In this document: positions 1-64,000 of the stretch, one piece after another
Layout of the letters: every line of letters begins with the position of its first letter
Position numbering within the stretch: the stretch's first letter is position 1
NCBI RefSeq assembly: GCF_000471625.1
Contig: NZ_AUSW01000015.1
Span: forward strand, 1-64,000
DNA length: 64,000 bases
Direction: 5' to 3'
Source: Psychrobacter aquaticus CMS 56
GTDB taxonomy: Bacteria; Pseudomonadota; Gammaproteobacteria; Pseudomonadales; Moraxellaceae
Program-made: the position numbers and the translations under genes
The notes under the pieces: model-generated
Seen by the model: the letters and a program-made list of their open reading frames with translations, nothing else
Database searches by the model: none
Told to the model about the DNA's origin: nothing

Positions 1-6
1 TAAAGT

Positions 7-44
7 AAAAGCCCCCTTCGCTAACGCCAAGGGGGCTTTTCTTT
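7..44 (+). terminator. Rho-independent terminator of a gene left of the window
   Basis: Arms AAAAGCCCCCTT and AAGGGGGCTTTT pair around a short loop and are followed by a T-rich tail. The stem is GC-rich and works on either strand. It probably ends a transcript that enters from the left edge. Confidence 0.85.
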
Positions 45-300
45 CGTCTGCAGTTTTGTATTGTCTACTATATTTCCCGCTACCTCTTTTATCTGTCCAC
101 CTCGCTATCCATACATATCTAGTATGATTACTTCCTTTGTTTAATAATCTTCATACTTCTGTTTTATGCTTTCCTTAACTTAAATATTCGCTGTCTATAA
201 ATCTACTTTAGTTGCTTGTCTCACTATATTTAGATTGTTGGTTGCCGATATTAGTGCTAAATTTGCAGGATGATAAAATCTCATCTATAAGAGCAAAAAT
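45..300. other. AT-rich intergenic stretch, nothing recognised
   Basis: About 250 AT-rich bases between the edge terminator and the first gene. I see no convincing ORF, RNA gene or strong promoter. The leader of the DCC-family gene presumably lies at its right end. Confidence 0.5.
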
Positions 301-741
301 ATGAATGCTGGTAAACTCCCACCTTATATTGGCGCGTCAGATAAAGTGATTCTCTTCGATGGTGTTTGTAAGCTTTGCAACGCGTGGAGCAACTTTATTA
401 TTAAGCATGATCGACAGCGCGTTTTTAAGTTGTGCAGCGTACAGTCAGAAGAAGGTAAAAAAATACTTCTCCATTTTGGTCTACCTTCTGAATCCTATGA
501 AACGATGCTTTATGTAGAAGGTTGTCAGTCTTTCCAAAAAAGCGATGCATTTTTTCAGATAGTGGCAAAGCTTGTCTATCCATGGAAAGCAGTTTGTATC
601 TTTAGGGTTATTCCAAAGCCAATACGTGACTGGATGTATGATCGCATTGCTTTAAACCGCTACAGTTTGTTTGGGAAATACGATTATTGTACTCTACCAT
701 CGCCAGATCACGAGGCGCGCTTCTTAGATGCAAAACATTAA
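301..741 (+). CDS. DCC-family thiol-disulfide oxidoreductase-like protein (DUF393)
   Basis: A 146-aa protein with the family signature DGVCKLC at residues 20-26 (Cys23 and Cys26 form a CxxC-like pair) near the N-terminus. A helical region follows, with the usual FRVIPKPIRDWMYD block near residue 105. DUF393 proteins are small predicted thiol-disulfide oxidoreductases with poorly known substrates. The 3' end overlaps the next gene by 14 bases, so the two are probably co-transcribed and translationally coupled. The ribosome binding site is weak. Family assignment is firm; the redox role rests on the family. Confidence 0.85.
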   Translation: MNAGKLPPYIGASDKVILFDGVCKLCNAWSNFIIKHDRQRVFKLCSVQSEEGKKILLHFGLPSESYETMLYVEGCQSFQKSDAFFQIVAKLVYPWKAVCIFRVIPKPIRDWMYDRIALNRYSLFGKYDYCTLPSPDHEARFLDAKH

Positions 742-1117
742 GCTTTTTCATGTTTCTTTTGTCAGCAGGCTGCTATTAGGGTTCTTGTTTATTTATCATG
801 GCTTAGTGCCCAAAATACTATGGCTAAGCGCGGTTGAAATTCATTTGGTTTCACTGAGTGGCCTTAATTTGCCAGCTAATATTGTTTCTCCATTAACTGG
901 CATTGGAGAAATAATTTTGGGGTGCTTGATCATATTTTTTAGAAAATCTACTCTGCCTGTTTATATAGCAGCAGTCGCTTTATGTTTGTTATTGATCTTC
1001 GTAGGTTTAGCAAGCCCAGAATACTTGATTAGTGCATTTAACCCTGTTACCACCAATATCTTAGGGCTAGGTTTTTGTTATTTGATATTGTTTGTAGATA
1101 AAAATGATAATGCATAA
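728..1117 (+). CDS. DoxX-like four-helix membrane protein
   Basis: A 129-aa hydrophobic protein with about four membrane segments (roughly residues 10-28, 50-70, 75-95 and 103-123) and the motif YHGLVPK in the first helix, typical of the DoxX-like family. It overlaps the DCC-family gene, and DCC plus DoxX-like pairs are common, which suggests a shared redox role at the inner membrane. The exact function is unknown. Confidence 0.75.
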   Translation: MQNIKLFHVSFVSRLLLGFLFIYHGLVPKILWLSAVEIHLVSLSGLNLPANIVSPLTGIGEIILGCLIIFFRKSTLPVYIAAVALCLLLIFVGLASPEYLISAFNPVTTNILGLGFCYLILFVDKNDNA

Positions 1118-1277
1118 GTGATGGTTCAAACGGTTCAATATTTTATGCAAAGAAACACATAAAAGTCGATATGAAAAATTCATACGATTAGTCTTCGAGA
1201 CTTGAGTAACTAAGTTTATTAAAAGCTAAATGGAGTACTGATTGGCTTAGCGTCATGATGTGTTTGAATGGAAATTT

Positions 1278-1826
1278 ATGCGTGAAGGTATGAAAAAAAT
1301 CAATGTAATAGGAACTAGCGGAAGCGGTAAATCTACCTTTAGCTGTATGCTAGCGACAAAATTGAGTTACCCTTATTTTGAAATGGACGCGATGTTTTGG
1401 AAGCCTAATTGGCAAGAATCTACTGATGAAGAATTTTTTACCAAACTTAGAAGTTGCCTGTCTGGTGATACTTGGGTTCTTGATGGTAACTACCATAGAA
1501 CAGCTGAGATAAAATGGGCCGATATTGATTCTGTTATATGGATAGATTACTCGTTCTCTCGTACTATTTATCAAGCGGTAAAACACGCATTTATTCGTTC
1601 AGTCAGCAAAACTGAGCTTTGGGATAATACTGGTAATGTTGAGACATTTGCTAAGTCATTCTTTAGCCGCGATTCCATTATCATTTGGACATTAAAAACG
1701 TATAAGCGTAACCGTATTCGTTACACAGAAATCTTTAACGATCCTAAGTATCGTCATATAGAGTTTGTAAGATTGAAAAGCCCTAAAATGGCCAAGGCGT
1801 ATATAGACGAGCTACACACATCGTAA
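1278..1826 (+). CDS. Adenylate-kinase-like P-loop NTPase
   Basis: 182 aa from ATG 1278. The Walker A motif GTSGSGKST lies at residues 12-20, followed by YFEMDAMFWKPNW and WVLDGNYHRT, the pattern of the small AAA/adenylate-kinase-like proteins often labelled topology modulation (FlaR-like). A GTG at 1260 in frame and an ATG at 1290 are other possible starts. 1278 has a TGGA at a usable distance, while 1290 has its GAAGG too close. The C-terminal half is basic. The phosphate acceptor is unknown. Confidence 0.75.
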   Translation: MREGMKKINVIGTSGSGKSTFSCMLATKLSYPYFEMDAMFWKPNWQESTDEEFFTKLRSCLSGDTWVLDGNYHRTAEIKWADIDSVIWIDYSFSRTIYQAVKHAFIRSVSKTELWDNTGNVETFAKSFFSRDSIIIWTLKTYKRNRIRYTEIFNDPKYRHIEFVRLKSPKMAKAYIDELHTS

Positions 1827-1932
1827 AGTGTTTAAAAAATGAATACGTCACAATTACCTTGGTTCTGCTTTACATTCTAGCCAATAATTAATTAGACGTG
1901 TCATATGGTTTTAGCTGCCTTTGGAAATCATC

Positions 1933-2277
1933 ATGAATGTAACTAATATAAAAGTGTTTGTCCCTAGTAAGGATTATGAAGTCTCAAAGTTATTTTATTC
2001 TGAAATTGGCTTTAAACCCAAGTTTGTAACCGATAATTTAACACTCTTTCAAAATGGAGCGTGTTTTTTATATCTGCAACGGTTTTATAATCAAGAATTG
2101 GCAGATAATTTTATGCTGCAGATTTGCGTCTCAGATCTCAAAGAAGCGTTCGATTTGTGCTCAAGTTCCAAGCATAAGACAAGAATTACACCGATTCAAC
2201 CAGAGGAGTGGGGCAAGGTCTTTTATTTATGGGGTCCAGCGGGTGAATTGCTGCATATCACTGAGTTTGATAGTTAA
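1933..2277 (+). CDS. VOC-family (glyoxalase/bleomycin-resistance-like) protein
   Basis: 114 aa from ATG 1933, chosen because GGAAA lies six bases upstream; an in-frame TTG at 1921 is less likely. The beta-alpha-beta-beta-beta pattern is visible: an N-terminal strand (IKVFVPS), the helix with LFYSEIGF, and the closing GELLHITEF, whose His and Glu are typical metal or substrate positions. A single VOC module of this size usually works as a dimer. The substrate cannot be read from the sequence. Confidence 0.75.
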   Translation: MNVTNIKVFVPSKDYEVSKLFYSEIGFKPKFVTDNLTLFQNGACFLYLQRFYNQELADNFMLQICVSDLKEAFDLCSSSKHKTRITPIQPEEWGKVFYLWGPAGELLHITEFDS

Positions 2278-2368
2278 TAATAAGTTTTGCGAAGATAGAT
2301 TTTGTGCAGGCTTCGAACCAGCGGTAATTTTAGGCGTTATTTTAGATCTGTATGTAAAGGATAGATGT

Positions 2369-3121
2369 ATGAGTATTCAAAAAGTGGCACTCATCACAGG
2401 TGGTGGTCGGGGTATTGGTGCTGCTACAGCGAGGCTGTTTGCCAAGCAAGGTTACGCGGTGGCTATTAACTATAAATCTAACTCAGAAGCGGCCAACAAA
2501 CTGGCTGAGACGATCACGGCTGATGGTGGAAAGTGCATTGTGATTCAGGCAGATGTCTCTTTTGAAGAAGACGTCATCCGTATGTTTTCCACCGTCGATA
2601 AAGTGCTAGGTAGACTATCCGTACTCGTAAACAACGCTGGTATTTTGAAAAAACAATCCCGTTTAGAAGATATGACTGCCGACAGAATAAACGCAATACT
2701 CGTAAACAATGTCACCAGCTATTTTTTGTGTTGTAGAGAGGCGGTAAAACGCATGTCTACTCGGCACGGCGGCTTGGGAGGTGTCATTGTGAATGTCTCT
2801 TCTAGAGCAGCACGCTCAGGCTCACCGAATGAATATATTGATTATGCTGCATCGAAAGGCGCTATTGATACCTTAACTAAAGGATTGTCATTGGAAGTTG
2901 CGGCTGAAGGCATTCGGGTTAATTGTGTCCGTCCAGGGTTGATTTACACTGATATGCATGCCGATGGCGGAGAGCCGGAAAGAGTAGAGCGATTAAAGAC
3001 AGTGATTCCACTGCAAAGAGGCGGGCAACCTGAGGAAGTTGCTGAAGCCATCTATTGGCTGGCGTCAGATAAATCTTCCTTTTCGACTGGAAACTTCTTG
3101 GATATTACAGGTGGTTTGTAA
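2369..3121 (+). CDS. Short-chain dehydrogenase/reductase (YgfF/FabG-like)
   Basis: 250 aa from ATG 2369, with AAAGGA seven bases upstream. It is a classical SDR: GGGRGIG cofactor loop at residues 11-17, NNAG at 88-91, catalytic Ser145, and Tyr159/Lys163 in YAASK. The PG motif near 189 and the ending FLDITGGL are normal. The family reduces or oxidises carbonyls or alcohols with NAD(P). It most resembles the YgfF group of glucose-dehydrogenase/3-oxoacyl-ACP-reductase-like proteins. The open frame extends upstream to 2054 but that part overlaps the VOC gene and is not coding. Confidence 0.88.
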   Translation: MSIQKVALITGGGRGIGAATARLFAKQGYAVAINYKSNSEAANKLAETITADGGKCIVIQADVSFEEDVIRMFSTVDKVLGRLSVLVNNAGILKKQSRLEDMTADRINAILVNNVTSYFLCCREAVKRMSTRHGGLGGVIVNVSSRAARSGSPNEYIDYAASKGAIDTLTKGLSLEVAAEGIRVNCVRPGLIYTDMHADGGEPERVERLKTVIPLQRGGQPEEVAEAIYWLASDKSSFSTGNFLDITGGL

Positions 3122-3402
3122 GTGGGATAAAGAGTTTAAAGATGAATACTTAATATTTTTTGCTTGGTTTATGTGAAGGTGAATAATAGCCTATTCTAGG
3201 TAAAATCTCCTTTCTTAGTAAAAAGGTACTTTTGCAAGAGGACTATAATTGGTTATATCAGAAATAATTTTATTTCTAACTTATTATTTTTTATATTATC
3301 TAATAATATACTTGATATACACTTTGTTAGTATACTGCTATTTTTAATTTTTTGATAAAATTTCACTTATCCTAATTAGCTATTATAGCTGGAGAAATAT
3401 AG
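3122..3402. other. Very AT-rich spacer before the caspase-like gene
   Basis: About 280 bases, with long A/T runs in the right half. No gene or clear hairpin is seen. It probably holds the promoter of the caspase-like gene and marks a composition shift from the SDR gene. Confidence 0.5.
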
Positions 3403-4842
3403 ATGCAACGTAAATTATCAGCATTTATAGTAGGAATTTCTGCATACCCAGATGGTGCAGCACTGAAAAATCCAGTGAATGATGCCGATGACGTGACCGA
3501 AGCCCTTGAGGAATTAGAATTTAATGTGATAAAGATAACTGATGCTAGCGCAGAGGATATTGACAGAGGGTTGGAGGATTTTAAAGATTATCTTAACAAT
3601 AGCGATGTGGGTTTGTTTTATTTTGCTGGGCATGGAATGCAGATCAAAGGCGAAAATTATCTTAACACTGTAGATACAAGCTTCGTAGATGAAATTTCAG
3701 CTAAACATTCATCGTTTCCTCTAAATCAAATTATTGATACGATGGATTCATGTACGAACTCAACTAATATAATTATTCTTGACGCTTGTAGGAATAATCC
3801 ATTTATTAGAGCTTGGAATAGGGGGCCTGAACAGAGTGGATTGGCATCTGTTTATACTCCAAAAGGAACTTTTATGGCTTTTGCGACCTCCCCTGGTGAA
3901 ATTGCAAAAGATGGATTAGGACGAAACGGTAGTTTTACGGAGTCTTTTTTGACTCATATAAACACTCAAGATGTCCCAATTGAAGATCTATTTAAGAGGG
4001 TTAGAAACACGTTATCAGCTAGAACATCTGGATCTCAAACATCTTGGGAACATACATCTTTATCTGGTAATTTCTTCTTCAATATGAGTATTGGGAGAAT
4101 TGTTGATGAATACAGTTCTGAGTCGCTAGCAGACTCACTCTACATGCTGACATCTGGAAAAAAAATTGATGAAGTTATTAAAGACTTAAAAATAGGTAAC
4201 TGGTATATACAGAACCCTGCAGTAAAAAAATTAACATCCGATGACATAAATGCTTCTGATAATGACTCCTTATTTGTATTAGGAAGGAACATATATCAAG
4301 CCTCTTGTGGTAGTTCAGACGCTGCAACAGAGTTTATTAAAAACTTCAAAGACGAAGTATTATTAGAAGAAGATAAGTCTAAGTGTATTTTAGATGGTAT
4401 GTTATTCGAAATATTCTTCAACTCAAAGGGGGAGCTCAGATCAAGTTTCAAGGCAGCTCAATTTGAATTAGTGTTTTCTCTAAAATCTTATTCAAAGTTT
4501 TCAGGAAGCTTCGATTTTATATCTGAGATACTTTTGAAGTACCAGAATAGATTTTATGTGATACCTGGAAAAAATAACCAAGTTAATGTTGATGTAGTTT
4601 CACATAAAAACGATGAAAATGAAAATGTGATTGCGGAGATTCATTTTCAAGGTTTTAATATATTAAGAAAAGATGATAGAAATAATCGCTTAGATATGGG
4701 TACATATCCAATTAAATATAGTAAGTTAGTTAGACTTTTATCAGAAGAGATGATAATTCCTAACGCTCAACTAGTAGTTACAGCTTCTTTCACCAGTGAA
4801 GACAGGATTCTCTTCCCATATGGTATGAGCGTCAGTAAATGA
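3403..4842 (+). CDS. Caspase-like (peptidase C14, metacaspase-type) protein
   Basis: 479 aa. The first 230 residues form a caspase p20-like fold: strand SAFIVGISAYP, catalytic His77 in FYFAGHGMQ and catalytic Cys129 in ILDACRNNPF. This is the His-Cys dyad of bacterial caspase homologues. The remaining 250 residues match no domain I recognise and lack signal peptide or membrane segments, so the protein is probably cytoplasmic. Bacterial relatives often act as effectors in stress or phage defence, or in signalling. The gene is AT-rich, has its own spacer and ends in a convergent terminator, which suggests acquisition. No partner sensor gene is adjacent. Confidence 0.85.
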   Translation: MQRKLSAFIVGISAYPDGAALKNPVNDADDVTEALEELEFNVIKITDASAEDIDRGLEDFKDYLNNSDVGLFYFAGHGMQIKGENYLNTVDTSFVDEISAKHSSFPLNQIIDTMDSCTNSTNIIILDACRNNPFIRAWNRGPEQSGLASVYTPKGTFMAFATSPGEIAKDGLGRNGSFTESFLTHINTQDVPIEDLFKRVRNTLSARTSGSQTSWEHTSLSGNFFFNMSIGRIVDEYSSESLADSLYMLTSGKKIDEVIKDLKIGNWYIQNPAVKKLTSDDINASDNDSLFVLGRNIYQASCGSSDAATEFIKNFKDEVLLEEDKSKCILDGMLFEIFFNSKGELRSSFKAAQFELVFSLKSYSKFSGSFDFISEILLKYQNRFYVIPGKNNQVNVDVVSHKNDENENVIAEIHFQGFNILRKDDRNNRLDMGTYPIKYSKLVRLLSEEMIIPNAQLVVTASFTSEDRILFPYGMSVSK

Positions 4843-4905
4843 TGCAATAATTTGCGTAAAATAGGCTTCTTTGTTGGTGCGCTATTCTACTCAGCAATAT
4901 GCGAA

Positions 4906-4937
4906 GAAAATAGAGAGAACTTCCTCTCTATTTATTA
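4906..4937. terminator. Bidirectional terminator between caspase-like and HTH genes
   Basis: Perfect 10-bp arms AAATAGAGAG (4908-4917) and CTCTCTATTT (4924-4933) with a six-base loop. A-rich and T-rich flanks allow termination from both sides. It lies between two convergent genes. Confidence 0.75.
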
Positions 4938-4948
4938 AAATAGATCTC

Positions 4949-5164
4949 TTAGTGAGAAGGGGTAAGTTGGCTACCTCTTCCACGGTGAGCATTAATACGA
5001 GAGTACAGAGCTTGCGAGTTCATGTTGAGCAGCTTCGCAATATCCTTAACAGAATAGCCTTTATCATAAATTTGCTGTAGCATTTCGTCTTGATCTTTAC
5101 GTGGCATCTGATCAAAAATTGCTCGATTAAATTCTTTCTGAATACCGTTATTGAAAGGGAACAT
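4949..5164 (-). CDS. Small helix-turn-helix protein
   Basis: 71 aa from ATG 5164, preferred over ATG 5185 because AAGGA stands eight bases before it. The middle carries a helix-turn-helix-like pattern (YSVKDIAKLLNMNSQALYSR), with a basic tail. It resembles small DNA-binding proteins that lack a catalytic domain. A 74-base palindromic structure lies directly upstream and may be its own operator. The regulated gene is unknown. It could also be a remnant of a larger transposase or resolvase. Confidence 0.6.
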   Translation of the reverse strand: MFPFNNGIQKEFNRAIFDQMPRKDQDEMLQQIYDKGYSVKDIAKLLNMNSQALYSRINAHRGRGSQLTPSH

Positions 5165-5186
5165 AGGATATATCCTTATACACATG

Positions 5187-5260
5187 ATGACTAGTTGGTA
5201 GTAATCTAATATTAGTATGAAAAAGATACTGTTTTCATACTAATATTCTTAACTAGTCAT
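5187..5260. repeat. Two-tier palindrome upstream of the HTH gene
   Basis: Inner arms of 16 bp are perfect (5208-5223 and 5232-5247, AATATTAGTATGAAAA and its complement) around an 8-base loop. Outer arms of 10 bp are also perfect (5187-5196 and 5251-5260, ATGACTAGTT and its complement). The bases between tiers are unequal, 11 and 3. It may be an operator, a hairpin in the leader, or an end of a lost mobile element. Confidence 0.75.
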
Positions 5261-5328
5261 TGTCAATATATAACTTCAACATGACTATTGCGGAAGTTAG
5301 AAAAATATAATGATTTGAGAGAATTCCC

Positions 5329-5742
5329 ATGACCACGTCAAAAGTAACCTACCAAGGCGATTTGCGCACCACCGCCATCCACTTGCAATCAAACAATGAA
5401 ATCATCACCGATGCGCCAACGGACAATCAAGGCAAGGGCGAGGCGTTTTCTCCGACTGACTTGCTAGCCACCAGCTTGGCAAGTTGTATGTTGACCATTA
5501 TCGGTATCAAAGCCCGTGACATGGATATCGATATTGCAGGGACGACAGCTGAAGTGACCAAAGTCATGGCTGCTGATCCAAGACGCGTGAGCGAGATCCA
5601 TATCATCGTGACGTTTAATAATGAACTTGATGATAGAACGCAAACGATCTTTTATAACACCGCATTGACTTGCCCAGTCGCCAAGAGCATTCATCCCGAC
5701 ATCACGCAGAACTTAACGTTCCGTACTGCTCGTGGCCTTTAA
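5329..5742 (+). CDS. OsmC-family peroxide/stress protein
   Basis: 137 aa with the two conserved cysteines of the OsmC/Ohr superfamily: Cys53 in SLASCMLT and Cys115 in ALTCPVAKS. Relatives reduce organic hydroperoxides in the cytoplasm with these cysteines. The short form without an extra domain fits the OsmC/YhfA-like branch rather than Ohr proper. The stop overlaps or nearly touches the next gene, so the two are probably one transcript. Confidence 0.88.
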   Translation: MTTSKVTYQGDLRTTAIHLQSNNEIITDAPTDNQGKGEAFSPTDLLATSLASCMLTIIGIKARDMDIDIAGTTAEVTKVMAADPRRVSEIHIIVTFNNELDDRTQTIFYNTALTCPVAKSIHPDITQNLTFRTARGL

Positions 5743-5746
5743 AGCT

Positions 5747-6208
5747 ATGGCAAAAACACTACTGATAGTCGCGCATGCGCCATCGCCCAACACTGAAAAG
5801 TTGGCGCAAGCGGCTTACAACGGTGCCAATCATCCTGATATAGATATCAATGTCGTTTTGAAGTCGCCACAGGACACGCAGCCTGAAGATGTATTGGCTG
5901 CTGATGCATTACTACTAGGCACCACTGAAAATTTGGCGTACATGGCAGGGCTGACCAAAGACTTCTTTGATCGTTGTTACTATCCTGTGTTAGAAGAGAA
6001 GCAAGGTTTGCCATTTGCACTATACATACGTGCAGGACATGATGGTACAGGTACCAAGCTTGCCATGAAGACAATTACGACGGGGCTGCGTTGGTCATGG
6101 ATTCAAGAGGCGTTGATACTACAAGGCGATTGGCAAGATAGCTTTACCGACCAAGTAGAGGAACTTGCCATGACATTAGCCGCTGGCGTAGAGGCAGGTA
6201 TTTACTAG
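5747..6208 (+). CDS. Flavodoxin-like NAD(P)H oxidoreductase
   Basis: 153 aa from ATG 5747; a GTG at 5732 in frame would overlap the OsmC gene. The N-terminus (LLIVAHAPSPNTEKLA) is the FMN phosphate-binding loop of flavodoxin-like proteins. GTTENLAYMAGLTKDFFDR is the second flavin-contact region. Such proteins carry electrons or reduce quinones or other small molecules. Its place right after osmC suggests a redox-stress role. Confidence 0.78.
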   Translation: MAKTLLIVAHAPSPNTEKLAQAAYNGANHPDIDINVVLKSPQDTQPEDVLAADALLLGTTENLAYMAGLTKDFFDRCYYPVLEEKQGLPFALYIRAGHDGTGTKLAMKTITTGLRWSWIQEALILQGDWQDSFTDQVEELAMTLAAGVEAGIY

Positions 6209-6308
6209 TAGTGAGTTGTTTGGGCAATCACTAGGGCAATATTTGACAATGCTCATCCATATATTGCAATCGATGCCAAGAGCATAATAGACGGTTTGGA
6301 GAATAATA

Positions 6309-6983
6309 ATGCAGAACGATAATCCAAATAGTAAAATTGATATCGCTGCATTGCCATTTTCGCAAGCGTGTGAGAACAACAAGCAGCCCATCTTAGAAGT
6401 ATTACAAAGCGAGCTGCAAGGCTTTACGCATGTACTAGAGATTGGTTCTGGAACGGGTCAGCATAGCGTCTATTTTGCACCGAATTTACCTGAGATACAG
6501 TGGCAGACCAGCGATGTCCTCAGTAATCATCGTCATATAACCGCTTGGCATAATGCCTATCCTGCGCCCAATCTATTTTTGCCGCTAGCGTTTGACTTGG
6601 ATCATGATTCGATACCTGTTAATACTCATTTAAATAGCAGTCATTTAGATAGCAATCATTTAGACAAGCCTTATGATGCGTTATTTACGGCTAATACGTT
6701 ACATATCATCAGTTGGGTTTTGGTCAAACGGTTATTTGCATTGGCTAGTGATGCGCTACCTATGGACGGCAAGCTAATTGTCTATGGCCCATTTAATGAG
6801 CATGGCAAATATACCAGTGAGGGGAACCAGCGATTTGATGCGATGTTAAGACAAGGTAATACTGACAGCGGCATCCGCGATAAAGAAGACATTGTCAGTT
6901 TGGCAAACGCACATCATCTACAACTCACTAATACATATGTAATGCCTGCCAATAATCAGCTATTGATATTTCAGAAACGTTAA
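6309..6983 (+). CDS. DUF938 SAM-dependent methyltransferase-like protein
   Basis: 224 aa with the class I methyltransferase motif VLEIGSGTGQHSVYFA (SAM-binding glycine loop) and the acidic-loop region QTSDV. FTANTLHIISW follows where motif IV lies. The family is DUF938, homologous to metazoan METTL26, with unknown substrate. GGAG stands eight bases before the start. Residues about 107-121 hold a threefold HLxxxH-like repeat coded by 15-bp tandem repeats, an insertion relative to the usual family length near 200 aa. Confidence 0.85.
   Translation: MQNDNPNSKIDIAALPFSQACENNKQPILEVLQSELQGFTHVLEIGSGTGQHSVYFAPNLPEIQWQTSDVLSNHRHITAWHNAYPAPNLFLPLAFDLDHDSIPVNTHLNSSHLDSNHLDKPYDALFTANTLHIISWVLVKRLFALASDALPMDGKLIVYGPFNEHGKYTSEGNQRFDAMLRQGNTDSGIRDKEDIVSLANAHHLQLTNTYVMPANNQLLIFQKR
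6627..6671 (+). repeat. Threefold 15-bp tandem repeat inside the DUF938 gene
   Basis: Three units starting CATTTA (6627, 6642, 6657) encode HLNSS, HLDSN and HLDKP. The period is a multiple of three, so copy changes keep the frame. Confidence 0.8.
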
Positions 6984-7001
6984 ATTGTTAAAGCCTCAGA
7001 A

Positions 7002-7052
7002 AAAAAGACACCGCAATTGATCGTTATAAGATCTTGATTGAGGTGTCTTTTT
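7002..7052. terminator. Bidirectional terminator between convergent genes
   Basis: AAAAGACACC and GGTGTCTTTT pair, with more weak pairing inside, and both flanks are A/T runs. It lies between the DUF938 gene and the reverse-strand dienelactone hydrolase. Confidence 0.8.
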
Positions 7053-7097
7053 ATTTAGCGTTACTTATATGGTTACTGATATTTTTATACCGCTAGG

Positions 7098-7889
7098 CTA
7101 TTTATATTCATCTGCCAAAAAATCTAAATAGCGTTTCCAAGAACGCTCATCAGCGCGAGCATCATATCTATCGCTTCCGAACACGCTAAAGGCATGTGGC
7201 GCGCCACTGTAGGTGATCATCTCATGAGGTACATTAGCCGTTTCTAACGTCTTACCCAAAGTAGCGAAGCTCTCGAGAGACACGGATTCATCAGCAGAGC
7301 CATGGAATACCAATATCTCGCCTGTGGTATTATCATAATTTTGACCTGCTGGGGTATCAAAAGCACCGTGGAAAGGAACAAAGGCTTTTTGCTCAAAGCC
7401 AGATCTGGCAATCTCCAAAGCAACCGTGCCACCAAAACAATAGCCCATCGTTACGCCATTACGGACATTGTTACCTTGTAACTGGCCTGCAGTTAAAGCG
7501 CCAGCAACGATGCGTCGCATCTTGTTTCGGTCATCATATAGGGCGCCGGTCAAACGTTTATTCTCTTCAACAGACGTAGGGCGAATGCCTTGCCCAAACA
7601 TATCTGCTGCTAGTACGTTGTAACCTTCTTCGGCCAACATGTCAGCGCGCTTGCGCTCATAATCTGTCAAACCGTCCCAATCATGAATCAATAAAATAAA
7701 AGGGGCATTCGGCTTATCGGCTTTGGCGTAATAGCCTTCGTATGCTTGGTTATCTACCGTGTAGGTAACATTTTTGGTCGTAATCGCGGCCGCTGTCTGA
7801 CTAAACGTCAGTGCCATCACGCCCATTGATGCACCCACAACCAATGAATGATAAGATCTTTTAAACAGAAAATTCGCAGTTGATAACAT
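7098..7889 (-). CDS. Exported dienelactone hydrolase-family protein
   Basis: 263 aa. An N-terminal hydrophobic segment ending TAAA near residue 35 looks like a signal peptide, so the enzyme is probably periplasmic. The alpha/beta-hydrolase triad fits dienelactone hydrolase: Cys151 in GYCFGG, Asp200 in GSADESV and His232 in GAPHAFS. Family members hydrolyse cyclic or small esters. The nucleophile is Cys rather than Ser, as in true dienelactone hydrolases. It is divergent from katE across a 434-base spacer. Confidence 0.85.
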   Translation of the reverse strand: MLSTANFLFKRSYHSLVVGASMGVMALTFSQTAAAITTKNVTYTVDNQAYEGYYAKADKPNAPFILLIHDWDGLTDYERKRADMLAEEGYNVLAADMFGQGIRPTSVEENKRLTGALYDDRNKMRRIVAGALTAGQLQGNNVRNGVTMGYCFGGTVALEIARSGFEQKAFVPFHGAFDTPAGQNYDNTTGEILVFHGSADESVSLESFATLGKTLETANVPHEMITYSGAPHAFSVFGSDRYDARADERSWKRYLDFLADEYK

Positions 7890-8323
7890 AATAGATCGCC
7901 TTATGATTTAATAAAAAAGATAAATATATGGCTAAGAATGCTATCCATTTTATTTATCAGTGAGTTTTAGTTTTCATAAAATCATACCTTAAAGAATAAC
8001 TACATTACAAGACTCGATTGTTAATGTCTTAATTTACATAAGAGAGATTAACATGCTTAAAAAAAATACATGATGTCTTATTTATGACAAGTGCAAAAGT
8101 TAACTAAATATAAACAAGGTTTACCATAAGTGAAGCTCGATTTTGGGTAGTATGGCTCGTAAGCCTATTATTTTTTTATATTTTTTAATAATTGGTAACA
8201 TTGAAAACACAGATAAATAATCGACAGACGAAGTCATCATTATCTCCAAGGATACTAAATCTGTGTAAGTAAATTATTAATGGTCTCAAAAGGGATCATT
8301 TTATTCACTAGCCAGGACATTTT
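7890..8323. other. Divergent promoter region of the hydrolase and catalase genes
   Basis: 434 AT-rich bases between two divergent starts. It must carry promoters for both genes. I see no ORF, no strong hairpin and no operator I can name with confidence. Confidence 0.5.
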
Positions 8324-10411
8324 ATGAATAATAATATTGATCATACCGACCCCGCCAAAGATATGAACATGGAACGTGGCAACGGTGGCGAGACTCATCA
8401 GCGTGCAGGCGAGGACACCAAAGTGTTGACGACTCAGCAAGGTGTGCCCATCAGTGACAATCAAAACTCGCTCAAAGCCGGTAGTCGTGGCCCCACGCTA
8501 CTAGAAGACTTTGTATTGCGCGAAAAAATCAATCATTTTGACCATGAGCGTATCCCTGAGCGTATTGTTCATGCGCGCGGTAGTGCAGCGCATGGCTATT
8601 TTGAATTAACAGAATCATTAGAAGAGTATACCGTTGCCAAAATCCTGACAGAAACAGGCAAGCAGACGCCACTCTTTACGCGTTTTTCTACCGTGGCAGG
8701 TAGCAAAGGCTCAAAAGATACACCTCGTGATGTTCGCGGGTTTTCTGTAAAAGTCTATAGCGAAGAGGGCAACTGGGATATCGTTGGTAACAACATGCCG
8801 ATTTTCTTTATCCAAGATGCGATTAAGTTTCCAGATTTGATTCATGCGGTTAAGCCTGAACCTGATCGCGGTTTTCCGCAAGCGGCCTCGGCTCATGATA
8901 CGTTTTGGGATTTTGTATCGTTAAGTCCTGAAACCATGCATAACCTGATTTGGCTCATGAGCGATCGTGGTTTGCCACGTAGCCTACGTATGATGGAAGG
9001 CTTTGGTATTCACAGCTATCGTTTGATTAATAAAGAAGGCAAAAGCACCTTTGTACGTTTCCATTGGAAACCAGTACTTGGTGTGCAGTCAACCACATGG
9101 GATGAAGCAGTAAAAATCTCTGGCGCTGATCCTGATTATCATCGTCGTGACTTATTTGAGTCCATTGATAACGAGATGTATCCTGAATGGGAATTTGGTG
9201 TACAGCTATTTACAGAAGAAGAAGCGGATAATTTCCCATTTGACCATTTAGATGCGACCAAGCTCATTCCAGAAGAATTGGTACCCGTAAAAATCATCGG
9301 TAAAATGGTATTAAACCGCAATGTCGATAACTTTTTTGCAGAAACTGAGCAAGTGGCGTTTTGTCCATCGCACGTGCCACCTGGTATCGACTTTAGTAAC
9401 GACCCATTACTCCAAGGTCGTCTGTTCAGTTATCTAGACACTCAGTTGTCACGCTTGGGTTCACCAAACTTTGCACAGATTCCAATCAATGCACCGAAAT
9501 GCCCGTTTGCCAATAATCAGCAAGATGGTCATATGCAAATGCAAGTACCTAAAACACGTGTGCTTTATGAACCACAAAGTCTAGATCCAACTAGACCGCG
9601 TGAAAGCGCTAAACGTGGTTTTGCCTCATTCCAAGAGCAGCTGGATGATGGTGTCAAAGGTCGCATAAGAGCAGAAAGCTTTGCCGATCATTACAGTCAG
9701 CCACGTATGTTCTATCGCAGTCAAACCGCAGTAGGACAAGCGCATATTGCCTCCGCTTATGCATTTGAGTTGGGTAAAGTGGATACCGCTCATGTACGTA
9801 CCCGTACGCTGAGCCATCTGCGTCATATCGACGAAGAGTTAGCAAACCGTGTGGCTACTGCACTTGGTATGGAACTACCAGAACCAGCTGATGCTGCCGC
9901 GCCTGTGCAAGATTTGGCCACTTCTGAAGCAGTTCAAACTATTGGTATCAGCCCAAAAAGCTTAAAAGGTCGTTTGGTCGGTATCTTAGTGGCTGAAGGT
10001 TCTAGCCATAGCGAAGTTGAGAAGTTTGAAAAAGCGGCTCGTGAAGCTGGCGCTAACGTCAAGATCGTTGCTCCCAATAAAGAAGTGATTTTAGATAACG
10101 GTACGCGCATTCAAGCGGATGAGCGTTTGGCTGGCGCGCCTTCAGTCATCTTTGATGCTGTGGTAAGTATCATCATGCATCCACCTGCTAAAAAGCTGGC
10201 CAAAGACGGCGCAGCACTAGACTGGTTTAATGATGCGTATGCGCATTGCAAAGCGATCGCTTATTGCCCTGCGACCGAAGAGCATATCTTGAGCAAATTA
10301 CCTATTGAAAAAGATGCCTTTGTGACGCCACTTGATGATGTTGAAGGTTTTATCGAAAATGCTAAAACTCGTCTATGGGAACGTGAGCCAAAGGTACGTG
10401 ATTTGGCGTAA
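8324..10411 (+). CDS. katE: Catalase, large-subunit clade (KatE/HPII type)
   Basis: 695 aa. The catalase core carries the active-site His83 in [11 protein letters not shown], Asn156 in DIVGNNMP and the proximal heme-ligand Tyr near 369 in RLFSYLDTQ. After residue about 560 a class-I glutaminase/DJ-1-like C-terminal domain follows ([13 protein letters not shown]), which defines the large clade 2 catalases. The enzyme converts hydrogen peroxide to water and oxygen in the cytoplasm. It is a little shorter than E. coli HPII at the N-terminus. It stands alone with its own terminator, so it is probably monocistronic. Confidence 0.96.
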
Positions 10412-10442
10412 CTTATGAATCCATAAGGTTTATTTTGAACAC

Positions 10443-10474
10443 AAAAAACCCAGCTTATGTGCTGGGTTTTTTTA
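10443..10474 (+). terminator. katE terminator
   Basis: AAAAAACCCAGC and GCTGGGTTTTTT form a strong stem with a T tail, 32 bases after the katE stop. Confidence 0.9.
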
Positions 10475-10614
10475 GGGATAAAAATTTTTCGTAAGATATT
10501 GAGATGACCATAGGATAAACAAATAATAGTCACAAGCGTTCACTGAAAAGGATTTATTTCGTATTGATCAACGTTATACTAAAAATATAAATACGATCTA
10601 GTCAGGGACGATGA

Positions 10615-11397
10615 ATGAGTTTATGTGAAATTGTACGTTTAGAGGGATATATCCAAAGTACGTATCTGGCGGTCTATCCTGACAAAATCCTATTATTAGA
10701 TGGCGGTTGCCGTCCTGATGTGGCAATGGTGCTAAATTATATTGCAGTCAATTTGCAAAGACCAGTAACGGATCTAAAAGTAGTCATGGTCACTCATATG
10801 CATCCAGATCATGCAGGTGGCGCTCATAAATTTAGAGAAAAAACAGGCTGTCTGGTGGTTTCAGCCGATAAACAACATCAGTGGTACAGTGGGTTTGGTG
10901 GCCGTGCCATGCATCTTGTGGACATCAATCTTGCGCATTATGTAGCGAAACGTCAAGGCCGATCATCCAAGAATCTATATTATCCAGCGCATCTCAAACC
11001 TGATGTTAAGGTCAAAGATGGTGACGTCGTACCAGAGTTTGATGAATGGCAGGTGCTTGAGACGCCAGGACATACAGACCGCGATTTGTCTTTGTTTCAT
11101 GTACCCAGTCGGCAAGTATATACGGCTGATTTGATTATTAAACTGCGTCATAAGTTTGTGGCGCCTTTCCCCATTTATGACCCCAAGGTGTATATCGAGT
11201 CACTACAACGCATAAAGGACTTAAAACCTTCAAAGGTTATGATGGCGCATGGCGGTGAGCTGGTGATAGATGAGGCAACTTTTGAAAGTTTAATTATCCA
11301 AGCACCGAAGCACCCACGCACGATTAAGGATACTATTAAACATAAATTGCTGTGGCGAAAGGAGGCTGGCTTCAGTATTCGTAAGCACAAGCATTAA
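10615..11397 (+). CDS. Metallo-beta-lactamase-fold hydrolase
   Basis: 260 aa with the metal motif THMHPDHAGG: His61, His63, Asp65 and His66. Further ligands are expected in ETPGHTDRDLS and in YTADLI. This is the glyoxalase II/lactonase-like branch of the fold with two metal ions. The substrate is unknown. A small basic C-terminal tail (RKEAGFSIRKHKH) is unusual. The gene is single and stands before the tRNA terminator. Confidence 0.85.
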   Translation: MSLCEIVRLEGYIQSTYLAVYPDKILLLDGGCRPDVAMVLNYIAVNLQRPVTDLKVVMVTHMHPDHAGGAHKFREKTGCLVVSADKQHQWYSGFGGRAMHLVDINLAHYVAKRQGRSSKNLYYPAHLKPDVKVKDGDVVPEFDEWQVLETPGHTDRDLSLFHVPSRQVYTADLIIKLRHKFVAPFPIYDPKVYIESLQRIKDLKPSKVMMAHGGELVIDEATFESLIIQAPKHPRTIKDTIKHKLLWRKEAGFSIRKHKH

Positions 11398-11412
11398 TAA
11401 ATATTTTGAATA

Positions 11413-11447
11413 AAAAAAAGCCCCGTCAATTAAATGACTGGGCTTTC
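11413..11447. terminator. Terminator after the MBL gene and the tRNA-Lys pair
   Basis: AAAGCCCCGTCA and TGACTGGGCTTT pair with one mismatch. On the reverse strand the stem is followed by an eight-base T run, so it best ends the tRNA transcript. It can also serve the MBL gene. Confidence 0.75.
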
Positions 11448-11453
11448 TAAATA

Positions 11454-11529
11454 TGGTGGGCCGACCGCGACTCGAACGCGGGACCAATTGATTAAAAGTC
11501 AACTGCTCTACCAACTGAGCTATCGGCCC
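11454..11529 (-). tRNA. tRNA-Lys (anticodon UUU)
   Basis: 76 nt including an encoded 3' CCA. Acceptor stem GGGCCGA pairs with TCGGCCC, the D arm has AGCTCAGTTGGTAGAGC, the anticodon loop reads CTTTTAA with anticodon TTT, and the T arm contains GTTCGAGTC. Its sequence is identical to the copy at 11690-11765. Confidence 0.97.
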
Positions 11530-11532
11530 TGA

Positions 11533-11567
11533 AGAGCGTATAAAAAAAGCACTGCTTTTTTAGCTCT
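11533..11567 (-). other. Hairpin just upstream of the first tRNA-Lys
   Basis: AAAAAAGC (11543-11550) pairs with GCTTTTTT (11554-11561), with GAGC and GCTC as an outer pairing. A matching hairpin stands before the second tRNA copy. It may be a leader element or processing signal. Confidence 0.5.
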
Positions 11568-11689
11568 GCAAGTGAATTTACATGTTCGTAAATTCGGTGA
11601 AGTTTTCTAAAAGAAAGCTTCTTAAACTTTGTTACTTATTACGCCAATACCTGATAGGGCAATGTACACAACAAGCGCACTACTAAATA

Positions 11690-11765
11690 TGGTGGGCCGA
11701 CCGCGACTCGAACGCGGGACCAATTGATTAAAAGTCAACTGCTCTACCAACTGAGCTATCGGCCC
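11690..11765 (-). tRNA. tRNA-Lys (anticodon UUU), second copy
   Basis: A 76-nt cloverleaf identical to the copy at 11454-11529, with encoded CCA and anticodon TTT. The two genes are 160 bases apart in tandem. The flanks are also similar for tens of bases, so the pair arose by a duplication larger than the tRNA itself. Confidence 0.97.
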
Positions 11766-12164
11766 TGAGTGAGGATAAAACAAAGCACTGCTTTGTCCGA
11801 GCGCAAGAGAATTTATATTTTCTTAAATTCTAAAAACACTGTATCCAAACTAGGTTTGCATTTACTGCAAGATAAACTTCCTTAAAGGAAAGTTTATTGA
11901 AACCAGACATCTAAAAAATGTCTCAAACTTAATTTTTTATATATTGAGTTATCAATAGTAAAAAATACATTAAGCTTGCTTCAACGTTTAAAGCATTTGT
12001 ATCCCTAAACGTGAGAGCACATTATATATATTATTATGACAATTACAACCCCGAATTTGAAAAAAAATGCCAATCTCAAGTAAAAACATATATTTTTTCA
12101 AAATTTCACTGTGGTTTCATACAAAGTATTGAGCATTTTGCTTACACGTATTAGAAATGGCTGC
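11766..12164. other. Leader region of the tRNA-Lys pair
   Basis: About 400 AT-rich bases between macB and the tRNAs. On the reverse strand it holds the hairpin ACAAAGC/GCTTTGT (11780-11796) close to the second tRNA and a good -10 box near 12021. No coding potential is seen. Confidence 0.5.
12021..12049 (-). promoter_or_regulatory. Candidate promoter for the tRNA-Lys transcript
   Basis: On the reverse strand a perfect -10 TATAAT (12021-12026) stands downstream of a weak TTG-containing -35 near 12044-12049. It points towards both tRNA genes. The leader would be about 250 bases. Confidence 0.35.
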
Positions 12165-14162
12165 TTAATCTCTAGACAGTGCTTCCACAGGATCCAATTT
12201 AGCAGCATTACGTGCTGGCAGGAAACCGAAGACGACACCAATCAGCGTTGAGCAAACAAACGCTGCAATGATAGAGGTTGACGAGTAGATCACTTGAAAG
12301 CTGTCACCGCCCACACGGTTGATGAGTTCACCGACAGCAAATGCTAAGCCAATGCCAATTAACCCTCCTAACACACAGACCAAAATGGCTTCAATCAAAA
12401 ATTGCTGCATGATATCGTTTTGGCGTGCACCGACAGCCATGCGTACGCCAATCTCATTGGTGCGCTCGGTGACTGATACCAGCATAATATTCATCACGCC
12501 GATACCGCCAACGACCAAAGAGATAATAGCAATAGATGAGATTAATAACGTCATTGCCGTGGTAGTTGATTCAATAGTTTGGCGAATAGAGTCTGAGTTA
12601 GTGATACGAAAATCATCGGTGCCATGACGGCTTTCGATCAATTGATAGATAGCAGATTCAGCAGCGGTAGAGGAGATGTTATTATCAATCAGTGCAACAA
12701 AGCTTTCAATGTTGGAGCCGCCTATGATACGTGACATCATCGTCGTATAAGGCATGTACAAGGTTGGTGTATCGACACTTCTACCAAAGCCACCAGTATT
12801 AGGTGCAAGAACACCTATGATGCGTCCTGGTACGCTACCGATCAACACCACCTCACCGATGGGGTCGGGATTATCTGGAAAAAAGGTTTTTTTGGCATTG
12901 TCATCAATGATGATGTCTTGTGTTCGGCGTAATATACTTTGCTCATTAAAACCCTGACCTTGTATCAGTGTTTCACCACTGACACTCAGGTATTCTTCAC
13001 CGACGCCACTGATGCTGGCTGCTTCTTGGATGTTGCGATAACGCACATCCAAATTGGTATCAAGCTGAGGACTGACACTGAGGACATAAGGCTGATCGGC
13101 AACCGCTTGCGCATCTTGCGGTGTCAAATTGTCATCGTTATATTGCCGTCTGGGATCTCCATAGGGATAGCCATCACGCACGGTAATGGTATTGGTGCCA
13201 AGCGAGCTGATGTTAGAAAGTATTTGCGCCTGTGAGCCTTTTCCAAGCCCGACGACTGAGACCACTGACGCAATACCAATGATAATACCCAGCATGGTAA
13301 GCAAGGTACGCATTTTGTGGGCGCGCATCGCTAGCAAAGACATTTTAAAGGCTTCAAGCAAACGATCGATGAAGCTGCTAAAAACGCTTTTACGATTGTT
13401 GTCTAAAATCGGCTCAGGTTGTACGTGGTTTTGCTTATAATTATCGTTTTTATAATCGGCAATTACGTAGCCGTCTTTGAGTTCAATCACACGCTCGGCT
13501 TGCGCCGCGAGATTGGGGTCATGGGTAACCATGATAATAGTATGACCTTGAGCGTTTAGGTCATACAAGATTTTCATAACATCTTCGCCAGACTTGCTAT
13601 CAAGTGCCCCTGTTGGTTCATCCGCTAAGATGATATCGCCACCATTCATGAGTGCACGGGCGATAGACACACGCTGCTGCTGACCACCTGAGAGCTGGTT
13701 TGGACGATTATTGACTTTTTCGCCCAAGCCCAAATCTGTTAATAGTTTTTCGGCACGCTCGTTACGGGTTTGTCCATCCATACCAGCATACACGGCGGGG
13801 ACAGAGACATTGTCTCGCGCACTGATATCGCCAAGCAAATGGTAACGCTGAAAAATAAAGCCAAAATGCTCACGGCGCAGTTTGGCCAGCTCATCGGCGT
13901 CTAAGCGACTGACTGACTGTCCATATACTTTATATTCACCAGCAGTTGCCTGATCCAAGCAACCTAAGATATTCATTAAGGTCGATTTGCCAGAGCCTGA
14001 CTGACCAATGATGGCGACCATTTCGCCTTGATTGATGGTCAGATTGATATCATGGAGCACCCGAATGGTTTGTTCACCAGCTTTGAACTCTCTTATTAGC
14101 CCTTTGACTTCCATCAATGGGGTATCTGCTGCGATAGTAGGGCTGGGGTCTAGGGTATTCAT
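12165..14162 (-). CDS. macB: MacB macrolide/secretion ABC transporter ATPase-permease
   Basis: 665 aa. The N-terminal ATPase has Walker A GQSGSGKST at residues 53-61, the signature LSGGQQQR, and Walker B ending in DEPTGALD. The C-terminal half has one membrane helix near 285, a large periplasmic domain, and three more helices ending in the FtsX/MacB permease domain. MacB works as a mechanotransmission pump with MacA and an outer-membrane TolC channel to expel macrolides, peptides or siderophores from the periplasm. macA lies 115 bases upstream. No tolC is next to it. Confidence 0.93.
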   Translation of the reverse strand: MNTLDPSPTIAADTPLMEVKGLIREFKAGEQTIRVLHDINLTINQGEMVAIIGQSGSGKSTLMNILGCLDQATAGEYKVYGQSVSRLDADELAKLRREHFGFIFQRYHLLGDISARDNVSVPAVYAGMDGQTRNERAEKLLTDLGLGEKVNNRPNQLSGGQQQRVSIARALMNGGDIILADEPTGALDSKSGEDVMKILYDLNAQGHTIIMVTHDPNLAAQAERVIELKDGYVIADYKNDNYKQNHVQPEPILDNNRKSVFSSFIDRLLEAFKMSLLAMRAHKMRTLLTMLGIIIGIASVVSVVGLGKGSQAQILSNISSLGTNTITVRDGYPYGDPRRQYNDDNLTPQDAQAVADQPYVLSVSPQLDTNLDVRYRNIQEAASISGVGEEYLSVSGETLIQGQGFNEQSILRRTQDIIIDDNAKKTFFPDNPDPIGEVVLIGSVPGRIIGVLAPNTGGFGRSVDTPTLYMPYTTMMSRIIGGSNIESFVALIDNNISSTAAESAIYQLIESRHGTDDFRITNSDSIRQTIESTTTAMTLLISSIAIISLVVGGIGVMNIMLVSVTERTNEIGVRMAVGARQNDIMQQFLIEAILVCVLGGLIGIGLAFAVGELINRVGGDSFQVIYSSTSIIAAFVCSTLIGVVFGFLPARNAAKLDPVEALSRD

Positions 14163-14277
14163 TTGCGCTGCTACCTATATCAATACTGATTACATAATTG
14201 CTTTTGTCAAATTGAGTAGATACTTATTGATTAAGATACTTACTCTAAGATACCTACTCAATTTTTGTGATTAAGCG

Positions 14278-15609
14278 TTAAAAAGGTCTACCACCTTTGC
14301 TGCCTTGTCCTTGCTCTGCACTTTCTTCGCTTAATATCACTTCATCGCCTTCATTTAGACCGCTCAAAACCTGTACATTGACGCGGTTATTGATACCCGT
14401 TGTGACTACTTGTTCCACTACTTGACCATCCGCTTTTAAAACGCGAACCTGAGACGTTGTTACATTTGGATCGGCGTTGGGTGTACGTGCGTTGCTAGTC
14501 TTGCTGATAGGTTGTAGGGCTGCAGCCGGGATAAGTAAGGCGTCTTTTGCTTGATCGATGACAATATAAACCTGTGCGGTCATATCAATACGAAAACGTC
14601 GGTCAGTATTAGGTACTTCGATATAGCCGACATAGTAAATCGCAGAATCGGTCGAGCTGGTATCACTGATTACTTCGGGGGCAGGTTCGACGGCCTTGAG
14701 AACAGAGTCGAATTTTTGATCAGGATTGCCAATGATGTTGAAATAAACAGGCATCCCAGCATTGACGTTGATAACGTCAGCTTCGGATATTTGCGCGTTG
14801 ATACGGACAGTAGATAAGTCTGCCAATGTAACGATGGTTGGCGCTGTTTGATTGGCGTTCACTGTGGTGCCTTGCTCGGTGGTGATTGATACCACCGTAC
14901 CTGATATCGGTGCACGGATAGTGGTATAGCTGAGATCTTCTTGAGCAGTACTGACGTTAGTCTGTGATTTGCGCAGTGCCGCTTGTTGGCTATTGATATT
15001 GGCGTCTGCGGTAGCAATGGCTGCTTTAGCGGTATCGATAGCAGCACGTGCGTTAGCGACAGCCGCTTTGGCGGTTTCTACGCTGGTCGCTTGAGTGTCA
15101 TACTCTTGCTGGGATATCGCGTCAATGGCGACCAAAGACTGCAAACGGGTAAAGTCCGACTGCGCTTGTTTGAGCTCAGACTGACGGCTGGCAAGATCGG
15201 CATAAGCACTTTCTAAGCTGGCTTGACGGCTCAATGCTTCTGCTTGAGCGCTTTGAATCGCAGCAACGCTTTGATCAAGGCTGGCTTGCTCATTGCTTAA
15301 GTTATTTTTTTGCGTGACTTGATCGATTTGGGCAATCAGGTCGCCTTGCTGCACTTCATCACCAACCTCGACGTAAAGGCGTTTTACTTCACCGGACACC
15401 TGAGCACCGACATCAACGGTATTGAGTGCTTTGACTTTACCAGAAGCCATCACGTTATTTTCGATATCACCAATTTCAGCCTTGGCAGTCAAATAGTTAG
15501 GGGCGACTTCTTCTGGTTTTAAGAAAGTGTAGGCCAAAGCCCCTAGTGCTATGATAACTAAGGCGATAACTCCCCATTTAATAGCAGATTTTTTGCTCAT
15601 TTTGCGCAT
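14278..15609 (-). CDS. macA: MacA periplasmic adaptor protein
   Basis: 443 aa. One N-terminal membrane anchor (residues about 13-32) is followed by a biotinyl-lipoyl half-motif (MASGKVKALNTVDVGAQVSG), a long Ala/Gln-rich coiled-coil hairpin (about 95-215) and the second lipoyl half (TTIRAPISGTVVS). The C-terminal membrane-proximal barrel ends with GLNEGDEVILSEES. It bridges MacB and TolC. ATG at 15609 and the internal ATG four codons later are both possible starts. Its promoter should lie in the 180 bases to the right. Confidence 0.93.
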   Translation of the reverse strand: MRKMSKKSAIKWGVIALVIIALGALAYTFLKPEEVAPNYLTAKAEIGDIENNVMASGKVKALNTVDVGAQVSGEVKRLYVEVGDEVQQGDLIAQIDQVTQKNNLSNEQASLDQSVAAIQSAQAEALSRQASLESAYADLASRQSELKQAQSDFTRLQSLVAIDAISQQEYDTQATSVETAKAAVANARAAIDTAKAAIATADANINSQQAALRKSQTNVSTAQEDLSYTTIRAPISGTVVSITTEQGTTVNANQTAPTIVTLADLSTVRINAQISEADVINVNAGMPVYFNIIGNPDQKFDSVLKAVEPAPEVISDTSSTDSAIYYVGYIEVPNTDRRFRIDMTAQVYIVIDQAKDALLIPAAALQPISKTSNARTPNADPNVTTSQVRVLKADGQVVEQVVTTGINNRVNVQVLSGLNEGDEVILSEESAEQGQGSKGGRPF

Positions 15610-15789
15610 GACAACTATCCAATCACAATTAAATCAAGTGTAACTATAGTAGAGACTTCACAGGCAAAAGGGAATGGCAATTAGTTTAAGAAAGGTTAAG
15701 GCAAGGTCGGGGCAGTAAAAGTATAGAAGGAAAATGGAAATGAGAGAGAAAGTCAGAGTAGAGAATAAAAGAGAAAAGATGATTGATAT

Positions 15790-16881
15790 TTATCGGCTAG
15801 CAAACAAACGCTTTCCTGCCAGCTCAAGTGCTGCCTGTAATAATAGCTCCCATGCTGGCTGGCGAATGAGGCCTTTGATGGCTTGGTCACAGCGATAAAG
15901 TAGGGCGAGCCACTCGGCAGTTTGCGCGTTTGAATGCCTGCGGCAAGCTTGTTGATACAGTCCTTGTTTACTACGCCAAATGCCAAGTGCTTGTGGATCT
16001 TGTCCATCCATCAACTGCATAATTTGACGCATGTCTTTACTGATTGCCCAAAGGACTAATGTGGTTGGCTCATCTGTGGCTTTGAGCTGAAAAATGATTT
16101 TGGCGACTTGTGGGCTGTTGCCTGCAAGCATGGCATCAGACAAATCAAACACACTAAATTGCGCATCACTGACCAGCGCGGCTTGTAAATCGTTAATGTC
16201 CAAAGCCACATTTGTCGTAGGCTGTGTAAGCTTATCTACGTGTTGATACGAGTCGTCATTGTTACCAACTAACTGCGGAGCAAATAAATAAGACAGTCGC
16301 CACAATGTTTGATAAGCACTTAATAAGTGGTGTTCGGTATGTGACATAAGCAGCTGCCAAGCATCTTGAGACAGTTTTAGCCCAAACTGCTCGGCTTGTA
16401 TTTGTAGTAATTGCTGTCGTTGCTGCTCGTTGTATAAATTACAGTCAATCACGTGACCATATTGAGCAAACGGCGCAAACCATTTACTGCTTTGAGTACG
16501 GCGATCTTGTTTAGGTGTTAACCATAATAAGCTGTGACTATGCGCCCCTGTTTGTGCATCCTGTGCAAAACGTTCTAGCGCTTCGATAACGGCTTTGTCC
16601 GGTTTATGATTGCCTGTCACGATTAGCGCACTGGCATCGTCAAATAAAGATTGGCTGCCAAGCTCCGATAGCACTTCTTGCCAGCTCTTAACCGATATCA
16701 GCTCTATACGCTTGATTGCGTAATTCTGCGCGCGCCAATGTGGCCGCATGGCATCGATAAGCCATTGACTCAGTAACGGTTCATCACCATGCGCCAGCCA
16801 CAAGCCAGCTACTGCAACGGAAGGCTGTAGTAGTTTTGGATAGGCTTGTATAAAGGTATCTTGCATAGACTCATGAGACAC
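15790..16881 (-). CDS. holA: DNA polymerase III subunit delta
   Basis: 363 aa, close to the usual 340. It has the HolA N-terminal AAA+ layout without a Walker A and the conserved end (LALLYRCDQAIKG followed by WELLLQAALEL). Delta opens the beta sliding clamp as part of the clamp loader. It follows leuS and lptE in the classical leuS-lptE-holA order. Codon six is another ATG, so the exact start is uncertain. Confidence 0.9.
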   Translation of the reverse strand: MSHESMQDTFIQAYPKLLQPSVAVAGLWLAHGDEPLLSQWLIDAMRPHWRAQNYAIKRIELISVKSWQEVLSELGSQSLFDDASALIVTGNHKPDKAVIEALERFAQDAQTGAHSHSLLWLTPKQDRRTQSSKWFAPFAQYGHVIDCNLYNEQQRQQLLQIQAEQFGLKLSQDAWQLLMSHTEHHLLSAYQTLWRLSYLFAPQLVGNNDDSYQHVDKLTQPTTNVALDINDLQAALVSDAQFSVFDLSDAMLAGNSPQVAKIIFQLKATDEPTTLVLWAISKDMRQIMQLMDGQDPQALGIWRSKQGLYQQACRRHSNAQTAEWLALLYRCDQAIKGLIRQPAWELLLQAALELAGKRLFASR

Positions 16882-16932
16882 AAGTTGATGGGGGTGAGTA
16901 ACGTAACGCGTTTATTTTGAACGGTCTATACG

Positions 16933-17652
16933 TTATGGGGTTGGCACTACTACTGCTGTTGAGGCAGAGCCGTTACCAGCAGGTATAGGTTTACTAGCGC
17001 CATTCGATGTCACTTTAGGTAAAGAGATGGCGACATATTGGTCAGTAATACGGCGCGCTAAGCTGTCATAAAGCCAATCGCGGATTTGGTCACCTTGTTG
17101 ATCATCAGTATTTACCGACGCCTCATTATATTGATAACTGCGCTCGACTTGGATAGCGTTGCTTAGTGTCATTGGTTTGCCATTTTCTATCGTTTGGTAA
17201 TTGACATCAGCTGACAGTACTAAGCGGATTTCTGTCAAAACACCGACCAGCTCATAACGCCTAAAACGGACGTTATTGATAGTAATAGCGGCAACGGGTG
17301 CAGCGCCAGCTTGTTGATTGTTATTGGCAACGTCAGCCACAGTCATATTATCAATAACGTCGACACCCAACGTTTCTAGGCTGCGCGTTAATGGTAGCTT
17401 GAGCGGAAACGAGGTACGATTGTCTTCGATAATCACCGCTGTTTTGGCGACATTAAGTAGCATCGGAGCGTCATAGCCACGTAACTGAAAGCCGCAACCA
17501 CTCAGACCAGCTGTTGCGCCCAGCACTGCAAACATGGGTAAAGCTGCAAGTAGCGCTGTGGCTAGCTTTGGTACGTTCGACTTTTTGATAAAAAGGGTGT
17601 GTTTGCTTAATCTGGTTTGATGTGACTGCCCAGCTCGATGTTTATTTGACAT
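16933..17652 (-). CDS. lptE: LPS-assembly lipoprotein LptE
   Basis: 239 aa. After an unusually long basic N-terminus and a hydrophobic stretch, a lipobox LSGC places the lipidated Cys at residue 53. GFQLRGY follows, as expected for LptE. LptE plugs the LptD barrel in the outer membrane and helps insert lipopolysaccharide. AAGGATAGCG upstream supports the long start. The C-terminus is Ser/Ala/Pro-rich and variable. It lies between leuS and holA. Confidence 0.9.
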   Translation of the reverse strand: MSNKHRAGQSHQTRLSKHTLFIKKSNVPKLATALLAALPMFAVLGATAGLSGCGFQLRGYDAPMLLNVAKTAVIIEDNRTSFPLKLPLTRSLETLGVDVIDNMTVADVANNNQQAGAAPVAAITINNVRFRRYELVGVLTEIRLVLSADVNYQTIENGKPMTLSNAIQVERSYQYNEASVNTDDQQGDQIRDWLYDSLARRITDQYVAISLPKVTSNGASKPIPAGNGSASTAVVVPTP

Positions 17653-17712
17653 AAACGCTATCCTTATATGATAAGAAGGCCTAGCGCATTAAAAGCACTA
17701 AGCCTAAAAGAT

Positions 17713-20400
17713 CTAGCCTACAACCACGATATTAACCAGTTTATTAGGGACGACGATTTCTTTTTTGATCTCGCCAGTAATGAACTTTGCCACACTCTCC
17801 ATCGTCCGAGCTTGTATTTTTAATTGCTCAGGATCACTGTTCGGTGCTACATCCATTTTGCCACGCATTTTACCATTGACCTGTACCACCATCGTAATAG
17901 TATCTTGTACCAGCGCGTTTTCATCAACGGCTGGGTAGTTCAAGGTCAATGTATCAAGGCCTAGCTGCTCAAGTAAATGCTCACCAACGTGCGGGGCATA
18001 TGCCGATAGCATAATGAGCAAGTTAACCAGTGCCTCGTGTTTTACTTGCAACGCTTGCTCGCCACTCTCGTTAAAGCCAGTTAGCTCATTGGCAAGCTCC
18101 ATGAGGCTCGATACTGGCGTGTTCAATGCCAAACGCTCACCCAAATCCTTATCAATTTTGGCAATGGTTTCATGCGTCTTGCGACGTAGGTTTTTCGCTT
18201 CTTTGCTCAAGTTTTTAGTATCAAACGAGCTATGATTTAGCATGTTTAACGGCATACCTGCACTTGCCAATGCTTGGACATGATCGCTGGCAATGCGCCA
18301 GACTTTTTTCACAAAGTTATAAGGGCCTTTTAAAGCATCATCTGACCACTCTAACGTTTGATCCGCAGGCGCAGTAAACAGCGTGTATAGACGAACTGTA
18401 TCAGCGCCGTATCTATCAATGGTTATCTGTGGATCAACGCCATTGTTTTTTGACTTGGACATTTTTTCGATTTTGCCAATCGTCACGGGCTGTCCATCCA
18501 GCTTTAAGAGGGCTTTGATTGGTTGTCCGCGCTCGTCATAATCAATATCGATGTCTTCTGCAAAATAATAGGTGGTACTGCCATCAGCATTGACGCGGTA
18601 AAAAGTACCAGCAAGTACCATACCTTGAGTCATCAGATTGGCAAAGGGTTCATCACCGGTTACTAAGTTCTCATCACGCATGAGCTTGTGGAAGAAGCGT
18701 GCATACAAGAGGTGCATAACAGCGTGTTCTACACCGCCAACATATTGATCGACAGGCAGCCATTTGTTGGCAGCCGATTTGTTGACCATGTTTTGTGCAT
18801 CATTTGGACTGGCAAAGCGTGCGTAGTACCAGCTCGATTCAACAAAAGTGTCAAAGGTATCGGTCTCACGCTCAGCAGGATTGCCACATTTCGGACACGT
18901 GGTGTTCACAAATTCTGGCAAGTTTTTGAGTGGGTTACCACGACCGTCAGGGACGACATCAGTCGGTAAGACGACTGGCAAGTCTTGCTCTTCGACAGGG
19001 ACTGTGCCGCAATGCTCGCAGTTAATCATTGGGATAGGACAGCCCCAATAACGCTGGCGTGATACACCCCAATCTCGCAAGCGATACTGAATTTTTTTCT
19101 TAGCCAGTTGCTTGGGTTCAAGTTTGGCCAGCATGGCTTCAAACGCTTGCGCAAAATCTAACCCGTCAAATTCACCTGAGTTTACTAAAACATTACGTTC
19201 GGTATAAGCGAGATTGGCCTGAGTATCATTCGCTTTGGCATCTGCTTCTATCTCATCAAAATACCCAGCAGGAATGTCGATAACTTGCTTAATCGGTAAG
19301 TTATATTTGATCGCAAATTCATAATCACGCTCATCATGAGCAGGAACCGCCATAACGGCGCCTGAGCCATAACTCATGAGTACATAGTTGGCAACCCAAA
19401 CAGGCACTTCTTCACCTGTGAGTGGATGAGTCACGGTGAGACCCGTGTCCATACCGATTTTTTCGGCTTTGGCCAAATCTGCTTCAGCGACCGAACCTTT
19501 TTTGCAAAGCGCACAGAATTGCGCAATCACTTCATCGTTCTCAGACGCGTACTGGGCGAGTGGATGCTCTGCTGCGACGGCGACATAAGTCACCCCCATC
19601 AAGGTATCAGGACGCGTGGTGAACACATCTAAAGTATTTTCTTGGCCAGCCAGCTCATAAGAAAAATGCACCTCCATACCTGCACTACGACCAATCCAGT
19701 TACGCTGCATGGTTAGCACTTCAGATGGCCAATGACCCTCTAACTGATCTAAATCATCGAGTAGCTCATCGGCATAATCAGTGATGTTGAAGTAATACAT
19801 AGGGATGTCACGTTTTTCGACTGGAGCACCACTACGCCAGCCTTTACCGTCGATGACTTGCTCATTGGCTAAGACCGTATTGTCGATCGGATCCCAGTTA
19901 ACCGTGGCAAGCTTTTTGTAAACCAAGCCTTTTTTGTATAACTGCAAAAACAACCACTGCTCCCACTGATAATACTCAGGACTACAGGTGGCAAATTCAC
20001 GTGACCAGTCGATTGACAAGCCTAGTAATTTAAGCTGTGCGCGCATGTTGTCAATGTTAGCAAACGTCCATGCAGCAGGCGGGGTTTGGTTGGCAATCGC
20101 GGCATTTTCTGCTGGCAAGCCAAAGCCATCCCAGCCCATTGGTTGCATGACCTCATAGCCTTTGAGGCGATAATAACGGCTCAATACATCAGAAATCGTA
20201 TAGTTACGAACGTGCCCCATGTGCAGCTTGCCACTTGGATAAGGGAACATCGACAGCATGTAACGACTTGGCTTGTCGCTTGGCTCATTACCCACTTCAT
20301 AGCGCTTGTCTGTTGCCCATTTGGCTTGCTGCGCGGCTTCTATCTCTTGTGGGTTATAATAATTGTTTTCTGATTGGTCTGCTGTCACGGCATTGCTCAT
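17713..20400 (-). CDS. leuS: Leucyl-tRNA synthetase
   Basis: 895 aa from ATG 20400; an in-frame ATG at 20457 would add 19 residues, and neither start has a good ribosome site. Class I signatures are clear: the HIGH-type motif HMGH in FPYPSGKLHMGHVRNY, and KMSKSKNNGVDP for the second. The editing CP1 domain (TTRPDTLMGVTYV) lies between them. The zinc-like cysteine cluster CPKCG is present. It charges tRNA-Leu in the cytoplasm and opens the leuS-lptE-holA group. Confidence 0.97.
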   Translation of the reverse strand: MSNAVTADQSENNYYNPQEIEAAQQAKWATDKRYEVGNEPSDKPSRYMLSMFPYPSGKLHMGHVRNYTISDVLSRYYRLKGYEVMQPMGWDGFGLPAENAAIANQTPPAAWTFANIDNMRAQLKLLGLSIDWSREFATCSPEYYQWEQWLFLQLYKKGLVYKKLATVNWDPIDNTVLANEQVIDGKGWRSGAPVEKRDIPMYYFNITDYADELLDDLDQLEGHWPSEVLTMQRNWIGRSAGMEVHFSYELAGQENTLDVFTTRPDTLMGVTYVAVAAEHPLAQYASENDEVIAQFCALCKKGSVAEADLAKAEKIGMDTGLTVTHPLTGEEVPVWVANYVLMSYGSGAVMAVPAHDERDYEFAIKYNLPIKQVIDIPAGYFDEIEADAKANDTQANLAYTERNVLVNSGEFDGLDFAQAFEAMLAKLEPKQLAKKKIQYRLRDWGVSRQRYWGCPIPMINCEHCGTVPVEEQDLPVVLPTDVVPDGRGNPLKNLPEFVNTTCPKCGNPAERETDTFDTFVESSWYYARFASPNDAQNMVNKSAANKWLPVDQYVGGVEHAVMHLLYARFFHKLMRDENLVTGDEPFANLMTQGMVLAGTFYRVNADGSTTYYFAEDIDIDYDERGQPIKALLKLDGQPVTIGKIEKMSKSKNNGVDPQITIDRYGADTVRLYTLFTAPADQTLEWSDDALKGPYNFVKKVWRIASDHVQALASAGMPLNMLNHSSFDTKNLSKEAKNLRRKTHETIAKIDKDLGERLALNTPVSSLMELANELTGFNESGEQALQVKHEALVNLLIMLSAYAPHVGEHLLEQLGLDTLTLNYPAVDENALVQDTITMVVQVNGKMRGKMDVAPNSDPEQLKIQARTMESVAKFITGEIKKEIVVPNKLVNIVVVG

Positions 20401-20621
20401 AGTCGGCTCGAAATTGGTTGATACAGATAAAAAATAGGTGGAATTTGACAATGCCATAGCATAGCGTAATTTGACAAAAATTGCGATGATATGATGACTT
20501 TGCTTATGAGGTTTACCACTTAGAAGTGGCTCATTAGAAGTGACGCAAAATTGATAAGCTGTTTCGTCTATTCAGACTTGGGTATAATCAAGCAGACAAT
20601 AATCGTTACCAAGGAGTTTCC

Positions 20622-20999
20622 ATGACCATCACTATTTACGGTATCAAATCTTGTAGCACGATGAAAAAAGCGTTTAACAAGTTGGACGAATTAGGTGTCA
20701 GCTATGAGTTTCATGACTATAAAAAACAAGGCATCGATAGACAAAGTGTACAGCGCTGGGTAGATGAACTGGGTATTGATAAAGTGCTCAACAAACGTGG
20801 AACAACATGGCGCAAGCTAGATGACAGCCAGAAGCTTGCAGCTGATGCCAGCGCGAATCATGCCATTAAGTTGCTGGTCGAAAATACCAGTATGATTAAA
20901 CGACCAATGGTAGAAGGTCAGCTTCTCGACAAGAACCAAGGTCAGACAATATTGCTTTGCGGGTTTGACGAAATTGAGTTTGAAAAAGTTTTTTCATAA
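20622..20999 (+). CDS. ArsC/Spx-like reductase (YffB family)
   Basis: 125 aa of thioredoxin-like fold with Cys11 in IKSCSTMKKA, the family active site, then the KRGTTWRKL and IKRPMVEG blocks. YffB-type members are glutathione- or thioredoxin-linked but do not reduce arsenate efficiently as far as known. It is divergent from leuS. AAGGAG precedes the start. Confidence 0.88.
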   Translation: MTITIYGIKSCSTMKKAFNKLDELGVSYEFHDYKKQGIDRQSVQRWVDELGIDKVLNKRGTTWRKLDDSQKLAADASANHAIKLLVENTSMIKRPMVEGQLLDKNQGQTILLCGFDEIEFEKVFS

Positions 21000-21090
21000 A
21001 AATGTTGTCAGCTTGGCGCATTATAAATTATGCTAACGTTTATAGAATAAAGTTTGCTAATTTAGTGTATTCAATAATGGAAATAAGACG

Positions 21091-21450
21091 ATGAAAAAAT
21101 TATTAATAATGGCTGCCTTCACATGCGCTCCTTTGATGGTTACAAGCGTTCAAGCGGCTGATACATCTACCAAAATCACTTTTGCAAAAGACAGTTATTG
21201 CGGCAGTTTTGCCGGTAATATCGAAAACGGAAAAGTATTTCGTCTATGGCTTACACCAGATCAAAATCTAGTCATTCGCAATGTGGGCGATGATCAAATA
21301 AACGTTGCTTATGTATCAGGGCCCAGTGGACGCCTAAATGGTGATCGCTATGACAATGAAACCTCTTATATCACTGAGCGTAAAGGTAATCACCGTATGA
21401 AAGTCTATGGCAATAGTAGCTATAGCTCGATAGAGTTTTGTGCTTATTAA
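21091..21450 (+). CDS. Small exported protein of unknown function
   Basis: 119 aa. A signal peptide is clear, with likely cleavage after VQA at residue 22. The mature part of about 97 residues has two cysteines (37 and 117) placed to form one disulfide near both ends, and a beta-rich pattern. I do not recognise the family. It is probably periplasmic or secreted. It is followed by the large hairpin at 21466-21513. Confidence 0.7.
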   Translation: MKKLLIMAAFTCAPLMVTSVQAADTSTKITFAKDSYCGSFAGNIENGKVFRLWLTPDQNLVIRNVGDDQINVAYVSGPSGRLNGDRYDNETSYITERKGNHRMKVYGNSSYSSIEFCAY

Positions 21451-21465
21451 ATCCTTTGAGAGACT

Positions 21466-21513
21466 CGTGATAAAGCCTGAGTTTAGATCAATCTAAACTC
21501 AGGCTTTATCACG
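21466..21513. terminator. Long perfect hairpin between convergent genes
   Basis: Arms of 23 bp are perfect complements (21466-21488 and 21491-21513) around a two-base loop. One arm encodes the last residues and stop of the reverse-strand membrane protein. There is no T run, so it may act as a transcript-end stabiliser or a Rho-linked end rather than a classical terminator. Confidence 0.7.
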
Positions 21514-21716
21514 CCTACAATAAACCACAGCACACTAAACGCCCAGATAATGAGAACATATAGGCGAATCTGTTCGGCATTCCAGTCTAGCGCAAACCAC
21601 TCAATGAGAAAAAAGGACTTCCAACCCTCGACCCATTTCGCGCCACCATAGCCAATAATCCACCAGCAATACAAACTTTCTAGTATAAAAAGCAGACACC
21701 ATAGCCACAATGCCAT
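21483..21716 (-). CDS. Small membrane protein of unknown function
   Basis: 77 aa, rich in Trp and Leu, with two likely membrane helices (about 1-22 and 48-70). GGAG stands seven bases before its start, and it follows argB after 14 bases, so it is probably the last gene of the dut-algC-argB group. No family recognised. Confidence 0.65.
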   Translation of the reverse strand: MALWLWCLLFILESLYCWWIIGYGGAKWVEGWKSFFLIEWFALDWNAEQIRLYVLIIWAFSVLWFIVGVIKPEFRLI

Positions 21717-21730
21717 TTTTTACTCCTACG

Positions 21731-22651
<921 letters not shown>

Positions 22652-22735
22652 CTAAGGTATGGTTTAGAGGGTTTTGTTTTTGTATATGATAATTTTTGCA
22701 GCATGATTCATAAACAATCGATTGTCAGGATAGGC

Positions 22736-24499
22736 TTATTCGGCAGGCATAGTAGCGATTTGTCTTGCCAATTGTTTATCAAAGGGGTGACATAGAGCTG
22801 CAAATTTTGCTTGGATCTCTTTGAGATCCTCTAAAGTGTCACCAGCAAAACGGGCAGTCAGTTTGTGGCTAGTGTTTGATTGACGCAGTACCCCAAAACC
22901 GTGTGCAAAATCTAAACGTACCCCATCGATACAGCTCAGCTTGGTTCCTACTGGTAGTAAATCTCTGGCTTGTTTGAGTGTTATGCGTTGTCTGTTTGCT
23001 GAACAACGACAGAACGATGGCAAATCAGTATGTATCAAGTAATCGTCAGCGTCCTCTTCTACAGTCATATCCACAAGTTTGCGTAAATACTGACAAAGTC
23101 TGCTCAGCTGCTCGACGAATGAGCAGTCACTTTCAGGGATTGTTGGCATTGGTAGATAATGGTCAGCGGTATTAACCATGGCTGGTAAGCATTGTGTAAT
23201 ATCAGTGAGAGATCTTTTGCCATTGCCATTGATATCGTCAGCAGCGGCTAACCAGTGCAATAGGCGTAATGCTGCATACATTGCATCATCATAAATAATA
23301 AAGCGCTGATCATTAAATATGAAATGCCCTGACAACTCACCGGCAAAGAGAATCTGACTGTCAGCATGCTGCATCTGTTGACGCATAAAGCTGCTACCCG
23401 TTTTACTTATCACGGGGACGGTGCCAAGCTCAGACAGCAGTTTTGGCAGATGGTGGGAGCACTTAATATCAAAGAGGATTTGCGACGTCAACGATGCATC
23501 AGTTAAGGGTGTAGGACGTTCAGCCAGCGCCACTTGTGCCAATAAGTACAGTAAATGATCGGCAATGACCACGCTACCGCTATTGTCAACGACCATCAAG
23601 CGATCGCCGTCACCATCAAAGGCAATACCTATGTCTGCCTGATGATGAAGAACACTTTGCTGTAACTGTTTAAGGCGATAAGGTTCAGTTGGATCAGGAT
23701 TGCCAAAGGGTAAATTGCCATCTGCTGTGTCATTGAGCATGATGATTTGCCTGCAAAAACGATCAAATAAACGCTCGGCGATATTGCTAGTGGCACCGTG
23801 TAGACAATCAATCACCACGACCAAATCAAGTTTGTCAGAAGATGAAGTATTATTTGAATTCTGTTTACAGGACGGATAAATTTGCCAAAACACTTGCGCG
23901 ATAGCATCGATATAGACCTCGATGACTTGCTCACCCGATAGGTCGTTTTGATTGGTCGGCATAGGAATATCAAGTGTGTTTAAAAGCGTGTTTTGAGCGT
24001 TGCGTTGGTTTTGTGAATAATTATCGGTCAGTTGCTGATACAGTAATTGAATCTCGCGGCTACTAGGAGATTTATGATTGACTAACCATTTAATACCTAA
24101 AATATCTTTAGCAGAATGACTGGCTGTTACAACGATGCCATGACCTTGATATTGCTCTGTCCAAAAAGCCATCATTGGGGTAGTAATTAACCCCAACTGG
24201 ATAACTTGTAAACCATGTTGAGTCAGTATATTTGCTAGTGTCTGAGCAATGGTGTCACTCCCAAAGCGCATATCATAACCAATCACGACGATGTTTTTGT
24301 CCGTGTTTTTTGGATTGCTGTCATTTTGCGTGGTTGCGCTGTTTTTTACATCACTATCTTCAAGGTGGTGATTGGCCGCGCGATAAAGGTGAGCAAAAGC
24401 ATTGCCCACAGCATATACAAAATCGGTAGTAAAATGCTGGCGCGACCCGCGAATATCATAAGCACGAAATAAGCATTGCTGCGCAGCAAAAGACGGCAT
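22736..24499 (-). CDS. algC: Phosphomannomutase/phosphoglucomutase
   Basis: 587 aa, longer than the usual 460. The phosphoserine loop is TASHSAKD with Ser127, the metal loop is DGDGDR, and the sugar-binding loop is GELSGH. AlgC-type enzymes interconvert hexose 6- and 1-phosphates for lipopolysaccharide, exopolysaccharide and rhamnolipid sugars. The loop TASHSA replaces the usual TASHNP. A variable Asn/Asp-rich insertion lies at about 45-68. AAGGAG precedes the start. Confidence 0.88.
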   Translation of the reverse strand: MPSFAAQQCLFRAYDIRGSRQHFTTDFVYAVGNAFAHLYRAANHHLEDSDVKNSATTQNDSNPKNTDKNIVVIGYDMRFGSDTIAQTLANILTQHGLQVIQLGLITTPMMAFWTEQYQGHGIVVTASHSAKDILGIKWLVNHKSPSSREIQLLYQQLTDNYSQNQRNAQNTLLNTLDIPMPTNQNDLSGEQVIEVYIDAIAQVFWQIYPSCKQNSNNTSSSDKLDLVVVIDCLHGATSNIAERLFDRFCRQIIMLNDTADGNLPFGNPDPTEPYRLKQLQQSVLHHQADIGIAFDGDGDRLMVVDNSGSVVIADHLLYLLAQVALAERPTPLTDASLTSQILFDIKCSHHLPKLLSELGTVPVISKTGSSFMRQQMQHADSQILFAGELSGHFIFNDQRFIIYDDAMYAALRLLHWLAAADDINGNGKRSLTDITQCLPAMVNTADHYLPMPTIPESDCSFVEQLSRLCQYLRKLVDMTVEEDADDYLIHTDLPSFCRCSANRQRITLKQARDLLPVGTKLSCIDGVRLDFAHGFGVLRQSNTSHKLTARFAGDTLEDLKEIQAKFAALCHPFDKQLARQIATMPAE

Positions 24500-24622
24500 C
24501 GCTTATTCTCCTTACTCTTGTGATTATGTTATGAAGTTTATTGTGAATGAAGTTATCGTGGTTAGGACATGTCTTCAATTCAATTGATGTCCTTTTGATC
24601 GATAGTCCTCAAAAAACAGTAC

Positions 24623-25087
24623 CTATTGACGACCAGAATGACCAAAACCGCCTGCACCGCGCACGCTCTCATCACTAAATTCTGAGACAACTTCAAATTC
24701 AGGACGAGCAACAGGAACCACAATATACTGAGCCATACGCTCTGCTGGATTGAGGACAAAGTCTTCCTCACTGCGATTCCAAATACTGACCATCAGCTCC
24801 CCTTGGTAATCGGCATCAATCAGCCCAACCAAATTGCCCAAAACGATACCATGCTTATGTCCAAGACCTGAACGCGGCAAAATCATACCAGCATAATTCG
24901 GATCTTGAATATAAACGGCAAGACCTGTCCCTATTAAGTGTGTTGTACCCGCTTTAATCGTCAAAGGCACATCGATGCAAGCGCGCAGATCAATGCCTGC
25001 GCTACCATCAGTGGCGCGAGTAGGGAGAGAAAAGGCTTTATCTTCGATGATTTTAGGGTTCAAAACTTTGACTTGTACAGCTTGCAT
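24623..25087 (-). CDS. dut: dUTP pyrophosphatase
   Basis: 154 aa with all five dUTPase motifs: [34 protein letters not shown], the [10 protein letters not shown] strand and the C-terminal GFGHSG-like arm ([11 protein letters not shown]). It hydrolyses dUTP to dUMP, which keeps uracil out of DNA and feeds dTMP synthesis. A trimer is expected. It lies upstream of algC, as in Pseudomonas. Confidence 0.96.
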
Positions 25088-25201
25088 AACGCACTCACTT
25101 AAAAATTTGATGATCTGATAAATAGAACGAATATGAATATAGGTTTTTAGACGCTCATGATAATAAGGTTGTTAAGGTAAAAGCAAACAATGGACTGTAG
25201 A

Positions 25202-26599
25202 TTAAAGTATCAAGATACTGGCTAAGCCCAAAAACGACATAAAGCCGACAATGTCAGTCACCGTGGTGAGAATGACCGAGGCCGATAGGGCAGGATCAAT
25301 GTCCATGCGTTTAAGCATCAAAGGAATACTAATGCCGGAAACATTGGCAGCGGTCATATTAATGGCAATGGCAAAGCCAATCACGGTGCTAATTTTAATG
25401 TCATGAAACCACAATTGGGCAATAAATGCCATTATTATCGCCCATATGATACCGTTTATCGCGCCGACCCACAGCTCTTTATTGAGTAGCCATAAACGGT
25501 TAGAGCCACCGATTTGCCCCATGGCCATACCGCGAATCACAACAGTGAGTGTCTGTGAGCCTGCAATACCGCCCATGCTTGCGACTACTGGCATGAGAAC
25601 GGCTAGTGCCACCACTTTTGCTAGTACGGCCTCAAACTGACCAATTACTGCTGCTGCCAATAGTGCGGTACATAAATTGATACCCAACCAAACGCTACGA
25701 CTTTTGGCACTGGTCAAAATAGGCGCAAACAGCTCTTCGTCCTGACTGACACCCGCAAGGTTTTTCATCGTGCTATCGACATCATCTTGGATAATCTCCA
25801 TGATGTCTTCGCCATTTAACTGACCAACCAGCTCGCCATGACTGTTAATGACAGGTGCGAAGCGAATGTCTTCTGAACGAAAAATCGCGGCGGCATCTTG
25901 AATGTCTAAACGATCATTGATGGTGATGGCCGTATCGATCAGCTCGGAAACCAAGGTGCTTTGGTCATGTTTAATTAAGTCAACCAGACTCAATAACCCG
26001 AGTAACTGCTGACTTTGATCGACCACCAACAGCTCTTGGCTTTCATCATCGAGCAACTCGTCATTTTCTCGCAGCCAATTTTGTACTTCTGCCAGACTAA
26101 TATCTTCTCTAACCTGAATGAGGTCAGGATCCATATAGCTACCGACTTCCCAATCTTCATAGGTGTCGAGTTTATTGACCTGAACACGAGTCTCTTCATC
26201 TAGGGTCGCCATGACAGAGGTACGTACGCTCTCAGTCACGGTATCTAAAATCTCAGAGATGTCTTGGGCATCGAGATCTTGGGTGAATAAAGATATTTCC
26301 TTTGAGGAGATATTCTCCATCAATGGCTGGCGCGTATCAAATTCTAGCTCAGCGAGTACTTCGCCTTTGATATTCTCAGGGACTTGCGCCCAAATCAAAA
26401 GGCGGTTTTGGGTAGGAAAAGACTCCAGTAAGTTCGCAATCTCATATTCCGACTGTTTTTCTAAAAACTCAGTAATGGCCTCATACGCCTTATCGGCAAC
26501 CAAACCTTGCAAGTACAGTAGTTTATATTCGGCACTATATTCTGCCGGATTATAGTCTCCTGGTAGCGTAGAGGGGCGTTCCTGATCAGGCGTAGGCAT
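25202..26599 (-). CDS. mgtE: MgtE-type magnesium transporter
   Basis: 465 aa. The N-terminal Mg-sensing helical domain (to about 150) is followed by two CBS domains (about 150-270), and five membrane helices make up the rest (GINLCTALLAAAVIG onward). MASMGGIAGSQT and the NMTAANVSGISIP helix match the family. The channel opens when cytoplasmic magnesium is low. It also transports other divalent ions. It probably stands as a single gene. Confidence 0.93.
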   Translation of the reverse strand: MPTPDQERPSTLPGDYNPAEYSAEYKLLYLQGLVADKAYEAITEFLEKQSEYEIANLLESFPTQNRLLIWAQVPENIKGEVLAELEFDTRQPLMENISSKEISLFTQDLDAQDISEILDTVTESVRTSVMATLDEETRVQVNKLDTYEDWEVGSYMDPDLIQVREDISLAEVQNWLRENDELLDDESQELLVVDQSQQLLGLLSLVDLIKHDQSTLVSELIDTAITINDRLDIQDAAAIFRSEDIRFAPVINSHGELVGQLNGEDIMEIIQDDVDSTMKNLAGVSQDEELFAPILTSAKSRSVWLGINLCTALLAAAVIGQFEAVLAKVVALAVLMPVVASMGGIAGSQTLTVVIRGMAMGQIGGSNRLWLLNKELWVGAINGIIWAIIMAFIAQLWFHDIKISTVIGFAIAINMTAANVSGISIPLMLKRMDIDPALSASVILTTVTDIVGFMSFLGLASILIL

Positions 26600-26710
26600 A
26601 AGGGTTCCAAAGTTTTCAAAAATATAAATAATAGCAAATGGTGAAACGCTGGGTTATCGCCTGCTTAGTTATAATCAATCCTAAATAAAGTGGATACACG
26701 ACATCATGAC

Positions 26711-26786
26711 GCAGGGCTGCTACAAATTTTTCTTGCTTGCTGTGCCTGCGCAGCTCGATGCTGCAAAAAATTCGTAGTAGTCCTGC
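26711..26786. repeat. Dispersed palindromic repeat, copy A
   Basis: Imperfect palindrome of about 76 bases; the flanks GCAGGGCTGCTAC and GTAGTAGTCCTGC pair. The central block CTTGCTTGCTGTGCC is shared with copies at 48564-48637 (reverse) and 52838-52889. It lies between mgtE and rep. Confidence 0.75.
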
Positions 26787-26849
26787 CGTATCCTTTTTAT
26801 ATTGACCTGACTATGGTTCTATTTGGCATCATTACTACTCGTACTGACG

Positions 26850-28883
26850 TTAGCGCTTACCTAGCAGCGCTCTAATATTGGCCAAATATTCATCAGCGAC
26901 CGCTTCAGGGTCTTTGCTGGCTTTTTTCTTTTTCGCCTTGGCAGGCCAGTCGATATGATCTTCTGGTAGCTCGTCCAAAAACCGTGATTCTGAGGTGACA
27001 CGCATTTGACCGCCCGCACGGCGCTGAGTCGCCAGTGTCAATGTCAGCTCACGGCGCGCACGGGTGATACCTACATACATCAAACGGCGCTCTTCTTCGA
27101 CCGTTTCGCTCAAGATAGAGTTGCGGTGCGGTAGCATCTCCTCCTCTAATCCCATGATATAAACGTAATCAAACTCCAAGCCTTTTGCCGCATGCAGCGT
27201 CATCAGATTGACTTTATTGGTATTTTCTTCTTCTTGCTGCTGCTCCAGCATATCAAGCAAGACCAGCTTACGAATGATGGTATCAATCGTTCGGTCTTCG
27301 TCTTCTTCCGCGCGATTGATCAAAGATTGAATACTGGTATAGAGCATGTCAATATTATCGATACGGTTTTTTTCTTGTTGCGGGGTTTTGGAGTCACTAC
27401 GGACAAAGTCAATGTAGCCTGTCTCATCAATCATCTGCCGCACGATAGGCACAGGGTCAGGATGTTGATCCAACTCGCGCGTATAATGCTCAATAAATTC
27501 ACCAAACTCTTTTATCGTGCCATAAGCCTTGGAAGGTAGTACATGAGTTAAACCCGCATGAGTACAAGAAGCCAATAGCGATATGCTATGTTCTTGTGCA
27601 AACAAACCAAGTTTCTCTAATGTGGCCGGACCCATACCACGCTTGGGCGTATTGATGATACGCAAAAACGCGCTGTCATCTTCGGGGTTCAAAATCAGAC
27701 GCAGATAGCCCATGATGTCTTTGATTTCACTACGCGCAAAAAATGACTGCCCGCCAGATAACTTATAAGGCACTTGCAATTGACGCAATTGCGCCTCTAA
27801 CATACGCGCCTGAAAGTTACTGCGATAAAGGACAGCATATTGCTCCCACTCATTGCCAAAACGCAGTTTATGAGTGACGATTTCTTTGGCGACGCGCTCA
27901 GACTCATCGTCATCATTGTGGCAATTAATAATACGAATTTTTTCGCCTTGACCTTTGTCTGACCAGAGTTTTTTCTCAAATAAATGCTCGTTATTGGTAA
28001 TAACAGCGTTGGCAGAGGTCAAAATACGCGTGGTCGAGCGATAGTTTTGCTCAAGCATGACGATTTTTAGTTTAGGGAAATCTTCTTTGAGCAGCGCCAT
28101 GTTTTCAGGCTTTGCCCCGCGCCACGCATAGATAGATTGGTCATCGTCACCAACGACGGTAAAGCGTCCTTGTGGCCCGACCAGATATTTAATCATTTCA
28201 TACTGGGCGGTGTTGGTATCTTGATACTCATCGACGAGCAAATAACGAATACGATTTTGCCATTTGTCCCGAAGTTCTCTATTTTCACGCAGTATTTTGG
28301 TGGGTAATACAATCAAGTCGTCAAAATCGACCGCATTATAAGCCCGTAGGTTACGCTCGTATAGTGCATAAAGGGTGGCAAAAATCATATCTTCGGGATC
28401 GTCTAACGTTTCCATCGCCTTGTCAGGATCGATCAAGTCGTTTTTCCAGTCAGAAATCATTTTTATCGCTTTACCGACCAGCTCACGACTTTCGGCGCCG
28501 CTTAAGTTGTCGCGCATCATCAACTCCATCAGCAAGCGTTTACTGTCATCGCTGTCCATGATGGAGAAATTGCCTTTAAGCGGGGTATGAAGCAGCTCGT
28601 AACGCAAAAACTGTAAGCCAAATTGGTGAAAGGTGGAGACCGTTAACCCGCGCATTTTTTCGCTTGGCAACAGTTTACTGACACGGGCTTTCATTTCGCG
28701 CGCGGCTTTATTGGTAAAGGTCACCGCTGTGATGCGCTCCGCTGGCATGTTGCATTCTTCGATAAGATAAGCAATCTTGCGCGTAATCACTGAGGTCTTA
28801 CCGGAGCCTGCACCTGCTAGCACAAGTAATGGACCAGATACGTAGAGCATGGCCTCGGTTTGTTTGGGATTCAGTTGACTCAT
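26850..28883 (-). CDS. rep: ATP-dependent DNA helicase Rep
   Basis: 677 aa, the same size as E. coli Rep. Superfamily 1 motifs are all present: I GAGSGKT, Ia TFTNKAAREM, II LVDEYQDTN, III GDDDQSIYAWRGA, IV LEQNYRST, V LMTLHAAKGLEFDYV and VI YVGITRARRELTL. It unwinds DNA 3' to 5' and clears proteins ahead of stalled forks. UvrD is the nearest alternative, but the N-terminus (LNPKQTEAMLYVSGPLLVLAGAGSGKT) fits Rep better. The C-terminus is basic, KAKKKKASK. Confidence 0.93.
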   Translation of the reverse strand: MSQLNPKQTEAMLYVSGPLLVLAGAGSGKTSVITRKIAYLIEECNMPAERITAVTFTNKAAREMKARVSKLLPSEKMRGLTVSTFHQFGLQFLRYELLHTPLKGNFSIMDSDDSKRLLMELMMRDNLSGAESRELVGKAIKMISDWKNDLIDPDKAMETLDDPEDMIFATLYALYERNLRAYNAVDFDDLIVLPTKILRENRELRDKWQNRIRYLLVDEYQDTNTAQYEMIKYLVGPQGRFTVVGDDDQSIYAWRGAKPENMALLKEDFPKLKIVMLEQNYRSTTRILTSANAVITNNEHLFEKKLWSDKGQGEKIRIINCHNDDDESERVAKEIVTHKLRFGNEWEQYAVLYRSNFQARMLEAQLRQLQVPYKLSGGQSFFARSEIKDIMGYLRLILNPEDDSAFLRIINTPKRGMGPATLEKLGLFAQEHSISLLASCTHAGLTHVLPSKAYGTIKEFGEFIEHYTRELDQHPDPVPIVRQMIDETGYIDFVRSDSKTPQQEKNRIDNIDMLYTSIQSLINRAEEDEDRTIDTIIRKLVLLDMLEQQQEEENTNKVNLMTLHAAKGLEFDYVYIMGLEEEMLPHRNSILSETVEEERRLMYVGITRARRELTLTLATQRRAGGQMRVTSESRFLDELPEDHIDWPAKAKKKKASKDPEAVADEYLANIRALLGKR

Positions 28884-29669
28884 AACGTGACCTGTAAGAC
28901 AAAAGCAAAAAAGAGAGTGGCGCTGATAACATCACGCCCTAATATAGATATTGCAGAGTTACTTCAATAGAAAACGGCTCATTGAAAGTAAGCAAATTTG
29001 CTGTTTTATAATTTTATGGTTTTATAATAAGCCATTGGATTTAGATGCGCCATTATAAAGCAAAAACTGTGGCTTTGGGTGAGGAGTTGAGTGCTGACAT
29101 AAGCGTATTGAACGAGAGCTTAAGGTCTTATAAATTGACTATAATGGCCGACGATTAAAAGTACAGATTTGGAGTTAATATAAGGTAACGTCCATATCAT
29201 AATTTATGATAAAAAAAACATCTCTTTTTTGCAGATAAAGTGACCGTTCAATACAGCTAAAAACTAGCTTTTAAAAACCGATAAGCGTATAGTACGTAAA
29301 TAATTTATGCCAGTTGTCACGTCATTATTGACCACGTGTAATGAGCTATTAAATCAATTAAGTAAACGCTTGGATATGATATTGATTTAATACGTTGATC
29401 TTACGTTGTTAGGAGATGCGTTAGGCGACCAGCCTTTTATCCGCACGCATATCGGAATATCTACAGTTGGTCACGTCTGACATCGTCGTCAATAAGCTTG
29501 ATAATTGGTTATTACCAGCACAGACCCTAAAATAGTAACGTAAATGCAGTGGCTCAATGACAGTCGCTTTGTGTTTTCGTCTGCGTTATGCCTATCGCTA
29601 GACGGCCTTAAAACAGGTCAATATTTGCGCTGGGCTTAACACTCGATTGGGTGAGGAGCACGTATTATC
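28884..29669. other. 786-base spacer upstream of the nuo operon
   Basis: No ORF of note on either strand. A TATAAT is seen at 29140-29145 but no good -35 fits it, so it is only a weak promoter candidate. A run of short inverted repeats, for example CATAATTTATG, occurs around 29195-29210. The length leaves room for a long leader or a small RNA, but I can name none. Confidence 0.5.
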
Positions 29670-30293
29670 ATGTCTGCTTTTAATTGGTCAGCAGTTGCTT
29701 TTATCTTAGCCGCCATTGGGCTAGTTGTCTTTATGCTGGTCGTGCCGCGTTTGCTTGGCGGTCGTTCTCAAGGCTCACAAAAAGAAGAAATATTTGAAGC
29801 GGGTGTTGTCGGATCTGGCAACGCCCGTATTCGTTTGTCTGCCAAATTTTATTTGGTGGCGATTTTCTTTGTGATTTTTGATTTAGAAGCCCTCTATCTT
29901 TATGCGTATGCCGTTTCAGTACGTGAAGCTGGCTGGCTTGGTTTTGCTGCTGCCGCCGTATTTATTACTATTTTAATCATTGGTTTGATATATGAGCTTA
30001 GCCTTGGTGCGATGAACTGGGCACCTGCTGACAAACGTCGCAAAAAAGCCCGTCTACATGCAGCGCCAGCTGGTTTCAATTTGGCTGATATCACCAAGTT
30101 TGATGGTGCTCACGAGCTGATGGTTGATCCAACGGGCAAGGTTCCCGCGCAGTCCTCCGGTCAAATCAACGTCTCAAACAACATTGAGACCAATCGTCGT
30201 CATCTACAAAATATCGATCATATTAATACCACGGGTAATGTTACTTCTGTGGATTTCAGTTCGTCTGCACGGAAAGATAATGCTGGGCGCTAA
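29670..30293 (+). CDS. nuoA: NADH-quinone oxidoreductase subunit A
   Basis: 207 aa. Three membrane helices are clear. The conserved loop EAGVVGSGNARIRLSAKFYLVAIFF...FDLEALYLY matches E. coli NuoA, where Asp and Glu in FDxEA lie at the quinone tunnel. The C-terminal 65 residues after the last helix are polar, Asn/Ser-rich and absent from E. coli NuoA (147 aa). First gene of the operon. Confidence 0.93.
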   Translation: MSAFNWSAVAFILAAIGLVVFMLVVPRLLGGRSQGSQKEEIFEAGVVGSGNARIRLSAKFYLVAIFFVIFDLEALYLYAYAVSVREAGWLGFAAAAVFITILIIGLIYELSLGAMNWAPADKRRKKARLHAAPAGFNLADITKFDGAHELMVDPTGKVPAQSSGQINVSNNIETNRRHLQNIDHINTTGNVTSVDFSSSARKDNAGR

Positions 30294-30467
30294 TTGATTT
30301 TGATGGCTTTTGTTTTGGCTTTTTCGAGCTTACAGAGACTGCTAAGAAATATGATGACGCAATCATATTTAAATTTATATGAATGAGCATTTATTAATAA
30401 TAGAAGTTAAGGCAATAGTGACGGCAAGATGATTGCCACGCTACACCTAATATAAAGGTTGTATGTT

Positions 30468-31136
30468 ATGAAATACACATTAACAAAAGCCAACCCTGAT
30501 GCAGATACCTATCCTGCACAGACCAGTCAAACGGTCAATGATCCTATCGAAGACGAAGTCAATAAAAACGTCTTTATGGGTCGCCTCGAAGACCTCGTTC
30601 ACTCGACAGCAAATTGGGGGCGCAAGCACTCACTATGGCCATTTAACTTTGGTACGTCTTGCTGTTATGTCGAATACGCCACCACCTTAACGGCGGTTCA
30701 CGATTTGTCACGCTTTGGGGCAGAGGTTATTCGTGCCTCGCCGCGTCAGGCGGATGTCATGATTGTCGCTGGTACGTGTTTTGTGAAAATGGCGCCCGTT
30801 ATCCAGCGTCTCTACGAGCAAATGCTTGAGCCAAAATGGGTCATCTCGATGGGGGCCTGTGCCAACTCGGGCGGTATGTATGATATTTACTCTGTCGTAC
30901 AAGGCGTGGACAAAATTATCCCTGTCGATGTGTATGTGCCAGGCTGTCCGCCACGTCCAGAAGCGTTGATTCAGGGTTTGATGTTGCTACAAGAATCTAT
31001 TACTAAAGAGCGCCGTCCACTGGGTATTCATGTCAATGAGCAGGGCATCTATCAGCCGCAAATGACGCCTGAGCGTGACCGTAAGCAGGCAGATCGTATC
31101 GCTGTCAAAAACTTGCGTAGCCCAGATAGTATTTAA
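30468..31136 (+). CDS. nuoB: NADH-quinone oxidoreductase subunit B
   Basis: 222 aa from ATG 30468, with AAAGG at nine bases. It carries the ligands of cluster N2: the paired Cys in GTSCCYVEY, then the Cys in AGTCFVKM and in [10 protein letters not shown]2 hands electrons to ubiquinone in the peripheral arm. A TTG at 30459 is in frame but weaker. The next gene is 132 bases away. Confidence 0.95.
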
Positions 31137-31190
31137 ATATTAGACAGCATTTAGATTCACAGCAATAACCTCAACATTTTATGCGCTCAT

Positions 31191-31250
31191 CATAGTTCGG
31201 TTATGATTAACATAGCTCAGTTATGGTTGACATAGTTTAGTTATGATTAA
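31191..31250 (+). repeat. 20-bp tandem repeat between nuoB and nuoCD
   Basis: Three units of 20 bases starting CATAG at 31191, 31211 and 31231, each with a TTATG(A/G)TT(A/G)A half, differing at a few positions. They end just before the nuoCD ribosome site GAAGGA. Confidence 0.8.
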
Positions 31251-31268
31251 TGAAGGAATGCATCATTC

Positions 31269-33044
31269 ATGGTCACGGTAGTCGAAAACACAGATCCTAA
31301 TATCAAGCCTGTTCCAGCAGTCATCACTGAGCTGGAGCAAAAATATGCTGGTAAATTTGTCGTGCAGCACACTGTGGATGAGATTCCAACGGTTTGGGTG
31401 GCGCGTGCTGATTTGTTAGACATTCTCTTATTCTTGCGCAAACTGCCTAAGCCTTACGTCATGCTGTTTGATTTGTCAGCGATAGATGAGCGTCTGCGTC
31501 AGCATCGCCAAGGGTTGCCTGACAGCGATTTTACAGTGTTTTATCATCTGATGTCGCTTGAGCGTAATAGTGATGTACGCATTAAAGTCGCGCTGAGTGA
31601 AGACGATCTCAATGTGCCAAGCGCCACCCAGATTTGGCCAAATGCCAACTGGTACGAGCGTGAAGTGTGGGACATGTTTGGTATTGTCTTTACAGGTCAT
31701 CCGCATTTAACGCGTATCTTACTGCCAAAATACTGGGAAGGTCATCCACTGCGTAAAGAATATCACGCACGTGCGACTGAATTTACCCCGTACTTCTTGA
31801 ACACAGCTAAGCAACAATACGAGCAAGAGAACCTACGTTTTGTCCCAGAAGAGTGGGGCATGAAACGCTCAGGTCGTGATGAAGACTTTATGTTCTTGAA
31901 CATTGGTCCTAACCATCCCTCTGCTCACGGTGCATTCCGTTTGGTGTTACAGCTTGATGGCGAAGAAGTCGTGGATTGTATCCCTGATATCGGCTATCAC
32001 CACCGCGGTGCAGAAAAAATGGCTGAGCGTCAAACATGGCACTCATTTATTCCTTATACCGACCGTATTGATTATCTTGGCGGTGTGATGAATGAGCTGC
32101 CGTACATCATGTCGGTCGAAAAGCTAGCAGGCATTACCATTCCGCCTCGTGCTGAAACCATCCGCGTGATGATGAGCGAGTTTTTCCGTATTACCAATAA
32201 CCTGCTGTTTGTCGGTACCTTTATTCAGGATGCGGGCGGTATGACCCCTGTGTTTTATATGTTTACTGATCGCCAAAAAGCCTATGACGTGATTGAGGCG
32301 GTGACAGGTTACCGTATGCATCCAGCATGGTTCCGTATCGGCGGTACGGCTGCTGATCTACCACGTGGATGGCAGCGTTTGGTTCGCGAGTTTTTAGACT
32401 GGATGCCAAAACGCTTGGACGAATATGTCAAAGCGGCGCTACAAAACAGTGTGCTCAAAGGTCGTACCCAAGGTGTGGCGCAGTACAATGCCAAGCAAGC
32501 ATTGGCTTGGGGCGTGACGGGTGCAGGTTTACGTGCCACAGGCGTGGATTTTGATCTACGTAAAGCACGTCCATACATGGGCTATGAGAATTACGATTTT
32601 GAAGTGCCAGTTGGTTATAACGGTGATGCTTATGATCGTTGTATGGTGAAAGTCGAAGAGATGCGTCAGTCTTTACGTATCATTCGTCAGTGCATGGATA
32701 ACATGCCACAAGGCCCTTACAAAGCGGATCATCCATTAGCCGTACCACCGCCGAAAGACCGTACGTTGAACGATATCGAGACGCTTATTAACCACTTTAT
32801 CTCCGTGTCGTGGGGTCCTGTGATGCCAGCGGGTGAATGCACGACGATTGTAGAAGCGACCAAAGGTCTGAATAGTTATTACATTACCTCAGATAAAGCC
32901 ACGATGAGCTATCGCACCCGTATTCGTACACCGACATTTGCGCATTTGCAGCAGATGCCATCCGTCATCAATGGCTCACTGGTTTCTGATGCCATTATGT
33001 ATCTGGCGTCGATTGATATTGTGATGGCGGATTGTGACCGTTAG
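31269..33044 (+). CDS. nuoC: Fused NADH-quinone oxidoreductase subunit C/D
   Basis: 591 aa. Residues to about 180 are the NuoC 30-kDa part ([23 protein letters not shown]), and the rest is the NuoD 49-kDa part beginning with [17 protein letters not shown]. The fusion is as in E. coli. The D part builds one wall of the quinone-binding pocket with NuoB. The C-terminus [11 protein letters not shown] is the normal end. Translation follows a long non-coding stretch with the tandem repeat. Confidence 0.96.
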
Positions 33045-33187
33045 AGTTTTTTAAAAAGAGACGTTAATCAATATATTACTGCTAAATCGCACACCAAAAT
33101 GCTTTCATATTTCAATGTGACGACAGTCGTCGCACGACTGACGTCATAATGTAATAGAGCGTGATGAGTGAGGAAAGATAGAAGATT

Positions 33188-33697
33188 ATGAAAATTGTTT
33201 CCGACAAAATGCCAAAAGTAGATGTGGCAAGTATCCTCACCACTGAGGAAATCGCCGCGATTCATGAATTTATGCATCATTACCCACAGGCGCGTGCCGC
33301 CTCGCTCGATGCGCTAAAAATTGTGCAAAAACGCAACGGCTGGGTCGATGATGCACAAGTCAATGCCATTGCCAATATCCTCGATATTCCGATGTCAGAC
33401 ATGGATGGCGTCGCCACCTTCTTCAACCGTATTTACCGTCAGCCTGTCGGTCGTCACGTGATTCTCATCTGTGATTCTGTGGCGTGTTATTTGACAGGTT
33501 ATGAGGCGCTATCGGCTGAAATCAGATCGCAATTAGGCATTGAGTATGGACAAACGACGACAGATGGTCGTTTTACGCTATTGCCGATTTGTTGCTTGGG
33601 CAACTGTGACAAAGGTCCTGCGGTGCTGATTGACGAAGACACTTATGGTCCTGTTCAGCCCTCCGAAGTCGCGCAATTATTGGAGCTATACTCATGA
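33188..33697 (+). CDS. nuoE: NADH-quinone oxidoreductase subunit E
   Basis: 169 aa. It binds the [2Fe-2S] cluster N1a with Cys in [10 protein letters not shown] and in [11 protein letters not shown]. The helical N-terminal part has the [13 protein letters not shown] segment. Part of the NADH-oxidising module. The stop overlaps the nuoF start by four bases (ATGA). Confidence 0.95.
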
Positions 33698-35118
33698 GTT
33701 TAACGATTTCAGAGCAGATTGCTCGTCGCAGTCAAGGTCAAGCGCCAAGCCAGCTGAGTGCACAGCGTGTTCCAATTTATGGTGATAAAGCCACAGCCAC
33801 GAGCGAAACCAAGCCTTTGACGTGGCGTTTGGCACATCACGATGCTGTGCTTGATTTGGCAACTTATGAGTCTTTAAAAGGGTTTACGGGTTTACGACAA
33901 GCATTGGATAAATCACCTAAAGAAGTTGGTGACATGATTAAAGCTGCCAATGTTAGAGGTCGCGGCGGTGCAGGTTTTAATGCTGGTTTGAAGTGGACAT
34001 TTATGTCACCGCCGGATGGTTTACCTCGTTATCTCATTTGTAATGCTGATGAAATGGAGCCGGGTACGTTTAAAGACCGTCTGTTGATGGAACGTCTGCC
34101 GTTTCAATTGATTGAAGGTATGCTCATTACTGCTCATGCGATTGGTGCAACTGACGGGTATATCTTTATTCGCGGTGAGTATATCTTGGCCGCTGAGCGC
34201 TTGGTCACTGCCATTGAAGAGTGTTTGGCTAATAATCTCATGGGCGACAATATTTTAGGCTCAAATTTTAGCTTTAATTTGCATGTCCATACTGGTGCAG
34301 GGCGCTATATCTGCGGTGAAGAGACAGCCCTAATTAACTGCCTAGAAGGTCGCCGCGCTAATCCGCGTACCAAGCCGCCATTTCCACAGATTTCTGGTGC
34401 TTGGGGCAGACCAACGGTTGTCAACAACGTTGAGACCTTGTGCAACATGCCAGCCATCCTAAATCATGGTGTGGAGTGGTATCAGTCATTGTCTAATATC
34501 AAAGGCAAAAGCAAAACACCCGGCACCAAGCTGTTTGGTTGCTCAGGTTTGGTCAATGACCCCGGTCTATGGGAGCTGCCATTTGGCTATACCGCGCGCG
34601 AGATTATTGAGGATTTAGCGGGCGGCATGAAAGATGGCAAAAAGTTAAAAGCATGGCTACCGGGCGGCGCATCAACCGACTTTTTGACCGCCGACCATTT
34701 AGACGTGGTCGTGGATTTTGATACCATCCAAGAAGCAGGTAGCCGTATGGGTACAGGGCTAATCATGGTGGTCGATGAGGCACAAGACATGGTGCCACTG
34801 TTACGCAATCTTGAGATTTTCTTTCAGCGCGAATCTTGTGGTTGGTGTACGCCGTGCCGTGATGGTCTGCCGTGGGGTGTTAAATTACTCACCGCGATTA
34901 ACGATGGTGAAGGGCAAATCGGCGATGTGGAAAAATTAGAGGGTCTCACGCGTGACTTATGGATTGGTAAAACATTCTGTGCTCATGCTCCGGGTGCGAT
35001 GGAACCACTAATGAGTGCGATTAAATATTTCCGTCCTGAGTTTGATCAAAAAATCGTGCAGGCGGTTGGGGTAGATATCATTGATGCTGCAGCCAATCAA
35101 CAGCCAGTAGTGAAATAA
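33694..35118 (+). CDS. nuoF: NADH-quinone oxidoreductase subunit F
   Basis: 474 aa. NADH/FMN site with [14 protein letters not shown], and cluster N3 ligands in [12 protein letters not shown] and in FCAHAPG. It takes hydride from NADH to FMN and passes electrons to N3. It overlaps nuoE by four bases and precedes nuoG by ten, so coupling is likely. About 30 residues longer at the N-terminus than E. coli NuoF. Confidence 0.96.
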
Positions 35119-35128
35119 GGAGAGCGGC

Positions 35129-38100
35129 ATGGCAGTCATACATATTGATGGAACCACTGTCGAAGTAGATAGCACAGATAACTTGTTACAAGCCTGCTTA
35201 TCACTTGGCATTGATGTGCCCTATTTTTGCTATCACCCAGCCCTCGGCTCAGTCGGCTCGTGTCGCCAGTGCGCGGTCAAGCAATACCAAAACGCCGATG
35301 ACATGAAAGCAGGTCGCGGTCGTCTAGTGATGTCATGTATGGTCGCCCCTGGCGATGACATGTATATCTCTGTCACTGACGATGAAGCCAAAGCCTTCCG
35401 CAAGTCGATGGTTGAGCTACTCATGACCAACCATCCGCATGACTGCCCAACTTGTGAAGAGGGCGGTCACTGTCATTTGCAAGACATGACTTACATGTCA
35501 GGTCATAGCCGTCGTCGTTATCGCTTTACCAAACGTACCCATCACAACCAAGAGCTTGGGCCATTTATTGCCCATGAGATGAACCGTTGTATCGCGTGCT
35601 ATCGCTGTGTGCGTTTTTATAAAGACTATGCAGGCGGCGAAGATTTGGGCGTGTATGGCTCAAACAATCGTGTTTATTTTGGCCGTGATAAAGATGGTCA
35701 GTTCGAAAGTGAGTTCTCAGGTAACTTGACCGAAGTTTGCCCAACGGGTGTCTTTACGGATAAGACGCATTCTGAGCGCTACAACCGCAAATGGGACATG
35801 CAGTATGCGCCAAGCATCTGTCATGGCTGCTCGGCTGGCTGTAACATCTCACCGGGTGAGCGTTATGGTGAATTGCGCCGTATCGAAAACCGCTATAACG
35901 GTGAAGTAAACCGCTACTTCTTATGTGATCGCGGTCGCTTTGGTTATGGCTATGTCAATCGTGACGATCGTCCAACCCAAGCACTGGAACGTATCAATGA
36001 TAAGCATGTCAAAATTAACATCGACTATGCTCTAGATGAAACCATCAAACGTATCAAAGGCAAAAAAGTTATCGGTATTGGCTCACCACGTGCAAGCCTT
36101 GAGACCAACTTCGCATTAAAAAATCTAGTCGGCTACGATAAGTTTTCAACGGGTCTGAATTATCAGCAGCAAGCACTGGTCAATAAATGTATCGAAGTGC
36201 TCAGTACTGAGGGCATTTATAACCCTAGCATGACTGATATCGAAAGTTATGATGCTGTGTTGGTTTTGGGTGAAGACATTACTCAAACCTCATCGCGCGT
36301 TGCGTTGTCAGTACGCCAAGCAGCAAAAAACGAAGGTCTGAAAATGGCAGCCGCGTTACAGACGCAACCTTGGCTTGCTGAACCAGTCAAACGTATTGCT
36401 CAAGATGCGTTAAGTCCAGTATATGTCATTGATGTGACCCAAACGAAGCTAGAAGACATCAGTAAGGTCAGCGTGGTCGCGACGCCTGAAGATATTACCA
36501 AACTTGGTTTTAAAGTGGCTTCTGAGATTGCCAATTTTGCGGATGACTTATCAGAAATCACTCATCCAAAAGCCACTGCGCAACAAAATGCAGATGACAA
36601 TATTAATGCTAATGCTGATACTGACGGCATGCAAGCGCTGGCTCAGCAAATCGCTTATGACTTGCTGCAAGCGGATAAACCGTTGGTAATATCAGGTACA
36701 GGTTTATCGTCTATCGCATTAATAGAGGCAGCTGCACAAATTACCCAAGCATTAACACAAAAGCGGGCTGTTATTAAGGCGACAGAGCAACATCAAATTG
36801 ACATTCATAATGAAAAGGTTCGTGCGGCAGAACAACAAGCACAAACTCATCAGCCTGATGAAGATCAAGAGTTGTCGGCCAAACCAGAGAAATCAGACAC
36901 AGGTACGGATAAAGACGCGCAAGATGATGTTGAGCGCGAGCCTGCTAATAAGCTTGAATTAAAAGAAGTAAACGACAGCTATCATGCGCAAGCGGGTATT
37001 TATTTAACGGTTCCTGACGCCAATAGTATCGGGGTTTGTATGCTTGGTGGTCAATCCGTTGAAGAGCTACTGGCCACTGACTTTGATGTCGTCATCGTTG
37101 CAGAAAACCAGCTGACAGATGCGATTGATGCCAATAAATTAAAGCAGCTATTGACCGATAAAACGATCATTGCACTAGACCATCAATTGCTTGATTGGCA
37201 TAAAGACGTCGACATCGTATTGCCAGCCGCAAGCTTTGCAGAAGCTGATGGTACCCTGATATCGGCGGAAGGTCGGGCGCAGCGTTTCTTCCAAGTTTAT
37301 GACAATAACTACTATCATCCTATGAGCAGCATCAAAGAAGGCTGGCGCTGGTTGCATGCGGTGCATAGTAGCATTGAAGGTCGTGATGTCGATTGGACAC
37401 AGTTAGATGATGTGATTAATGCTTTAATAGTGACGCATCCTAAGCTTGCCGGTATCAAAGGCGCTGCACCTGACGCTGATTACCGTATTACGGGTCTTAA
37501 AATTGCGCGTCAACCGCGTCGCTATTCAGGCCGTACCGCCATGCGTGCACCGATTTCAGTCCATGAACCAATGCAGCCAAAAGACTTAGATACAGGTTTA
37601 ACTTTCTCAATGGAAGGCTATAGCGGCAAAGAAACGCCAAGCTCGATGATTCCTTTTGCTAATGCGGCAGGTTGGAACTCACCACAAGCATGGAACAAAT
37701 ATCAAGACAAAGTCGGCGGTCATCTGAAAAATGGTGATCCGGGTGTGCGTTTGTTTGATGGGTTAGAGCGTTTGGCCACTCGTCAGTATGTCGCACCAGA
37801 AGCAACGGCTTCGAGCACGACTGACATGCAGAAAGGACAAGCCAAACTGGTGCCAATCTATAATATCTATGCCAGCTCGATGATGGCCTCGCGTAGTCCA
37901 ATTGTTGCTGAGCAATTACCAATTGCGGCATGGCGTATTGGTATTGATGATGCTAAAAACTGGAATGTCGCTGCGGGTGATTACTTGGCGATTGAAATCG
38001 ATAAGCAACAAATCATCTTGCCAATACAGATTGTTGGCTATTTAGCAGAAGGCTGTATAGGTTATCCAGTTGGGCAGGTGAGTATCATTCACCCATCAAT

Positions 38101-38221
38101 GCCAGCGTCGGCACGTAAAGTGGATGCGCCACTTATGATGATGGGTAGTATGGCTGACGATATGATGAATAATAATGCCGCGCAAATGAACACAGCGCCG
38201 ACCACCACACAGGAGGTGTAA
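35129..38221 (+). CDS. nuoG: NADH-quinone oxidoreductase subunit G
   Basis: 1030 aa, versus about 900 in E. coli. N1b ligands Cys34, Cys45, Cys48 and Cys70 are seen, then the His102/Cys106/Cys109/Cys115 set of N5, the N4 set in [12 protein letters not shown] and EVCPTG, and the extra cluster N7 motif CHGCSAGC near 231-238 with its later Cys. A molybdopterin-oxidoreductase-like domain follows. A charged insertion of about 70 residues (roughly 549-620, rich in Glu, Gln and Asp) explains much of the extra length. Peripheral arm, electron wire. Confidence 0.95.
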
Positions 38222-38222
38222 T

Positions 38223-39266
38223 ATGCAAGTTACCCGTATTATCCCTGATGTGCCAAGCTTTTTGGCCGGTAGCATGAGCTTTGATGCTTGGTCCATTCTG
38301 TTTTTGGTGAGCCAATCATTGGTTATCTTTTTAGTCGTGGTACTGGTTGCTGCGATGATGATCATCTATGAGCGCCGCATGCTAGCATTATGGCAAGACC
38401 GTTACGGTCCAAACCGTGTAGGGCCGTTTGGTTCATTGCAGCTGGTTGCTGACATGCTGAAAATCTTCTTTAAAGAAGATTGGACACCGAATTTTACCGA
38501 TAAATTTATGTTTACCTTGGCGCCTGCGGTTGCCATGTTTACTGCCTTAGCCTCATTTGCCATTATTCCTATTTCACCAACACTTGGTGTGGCTGATTGG
38601 GACATTGGTATTCTGTTCTTCTTTGCGATGGCAGGTATTGCTGTCTATGCCGTGATGTTTGGCGGTTGGGCATCTGCCAATAAGTTTTCGTTATTGGGTG
38701 GCTTACGTTCAGCGGCACAAACGATCAGTTATGAAGTCTTTTTGGGCTTGTCATTGATGGGTGTGGTCGCCTTAACAGGCTCATTTAACTTGCGAGCCAT
38801 CGTTGAGTCGCAAGTGGATGGCTGGTATATCATTCCACAGTTTTTTGGGTTTTTAACCTTCGTGGTAGCTGGTGTGGCGGTGACGCACAGACATCCATTT
38901 GACCAACCAGAAGCAGAGCAAGAGCTGGCGGAAGGGTATCACGTTGAATATTCTGGCATGAAATTCGGTATGTTCTTCATTGGTGAATATGTCAACGTCG
39001 TCTTGATTTCTGCATTAATGACGTGTCTGTTCTTTGGAGGCTGGCTTGCACCTTTTGATCTAGATATTCCATTTATTCCACCAGCTTTTTGGTTCATGAT
39101 TAAGACGCTGTTCTTCATGACCATGTTTGTTTTGGCTCGAGGCTCACTCATGCGTCCGCGCTATGATCAGGTGATGAATTTTGGCTGGAAAGTTTGCCTG
39201 CCAGTAACGCTGATTAATTTATTGGTTACTGCTGCGGTCATTTTGATCTTTTCTCCAACGTTGTAG
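38223..39266 (+). CDS. nuoH: NADH-quinone oxidoreductase subunit H
   Basis: 347 aa with about eight helices. The loop [21 protein letters not shown] and the quinone-side [20 protein letters not shown] are diagnostic. NuoH couples the quinone chamber to the proton-pumping antiporter subunits. It begins one base after the nuoG stop. Confidence 0.96.
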
Positions 39267-39334
39267 TCATCACTAGTAGCCATTACTAGTCATCATTGAT
39301 GAACTAGGGTAAAGCTGATAAGGATAATAATCCC

Positions 39335-39883
39335 ATGTTTACTACCATAAAAAAGACCGTCATTGGTATATTTACCATTGTCCGCAGCATGTGGATGGTC
39401 AATAGTCATGCGCTCAGACCGCGTGACACCATTCTTTATCCTGAAGAGCCGGTTCCTGTACCGCCGCGTTTTCGTGGACGTATTGTCCTCACGCGTGACC
39501 CTGATGGGGACGAGCGCTGTGTCGCTTGTAATTTGTGTGCGGTGGCCTGTCCGGTCGGCTGTATCTCCTTGCAAAAAGCGGAGCGTGACGATGGCCGCTG
39601 GTATCCAGAATTTTTTCGGATCAATTTTTCGCGCTGTATCTTTTGTGGATTGTGCGAAGAAGCTTGCCCAACGACCGCCATTCAGATGACACCAGACTTT
39701 GAGCTGGGTGAATATAAGCGCCAAGATTTGGTCTATGAAAAAGAGCACTTGCTCATTTCAGGACCAGGCAAATATCCTGATTATAATTATTACCGTGTGA
39801 CGGGTATGGCGGTAGCGGACAAACCAAAAGGGGCCGCTCAAAATGAAGCGGCGCCTATTGATCTACGGAGCTTGCTGCCATGA
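39335..39883 (+). CDS. nuoI: NADH-quinone oxidoreductase subunit I
   Basis: 182 aa with two [4Fe-4S] motifs: [15 protein letters not shown] and [15 protein letters not shown]. These are N6a and N6b, carrying electrons from NuoG towards NuoB. An amphipathic N-terminal helix ties it to the membrane arm. A 68-base gap separates it from nuoH. It overlaps nuoJ by four bases. Confidence 0.97.
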
Positions 39884-40611
39884 TGAATATCTTGAACCAT
39901 CCTGAATTGGCAGGGTTTTATTCACTCGCTGCCGTGGCAATATTTGCCAGTTTACGCGTGGTGACGCAAGCCAATCCAGTTCACGCGATTTTATCGATGA
40001 TTGTGTCATTACTGGCGATCGCTGGTATATTTTTTGTGTTGGGCGCGCCATTTGCAGGAGCGCTCGAAATTGTTGTTTACGCGGGCGCTATTATGGTGCT
40101 GTTTGTCTTTGTCATTATGATGCTGAACTTAGGCATGAGCAATGATGAGCGCGAAGAGCGTTGGCTCGATGCCGGTACGTGGGCAATACCGACTGGATTG
40201 ACACTTATTATTGCCGTAGTGCTGTATGCAATGATTGGGCTCAATCACGACGAAGCAGCTATGATTGGCGGCACAACAGTTTCAGCCAAAACCGTCGGTA
40301 CGGTATTGTTTACCAAGTACGTTATGCTCATACAAGTGGCGGCTTTACTACTACTGGCGGCTTTGGTTGCGGCTTATCATTTGGGTAAAGAAGCGATCGA
40401 TGATGAGATTGTCGGTAATGACAGTCAAAACTTTCAGCCAAGCGTGGGTAGTATCAGAGAATATGAAAATGAGAGTACTCATACAGAATACGATGCTGTA
40501 AAAATGGCTGAACCTTACGAATATAAAGATGTTGACCCACATGACTATGTAGGTATGAAGGTAGGTAGTCAAGTAGGTGTGAACAAAGTCACGCCCAAGG
40601 AGTTAGACTGA
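39880..40611 (+). CDS. nuoJ: NADH-quinone oxidoreductase subunit J
   Basis: 243 aa. Five helices as in NuoJ ([19 protein letters not shown] is the conserved third helix region). After the last helix come about 65 polar residues rich in Glu and Tyr, absent from E. coli NuoJ (184 aa). Its TGA shares a base with the nuoK ATG. Confidence 0.94.
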
Positions 40612-41018
40612 TGGTACTAGCAGCGAGCGTGGCACAAGATGTGTCAAATGTGCCGTTTGCCCATGAGGTAGCAGGCTTAGTACAGCCTGTTGCTGAGGCG
40701 CAAAATGTATTGGGTATGATACCGATGAGTCATGGACTAATTTTGGCAGGTATTTTATTTGCTATTGGTCTATGCGGCGTCATGGTACGACGTAACTTCT
40801 TATTTATGCTAATGAGCCTTGAGATCATGATGAACGCGGCAGCATTGGCATTTGTTGTGGCAGGTAGCCGCTGGGTTGATCCTGATGGACAGATTATGTT
40901 TATCTTTATTTTGACGTTAGCAGCAGCAGAGGCGGCCATTGGTTTGGCAATATTATTGCGGTTTTATCATAAGCGTGGGCATCTCGATGTCGATAGCGCC
41001 AATGAGATGAAAGGATGA
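40611..41018 (+). CDS. nuoK: NADH-quinone oxidoreductase subunit K
   Basis: 135 aa from the ATG that overlaps the nuoJ stop, supported by AAGGAG at eight bases. The three-helix MrpC-like core with Glu in MSLEIMMNA starts at the second candidate, ATG 40716 ([11 protein letters not shown]), which is the usual family start but has no ribosome site. So the protein probably has a 35-residue N-terminal extension. Membrane arm subunit. Confidence 0.93.
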
Positions 41019-41022
41019 TGTC

Positions 41023-42897
41023 ATGAGTTTATTACCATTAACCTTTATATTCCCGCTCGTTGGCTTTTTGATTTTAGCCTTTATGCGTGACAAATTAACA
41101 GAACAGGTGGCAGCGATTGTCGGTGTCGGCAGCATGCTGCTATCAGCATTATGCACGCTGGTGGTCAGCTACACCTTTTTGACCACCAATCCAGCAGGCA
41201 CAGTGGTACAAATGCCACTATGGACATGGTTTCAAGTTGGGGATTTTGCGCCGAACTTTGGACTGAGCTTTGATGGCTTGGCATTGACTATGACTGGGGT
41301 CATTACGGGTATTGGCTTTTTGATCCATCTGTTTGCCGCTTGGTATATGAAAGGCGACACTGGGTTTGCCCGCTTCTTTAGTTATATGAACTTGTTCGTT
41401 GCTAGTATGCTATTGCTGGTATTGGCAGATAACTTGTTTTTGCTTTATCTTGGTTGGGAAGGCGTGGGTATCTGTTCGTACTTACTGATTGGTTATTATT
41501 ATCATGACCGAGCCAACGGTCTTGCCGCGATGAAGGCTTTTACCGTTACGCGTGTGGGTGATGTGTTTTTGGCCTTTGGTTTGTTTTTATTATTCCGCGA
41601 ATTTGGCACGCTTAATATCCAAGAAATTATTACTCGGGCGCCAGAAGTGTTCGATATCAATAATCCGATCATGATGTTGACCACCATGATGTTGGTGGGC
41701 GGCGCAATGGGTAAATCAGCCCAACTGCCATTACATACGTGGCTTGCCGATGCGATGGCAGGCCCAACGCCAGTTTCTGCACTAATTCACGCTGCAACGA
41801 TGGTGACGGCAGGCGTTTATTTGATCGCCCGTCTACATCCTTTGTTTGAGCTGACTCCTGGTATCTTATTGTATTGGGTAGGCGGCGTCGGTGCATTGAC
41901 GCTAGTCGTCGCCGGCTTCTGTGCCTTGGCACAAACGGATATTAAACGTATCCTTGCGTATTCAACCATGAGTCAGATTGGCTATATGTTCTTAGCACTT
42001 GGTGTCGGTGCATGGCAAGGGGCGATCTTCCATTTGATGACGCATGCTTTCTTTAAAGCTTTATTGTTCTTGTCATCAGGTGCTGTCATCCTTGCCGTAC
42101 ATCATGAGCAAAACATCTTTAAGATGGGCGGTTTGCGCAAAAAGATACCGTTAGTATTTTGGTGCTATATCGTCGGTGGTGGTGCACTGGCTGCAATACC
42201 TTGGGTTACGGTTGGCTTTTATTCTAAAGAAGCGATTCTTTGGGAGACGTATGCCACGGGTCACATGGTGCTGTTCTATATGGGTGTGTTCGGTGCGTTC
42301 TTAACCGCGCTTTATACCTTCCGTATGATTTGGATTATCTTTTTTGGTGAAGAAAAAACGCACGCGCACAAGTTATCAGGAGTGTCGTATTGGTTGCCAC
42401 TGACAGTGCTTCTCGTATTATCTACTGCTGTCGGCGCATGGATCACACCGCCATTACAAGGTGTGTTGCCAGAGAGTGTTGGACATTTATTAGAAGTGGC
42501 GGGTCAAGACCATGCTAAGCATACAGCAGAGTATATTGCGATGGGTGCGATGCTGGCTGGTTTGATAATCGCGGCGCTACTATATGTGGTGAATAAAGGT
42601 CGTATGCTCACGAGCTTTAAGCGCACACGCATTGGCGGGGCACTGTATCACTGGTGCTATCACGGCTTAGGCTTCGATGCGCTATATGATGTGATTTTTG
42701 TAAAACCCTTTTTGTTCATCGGCCGCTTGTTTAAAGCCGACCCTATTGATAAAACGTGGTATGTATTACCTAAGCTGGCTTCAGCAGGTAATAAGGTATT
42801 GTCTGCGACGCAAACAGGGTCACTTCGAGGTTATGCTGCAAGCTTTGGCTTGGGCATGGCTGTATTGCTCGTGCTGGTAATGATGACGGTGGTATAA
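41023..42897 (+). CDS. nuoL: NADH-quinone oxidoreductase subunit L
   Basis: 624 aa antiporter-like subunit. The key proton-path residues are in LGWEGVGICSYLLIGYY, GKSAQLPLHTWLADAMAGPTPVSALIHAATMVTAG (the essential Lys and His) and KRILAYSTMSQIGYM. The long amphipathic C-terminal helix follows near residue 530. AAAGGA precedes the start at eight bases. Confidence 0.97.
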   Translation: MSLLPLTFIFPLVGFLILAFMRDKLTEQVAAIVGVGSMLLSALCTLVVSYTFLTTNPAGTVVQMPLWTWFQVGDFAPNFGLSFDGLALTMTGVITGIGFLIHLFAAWYMKGDTGFARFFSYMNLFVASMLLLVLADNLFLLYLGWEGVGICSYLLIGYYYHDRANGLAAMKAFTVTRVGDVFLAFGLFLLFREFGTLNIQEIITRAPEVFDINNPIMMLTTMMLVGGAMGKSAQLPLHTWLADAMAGPTPVSALIHAATMVTAGVYLIARLHPLFELTPGILLYWVGGVGALTLVVAGFCALAQTDIKRILAYSTMSQIGYMFLALGVGAWQGAIFHLMTHAFFKALLFLSSGAVILAVHHEQNIFKMGGLRKKIPLVFWCYIVGGGALAAIPWVTVGFYSKEAILWETYATGHMVLFYMGVFGAFLTALYTFRMIWIIFFGEEKTHAHKLSGVSYWLPLTVLLVLSTAVGAWITPPLQGVLPESVGHLLEVAGQDHAKHTAEYIAMGAMLAGLIIAALLYVVNKGRMLTSFKRTRIGGALYHWCYHGLGFDALYDVIFVKPFLFIGRLFKADPIDKTWYVLPKLASAGNKVLSATQTGSLRGYAASFGLGMAVLLVLVMMTVV

Positions 42898-42898
42898 G

Positions 42899-44524
42899 AT
42901 GATTGAGTTACAACAAACGTGGATGCTACCAGCATTGATTGCGATACCTTTTATTGCAGGGTTGCTGTGTTGGTTGGTCGAGCGGTTTAATAAACGTCTG
43001 CCGCGCTGGATTGCCTTAATCGGTATGACGTTGACTTTTGTATTGTCACTAGTATTGTGGCACTACGGTGATTTTAGTGGTATGAGTCAGCAAGTCATTG
43101 CGCCAGACGCGGCAGTGCCTTGGGTCGCTGAATTCAGTGTGCCGTGGATACCAAGCTTTGGTATCAGTTTCCATTTGGCGTTAGATGGGTTGTCGCTGAT
43201 GATGGTGGCGTTGACAGGACTGCTTGGCGTTGCTGCGGTGGCTTGTTCGTGGAATGAGATCCAGCGCCGTGTTGGCTTCTTCCATTTGAACTTGCTATGG
43301 AGCTTAGGCGGCGTTATTGGCGTTTTCTTAGCCATTGATATGTTCTTGTTCTTCTTCTTTTGGGAGATGATGCTGGTTCCTATCTACTTCTTGATCGCTA
43401 TTTGGGGTCATGATGTCGTTGGTAAGACCAAAGAATATGCGGCAACCAAATTCTTTATTTATACCCAAGCGTCTGGGCTAATCATGCTCGTTGGTATATT
43501 GATATTGGTCATTATTAGCTACGCACAAAAAGGCGTGGTGAGCTTTAACTATAATGACTTGCTCGGTACGTCACTTGGCGGCTGGGAATATCCAGTTATG
43601 CTGTGCTTCTTTATTGGTTTTGCCGTTAAGTTGCCGATTATTCCTTTTCATGGTTGGTTGCCAGATGCGCACGCACAGGCACCAACGGCAGGTTCGGTGG
43701 ATTTGGCAGGTGTGCTAATTAAAACGGCCGCTTATGGTTTGATTCGGTTTGTCTTGCCATTGTTTCCAGCAGCGTCACAAGATTTTGCACCCATTGCCAT
43801 GACTTTAGGGACGATTGGGATCTTCTATGGAGCATGGCTGGCCTTTATGCAGACGGATATGAAGCGTTTGCTTGCTTATACCAGTATCTCGCATATGGGT
43901 TTTGTGGTGTTGGCCATTTATGCTGGTACGCTACTCAGTTTACAAGGTCTCATGATTCAGATGCTTGCACATGGCTTAAGCTCGGCGGCATTGTTTATCA
44001 TGGCAGGTCAGTTGTATGAGCGCCTACACACACGCGATTTGACCTTGATGGGCGGCATGTGGGGACAGTTTCGCTATTATGCGCCGATATTGATGTTCTT
44101 CTGTGCTGCTTTACTGGGTATCCCAGGCACAGGTAATTTCATTGGCGAGTTTATGATTTTGTTTGGTGCCTTTGCGCAGTATCCAGTATTTGTGGTATTT
44201 GCCACATTTAGTTTGGTACTCGCCGGTTTATACTCACTTATTCTGATTCATCGCGCCTTATTTGGTGAAAACAATATCGCAGCATTAGCAGAGCGAGAAA
44301 CCAAATCACATGGTTTGCCACCGCGTAAATTAAAAGATTTGGGCAAACGTGAGCTATCGTTGTTATTGATGCTAGCAGCGGGGTTGGTATGGCTTGGATT
44401 ATATCCACAGCCGTTTTTGGATACGTCAAGTCATGCGATGCAGTGGATTAACAATGCGTATGTATACAGTCAAGTGACACAAGTAGATGCGTCACAACTG
44501 CTTGATGCAATGGAGGCACGTTAA
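42899..44524 (+). CDS. nuoM: NADH-quinone oxidoreductase subunit M
   Basis: 541 aa antiporter-like subunit with the conserved Glu in FFFFWEMMLVPIYFLIA and Lys in AVKLPIIPFHGWLPDAHAQAPTAGSV, plus KRLLAYTSISHMGF. It begins one base after nuoL ends. Proton pumping in the membrane arm. Confidence 0.97.
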   Translation: MIELQQTWMLPALIAIPFIAGLLCWLVERFNKRLPRWIALIGMTLTFVLSLVLWHYGDFSGMSQQVIAPDAAVPWVAEFSVPWIPSFGISFHLALDGLSLMMVALTGLLGVAAVACSWNEIQRRVGFFHLNLLWSLGGVIGVFLAIDMFLFFFFWEMMLVPIYFLIAIWGHDVVGKTKEYAATKFFIYTQASGLIMLVGILILVIISYAQKGVVSFNYNDLLGTSLGGWEYPVMLCFFIGFAVKLPIIPFHGWLPDAHAQAPTAGSVDLAGVLIKTAAYGLIRFVLPLFPAASQDFAPIAMTLGTIGIFYGAWLAFMQTDMKRLLAYTSISHMGFVVLAIYAGTLLSLQGLMIQMLAHGLSSAALFIMAGQLYERLHTRDLTLMGGMWGQFRYYAPILMFFCAALLGIPGTGNFIGEFMILFGAFAQYPVFVVFATFSLVLAGLYSLILIHRALFGENNIAALAERETKSHGLPPRKLKDLGKRELSLLLMLAAGLVWLGLYPQPFLDTSSHAMQWINNAYVYSQVTQVDASQLLDAMEAR

Positions 44525-44527
44525 GTC

Positions 44528-46006
44528 ATGAATGAGATTACGATGAATGATTTGATGGGGTTGCTGCCTTATGCGCCAATTATTACCGTCGTTATTACGG
44601 TATTGGTCGTCATGATTGCTATCGCAGTTAAACGCTCACATATAGTTACTGGTACGGTCACGGTCGTCGGTTTAAATATTGGCCTGTTTACTTTAATTGG
44701 GCAGATGGCTGGTGTCATCGAGAGTGGGGCTATCGCGCCAAATGCTGAGCAACTATTTGTTATTGATAATTTTGCTCAGTTCAATATGGTGGTTATTTTC
44801 ATCTGTGCATTGGCTTGCTGTACGCTCTCTTATGCATACTTGATGAACTTAAAAGACAATAAAGATGAGCTGTATTTGCTCATGTTGTTATCGACCATTG
44901 GCGCGCTGCTAATGGTAAGTGCTCAGCATATGGCATCGTTCTTTATGAGTTTAGAGATGCTATCAGTGCCGTTATACGGTCTGTTATCTTATACTTATAT
45001 GCGCAACCGCTCGCTTGAGTCGGGGCTAAAATACTTGGTATTGTCTGCGACCGCCTCGGCAACTTTGCTCATGGGCATGGCTTTTATTTATGCAGAAGTA
45101 GGCTCGCTTGCGTTCAAACCTATCAGCATGGTATTGGGCAACCTTTTTGAATCGCCACTGTTGATACTTGGGGCGGCGATGATGATGTTCGGTATTGCCT
45201 TTAAATTGTCTGCTGCGCCTTTTCATATGTGGACACCCGATGTTTACGAAGGTGCACCAGCACCCATTGCCACATTTTTAGCATCGGTATCAAAAGTGGC
45301 TATGATGGCGCTGGCGGTTCGCTTCTTGATTGATACGTCTTTATTGGCATTACCATCGGTACAGATGTTATTGATGGTGATTGCGACCTTATCGATTTTG
45401 GTGGGTAACTTGTTGGCAGTACGTCAAACGAGTCTCAAACGTCTACTCGGTTACTCTTCGATTGCCCACATGGGTTATGTGTTGATCGTTATCGTCAGCA
45501 TCGGTACAGCAGCGGACAGTATCTCTAGTATGTACATGGCAATTTATGCCTTTACGTCTATTGGTGCTTTTGGTGTGGTGACCTTGATGTCTAGTCCGTA
45601 TCGCTTGTCTGGGGAAGCGGATGAGCTGACTCATTATCAGGGGCTGTTTTGGCGTCGTCCGGTATTGACCGCTGTCATGACTATCATGATGTTGTCATTG
45701 GCGGGTATTCCGTTGACAGCAGGCTTTATCACTAAGCTATTTGCCATATTGGCTGCGGTACAAGGTACCAATTGGTTCTTGGCGGCGATGATTATTTTGG
45801 GTAGTGCGATTGGCTTATTCTATTACCTGCGCGTTATGCTCACGCTTTTCAAACGTCCTAAGCAATTTATTGAGTTTGATGTTTCTAAGCAATGGGGCAT
45901 TCGTACCGGCGGTATCATGGTTATTGCCGTGACCGTAATTATTGTCTTCTTCGGTGTCTTGCCAAACAGTATGATTGAGTTCGCAAGTCTGGCTCGTATT
46001 TGGTAA
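44528..46006 (+). CDS. nuoN: NADH-quinone oxidoreductase subunit N
   Basis: 492 aa antiporter-like subunit, last of the operon. The Glu helix is FFMSLEMLSVPLYGLL, and FKLSAAPFHMWTPDVYEGAPAP and KRLLGYSSIAHMGYV are the key motifs. It starts three bases after nuoM. A strong terminator lies about 110 bases downstream. Confidence 0.97.
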   Translation: MNEITMNDLMGLLPYAPIITVVITVLVVMIAIAVKRSHIVTGTVTVVGLNIGLFTLIGQMAGVIESGAIAPNAEQLFVIDNFAQFNMVVIFICALACCTLSYAYLMNLKDNKDELYLLMLLSTIGALLMVSAQHMASFFMSLEMLSVPLYGLLSYTYMRNRSLESGLKYLVLSATASATLLMGMAFIYAEVGSLAFKPISMVLGNLFESPLLILGAAMMMFGIAFKLSAAPFHMWTPDVYEGAPAPIATFLASVSKVAMMALAVRFLIDTSLLALPSVQMLLMVIATLSILVGNLLAVRQTSLKRLLGYSSIAHMGYVLIVIVSIGTAADSISSMYMAIYAFTSIGAFGVVTLMSSPYRLSGEADELTHYQGLFWRRPVLTAVMTIMMLSLAGIPLTAGFITKLFAILAAVQGTNWFLAAMIILGSAIGLFYYLRVMLTLFKRPKQFIEFDVSKQWGIRTGGIMVIAVTVIIVFFGVLPNSMIEFASLARIW

Positions 46007-46116
46007 GGTTGTGATATTTGGTAGGACTGTCATGCTTGGTAGTTTTGTCATAAAAGACACGAGATAATTTGCTGCTGCTTATATGTGGTTATTGTTCTAT
46101 TATTACTGTCAGAAAA

Positions 46117-46158
46117 CCAAGATGCGCCAGCTTTGTGATAAGCTTGGCGCATCTTTTC
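46117..46158 (+). terminator. Terminator of the nuo operon
   Basis: AAGATGCGCCAGCTT and AAGCTTGGCGCATCTT pair with one bulge, followed by TTCGTTTGT. Position and orientation fit the end of nuoN. Confidence 0.8.
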
Positions 46159-46204
46159 GTTTGTATTATTTAAAAAATTAAGTACGAATATAGTTGAGGC
46201 AGTT

Positions 46205-46279
46205 TAAAGTGGGCACAAGGCAACCGAGTGCAGATAGTACCGTTGTACAGCAAGCGAGGTTAACACCGTACCCATTTAT
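46205..46279. repeat. Imperfect palindrome between nuoN and fpr
   Basis: TAAAGTGGGCAC at the left and GTACCCATTTA at the right can pair, with a partly paired centre containing ACAGCAAGCGAG. It resembles the dispersed repeat family at 26711, 48564 and 52838 in size and in this block, but is too diverged to be called a member with certainty. Confidence 0.5.
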
Positions 46280-46322
46280 AAATGCTTTGACTATATAAAT
46301 AATAAGTGAGTGAATAATCATC

Positions 46323-47165
46323 ATGAGTGACAATATTCAAAAGGTAACGGTGCTCAGTAAAACCACATGGACGCCAAATCTGTTTAGCTTTACCGTCAGT
46401 CGCCCCGATAGCTTTAAGTTTACGGCAGGGCAATTTGTCCGTCTGGGCGTCAATCCCAGTCAGCTACTGCATTATAAGCAGCAAAGCGCAATGTCTAATG
46501 AAGCCATTGATGACAGTCTTAATAGCGCACTGAATGAAGACATCTTTCGCGCTTATTCCATCGTTTCCTCACCCTTTGATGAGGTGTTAGAGTTTTTCTC
46601 TATCGTCATCCCTGATGGTGCATTTACCTCGCAGTTGCAGCACTTGCAAGTAGGTGATGAGCTGCTGCTCAACACGATGCCGTTTGGGTTTTTGACGTTG
46701 GCGCGTTATCAAAAACCATTGCCCAAAGACTTATGGTTACTCGCGACAGGAACAGGTCTTGCGCCATTTTTATCGATGCTCCAAGACCTAAAAACATGGG
46801 AAGATTACGAAACCATTGTATTGGCTTATAGTGCACGTTCGCTAGAAGAGCTGGCTTATATAGAGAAAATCGAAAGCCTACAGGAAGATTTTGGTGCATT
46901 AGTAGACAATCCAGCGACATTAATCTTTATTCCAATTGTAACTCGCGAGCCTGTTGAAGGCGCATTGACAGAACGTCTGCCAAAGCTACTGCTAGAGGGC
47001 ACATTACAAGAGCGAATAGGAATGGCGTTAGATATCGATAGCACCCATGTCATGCTATGTGGCAATCCAGATATGGTAGAAGACACAAAAGAGACGTTAA
47101 AAACGCTGGGACTGGTGATGAATCGACGCGGTGAAGGCAATATTGCGGTAGAAAATTATTGGTAG
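46323..47165 (+). CDS. fpr: Ferredoxin/flavodoxin-NADP reductase
   Basis: 280 aa. The FAD site RAYSIVSSPFDEVLEF, the NADP site LATGTGLAPFLSML and the C-terminal aromatic residue (NIAVENYW) fit the bacterial Fpr group. It exchanges electrons between NADPH and ferredoxin or flavodoxin in the cytoplasm and responds to oxidative stress in relatives. An Asn/Ser-rich insert at residues 50-65 is present. Confidence 0.9.
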   Translation: MSDNIQKVTVLSKTTWTPNLFSFTVSRPDSFKFTAGQFVRLGVNPSQLLHYKQQSAMSNEAIDDSLNSALNEDIFRAYSIVSSPFDEVLEFFSIVIPDGAFTSQLQHLQVGDELLLNTMPFGFLTLARYQKPLPKDLWLLATGTGLAPFLSMLQDLKTWEDYETIVLAYSARSLEELAYIEKIESLQEDFGALVDNPATLIFIPIVTREPVEGALTERLPKLLLEGTLQERIGMALDIDSTHVMLCGNPDMVEDTKETLKTLGLVMNRRGEGNIAVENYW

Positions 47166-47205
47166 TTATTTTATTGATGTGAGTCTACAGCAGAATTTTT
47201 TGAAA

Positions 47206-47252
47206 AAAACGCGGTATCCAAAAGACAATTGTTTTTTGGATACCGCTTTTTT
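47206..47252. terminator. Bidirectional terminator after fpr
   Basis: GCGGTATCCAAAA and TTTTGGATACCGC are perfect arms with A- and T-rich flanks. It ends fpr and the convergent hypothetical gene. Confidence 0.88.
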
Positions 47253-47276
47253 ATATGAGGCTAAAGTTAGTGTGTT

Positions 47277-48068
47277 TTACACTTGGCTTGGTTCAGTCGC
47301 ATCGTCTATCGGATTGATAGGACCTTGCATCAGCTCAGGCTCATCATCATCGTTAATGATGTCTTCGTTGCTATTTGCTGATAACAAATCCCGATAATTG
47401 ATTTGCGCCTTTAAGATAAGCTGTTCTTCTTCAAGTTCGCCATAGTTCACTTGAACCTTATGCAAGGTACTGATAATTTTATTATTACTCTTAAGCCAGC
47501 GATTGATATCGAGATAAATGACTTCATCTTTTGCGCGAGCAATATTGATATAAGACAAAATAAACCCTAAAGGGTCTTTTTTAAGGACGCTGTGGTAGAA
47601 CCAGATGAACAGCTTGATGCCTTGGCGTTTAAGAAAAGACTCACAGCGTAGGTTTAGCACATCGGTATAAGTTTGTTGACCGAAGACAAAGCGTTGGACA
47701 TTGCGATCAAGCTGTACATGAACCAAACTAAAATTACTGGCCACTTCAGCATAAATACCACTGGCATCGACCGTACAGTATAGACGAAACCAGCCGTCAT
47801 GCATCTCAACGCGTAACTCTAAAATGGCTTTTACATTATCAGTCACGAACTTTTGCAATGCATCATTGACGTACTTTTGGGCAACGGGTAGCGCAAGTTC
47901 GTCTTCAAACTTATCGGCAGTTTTGTTGTATATCTGTTTGATAGACTGCGTGAGCCGCTCCCAACCATCGCTAAATGACTCATCAAAACGATAGCCCATA
48001 TTTTCAAAAAACTCATCAAAGTTTTCTGAACTATTCACATTATTATTCAAATTATCAAAATCACTCAA
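47277..48068 (-). CDS. Conserved-looking cytoplasmic protein of unknown function
   Basis: 263 aa, acidic at both ends, no membrane segment or signal. The middle has a run of beta strands (FRLYCTVDASGIYAEVASN) and a helix with FIWFYHSVLKKDPLGFI. I do not recognise the family. The start codon is TTG at 48068, supported by AAGGA eight bases upstream. The nearest ATG is 23 codons later. Confidence 0.7.
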   Translation of the reverse strand: MSDFDNLNNNVNSSENFDEFFENMGYRFDESFSDGWERLTQSIKQIYNKTADKFEDELALPVAQKYVNDALQKFVTDNVKAILELRVEMHDGWFRLYCTVDASGIYAEVASNFSLVHVQLDRNVQRFVFGQQTYTDVLNLRCESFLKRQGIKLFIWFYHSVLKKDPLGFILSYINIARAKDEVIYLDINRWLKSNNKIISTLHKVQVNYGELEEEQLILKAQINYRDLLSANSNEDIINDDDEPELMQGPINPIDDATEPSQV

Positions 48069-48240
48069 ACTTATTATCCTTATGATGATAGGGTCGTCAT
48101 TGACTAGATCGCCTAAACAAGGCTTATTATCCGTTTATATTTGTTAATACTAGGGCGTTTTGAACATTCAACAGGCCCTACTATAAAACAGTATATATCA
48201 AATACGAGAGCTTCAAAGTAAACACAGGCATTAGAAACGT

Positions 48241-48285
48241 AAGTACTATAAACCCAAGTACTATAAACCTAAGTACTATGAACAC
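48241..48285 (+). repeat. 15-bp tandem repeat, three units
   Basis: Units AAGTACTATAAACCC, AAGTACTATAAACCT and AAGTACTATGAACAC follow each other at 48241, 48256 and 48271. Degenerate pieces occur on both sides. Confidence 0.8.
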
Positions 48286-48563
48286 AACTATTACAAGTAT
48301 AGACGCTTTAAGTATAAGCACTTTGTGTCAACTCATTTGATAACTGACGTTAAAAAACAAAATTAATATAGCTACGTACGTTTTATAACATTTTTGACTG
48401 TTCATTTTTTCAATAAATGAACCGAAGGTTAAAAATATTGCATGAGTTGGTTAGCATGAGTCATCAATGGTTATGCTAGCAGCCCAATTCTCTGTCATGT
48501 TATGATAGCACTGGCACGCATCTCATGCTTTACTATAGTCAGGTTGTCATAAAAGAGAGTCAG

Positions 48564-48637
48564 CGAGACGGGGATAAATTTTTTGTAGCCTCTGTCTGCG
48601 AAGGCACAGCAAGCAAGAAAAACTTATCCCAGTCTCG
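48564..48637 (-). repeat. Dispersed palindromic repeat, copy C (reverse)
   Basis: Flanking arms CGAGACGGGGATAA and TTATCCCAGTCTCG pair with one mismatch, giving a 74-base hairpin. Its reverse complement contains CTTGCTTGCTGTGCC, shared with copies at 26711-26786 and 52838-52889. Confidence 0.75.
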
Positions 48638-48730
48638 TATTATAATGTTGTGTATCCATTTTATTTGGTATCGACTATATGATAACGCTTACTTTTTACT
48701 TAATTTATACTCATCAATCTGAGACCTATT

Positions 48731-49618
48731 GTGGCCTATATCAAAGACTCGCAAAGCTATCACTTTTCTGCACAAGCCCCTAAACGTGACTTTGGCTTGC
48801 CTGTCGCTATTGTCATAGCCGTTGCAATACATGTGCTGATTATTTTTGGTATCAGCTTTTCGATGGGCAAAGACCCCGCTGCCATGATGCAAGATGTTGC
48901 AAAAGCGCTCACAGATAATATGAAGCCGAATGAAGACGCGCATTTTATTGCCAATGCCTCACAAGAAGGCGGTGGCACGATACATGAGACGTTGAGGCAA
49001 GAGACCGATCAGACCAGTCCTTTGTCTGCTGAACAAATGAGTGAGACGCAAGATGTCATTAATTTGCAGCGCCAAGTTCGTCAGCAGCGCTATCAAGAAA
49101 GCTACCTGCGAACCACGTTAAGCTGGCGTCAGGCGACGGTCGAGTCTGATAATGACAGCAAACAAGCTCAAGATGACATCATGGCACAAGAAGAGCGGCT
49201 ACGTAAACAGATCGCAACGTTAGAAGCACAGCTCTCTCAACGTCAGCAAGTCTATGCAACCAAGTCTAAAGTCGTGACGATTGACAGCAACTCGACAACG
49301 CGCGGTGCGGCCGCTGATTATATCAATACTTTCCGCGAGCATGTTGAGCGCGTTGGCAATCTGCACTATCCAGTACAAGCGCGAGCCCAAGGCATCACTG
49401 GTGATGTGCGCCTGATGGTCATCATTAGTAATAATGGTAACATCAAAGCCATTCGACTGCTAGAAAGCTCAAATTCGACGATATTAGATGAAGCGGCCAA
49501 GCAGTCCGTACGCCAAGCGGCACCTTTTGGTGAGTTTACTGAGGATATGAAAGATATTGTCGAGTTGCGTTTGATACGTACTTATCGTTATAGCGACAAA
49601 GTCGATGTCACTTATTAA
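48731..49618 (+). CDS. TonB-family energy-transducer-like protein
   Basis: 295 aa from GTG 48731. One N-terminal membrane helix (about 24-44), a Gln-rich coiled-coil region (about 125-185) and a C-terminal TonB-like domain (YPVQARAQGITGDVRLMVIISNNGNI, then LDEAAKQSVRQAAPF). TonB carries energy from ExbB/ExbD across the periplasm to outer-membrane receptors. exbBD are not adjacent, and the Pro-rich linker of classic TonB is missing, so a paralogue with another role is possible. Confidence 0.8.
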   Translation: MAYIKDSQSYHFSAQAPKRDFGLPVAIVIAVAIHVLIIFGISFSMGKDPAAMMQDVAKALTDNMKPNEDAHFIANASQEGGGTIHETLRQETDQTSPLSAEQMSETQDVINLQRQVRQQRYQESYLRTTLSWRQATVESDNDSKQAQDDIMAQEERLRKQIATLEAQLSQRQQVYATKSKVVTIDSNSTTRGAAADYINTFREHVERVGNLHYPVQARAQGITGDVRLMVIISNNGNIKAIRLLESSNSTILDEAAKQSVRQAAPFGEFTEDMKDIVELRLIRTYRYSDKVDVTY

Positions 49619-49702
49619 TGGTTGATTTTTATTGCTAAAGAAATGAACATTAACGTTCATCAATATGAATTTATCCTTACATTTATAGAATAAAGAGTCA
49701 GT

Positions 49703-50578
49703 ATGGAATTTTTAGGTTTTACCGTAGATGTCGCCACCCTAACCAATAATGCGTTAAGCTTAGCCATGAAAGTTTTGTTGGCGATATTAATATTCGTCAT
49801 TGGGCTTTGGCTGGCCAAAAAGGCGGTGAGCGTTGCCCATAAGGTTATGGTGCGCGGGCGCTTAGATGACACCGTTGCTAGCTTTTTGGGCCGTCTGTTA
49901 TATGGCGTTTTGTTGGTCGTGGTTGCCTTGGCAGCTTTGAGCAAAGTTGGCGTACAGACCACGTCAGTCGTCGCGATATTAGGCGGCGCAGCAGTGGCCA
50001 TTGGTTTGTCACTGAAAGATCAGCTGTCTAACTTTGCTGCTGGTATTATGATTGTGACTTTTCGCCCATTTGTACGGGGTGATTATGTGCAAATTAGCAG
50101 CTACACGGGTACGGTGACGGAAATCACTTTGGTTAATACCCATCTAACGACGATAAACAATCACGATATTATCATTCCAAATAGCGATATCACGACCTCA
50201 CCTGTCACCAATTATACAGCGTTGCCCAATCGCCGCGTCGATATCACGGTTGGTATTGGCTACGATGCCGACATCAAAACCGCCAAAAACGTTATGCTGA
50301 GCTTGGCAAAAAATAACACGATGGCTTTTACCGACCCTGCGCCAATTGTGCGTGTGACCAGTCTGGGTGATAATTCTGTGGATTTGACCTTAAATGTCTG
50401 GACAACCAATGCCGACTGGTGGACGATGCAGTGTGATTTGCTAGAGCAATTTAAGCACGCGTTGGATGACGAAAAAATTGAGATTCCATTCCCGCAGCGT
50501 AGTGTCCATGTAAAAGGCTTGGATCAGATGATTAATCAAATGGGTCAATCACAAAAACTACCCATGACCAAGGACTAG
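49703..50578 (+). CDS. mscS: MscS-family mechanosensitive channel
   Basis: 291 aa, the size of E. coli MscS. Three membrane helices, the third being the Gly/Ala pore helix (AILGGAAVAIGLSLKDQLSNFAAG), then the beta domain with RPFVRGDYVQI and the C-terminal vestibule. It opens under membrane tension to release solutes during osmotic downshock. AAAGAG stands seven bases before the start. Confidence 0.92.
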   Translation: MEFLGFTVDVATLTNNALSLAMKVLLAILIFVIGLWLAKKAVSVAHKVMVRGRLDDTVASFLGRLLYGVLLVVVALAALSKVGVQTTSVVAILGGAAVAIGLSLKDQLSNFAAGIMIVTFRPFVRGDYVQISSYTGTVTEITLVNTHLTTINNHDIIIPNSDITTSPVTNYTALPNRRVDITVGIGYDADIKTAKNVMLSLAKNNTMAFTDPAPIVRVTSLGDNSVDLTLNVWTTNADWWTMQCDLLEQFKHALDDEKIEIPFPQRSVHVKGLDQMINQMGQSQKLPMTKD

Positions 50579-50621
50579 TCAATCAAGGACTGATCAATCA
50601 AAACTGCTTGGTTAATAGGCT

Positions 50622-51227
50622 TTAAATATAAGGATTGGGCAGGTTTAGACTTGCCAAAATCTCGATTTCAAAACGTTCCATCTCATCTTGTTCGGCTTGG
50701 CCAAGCTCATGATCAAAACCGAGCAGATGCAGCACGCCATGTATCAATAAATGGCTAATATGCTGCGTCACGGTTTTGTTTTGCTCTTTAGCCTCGGTCG
50801 CCACGACTTCATGGCAGATAACGAGCTCACCGAGTGGTAATACGGGCATTAGCTCAATGATTGCAGTAGGTAAGTCGCTTGGATAAGACAAAATATTGGT
50901 CGCATAATCTTTATCACGAGCGTCCAAATTCAAAGCGCGCCCTTCAATAGCATCCGTAACATATATATCTAGAGCTTTAAACTTTTCCTGCCAGCGCTCA
51001 GGGTCTATATCGATGAAGTAGGGCAGCGTTAGCCCATCATTGATGCGCTCATTTATATAATCTAACGTCGCTATCATGATAGGCAATAAGGTGTCATGAT
51101 GATAAAACGTATCGAGTGTCTTATCGCCGATACTATCAATCGCATTGATATCGAGTGCGGCTAGACTTGTGTTGTTGCTTGTGATCTCATCGTCTGCATT
51201 GTGGTTGCCATTGTTAGACTGACTCAT
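50622..51227 (-). CDS. ybeY: Endoribonuclease YbeY
   Basis: 201 aa with the metal site HGVLHLLGFDH. YbeY is a single-strand-specific RNase needed for 16S rRNA 3' maturation and ribosome quality control. The N-terminal part has a Ser/Asn-rich extension. It lies downstream of the PhoH-like gene, the usual ybeZ-ybeY order, separated by 139 bases. Confidence 0.94.
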   Translation of the reverse strand: MSQSNNGNHNADDEITSNNTSLAALDINAIDSIGDKTLDTFYHHDTLLPIMIATLDYINERINDGLTLPYFIDIDPERWQEKFKALDIYVTDAIEGRALNLDARDKDYATNILSYPSDLPTAIIELMPVLPLGELVICHEVVATEAKEQNKTVTQHISHLLIHGVLHLLGFDHELGQAEQDEMERFEIEILASLNLPNPYI

Positions 51228-51298
51228 GCCATTATCCTTTTATCGTCTCAAATATTTTAATTGCTTTTTTTAGATTAAATCTAAAAAAGATCAGCAGT

Positions 51299-51336
51299 AA
51301 AAAACCGGACTACGAGTCAGTAATCCGGTTTTCTTA
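51299..51336. terminator. Hairpin between ybeZ and ybeY
   Basis: AAAACCGGA and TCCGGTTTT pair across a loop with A- and T-rich flanks, so it can stop or attenuate transcription between the two genes on either strand. Confidence 0.7.
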
Positions 51337-51366
51337 TTTTAAAATTGGCACATTAATTTTGCCAGT

Positions 51367-52467
51367 TTATAATTTAGCAGTCGCGTTAGCGATCACTTGC
51401 CTGCGTTCTTGCTCTTTGATACGCTCAAACTTGCGTTTTTCTTCTAGTATCAATTGCTCACTATCAAAGATGTCATAAGCTTCAACGATCTGTTGTACCA
51501 ACTGATGGCGTACCACGTCTTTTGAGTCAAACTTAGTGATATGAATCTCTTCGATATCTTTTAAGATTTCCATGGCTTGTGCCAAACCTGATTTGTGACC
51601 ACGAGGCAAATCGACCTGTGTGATGTCACCTGTGATGACGGCGCGTGAGCCAAAACCCAAACGGGTTAAAAACATTTTCATCTGTTCAGGCGTGGTATTT
51701 TGCGCTTCATCTAGAATGACAAAGGAGTTGTTTAAGGTGCGGCCGCGCATGTAGGCAAGCGGTGCGACTTCGATGACTTGTTTTTCAATCAACTTGCCCA
51801 CTTTTTCAACGCCGATCATCTCATATAACGCATCGTATAATGGACGCAAGTAGGGATCGATTTTTTGCGTTAAATCACCCGGTAAGAAGCCCAGTTTTTC
51901 ACCCGCTTCTACTGCTGGGCGTACTAATAAGATACGCTCAATCTCATTGCGCTCAAGCATATCCACGGCACACGCGACTGCTAGATAGGTTTTGCCAGTA
52001 CCTGCAGGACCAATACCAAATGAGACGTCAGAGCTAAGGACATTATGTACATAACGTTGTTGATTGCCACCGCGTGGAACGATGCGACCTTTGCGTGTGC
52101 GTAAGCTAATGGGCGTAAATTCGGCAGCCTCTAAGTCGTTTTCATCTTCTACACTTGCCGCATTTTGCTCATCGGCTTCCATATCTTCATCGCGAGAGAT
52201 GCTTGATTGGATGATAAGGTGTAGCTCTTCGGCGCTGATGTCTTTGGTGTTTTGTGCTTCATCTACCAGCTTATATATGATACGTTCACCGCGCTCGACA
52301 CCTGTCACATCGCCACTGAGACAAAAATCCCCTTGGCGCTGAATGATTTTGATATCGAGGCGTTCTTGGATATATTTCATGTGATTGTTGTATTCACCCA
52401 ACACGGTTTTGAGCTGTGCTGGCGTCAATGATTCAAACTTTATACGGCGGCTCATGGAATCAGTCAA
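51367..52467 (-). CDS. ybeZ: PhoH-like ATPase (YbeZ)
   Basis: 366 aa. Walker A GPAGTGKT and Walker B VILDEAQNTTPEQMK of the PhoH family, followed by GDITQVDLPRG. A KH-like N-terminal part precedes them. It works with YbeY in RNA metabolism. The TTG at 52467 has AAGGA seven bases upstream, so it is probably the true start. The first ATG is at 52455. Confidence 0.94.
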   Translation of the reverse strand: MTDSMSRRIKFESLTPAQLKTVLGEYNNHMKYIQERLDIKIIQRQGDFCLSGDVTGVERGERIIYKLVDEAQNTKDISAEELHLIIQSSISRDEDMEADEQNAASVEDENDLEAAEFTPISLRTRKGRIVPRGGNQQRYVHNVLSSDVSFGIGPAGTGKTYLAVACAVDMLERNEIERILLVRPAVEAGEKLGFLPGDLTQKIDPYLRPLYDALYEMIGVEKVGKLIEKQVIEVAPLAYMRGRTLNNSFVILDEAQNTTPEQMKMFLTRLGFGSRAVITGDITQVDLPRGHKSGLAQAMEILKDIEEIHITKFDSKDVVRHQLVQQIVEAYDIFDSEQLILEEKRKFERIKEQERRQVIANATAKL

Positions 52468-53130
52468 GCGATTATCCTTGTGTTGTGTGCCCGCTGTTAT
52501 GATTTAGTTTTGATGAAGCTGCGGGCTTGAACGGTAAGTGGTTAATAGGTTTATATCGGTGTTAAAACGTAGAGATAACATGGTAGTGATAAGAATGACG
52601 GTCAAATTATTGTTGGTTTTAGGGATTCGAACAAGCGAAGTTTTTCAAATCAGCATCTTGCCTTTATTATGGTAGATAGATTTTAAATTTCAAGCATTAC
52701 ATCTGATAGATGTCGCTGTTTTTGTATGACGATTGCAACGGCTACAACTGCTTTTTAATATTTATAACCTTTACACCCCATTGAATATAGTCGATTTTAA
52801 ATAAAACAGAACCATTATATTTCAATGCTGAACTGCAATAAATTTTTCTGGCTTGCTGTGCCTTCGCAGCTCGATGCTGCGAAACTTCTCGTTTAAAGAT
52901 AAGCATTCCAGTCCCGCAGACTCGTTTTTATGCTGAACTCACTACACTTTTGTCGTCATGGCAACTTTCGTTTCTCTATGAATTTATGATTTTTGCTACA
53001 CGCTTTGCATACGGTTAATGCCGCTGAATGCTCGGTAATTTGTGGTAATCTATGGGTTATATTATCGTGAATCTGTTATGGCAACTTGTCATCACGATTT
53101 GCCATAGCGTTTAAAATAGGAATAATAACG
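52468..53130. other. 663-base spacer between ybeZ and ubiH
   Basis: Divergent upstream region with one dispersed palindromic repeat at 52838-52889. No ORF of value. A promoter for the ubi genes must lie in the right part. Confidence 0.55.
52838..52889 (+). repeat. Dispersed palindromic repeat, copy B
   Basis: Core ATTTTTCTGGCTTGCTG continuing with TGCCTTCGCAGCTCGATGC, near-identical to the core of copy A at 26724-26772 and to the complement of copy C. Confidence 0.75.
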
Positions 53131-54426
53131 ATGCACAATACTGATTCAACTTTATCAAATTCTAAAAATATAGAGGGAATAACCGAGCAACAGGTGCTTA
53201 TCGCTGGGGGTGGTCATGTGGGTTTGTCCTTTGCCTTGCTATTGGCGCATCATGGAATTGCTAGCACGCTACTAGAAAAGAACAGCTATCCAACCATTAG
53301 TCCCAATGATGACAGTAAACGTAGCCACTATTTAGACAGCCGTAATACAGCATTATCACGTCGCACTGTACAGATTTATCAAGAGATTGGCTTATGGGCA
53401 GAGCTACAAAGCCATGCTTGCCGCATTGATGCGGTGCAGATTAGCGAGCAGGGTAGCTTTGGCCGCGCGCAGCTGAATAAGGCCAAAGAAAAAGTAGAGT
53501 CGTTTGGGCAAGTGATGGAAAATGCTTGGCTCGGACGTAAGCTTTTATTAGCAGCGCAGGAGGAGCCTCTGATTACCTTGATTGATCATGCCAATGTGAC
53601 CGCGGTTGAACAGCAAAGGGATGGGGTGACGCTGAGCTTTAGCTATTACGGTGAAGAGGCGCATGAGCAGCAACTACAAGCCAGCGTCTTGGTCGCTTGT
53701 GATGGTCGCGATTCTACTGTACGTGAATTATTAAATATCGGCACAACGACTTATGACTACGAGCAAACCGCCATCGTTGGCGTGGTAGAGACAGATAAGC
53801 CGCACGAGCATGTCGCTATTGAGCGTTTTAGCCCAGCAGGGCCATTAGCAGTACTGCCATTGACGGATCCAGAGGGCGATGGCAATGAAGATTACCAAAA
53901 GGGCAATAGGCGCTCGGTGGTTTGGGTTTGTCCTAAAGGTGAAGATACGCAGTATTTAGACGATGACGCGCATTTCTTAGCGACGCTACAGCAGGCCTTT
54001 GGCCAACGCGCTGGCACGTTCGTGACGGCTGGTCGCCGCGGTGCTTATCCATTGACACGCGTGTTGGCAGATAAGCAAGTGGCTGGGCGCTGTGTCATCA
54101 TGGGCAATGCCGCTCATACCTTGCACCCTGTGGCAGGACAAGGTTTTAACCTTTGTATGCGAGATGCGCATGTATTGGCGCAGATGATGAGTGCGCAAGT
54201 GCTACGAGGCGAAGACATCGGCGATACGCAACTATTGAAACGCTATGAAAAAGCACGTGTAAGCGATCAAAAACGTGTCATTCGCTTCTGTGATGCAGTG
54301 GTACATGGCTTTACGCATCCTAACCCAGCAGTGAAGCTAGCTCGTAACGTGGCGTTGGTTGCCTTTGACAAACTGCCAAATATTAAGCCGTTAGTGGCTA
54401 ATTATGCAATGGGTTTAAAATCGTAA
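53131..54426 (+). CDS. ubiH: FAD hydroxylase UbiH
   Basis: 431 aa from ATG 53131, with AGGAA eight bases upstream; a TTG at 53086 gives a longer unlikely form. FAD loop VLIAGGGHVGLSFA, ACDGRDSTVR, and the motif GNAAHTLHPVAGQGFNL. The Asn in GNAA, rather than GDAA, also occurs in E. coli UbiH. It hydroxylates the quinone ring in ubiquinone synthesis. The following gene is a paralogue. Confidence 0.88.
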   Translation: MHNTDSTLSNSKNIEGITEQQVLIAGGGHVGLSFALLLAHHGIASTLLEKNSYPTISPNDDSKRSHYLDSRNTALSRRTVQIYQEIGLWAELQSHACRIDAVQISEQGSFGRAQLNKAKEKVESFGQVMENAWLGRKLLLAAQEEPLITLIDHANVTAVEQQRDGVTLSFSYYGEEAHEQQLQASVLVACDGRDSTVRELLNIGTTTYDYEQTAIVGVVETDKPHEHVAIERFSPAGPLAVLPLTDPEGDGNEDYQKGNRRSVVWVCPKGEDTQYLDDDAHFLATLQQAFGQRAGTFVTAGRRGAYPLTRVLADKQVAGRCVIMGNAAHTLHPVAGQGFNLCMRDAHVLAQMMSAQVLRGEDIGDTQLLKRYEKARVSDQKRVIRFCDAVVHGFTHPNPAVKLARNVALVAFDKLPNIKPLVANYAMGLKS

Positions 54427-54508
54427 CAGTTCCTAAAAATTCAATGGTATCTCAAATTAGTAAGTCATAAATACGATGAGCGTACTATCGCTCACTAAAG
54501 GATGTTCC

Positions 54509-55801
54509 ATGAAAAATAACCATACACTCATTATTGGCAGCGGCATCGTCGGTGCCACGCTTGCGCTAAAACTCGCACAAGCAAGAATGCCAGTGACATT
54601 GATTGATGCACGTCCTGCGCGTGATGAGTCGACTTGGCAAGCGGTTCTGAGCGAACGTGATGCCCGTGTTTATGCGCTTAGCTTGGCCAGTATTAACCTA
54701 CTGACCGATATAGGCGTGTGGCAAAAAATTGCCACATCCGAACGTAAAGCGGACTACTCGCAAATGCAGGTGTGGCAACTCAACGGTATGGGCGAGTTGC
54801 TGTTTGGTGATAGTGGGACTGATAATAGTACTGTCAATAGCCATCCTTATGATCCAGATTCTGATGTAAAACTACTGGGTAGTATGGTCGAGCCAGCAGT
54901 TATTGAACATGCACTGTGGCAGCGTTTACACGATCAAGATGTCAGTGATTACCTGACGGTCATTACTGGCCAAAAAGTCATAGCCATGGATTGGTTTGGA
55001 GCGCAGCAAGGTTACCGCGTGACTTTAGAAGATGGTGCGGCTATTGATGCTGCGCTATTGGTCGGTGCCGATGGTCGTGGTTCTTTTGTGCGTCAGCAAG
55101 CAGCGATTGGACTAGACACCTTAGACTATCAGCAAACGGCGATTTGCTGTGCGATTCAGACCGAAAAACCGCATCAAGCAACGGCGCGTCAAGCCATGCT
55201 ACCTACTGGCACATTGGCATTACTGCCATTAGCAGATATTACAGATGTAGATAAAGCAACGCCGCAACATTGGCAATCGGTGGTATGGACGTTGCCACGC
55301 AATCAGGCATTGGCATTGATGGAGGAGGAAGATCGCTTTGTCGCAGACAAACTGGCTGCTGCTAGTAACTATGAGCTAGGGGCAATTCGTCAGATTGAAT
55401 CCATCGTCAGCTTTCCATTAGCGGCGCAACAAGCAAAGAGTTATGTCGCTGATAACTTAGTATTAATCGGTGATGCGGCGCATGGTGTACATCCTCTGGC
55501 AGGACAAGGGTTAAATCTGGGCATGCTTGATGTGAAAGTATTAAGCGAACAATTAGCGCATGACTTTATGCGTAGTGGCGGCACGCTTTGGGGCAGCAAT
55601 CAAACATTGCGTACTTATGAGCGTTCGCGCCGTCCGCATAATAGCCTGATGATGCACAGTTTTTCTGCGCTGAACTGGCTGTTTGCAGGGTCACTTGCCC
55701 AAATGCGTCCTGTGCAGCAAATACGCAGTGAAGGCATATATAGAGTGGGCAAAATAAAACCGTTGATGCGATTGTTTGCTAAGCAGGCGAGTGGAGTTTA
55801 A
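54509..55801 (+). CDS. UbiI/UbiF-like FAD monooxygenase
   Basis: 430 aa from ATG 54509, with AAAGGA close before it; ATG 54476 is in frame but has no site. The FAD loop is LIIGSGIVGATLA, then VGADGRGSFVR and GDAAHGVHPLAGQGLNLG. It is the second ring hydroxylase of the pair. Whether it acts at C5 or C6 cannot be told from the sequence. Confidence 0.87.
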   Translation: MKNNHTLIIGSGIVGATLALKLAQARMPVTLIDARPARDESTWQAVLSERDARVYALSLASINLLTDIGVWQKIATSERKADYSQMQVWQLNGMGELLFGDSGTDNSTVNSHPYDPDSDVKLLGSMVEPAVIEHALWQRLHDQDVSDYLTVITGQKVIAMDWFGAQQGYRVTLEDGAAIDAALLVGADGRGSFVRQQAAIGLDTLDYQQTAICCAIQTEKPHQATARQAMLPTGTLALLPLADITDVDKATPQHWQSVVWTLPRNQALALMEEEDRFVADKLAAASNYELGAIRQIESIVSFPLAAQQAKSYVADNLVLIGDAAHGVHPLAGQGLNLGMLDVKVLSEQLAHDFMRSGGTLWGSNQTLRTYERSRRPHNSLMMHSFSALNWLFAGSLAQMRPVQQIRSEGIYRVGKIKPLMRLFAKQASGV

Positions 55802-55826
55802 GTTTTGACTTAGGAATGAGTAGAAT

Positions 55827-56381
55827 ATGAATATTCAGTTATCGTCAATAGTGACTATTATGGTAAGTGCTTTAGCACTGATGGGTTGTCAAACGGCCCT
55901 TCAGAAATCTGAGTTGGATAATCAAGCAGGTCGCACCCTCAACATGCTCACTATTTTGGTTAATTTGGATAGCGACGGTGATAGAGTGGTTGATTCATTA
56001 GACGAATGCCCAGGTACACCATGGAACGTAGTGGTAGATGAAAGAGGGTGTCCTGCTTCGTTACTTCCTGATGAGAGTACTTTTACAATGGAGACTAGAG
56101 CTTTCTACCAGGAAAATAGCAGTGAAATAAAGAGTCAATATTATGAAGAGCTCAACAGATTAGGCGAGAGACTTCAGCAGCATCCGGACGCTATAAGTAT
56201 TATGGATGGTCATATCTCAAAACGTGAAGACTATAAAACTAATCAAACACTATCTAAAAATCGCGTTGAAGGCATTAAAAATTATTTGATACTAAAATAT
56301 CAGATCGATCCTAATCGTATTAAGACTTTTTATTATGGATCAGATCGACCGATTGCGTCAGATGATAATACTGAAAACTGA
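55827..56381 (+). CDS. OmpA-family lipoprotein, cut at its 3' end by the prophage
   Basis: 184 aa. Lipobox LMGC gives lipidated Cys21. A calcium-type repeat (DSDGDRVVDSLDECPGTP) and an OmpA-like peptidoglycan-binding domain follow (TLSKNRVEGIKNYL, then TFYYGSDRPIAS). The normal family end, about ten residues with NRR, is missing. The stop codon TGA at 56379-56381 is the first three bases of the prophage terminus, so the gene was interrupted there. The product may still fold. Confidence 0.8.
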   Translation: MNIQLSSIVTIMVSALALMGCQTALQKSELDNQAGRTLNMLTILVNLDSDGDRVVDSLDECPGTPWNVVVDERGCPASLLPDESTFTMETRAFYQENSSEIKSQYYEELNRLGERLQQHPDAISIMDGHISKREDYKTNQTLSKNRVEGIKNYLILKYQIDPNRIKTFYYGSDRPIASDDNTEN

Positions 56382-56431
56382 TGCGGCGCGTTATAATTTT
56401 TTGAAAATTGCGTTATAAATGCATCGCATCA
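56379..56431. mobile_element. Mu-like prophage right end
   Basis: The sequence starts TGATGCGGCGC, which equals the outer 11 bases of the Mu right end with one change, as I remember it. ATAAATGC follows at 56415-56422, 36 bases from the end as in Mu. Two direct GCGTTATAA copies (56388, 56410) are spaced 22 bases apart. They are likely transposase-binding sites. The left end lies beyond the window. Confidence 0.7.
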
Positions 56432-56451
56432 TTATTACATAGTCAGTAACT

Positions 56452-56973
56452 CTATTTCATTTCTTTCAAGTACCTCTCGAATAATTCTAAACCCAATGGC
56501 GCGAGCTTACCCTGCCATAGAGATTTGATCGTATCATCGCTGCTGATCGTTACACTAGCTTGATCAATGACAAGTCCTGTATCCCAACCATCATCCAATT
56601 GATAGAGCGAGCCTCCCGTTAGGGTCTCACCAGCTACAAATGCGTCTGCGATGGCGGTTTTGCCTTTATACGCTGGTAGTAGGCTTGGATGGTAACCTAC
56701 AGCTCCATGTTTGACTTTAGCTCTAGCATCATCATTTATAAAGCAATGAGCATGCGCCATTAGCATAATATCAATGCCGTTCGGCACGTCTTCAGCTAAT
56801 AAGGTCTTGCCATGAGTCATAACGGGAATAAGAAGGTTGTTAGCCAATACAGCCGTTCTATCATCAATATGAGGTGCTGAGACCATCACTACGTCGATGC
56901 CTTCCATACTAGCGCAGAGTTTAAGCAGCTGTTCTGCTAACCATTTTTGACCAACTATCATTACTTTAATCAC
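56452..56973 (-). CDS. Formyltransferase-like protein of the com cassette
   Basis: 173 aa. It keeps the formyltransferase core HPSLLPAYKG with His95 and the Asp loop DDGWDTG (Asp131). The usual Asn two residues before His is Gly93, so the catalytic Asn-His-Asp set is altered. Known family members transfer formyl from 10-formyl-tetrahydrofolate to amino groups (purine precursors, Met-tRNA, sugars). It overlaps the ABC/GNAT gene by eight bases, so the two are coupled. A role in modifying a DNA base is inferred from context only. Confidence 0.75.
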   Translation of the reverse strand: MIKVMIVGQKWLAEQLLKLCASMEGIDVVMVSAPHIDDRTAVLANNLLIPVMTHGKTLLAEDVPNGIDIMLMAHAHCFINDDARAKVKHGAVGYHPSLLPAYKGKTAIADAFVAGETLTGGSLYQLDDGWDTGLVIDQASVTISSDDTIKSLWQGKLAPLGLELFERYLKEMK

Positions 56974-58060
56974 AGCTAGCTCCTAAATAGCGAAAACCTT
57001 GCACAGCTCGAAAATGCCCACCGTACTTGCCGCCAGCCGCAGTAGTAGAACGTGAGGCTCGGCCTCCATGCAATTGACCACTGATCTGCGTCCACTTAGT
57101 ACTGCGTCTTAGGGCAGCAGCTAGGTTTGGATGGCTAGTGTGGAATATAGTACGTAAAGGCTTATCGTAACGATTTTCAGCGTTCAGCCAATGTTCGCTC
57201 ACTTGGTTTAGAAAGCGCATACCTATGCCAGCACCTTGCCATTCGGGCATAACTACCAAGCGACAAGAGCGGGCTTCAATAAGACCAGGACGCGTCGATA
57301 CTGCGATATGAGCAACTAGCTTCCCATTTACTACTGCCACATAGTTAGTGGCCGCAATCATAAGTGGCATTTTTAAATAATGATGCGGCTCAAATAAGTG
57401 CCAAAATTGCCAGTTTGTTTGGTAGATGTCGAATGTAATAGGTGGGCGTTGCCAAAGACTCCCCCGTGTAAATTCGCTTTTTGAGGTGTCATATACCCAG
57501 TCAGGCTGCAGCCAATCAAGAACGTCGTAATGACAGGTCAGTAGTACTGCTTGCTTACCTTTTGTTCTACGCCAAGCCTTAGCAAACGCATTAGCACCGA
57601 TACAGGCAATTTGGCGATCAACGACACTACTAAACTCATCAATGACCAAGCGATTAGGCTCATCAGCCAAGGCACGTGCAAGGTTAGCGCGGAACTGCTC
57701 ACCATTACTAAGTACATGATGCGGGCGTAGCCATGCTGGTACAGTGCCAAGTCCTACCGCTGATAGACATGCTGTGGCATCATCAATGCTACCTTCAGCT
57801 GCGATCTGGTCAATGATAGGTTTGGTTTTGTCCCACTTAGGATTATGTATAGGTGTGCGAGGCCATAGCTTTTTGCCAATGCTGGTTTTGCCTGTACCTG
57901 AGCCGCCGACAATGACACCGATTTGCCAATCATCATCTTCAATAGGCAGGTCAGCGTTGATATGGACATTTGCACCTTGCTCAACGTTAAATAAGCTTTT
58001 AATACGCGCAGAGCGATAGCTATCATGGTCGGTACATTGATGATGAATATTGATATTCAT
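56966..58060 (-). CDS. ABC-ATPase/GNAT acetyltransferase fusion
   Basis: 364 aa. N-terminal ABC-type ATPase: Walker A GGSGTGKTS at 52-60, signature LSNGEQ at 117-122, Walker B LVIDEFSS at 138-145 and His177 as H-loop. The C-terminal GNAT domain has RLVVMPEWQGAGIG at 267-280, the acyl-CoA site. No membrane segment is present, so it is not a transporter. The layout matches the family described as ABC ATPase fused to a predicted acetyltransferase. Mu Mom is also a GNAT-like protein. Its start overlaps the preceding small ORF (ATGA). Confidence 0.82.
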   Translation of the reverse strand: MNINIHHQCTDHDSYRSARIKSLFNVEQGANVHINADLPIEDDDWQIGVIVGGSGTGKTSIGKKLWPRTPIHNPKWDKTKPIIDQIAAEGSIDDATACLSAVGLGTVPAWLRPHHVLSNGEQFRANLARALADEPNRLVIDEFSSVVDRQIACIGANAFAKAWRRTKGKQAVLLTCHYDVLDWLQPDWVYDTSKSEFTRGSLWQRPPITFDIYQTNWQFWHLFEPHHYLKMPLMIAATNYVAVVNGKLVAHIAVSTRPGLIEARSCRLVVMPEWQGAGIGMRFLNQVSEHWLNAENRYDKPLRTIFHTSHPNLAAALRRSTKWTQISGQLHGGRASRSTTAAGGKYGGHFRAVQGFRYLGASCD

Positions 58061-58233
58061 ACGACCACCACCTTAAGGTTGTAGCCTAGCTGATTGAGCT
58101 GATCGTAGACTGCTTTTTGGTGAGCTTCATTAGTACAGTTTACGATTACACCGAATTTAGGGCTGTATTTAAACCCATTCTTAGCTGGTGCTTTTGAATC
58201 GACTTTGGGGGTCTTTGACTTGATTGTGGCCAC
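58057..58233 (-). CDS. 58-aa protein translated from within com
   Basis: Starts at GTG 58233 with AAGGA eight bases upstream, inside the com gene in another frame, and overlaps the next start by four bases. The C-terminal half is a compact module (FGVIVNCTNEAHQKAVYDQL, then GYNLKVVVV) with strand-helix-strand character. I do not recognise it as a named family. The GTG start and the overlap copy the way mom is arranged in Mu. Confidence 0.75.
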   Translation of the reverse strand: MATIKSKTPKVDSKAPAKNGFKYSPKFGVIVNCTNEAHQKAVYDQLNQLGYNLKVVVV

Positions 58234-58396
58234 GAGTACTTCCTTCTTTAGTTTGAGACTCGTGGTCTTCTGGAGTGGCGTTCTGGACGCTCAAATAATT
58301 GATAGTTTTACACCTTGGGCATTTGATAGATAGGTGGTCAAACTTACCTATCTTAAGTAGCTTTTTGGTGCAGTTTTGGCAATTTAAGAATTTCAT
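58181..58396 (-). CDS. com: Com-like zinc-finger translational activator
   Basis: 71 aa from ATG 58396, with AGGAAG at good spacing; an ATG at 58423 would add nine residues. The first 31 residues match Mu Com: CQNCTKKLLK, then FDHLSIKCPRCK. Four cysteines form a zinc finger. Mu Com binds the com-mom mRNA and melts a hairpin that hides the mom start. The C-terminal tail is Ser/Lys-rich. Its 3' end overlaps the 58-aa ORF by 53 bases. Confidence 0.88.
   Translation of the reverse strand: MKFLNCQNCTKKLLKIGKFDHLSIKCPRCKTINYLSVQNATPEDHESQTKEGSTRGHNQVKDPQSRFKSTS
58230..58265 (-). promoter_or_regulatory. Hairpin that hides the GTG start of the 58-aa ORF
   Basis: In the transcript CCACGAGU pairs with ACUCGUGG (eight perfect pairs) around a 20-base loop. 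The GUG start lies in the 3' arm and the AAGGA ribosome site in the loop. Mu mom is blocked by a comparable structure relieved by Com. Confidence 0.65.
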
Positions 58397-58442
58397 ATTA
58401 CTTCCTGTGCAATAGCGTTTCATATTATGATATCCTTGCCAT

Positions 58443-58456
58443 CTCTCACGTGAGAG
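58443..58456. other. Perfect 14-bp palindrome upstream of com
   Basis: CTCTCACGTGAGAG is fully self-complementary and lies about 50 bases before the com start. It is a candidate operator for the cassette. Confidence 0.5.
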
Positions 58457-58503
58457 GCAGGGACTTGCTTTGCGACAGGGGGCTTAAGGTCTAGCTGTCA
58501 AAA

Positions 58504-58536
58504 GGATCGACTGGCTGTTGACGCAGTCAGTCGTTT
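58504..58536 (-). terminator. Terminator of the tail operon
   Basis: CGACTGACTG and CAGCCAGTCG pair with one mismatch. On the reverse strand the stem is followed by ATCCTTTT. It separates tail genes from the com cassette. Confidence 0.6.
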
Positions 58537-58561
58537 CCCTGTTTATCATTTGAAATACCTA

Positions 58562-59251
58562 TTATTCGGTACGTCTCCAGCGTCCAACAACAACTGAAGG
58601 CTGTGTATTGTTGTGTGGCTCACCTCCGCCGACCGATTGCTCCGTAGCCTGTAACCAATTAGAACTAGTTAAATTGCCCGTACCGTACTCTTCAGTTAGA
58701 TGATCATAGTCACCGCTACCTTGGGTTTCGAGACCTGATTCCGATGCGTTAGAGCCAAATTTATTATAGACGTCGTCTTTACTATGCTTATGCGCCGGAG
58801 CTTCATCAATGATAAGCGAATGCTCATATTCCCCATATTCAGTACCTATAACTTTAGTCCACCCTGGATCAGCTGTCTTTGAAGATACTCCAACAGTAAC
58901 TAAGCCTTCACCAAAGCTTACCCATGTACCATAGCCCATAGCGGCAGCAACTTCAGCACCAGATGTATAGACTACAGTTGTTTCAAATAGTCCACCAACG
59001 GGTAAGAACGGTAAATTATCAGTAGGTGCTTCTTCCAAATCTTTAATACGTTTAAGCAGCGTTTCGAGAGTAACAGGTTCAGTTGGCTCACCTTGAATAT
59101 CTTCGATTTCTTTCTTGAGATAAGCTGTACGGTTTGCCAATTGCTCATGCGGTACATTGTCTACGCCACCAGCGCCACCTTGAACGGGATCGTTTGGGTC
59201 GATTTGCGTAATGCCAGTTACCCATACTGGGTTTTCTTTGACTACAGCCAT
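58562..59251 (-). CDS. Phage tail fibre/collar-type protein
   Basis: 229 aa. The N-terminus (TQIDPNDPVQGGAGGVDN) joins the baseplate in related phages, a short coiled coil follows, and the C-terminus has the His/Asn-rich PAHKHSKDD and GGGEPHNNTQPSVVVGRW of receptor-binding collar proteins. It probably forms a short fibre that contacts the host surface. GGAG stands nine bases before the start. A chaperone gene is not seen. Confidence 0.8.
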   Translation of the reverse strand: MAVVKENPVWVTGITQIDPNDPVQGGAGGVDNVPHEQLANRTAYLKKEIEDIQGEPTEPVTLETLLKRIKDLEEAPTDNLPFLPVGGLFETTVVYTSGAEVAAAMGYGTWVSFGEGLVTVGVSSKTADPGWTKVIGTEYGEYEHSLIIDEAPAHKHSKDDVYNKFGSNASESGLETQGSGDYDHLTEEYGTGNLTSSNWLQATEQSVGGGEPHNNTQPSVVVGRWRRTE

Positions 59252-59838
59252 TGTTTGATTACTCCATCATAGTTATATGTGCCATCATGCTTGATGACGC
59301 TATTGTGATTAACTGGAATGCTGATTGAGACTAGCTTGCAACGTAGAGGCGCGACGTCTATTAAAAGATTGCGAATACGCTCAGCGTCACTAACAGTCAT
59401 CAATCTTGGGGTTATAAGCTTATAGTGTGTCCAATCACCACCGACACCATATCGATGCTTGCTGTCATGTTTAATAGAGCTATTGTGCTCAAGAAATCCC
59501 GTGCGCTCGATCAGTTCGCAATCACCGTAACCTAAGAGCTTTAATACACGTTTAATTGCCCAAGGCGTACCCTTGTATCTGTGTATTTCGATTGCTTCTT
59601 TAATCAATTCTCGTTGTTCAGATTCAGTTACTGCAAACCCCCAACCATCAGCAAACAGGCTAAAATGATCTGCAAAAAATGGTAAGGCATTCGCTGGAGT
59701 AATGTCTGTCAGCATTATAATAGTATGCTTACTTAGTCCATTTAGCCTCTCAAGCAAGCTCTCTAATACTGCAAAGCGCTGGTTCTGTAACGGCATAGGA
59801 AGGACGCTGTCAGTGACTAGATCAGCCATTTTGTGCAT
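59242..59838 (-). CDS. Phage tail protein I (baseplate)
   Basis: 198 aa similar to P2 gpI: LPLL-like start region, FADHFSLFADGWGFAVTESE and KGTPWAIKRVLKLLGYG. It is part of the baseplate hub-fibre link. Start at 59838 or at ATG 59829; both overlap the J gene. Its end overlaps the fibre gene. Confidence 0.85.
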   Translation of the reverse strand: MHKMADLVTDSVLPMPLQNQRFAVLESLLERLNGLSKHTIIMLTDITPANALPFFADHFSLFADGWGFAVTESEQRELIKEAIEIHRYKGTPWAIKRVLKLLGYGDCELIERTGFLEHNSSIKHDSKHRYGVGGDWTHYKLITPRLMTVSDAERIRNLLIDVAPLRCKLVSISIPVNHNSVIKHDGTYNYDGVIKQWL

Positions 59839-60649
59839 CCCCTAAAGTTACCAATATTTCAGTACAGTTCGCCAACTGCCAAGGCTCAACTATGAGACTC
59901 TCTGCTGGCAATATCACGTTAACCTGCCAAACGCCATCAACATTTAACTCGTTTATGATTTGACTGGACACAACGTCTTGACCTAACTTAATTTTTAGGC
60001 GTTCTACGTAGCTCTCTGCTTTTTCAACAGTTCTAGCAAGTACTGTCTGAGGATTTGCACTCGCTAGCGGTGTTACTTTTATGACTAGCTTAAAGTCCAA
60101 TGCTTCTCCAGCAGTGACATATACGCTATCAGATAAGGGGCGTTTTTTCTCATCGCTGGTGTTGTCTAGGACTGCTTGAATAAGAGTCTCGCTGGGGTTG
60201 CCATCAGCCGTCAATATGTATATAAAAACCTTACCGTTATTACCGCGCACAGCTTCACAGTCAATGATAGAGGCGTCAGTTGATAATGCGTGAAAGATAT
60301 AAGCTTGGCGACTACCTGTGGTCGCGTAACTCTCGGGTGCTAAGCGTATACGCTTACGTAATTGCTCATCGTTCTCACTGTCCAAACGCACAACCCCGAA
60401 AAAATCTCCTAAATAATCCAGCATGACGCCATTAGCAAAAGCAATAAGATTTTGCTTACCAGCCTCGTTAATTTGAGTACGAATAAGCATTTCTCTATAG
60501 GCAATGACATCGATCATCAGTCGATCAGCTTGAGCAGGATATAGCGTCTTGCCACTTAATGCTTCATATTCTGCTATTAGCTCTGCGGTGATGACATCAG
60601 CATCACGAGCAATAAATTCAGGCGGTGCAAGCTGGCTAATATCTGTCAT
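59822..60649 (-). CDS. Baseplate assembly protein J
   Basis: 275 aa of the P2 gpJ family: AEYEALSGKTLYPAQADRLMID, then YLGDFFGVVRL, and the variable C-terminal domain. It forms the baseplate wedge together with W. Two bases separate it from W. Confidence 0.88.
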   Translation of the reverse strand: MTDISQLAPPEFIARDADVITAELIAEYEALSGKTLYPAQADRLMIDVIAYREMLIRTQINEAGKQNLIAFANGVMLDYLGDFFGVVRLDSENDEQLRKRIRLAPESYATTGSRQAYIFHALSTDASIIDCEAVRGNNGKVFIYILTADGNPSETLIQAVLDNTSDEKKRPLSDSVYVTAGEALDFKLVIKVTPLASANPQTVLARTVEKAESYVERLKIKLGQDVVSSQIINELNVDGVWQVNVILPAESLIVEPWQLANCTEILVTLGDAQNG

Positions 60650-60651
60650 GG

Positions 60652-61020
60652 CTATACTCTATAGGTTGTATTTTGCGGTATTAGGCTATCTATGGGTGTC
60701 CATTGAATATTGAATGTCGCCCCTGCAAAGCCTTGTTGTTCACCGTGTTGCAAAGCACTGATTTTAACGCTCTCAACTCGCGGCTCATGTGCCAATATGG
60801 CATCAGTCGCACGGGCAATAAACAAGGGTGCTACATCTTTAAAATTACCATCTATAAGTGGCATTACCTCACAGCCAAATTCTGGTCGGTGCGGCACATT
60901 GCCTTTAGGTGTTGATAAAATAATACGGATGGCTTGCTCAACATCGGCGAAGCCTTCGACAATACTGTCGCTACTCAAGCTTGACTGCCAATGTAAGCTA
61001 TTACTAATTACTGCTGTCAT
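60652..61020 (-). CDS. Baseplate wedge protein W (gp25-like)
   Basis: 122 aa of the gpW/gp25 family with the segment AIRIILSTPKGNVPHRPEFG and the C-terminal strand pattern. It is a lysozyme-like-fold wedge part in contractile tails. The start follows a 158-base spacer after V. Confidence 0.87.
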   Translation of the reverse strand: MTAVISNSLHWQSSLSSDSIVEGFADVEQAIRIILSTPKGNVPHRPEFGCEVMPLIDGNFKDVAPLFIARATDAILAHEPRVESVKISALQHGEQQGFAGATFNIQWTPIDSLIPQNTTYRV

Positions 61021-61178
61021 ATGCCATCCGTATTATTGGTCTATTTATTATCTAATTGAATTTTATAAAAGCATTACATAATGACCTCCTATACCTAATT
61101 AATAACAGTATTTACTAGATGTGAGAGACCTTATATTAAACGGCTAAGCGATTTCTTGATTTTATGATTAATTAAGGG
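61021..61178. other. Gap inside the tail operon
   Basis: 158 AT-rich bases between V and W, unusual within a tail operon whose other genes touch. No ORF is seen. It may be a remnant or hold an internal promoter. Confidence 0.5.
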
Positions 61179-61715
61179 TTAGCTGGGCGCAGACGTAGAT
61201 GAGCCACCGTTTTCAACACCGCCATGCGTGTGACCTATAAATGATATACCACCAATGACCGCATCATCAGTGATGATAGCCGTACCATTGATCGTCGTAT
61301 TTCCATTGATCGTAGTCTCAGCATTGACCGTTGCAATATTTGCAGTAATTTCTGCATTCTGACAAATCATTTGTACATCACCCACAGCCTTGATCGTTAG
61401 CACACTTGATTCATTGTCGTACTCGATGCGCGTGCCATCATCAAAATCTTTAATATAACGATGATCGTCTGCAGGACTATTATCGACGTCGCTAAATACT
61501 GACCCTAGACAAAGTGCCGATTCACCCTCATCAGTGAGCAATAGAGCTACTTGCTCGCCCTTAACGGGTGGATCGTAGCTCTTAGCGCCTTGAGTACGAG
61601 CGCTTAATATCAGCGCCCACGGACTTAAGATACCGTCCATATCAGGCAGTACAGCTTGGATACGCAGCGGATTATATTCGATATTTTCAACCAGCCCATA
61701 CACTACTTCAGTCAT
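61179..61715 (-). CDS. Baseplate assembly protein V (spike)
   Basis: 178 aa from ATG 61715, ten bases after the D fragment stop; a longer frame to 61841 overlaps that gene and is not needed. LRIQAVLPDMDGILSPWALIL is the OB-fold part, and the C-terminal repeats TTINGNTTINGTAII form the beta-helix tip. The end HTHGGVENG is the metal-binding apex. It pierces the host envelope. Confidence 0.87.
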   Translation of the reverse strand: MTEVVYGLVENIEYNPLRIQAVLPDMDGILSPWALILSARTQGAKSYDPPVKGEQVALLLTDEGESALCLGSVFSDVDNSPADDHRYIKDFDDGTRIEYDNESSVLTIKAVGDVQMICQNAEITANIATVNAETTINGNTTINGTAIITDDAVIGGISFIGHTHGGVENGGSSTSAPS

Positions 61716-61725
61716 GTGATATACC

Positions 61726-62019
61726 TTAGTGAGTCGCCACATTATCAATCTTAGTAAAGTCAACGCTAGTTGTATAACCGTTGCTACGACTAATGCTATG
61801 AGTTGCCTGCTTAATACGATATTTACCATCGAAGCGATCAAAGCCTGTCATTTTAATATTACTACCAGCCGTTAGCCGAGTGTCACCAGAGAGACTAAAC
61901 TGCCCCTCACAGCCTTGCTCATTATCAGCGTTAAGCTGCGCATCTGCTTTGGCTGTAGCCACATCTTCGGTCGCGGCATGAGAGCGGCTATTTATCTTGT
62001 CGTTACTACGATTTGCCAT
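61726..62019 (-). CDS. Late-control protein D, C-terminal fragment
   Basis: 97 aa that matches the C-terminal part of gpD (SLSGDTRLTAGSNIKMTGFDRFDGKYRI). It starts 23 bases after the end of the N-terminal part and in another frame. The frame is open upstream of this ATG through the junction. So it is either one damaged gene or a separate chain. The ribosome site is weak. Confidence 0.7.
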   Translation of the reverse strand: MANRSNDKINSRSHAATEDVATAKADAQLNADNEQGCEGQFSLSGDTRLTAGSNIKMTGFDRFDGKYRIKQATHSISRSNGYTTSVDFTKIDNVATH

Positions 62020-62042
62020 TGATAGTCTCGATATTATAGAAA

Positions 62043-62885
62043 TTATACTGGTGCAATTACGCCATCTTTTAACCCATAAACTTTCAAAGGCAGTTTTTGC
62101 TTTTTGGTCTTGCGCGAGGATTTAGGTACAGCTGTAATTTTATTCGCTCGTTTTTTTGCAGCGGTCTTTTGGCTCACTTTTTTAACTGCTTGCTGTGTTG
62201 CCTTAACTGTTTTTTTAGTCTTAGGATTGTGACGAGTGACAGTGGCTTCTTTTTTAACCGTGCGTATCTGATCGCGAAAACTCCAACCACGGTGCATCTC
62301 TGTACGATCAATAGTAGCGATGATTACCGCATCATTTAATGCTTGTAAATGACTAAATATCAGCCGCTTGCCGATTACCTTAACAGCATAGCCATAGGTT
62401 ATGGCCAGACGCTTAATAAAGGCTAAATCTGTCTCCTTTTGGGTAATGCGCTCTATACGTAGCGCGGCAATTTTACCCTCTACGCTATAGCCTAATTGAC
62501 GAGCCACTTTCACGATGACCTCATTGAGCGTCTGGTCATCGTAAGCGACATGTTTAACCGTACGTAGACCATCATTTACACCTGCAGACAGCGCACGAAT
62601 TTGTACCGTATTAGGAGCGTCATTAAGCGTAATCTCATCAATCTCAAAAATGCCACAATCAAGCAATGGCTCACCCTCATATCCAATACTAAACATTAAA
62701 GTTGCGCCTTTATTAGGATACCAGTCCGACATCCACAGCCTATCGGGATCAGCTAACGTAATACTGAGCTCATCCGCTTCACCTGATAGATGATCGACGT
62801 ACGAGGCATCAATCATTGATTCTGCAATATCATGAGTGGCCGTCTTGTTGTTATACAATAAAGTAAACGCTGGTATTCTAATCAT
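62043..62885 (-). CDS. Late-control protein D (tail hub), N-terminal part
   Basis: 280 aa from ATG 62885, overlapping the X gene. The start MIRIPAFTLLYN and the segments IDEITLNDAPN and LAFIKRLAITYGYAVKVIGKRLIF match gpD. A Lys/Thr-rich linker then leads to YGLKDGVIAPV and a stop. The C-terminal domain is in the next frame. GpD forms the hub between tail tube and spike and is essential. Confidence 0.8.
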   Translation of the reverse strand: MIRIPAFTLLYNNKTATHDIAESMIDASYVDHLSGEADELSITLADPDRLWMSDWYPNKGATLMFSIGYEGEPLLDCGIFEIDEITLNDAPNTVQIRALSAGVNDGLRTVKHVAYDDQTLNEVIVKVARQLGYSVEGKIAALRIERITQKETDLAFIKRLAITYGYAVKVIGKRLIFSHLQALNDAVIIATIDRTEMHRGWSFRDQIRTVKKEATVTRHNPKTKKTVKATQQAVKKVSQKTAAKKRANKITAVPKSSRKTKKQKLPLKVYGLKDGVIAPV

Positions 62886-63135
62886 CCTCATCTGCCTCAT
62901 CTTCCCGAAGCCATGGTGGTAAACTGTCGCTAAGCTGTTTACTTGGTGTCGAAATAATAGGTATAAAAACGATCTGTCCTGCGCTCAATATCGTCGTAAT
63001 AGACAGATGACGATTAGCGATAATGATCTGCTCATATGCTATTGCATTACCATAATATTGATAAGACAGACTATCCCATCGATCTCCATCTGATGCGATA
63101 TGCTGCAAATATCCTTGCGCGATAACTTGAGTCAT
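62878..63135 (-). CDS. Tail protein X (LysM-type)
   Basis: 85 aa with a single LysM-like domain (GDRWDSLSYQYYGNA through SAGQIVFIP) and an acidic tail. P2 gpX family, a small tail-completion or hub protein. It overlaps U by four bases and D by eight. Confidence 0.85.
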   Translation of the reverse strand: MTQVIAQGYLQHIASDGDRWDSLSYQYYGNAIAYEQIIIANRHLSITTILSAGQIVFIPIISTPSKQLSDSLPPWLREDEADEDD

Positions 63136-63902
63136 AATTGCCGCCTTGTGGCTGCACTGCGCGTCAGCTCAAGCATCATTGCTTGACGACTATCCAATAT
63201 TTGTGACAGATCGTTGATATTATTACTATCAAGCGTAGGGAGAGGCGGCACAGTGTCACCTGTCCAATCACTACTAGCAAAGTAAGCATTGATTATCATT
63301 GTCGCGTTATTGACTTGACTAAAATCACCTTGAGACACACCTTGTAAAGTACGTAATACACTGCGCGCTCGATGCTGAGCGATCAGCGCATCTTCTAAAT
63401 GCTGCATTGGTTGACGCACAGGCAGTAGGCTCGCGACATCGGTAGTTACTGCGGTCTGAACAGGCGCGGGATTCGATAGAGCTTGGCTAGTATCACGTAC
63501 GGCAGGAGCGGTTGGCTTAACTGCCGTATCACCCGTGAACTCTGACAAACTCAATGAGCCTGTTATTACTAGTGGCTTACCATTGGGCGCGATCTCCTGA
63601 TAAGTCACATCGACATCATCAAGTGTCACCCAGCCTTTATAATCGACATAATCGAACACCAGTGGCATCGGCTCACCTTTAGCACAAGCACTTTGAATAA
63701 GATCTAAGAGCACTTGCGGCTCACAAAACATATGATGCAGCTTAAAGCTTAAGCGCCATTCATCAAGCTTAGCCCCCAGTCGTTGCTTAGTGGTTTTATT
63801 TAACGGTCGCTCATGAATAGCAAAGTCGTAGCCGCTTCTTAACGTCAGACCATGTATGCTTCGAGCTTCGCCAAGATTAATCTCACCTAAATGGGTAATC
63901 AT
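63132..63902 (-). CDS. Tail protein U
   Basis: 256 aa of the P2 gpU family: HLGEINLGEARSIHGLTLRSGYDFAIHERP and LSFKLHHMFCEPQVLLDLI, then PLVFDYVDYKGWVTLDDV. The C-terminal 110 residues are longer than in P2 gpU (159 aa). It completes the tail tube terminus. It overlaps its neighbours by four bases at each end. Confidence 0.85.
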   Translation of the reverse strand: MITHLGEINLGEARSIHGLTLRSGYDFAIHERPLNKTTKQRLGAKLDEWRLSFKLHHMFCEPQVLLDLIQSACAKGEPMPLVFDYVDYKGWVTLDDVDVTYQEIAPNGKPLVITGSLSLSEFTGDTAVKPTAPAVRDTSQALSNPAPVQTAVTTDVASLLPVRQPMQHLEDALIAQHRARSVLRTLQGVSQGDFSQVNNATMIINAYFASSDWTGDTVPPLPTLDSNNINDLSQILDSRQAMMLELTRSAATRRQL

Positions 63903-64000
63903 GCAAACGCCCTCCGTTTTCTATTACCCTCAACTTGCATCAGCATGCGCTCAAAATCTGCATAACTAGCTGCTAGACCTTGCTGCACTTGTCCTGATAC
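63899..64000 (-). CDS. Tail tape-measure protein, C-terminal end (partial)
   Basis: The last 33 codons of an ORF entering from the right: VSGQVQQGLAASYADFERML, with a basic end. Its TGA overlaps the ATG of U. The position before U in this gene order is that of the tape measure. Too short for proof. Confidence 0.5.
   Translation of the reverse strand, partial: VSGQVQQGLAASYADFERMLMQVEGNRKRRAFA

Follow-up and report, generated by a model that had tools for sequence, protein, structure and literature searches.

A Com-type cassette of a Mu-like Psychrobacter prophage as a candidate operon for formyl-CoA-driven DNA modification

The window analyzed here, a stretch of 64,000 nucleotides from Psychrobacter aquaticus CMS 56 (contig NZ_AUSW01000015.1, positions 1 to 64,000), carries on its minus strand four successive genes, namely com, a 58-aa ORF (hereafter the tail ORF), a gene coding for an ABC-ATPase/GNAT fusion (ABC-GNAT) and a formyltransferase-like gene (FT), whose coordinates are collected in Table 1. 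These genes overlap by 53 nt (com and tail ORF), 4 nt (tail ORF and ABC-GNAT) and 8 nt (ABC-GNAT and FT), and the end of the cassette lies 73 bp from a TG prophage terminus. An earlier note on this DNA had described four overlapping ORFs beside such a terminus; all of them were located where it had placed them, and the terminus was confirmed as that of a Mu-like prophage bounded by TG...CA, with ends at window position 56379 and contig position 93688. GAAAAC, the 6-bp target duplication, is found immediately outside both ends, the insertion site lies within an OmpA-like gene, and MuA-, MuB-, Gam- and Mor-like ORFs, named by eye from their translations, occupy the opposite prophage end. An alternative upstream ATG of com would give a product of 80 aa instead of 71 aa. 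Scans of positions 56300-58700 returned promoters (7 versus 5.5 in shuffles) and terminators (2 versus 2.2) at shuffle level. A single GATC is present upstream of com, at 58505.

Table 1. Positions in the window of the cassette genes, the predicted hairpin and the adjoining prophage end
Feature	Position	Strand	Description	Evidence
com	58181..58396	-	zinc-ribbon RNA-binding translational activator, 71 aa	PF10122, phrog_6417, phrog_13819
predicted hairpin over tail-ORF start	58230..58265	-	CCACGAG (Com-type motif) pairs with CUCGUGG	
58-aa tail ORF	58057..58233	-	stand-alone ParB-like C-terminal domain	phrog_28816, profile-profile match
ABC-ATPase/GNAT fusion	56966..58060	-	364 aa	Pfam, phrog_11143, AlphaFold, Foldseek, motifs
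FT	56452..56973	-	173 aa, formyltransferase fold, FDH-hydrolase type	PF00551, sequence, fold, motif survey
right terminus of Mu-like prophage	56379..56450		TG end, repeated GCGTTATAA motif	

The com product matches the Pfam family Zn_ribbon_Com (PF10122, 1.9e-10) as well as phrog_6417 (2.3e-24) and phrog_13819, gpCom (1.6e-10). In the com-mom operon of phage Mu, a GUG start codon is held in a hairpin (excerpt of PMC6483171). In the window, the GUG start codon of the tail ORF sits inside the CUCGUGG arm of a predicted hairpin, the fold of positions 58215-58310 reaching -17.3 kcal/mol (z -2.1, equalled by 7 of 200 shuffles); an equivalent hairpin is predicted in three of the four close relatives folded, the fourth folding otherwise, with modest z-scores from -0.9 to -2.4. 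Besides, when a 190-nt stretch around the start of the tail ORF is examined in the copies listed, 46 of the 49 of com type contain the motif CCN2-3GAG (shuffle mean 19.6, maximum 28) and 17 contain the full bipartite Com motif (shuffle mean 0.04, maximum 1). The ParB-type copies have CCN2-3GAG in 14 of 37 cases, against 14.9 in shuffles, and the bipartite motif in none of the 37. The pattern control GAGN2-3CC is also frequent (44 of the 49 com-type copies listed), as expected since the published Com motif contains GAGNNCC, and CTCN2-3GG, the opposite-strand form of the motif, is seen in 15 of these 49. Control of the cassette by Com, as the earlier note had proposed, is thus backed by an RNA motif and by a predicted hairpin sequestering the start codon. 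Nevertheless, no com is seen in 5 of the 107 tail/FT contexts among the matches listed, so that it is not strictly needed.

The tail ORF matches phrog_28816 (5.8e-18) and, in profile-profile comparison, the C-termini of ParB proteins (probability 99.2%, E 7e-20). As judged from these profiles, it corresponds to the C-terminal domain, here standing alone, of ParB-like proteins encoded ahead of ABC-GNAT in other phages. A ParB also precedes Mom in phage Appa.

The ABC-GNAT matches phrog_11143 (2.8e-167) and passes the Pfam cut-offs for Acetyltransf_7 (27.7 against 27) and Acetyltransf_1 (23.8 against 20.7); ABC_tran lies marginally under its own (24.7 against 25) and is found at E<=0.01 in 69 of 70 aligned members, the window copy included. 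More precisely, the fusion contains a Walker A motif from residue 52, the signature LSNGE at 117, a Walker B motif at 139, an H-loop at 175 and an acyl-CoA loop, PEWQGAGIG, at 272. K58 (Walker A), S118 and G120 (signature), D141 and E142 (Walker B), H177 (H-loop) and Q275, G276 and G278 of the GNAT loop are invariant in the 70-member alignment, and the ATP and acyl-CoA motifs are, as read from it, intact. The AlphaFold model (mean pLDDT 89.7) matches ABC ATPases and GNATs in Foldseek and, over its whole length, a phage homologue, the Leptospira LE4 protein (E 9e-32); a further homologue is a protein of Tenacibaculum phage pT24 (E 2e-32). Fusions of an ABC-ATPase and an acetyltransferase are known under the name COG2401. 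Two other readings of this protein were rejected. PADLOC yielded weak ATPase matches only (best mad3, 1.5e-05, residues 112-149) for a role in defence, and homology of the GNAT half to Mom was not significant, HHalign with 25 Mom sequences giving a probability of 1.5%, where the ABC half gives 0.9% and the reversed sequence 0.7%. At its start, the GNAT domain has an HHY-like motif that Mom has too (best E 0.03 when only three Moms were searched), and Mom (PF25680) is not among the seven Pfam families matched at E<=1 by the window protein.

The four-gene set is found in identical order in four IMG/VR contigs (L001-L004; L005 is 100% identical) and in a second Psychrobacter (L017/L049); it is also present in a Neisseriaceae genome (L018), where com lies 0.9 kb further upstream, and in Pseudomonas phage Komp_PAO1_1. 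Such repetition in other contigs and genomes indicates that the association is not due to chance. The viral contigs sampled were the best 80 of 596 for the ABC-GNAT query, the best 80 of 340 for the FT query, 39 of 39 for the Jace ABC-GNAT and 3 of 3 for the Jace CoA-transferase, to which named phages and genomes were added; counts from them do not represent population frequencies, and the FT-query loci favour FT. After removal of redundancy, the matches listed include 48 com-type copies of ABC-GNAT that are followed by 450 nt or more of sequence, and 46 of these have FT. The tail ORF is present in 50 of 50 com-type copies, so that the co-occurrence which the earlier note had proposed to look for in other phages is indeed observed. 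FT begins within 35 nt of ABC-GNAT, between the ends of the profile matches, in 95 of the 101 non-redundant FT-bearing copies listed. ABC-GNAT lies beside FT in 79 of 80 FT-query loci (best 80 of 340, not de-replicated), one locus (L178) having no ABC-GNAT upstream. With ABC-GNAT as the query (best 80 of 596), FT is seen in 56 of 80 loci, and the 24 others comprise 9 with less than 450 nt downstream, 10 distant copies and 5 close relatives (L077, L079, L091, L093 and L098) that have room downstream, indicating that FT is not strictly needed. FT-bearing isolates are on record, such as the Gordonia phages Sisko, Axumite and Mariokart, in which FT comes with ParB and ABC-GNAT.

Several observations point to DNA as the target of the cassette. 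Porphyromonas phage012a encodes a homologue of Mom, 33% identical to that of Mu over 77% of its length, and in its sister phage006a, where com was not found, the same flanks enclose a 42-aa tail ORF, ABC-GNAT and FT. In addition, in all 12 other com phages fetched, out of 35 records matched, the gene adjacent to com encodes either a DNA methyltransferase or Mom. The swap supports the earlier statement that the cassette stands in place of mom, and the company that com keeps lends support, by association, to the DNA hypermodification which had been suggested along with it. A host protein or RNA, for instance RNA polymerase or tRNA, could be acylated by ABC-GNAT instead, and phage GNATs modifying host RNA polymerase are indeed known (Rac, as told in PMC7824862); this is nevertheless very unlikely in the light of the DNA-modifying neighbours of com in the 12 phages fetched, the exchange with a Mom homologue, the ParB-like partners and the late position of the cassette, next to the terminase or to the end of the phage.

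The nature of FT bears on the group that would be attached. FT matches Formyl_trans_N (PF00551, 5e-17), and its best sequence relative in the PDB is the hydrolase domain of 10-formyl-THF dehydrogenase (FDH; 124 bits, 4e-35), ahead of the best Fmt (94 bits) and the best PurN (about 60 bits). The FDH hydrolase domain also ranks first by fold (Z 24.6, rmsd 1.5, 171 aligned residues), but this is a tie with Fmt (Z 23.9, within 1 Z), and the argument for a thiol acceptor therefore rests on sequence. The window FT keeps the catalytic His95 and Asp131, with Gly93 at the position of the catalytic Asn of amine formyltransferases; among the matches listed, this Asn is found in none of 119 distinct FTs, whereas Asp is kept in all 119 and His in every motif listed. 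According to an excerpt of PMC4388273, FDH has Ile at the Asn position, and its replacement by Asn cuts hydrolase activity to less than 10%. Identification of FT as PurN or methionyl-tRNA formyltransferase (Fmt) was rejected on the missing Asn and on curated scores that lie below the family cut-offs (fmt, 51.7 bits versus 201.5; PurN, 42.9 versus 150.1), which also makes the record annotations of FT homologues as "tRNA-methyltransferase" or "cyanobacterial PurN" doubtful. The missing Asn and the closeness to FDH suggest a thiol acceptor. Since the Pfam matches obtained for the four genes include no carrier family, CoA is the acceptor that we infer. In this context, HypX, involved in CO synthesis for NiFe-hydrogenase, has been proposed to form formyl-CoA from 10-formyl-THF and CoA, formyl-CoA being known in 2019 only as a CoA-transferase substrate (PMC6802093).

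A different ABC-GNAT lineage has, in the place of FT, an aspartate decarboxylase (PanD) and a CoA-transferase (CoAT). FT and PanD/CoAT are mutually exclusive in the 155 representatives among the matches listed and fall in separate parts (65/68 and 10/16, respectively) of a 107-row tree built by a quick method, with long branches flagged. The Gly-Ser site of PanD is kept in 9 of 9 distinct sequences, and an isolate bearing PanD and CoAT, Rhodococcus phage Jace, is on record. This pair in the FT slot reads as donor supply, which is one of the points against a different order of events, in which GNAT would first attach to the base an acyl group that carries an amine (glycyl, for example) and FT would then formylate this amine. 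The fold family of FT mostly formylates amines and the genes do run from ABC-GNAT to FT, but the Asn missing from the 119 distinct FTs listed is common to amine formyltransferases (excerpt of PMC4388273) and the four genes include no amino-acyl donor lookalike, so that we consider this order unlikely. The GNAT could also use acetyl-CoA or another host acyl-CoA, FT acting as a 10-formyl-THF hydrolase that alters folate or purine pools during infection. The FDH hydrolase domain does hydrolyze 10-formyl-THF (same excerpt), the five close relatives do without FT, and, of the 39 listed ABC-GNATs that do not belong to the FT clade, 29 showed no donor gene; yet FT keeps to the end of ABC-GNAT and was seen without it in only 1 of the 80 FT-query loci (best 80 of 340), unlike a free-standing metabolic gene, and such a role appears distinctly improbable.

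The preferred reading, to which we give about an even chance, is that the cassette serves a transposable phage as an operon for DNA modification, switched on late by Com, in which FT makes formyl-CoA and the GNAT N-acylates a base, allowing escape from restriction. Com would make the tail-ORF start accessible, and through the successive overlaps translational coupling would extend to ABC-GNAT and FT, such that the DNA is modified late, at the time of genome packaging. FT would transfer a formyl group from 10-formyl-THF to the CoA thiol, the reaction proposed for HypX and similar to that of FDH, whose acceptor is the thiol of 4'-phosphopantetheine. With formyl-CoA as donor, the GNAT half would N-acylate an exocyclic amine on a DNA base; the ABC ATPase would dock via the ParB-type tail domain and load the GNAT on DNA or move it along, and the modified phage genome would escape host restriction. 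To our knowledge, there is no precedent for a GNAT using formyl-CoA. In other lineages, ABC-GNAT may be supplied by PanD and CoAT, perhaps with beta-alanyl-CoA, or, where there is no dedicated gene, possibly with host acetyl-CoA. Judged from the gene content, the cassette thus probably attaches a small group, perhaps formyl, to the phage's own DNA, which would hide it from bacterial restriction. The broader scheme, to which we give slightly less than an even chance, is one of formyl-CoA-driven DNA hypermodification in which ABC-GNAT would serve as a common platform and an exchangeable adjacent gene would determine the acyl group (formyl with FT, beta-alanyl with PanD and CoAT), so that phage lineages could alter their base mark through a single slot.

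Acylation of a DNA base by an ABC-ATPase-coupled GNAT, for instance that of phage pT24, was already predicted by Iyer et al. in 2013 (NAR gkt573), as cited by Iyer et al. in 2021 (PMC7824862), a main text in which the word "formyl" is absent. The set, which the earlier note did not know to have been characterized, does recur, but one of its enzymes had thus been predicted in print; as to its components, the tail ORF is now read as a ParB-like C-terminal domain and FT as unlike an amine formyltransferase. What is added here is the FDH type of FT and the presence of PanD and CoAT in its slot. A decade-old prediction of an acyl mark on phage DNA is thereby turned into cheap and exact tests, the expected nucleoside shifts being +27.995 Da in FT phages and +71.037 Da in PanD/CoAT phages. 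If true, N-formyl and beta-alanyl bases would join the known DNA marks, formyl-CoA would gain a new biological use, and phages would have a modular scheme to diversify their protection against restriction. The cassette also suggests that Com may be a general switch for DNA-modification payloads, beyond Mom alone.

Compared with known systems, the ABC-GNAT shares with the predicted DNA-base acyltransferase of pT24 both homology and the joining of an ABC ATPase to a GNAT, but the pT24 locus has no ParB, FT or com alongside at the thresholds used. FT resembles the hydrolase domain of FDH (ALDH1L1) in its xYHPSLLP motif without Asn and in its catalytic His, Ser and Asp; however, in FDH the formyl group goes to a carrier domain bearing 4'-phosphopantetheine, whereas FT, with 173 aa, consists of the formyltransferase fold only, without carrier or dehydrogenase domain, and its gene shares a phage operon with that of an acyl-CoA-type enzyme. 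HypX likewise has a formyltransferase-fold domain with Val at the Asn position (VVHPG) and a proposed formyl transfer to CoA, but it is distant in sequence (21.5 bits), is proposed to decarbonylate formyl-CoA and has no DNA link. TmcA and NAT10, the RNA cytidine acetyltransferases, are ATPase-GNAT fusions acetylating N4 of the base and serve as a working analogy, their ATPase being a helicase rather than an ABC ATPase and their substrate RNA. Finally, while the Mom payload of Mu com-mom is replaced here by a ParB-tail ORF, an ABC-ATPase/GNAT with no Mom profile match and FT, the two systems have in common a Com gene directly upstream of, and overlapping, the next gene (by 80 nt in Mu and 53 nt here), a GUG start in a hairpin, a location at the right-hand terminus of a transposable phage genome and a payload with a GNAT domain.

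The four-ORF claim of the earlier note was borne out: com, encoding a Mu Com-like regulator, a 58-aa ORF (tail ORF), a fusion of an ABC ATPase and a GNAT domain (ABC-GNAT) and a formyltransferase-like gene (FT) are all overlapping neighbours, and their status as an operon is close to certain. The cassette comes last among the late genes of a Mu-like prophage, with tail genes upstream, and MuA/MuB/Gam/Mor-like ORFs, named by eye, lie toward the opposite prophage end. Both ends have in common the 6-bp duplication GAAAAC, the target in the host being an OmpA-like gene split by the prophage. The neighbouring OmpA-like paralogue and an ORF outside the prophage were also recorded.

Coordinates of the cassette, its prophage setting and side observations at compared loci
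Feature	Location	Strand
com / 58-aa ORF / ABC-GNAT / FT	window 58396 to 56452	minus
Prophage end (TG)	window 56379	
Other prophage end	contig 93688	
OmpA-like gene, 5' part	window 55827-56381	
OmpA-like paralogue, beyond other phage end	G000:C15 (contig of the window) about 93689 onward	
ORF resembling caspase-fold protease (by eye)	window 3403-4842	
PanD + CoAT pair between two ABC-GNAT copies	L219:4001-7261	
ABC-GNAT with intein-like insert	L245:2672-4942	
ABC-GNAT in three pieces	L051:5756-6912	
com of phage Komp_PAO1_1	L008:5683-5931	
Reverse transcriptase family gene (annotation), phage Bise	L264:1266-2297	

The cassette is predicted to modify a DNA base, a reading held likely because of four lines of evidence. 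First, the gene adjoining com is DNA-modifying in each of the 12 further phages with com that were retrieved (of 35 records), ten by Pfam scan (three Mom, the DNA-modifying protein of Mu, and seven methyltransferases) and two by record annotation (KS5, Phipami28). Second, the Porphyromonas phages 006a and 012a share homology up to and including the last tail gene and once more in their terminal 90 bp, and between these common flanks 006a has a 42-aa tail ORF, ABC-GNAT and FT where 012a has a Mom homologue; com was looked for in 006a and none was found. Third, Microbacterium phage Appa has ParB and Mom in the same arrangement as the cassette. Finally, Iyer et al. (2021) state that in 2013 they predicted an ABC ATPase-coupled GNAT to place an as yet uncharacterised acyl group on a DNA base, and name Tenacibaculum phage pT24 (PMC7824862); pT24 is among the matches of the window protein. 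In the study of the Leptospira phages LE3 and LE4, the ParB-like and ABC-domain neighbours are grouped with replication genes (PMC6078989). No report of the com/FT set was among the papers listed by searches of the open-licence PMC literature. In Pseudomonas phage Bise, com and a DNA adenine methylase are immediately preceded by the gene that is annotated as belonging to the reverse transcriptase family.

Control of the cassette by Com appears very likely. Com from H. sputorum picks out RNA that carries 5'-GAG(N)2CC-3', mostly in double form, and its proposed target is CC(N)2-3GAG within the loop of a hairpin; in Mu, the GUG start codon of mom is located in a stem (PMC6483171). Of 49 com-type copies, 46 have CC(N)2-3GAG within the 190-nt stretch surrounding the start of the tail ORF, against a mean of 19.6 (maximum 28) in dinucleotide shuffles, and 17 have the motif doubled (shuffle mean 0.04, maximum 1); for ParB-type copies with FT, the counts do not exceed chance (14/37 against 14.9, and 0/37, respectively). 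In the predicted fold of the window (z -2.1), CCACGAG pairs with CUCGUGG, inside which the GUG start lies; a similar fold is predicted for three close relatives out of four, and a different one for the fourth.

In phages outside the com group, ABC-GNAT is often preceded by a ParB-like gene, whose C-terminal end is matched by the 58-aa family (HHalign probability 99.2%, E 7e-20). This family matched 65 of 67 ParBs, each at the C-terminus, and none of the reversed controls. Since the com-type copies have the tail alone (50/50) and never ParB (0/50), the tail would probably be a docking element, the ParB N-domain being dispensable in these phages.

The AlphaFold model of ABC-GNAT (mean pLDDT 89.7, 70 aligned sequences) gave only ABC ATPases among the 50 Foldseek PDB matches listed, and, among viral proteins, one from Leptospira phage LE4 that matches over the whole length (E 9e-32) as well as separate GNATs. 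Key ATP-site residues and Q275, G276 and G278 of the GNAT loop are invariant among the 70 members compared. An intein-like insert, read by eye, was seen in the P-loop (Walker A motif) of one copy, the P-loop being a kind of site favoured by inteins.

The cassette is mobile and patchy. The nearest named relative is Psychrobacter sp. bablab_jr014 (85% identity); ABC-GNAT relatives at E 1e-40 or better, some broken or partial, occur in 7 of 299 host-family genomes, and FT in 2 of 105 Psychrobacter genomes, the source included. Searches of viral contigs with the ABC-GNAT profile (best 80 of 596 loci), with FT (best 80 of 340) and with the relative from Rhodococcus phage Jace (39 loci), pooled with named phages and genomes, gave 222 ABC-GNAT copies and, clustered at 90% identity, 155 representatives, 107 of which have flanks of 900 nt or more on each side. 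Upstream/downstream contexts among these 107 are ParB/FT (32), com+tail/FT (28), ParB/none (18), none/none (11), ParB/PanD+CoAT (8), tail/FT (5), com+tail/none (2), ParB/CoAT (2) and tail/none (1). In a quick tree of the 107, with long branches flagged, 65 of the 68 members of one clade (SH-aLRT 100) carry FT and none of the 39 outside it does; PanD and/or CoAT are present in 10 of 16 members of one branch. FT starts at most 35 nt from the ABC-GNAT end in 95 of 101 FT-bearing representatives (profile-match ends). In L114-L117, L119, L121-L123, L125, L126, L130, L133, L134 and L139, the ABC and GNAT portions form ORFs of their own or the ORFs are broken, so that covalent fusion may not be needed. 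In one Moraxellaceae genome (L051), com, tail ORF and FT accompany the fragmented ABC-GNAT. The Komp_PAO1_1 record, of a Pseudomonas phage, does not annotate com as such and appears, by gene order, to join both phage ends mid-record.

Jace and its relatives have, in the position of FT, an aspartate decarboxylase (PanD; PF02261, 2e-33; Gly-Ser processing site in 9/9 distinct sequences) with a short family-III CoA-transferase (CoAT; PF02515, 2.2e-8, N-terminal part), or CoAT alone. Together, the two enzymes could make beta-alanyl-CoA. FT and PanD/CoAT never co-occur (0/155 representatives). Read most simply, the downstream slot would supply the acyl-CoA consumed by the GNAT. FT would make a formyl thioester to be used by the GNAT, a role given an even chance, and the ABC ATPase might drive ATP-dependent loading or movement on DNA, by analogy with TmcA and other fusions of an ATPase with a GNAT. 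Against this DNA-modification and formyl model count the five close relatives without FT, the tie of the FT fold with Fmt, the failure to find significant similarity to Mom and the fact that we know of no precedent for a GNAT using formyl-CoA. In L219-L224, the PanD and CoAT pair is flanked by two ABC-GNAT copies, possibly reflecting two marks or a heterodimer.

In fold comparisons, the FT model (pLDDT 96.3) has the hydrolase domain of 10-formyl-THF dehydrogenase (FDH, ALDH1L1) as its first match (Z 24.6, rmsd 1.5, 171 aligned), tied with Fmt (23.9), PurN being lower (20.7); in the comparison of sequence profiles, FDH is clearly ahead (124 bits, the next family, Fmt, scoring 94). Among 119 distinct FTs surveyed, the motif reads GYHPS (107), GFHPS (4), IFHPS (3), AYHPS (2), VFHPS (2) or AFHPS (1); Asn occurs at the motif position in none, and the Asp is kept in all. 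This Asn is crucial in FMT, ArnA and GART; FDH has Ile104 there, its replacement by Asn leaves less than 10% of the hydrolase activity, and a thiol is the proposed attacker (PMC4388273). In ALDH1L1, the formyl group is carried on 4'-phosphopantetheine (PMC8748788), and for HypX, formyl transfer from 10-formyl-THF to CoA was proposed by its authors without direct proof (PMC6802093); the HypX of Cupriavidus has Val at the Asn position. The two enzymes compared that use a thiol or are proposed to do so, FDH and HypX, are thus both without the Asn, and the FT family resembles them in this respect.
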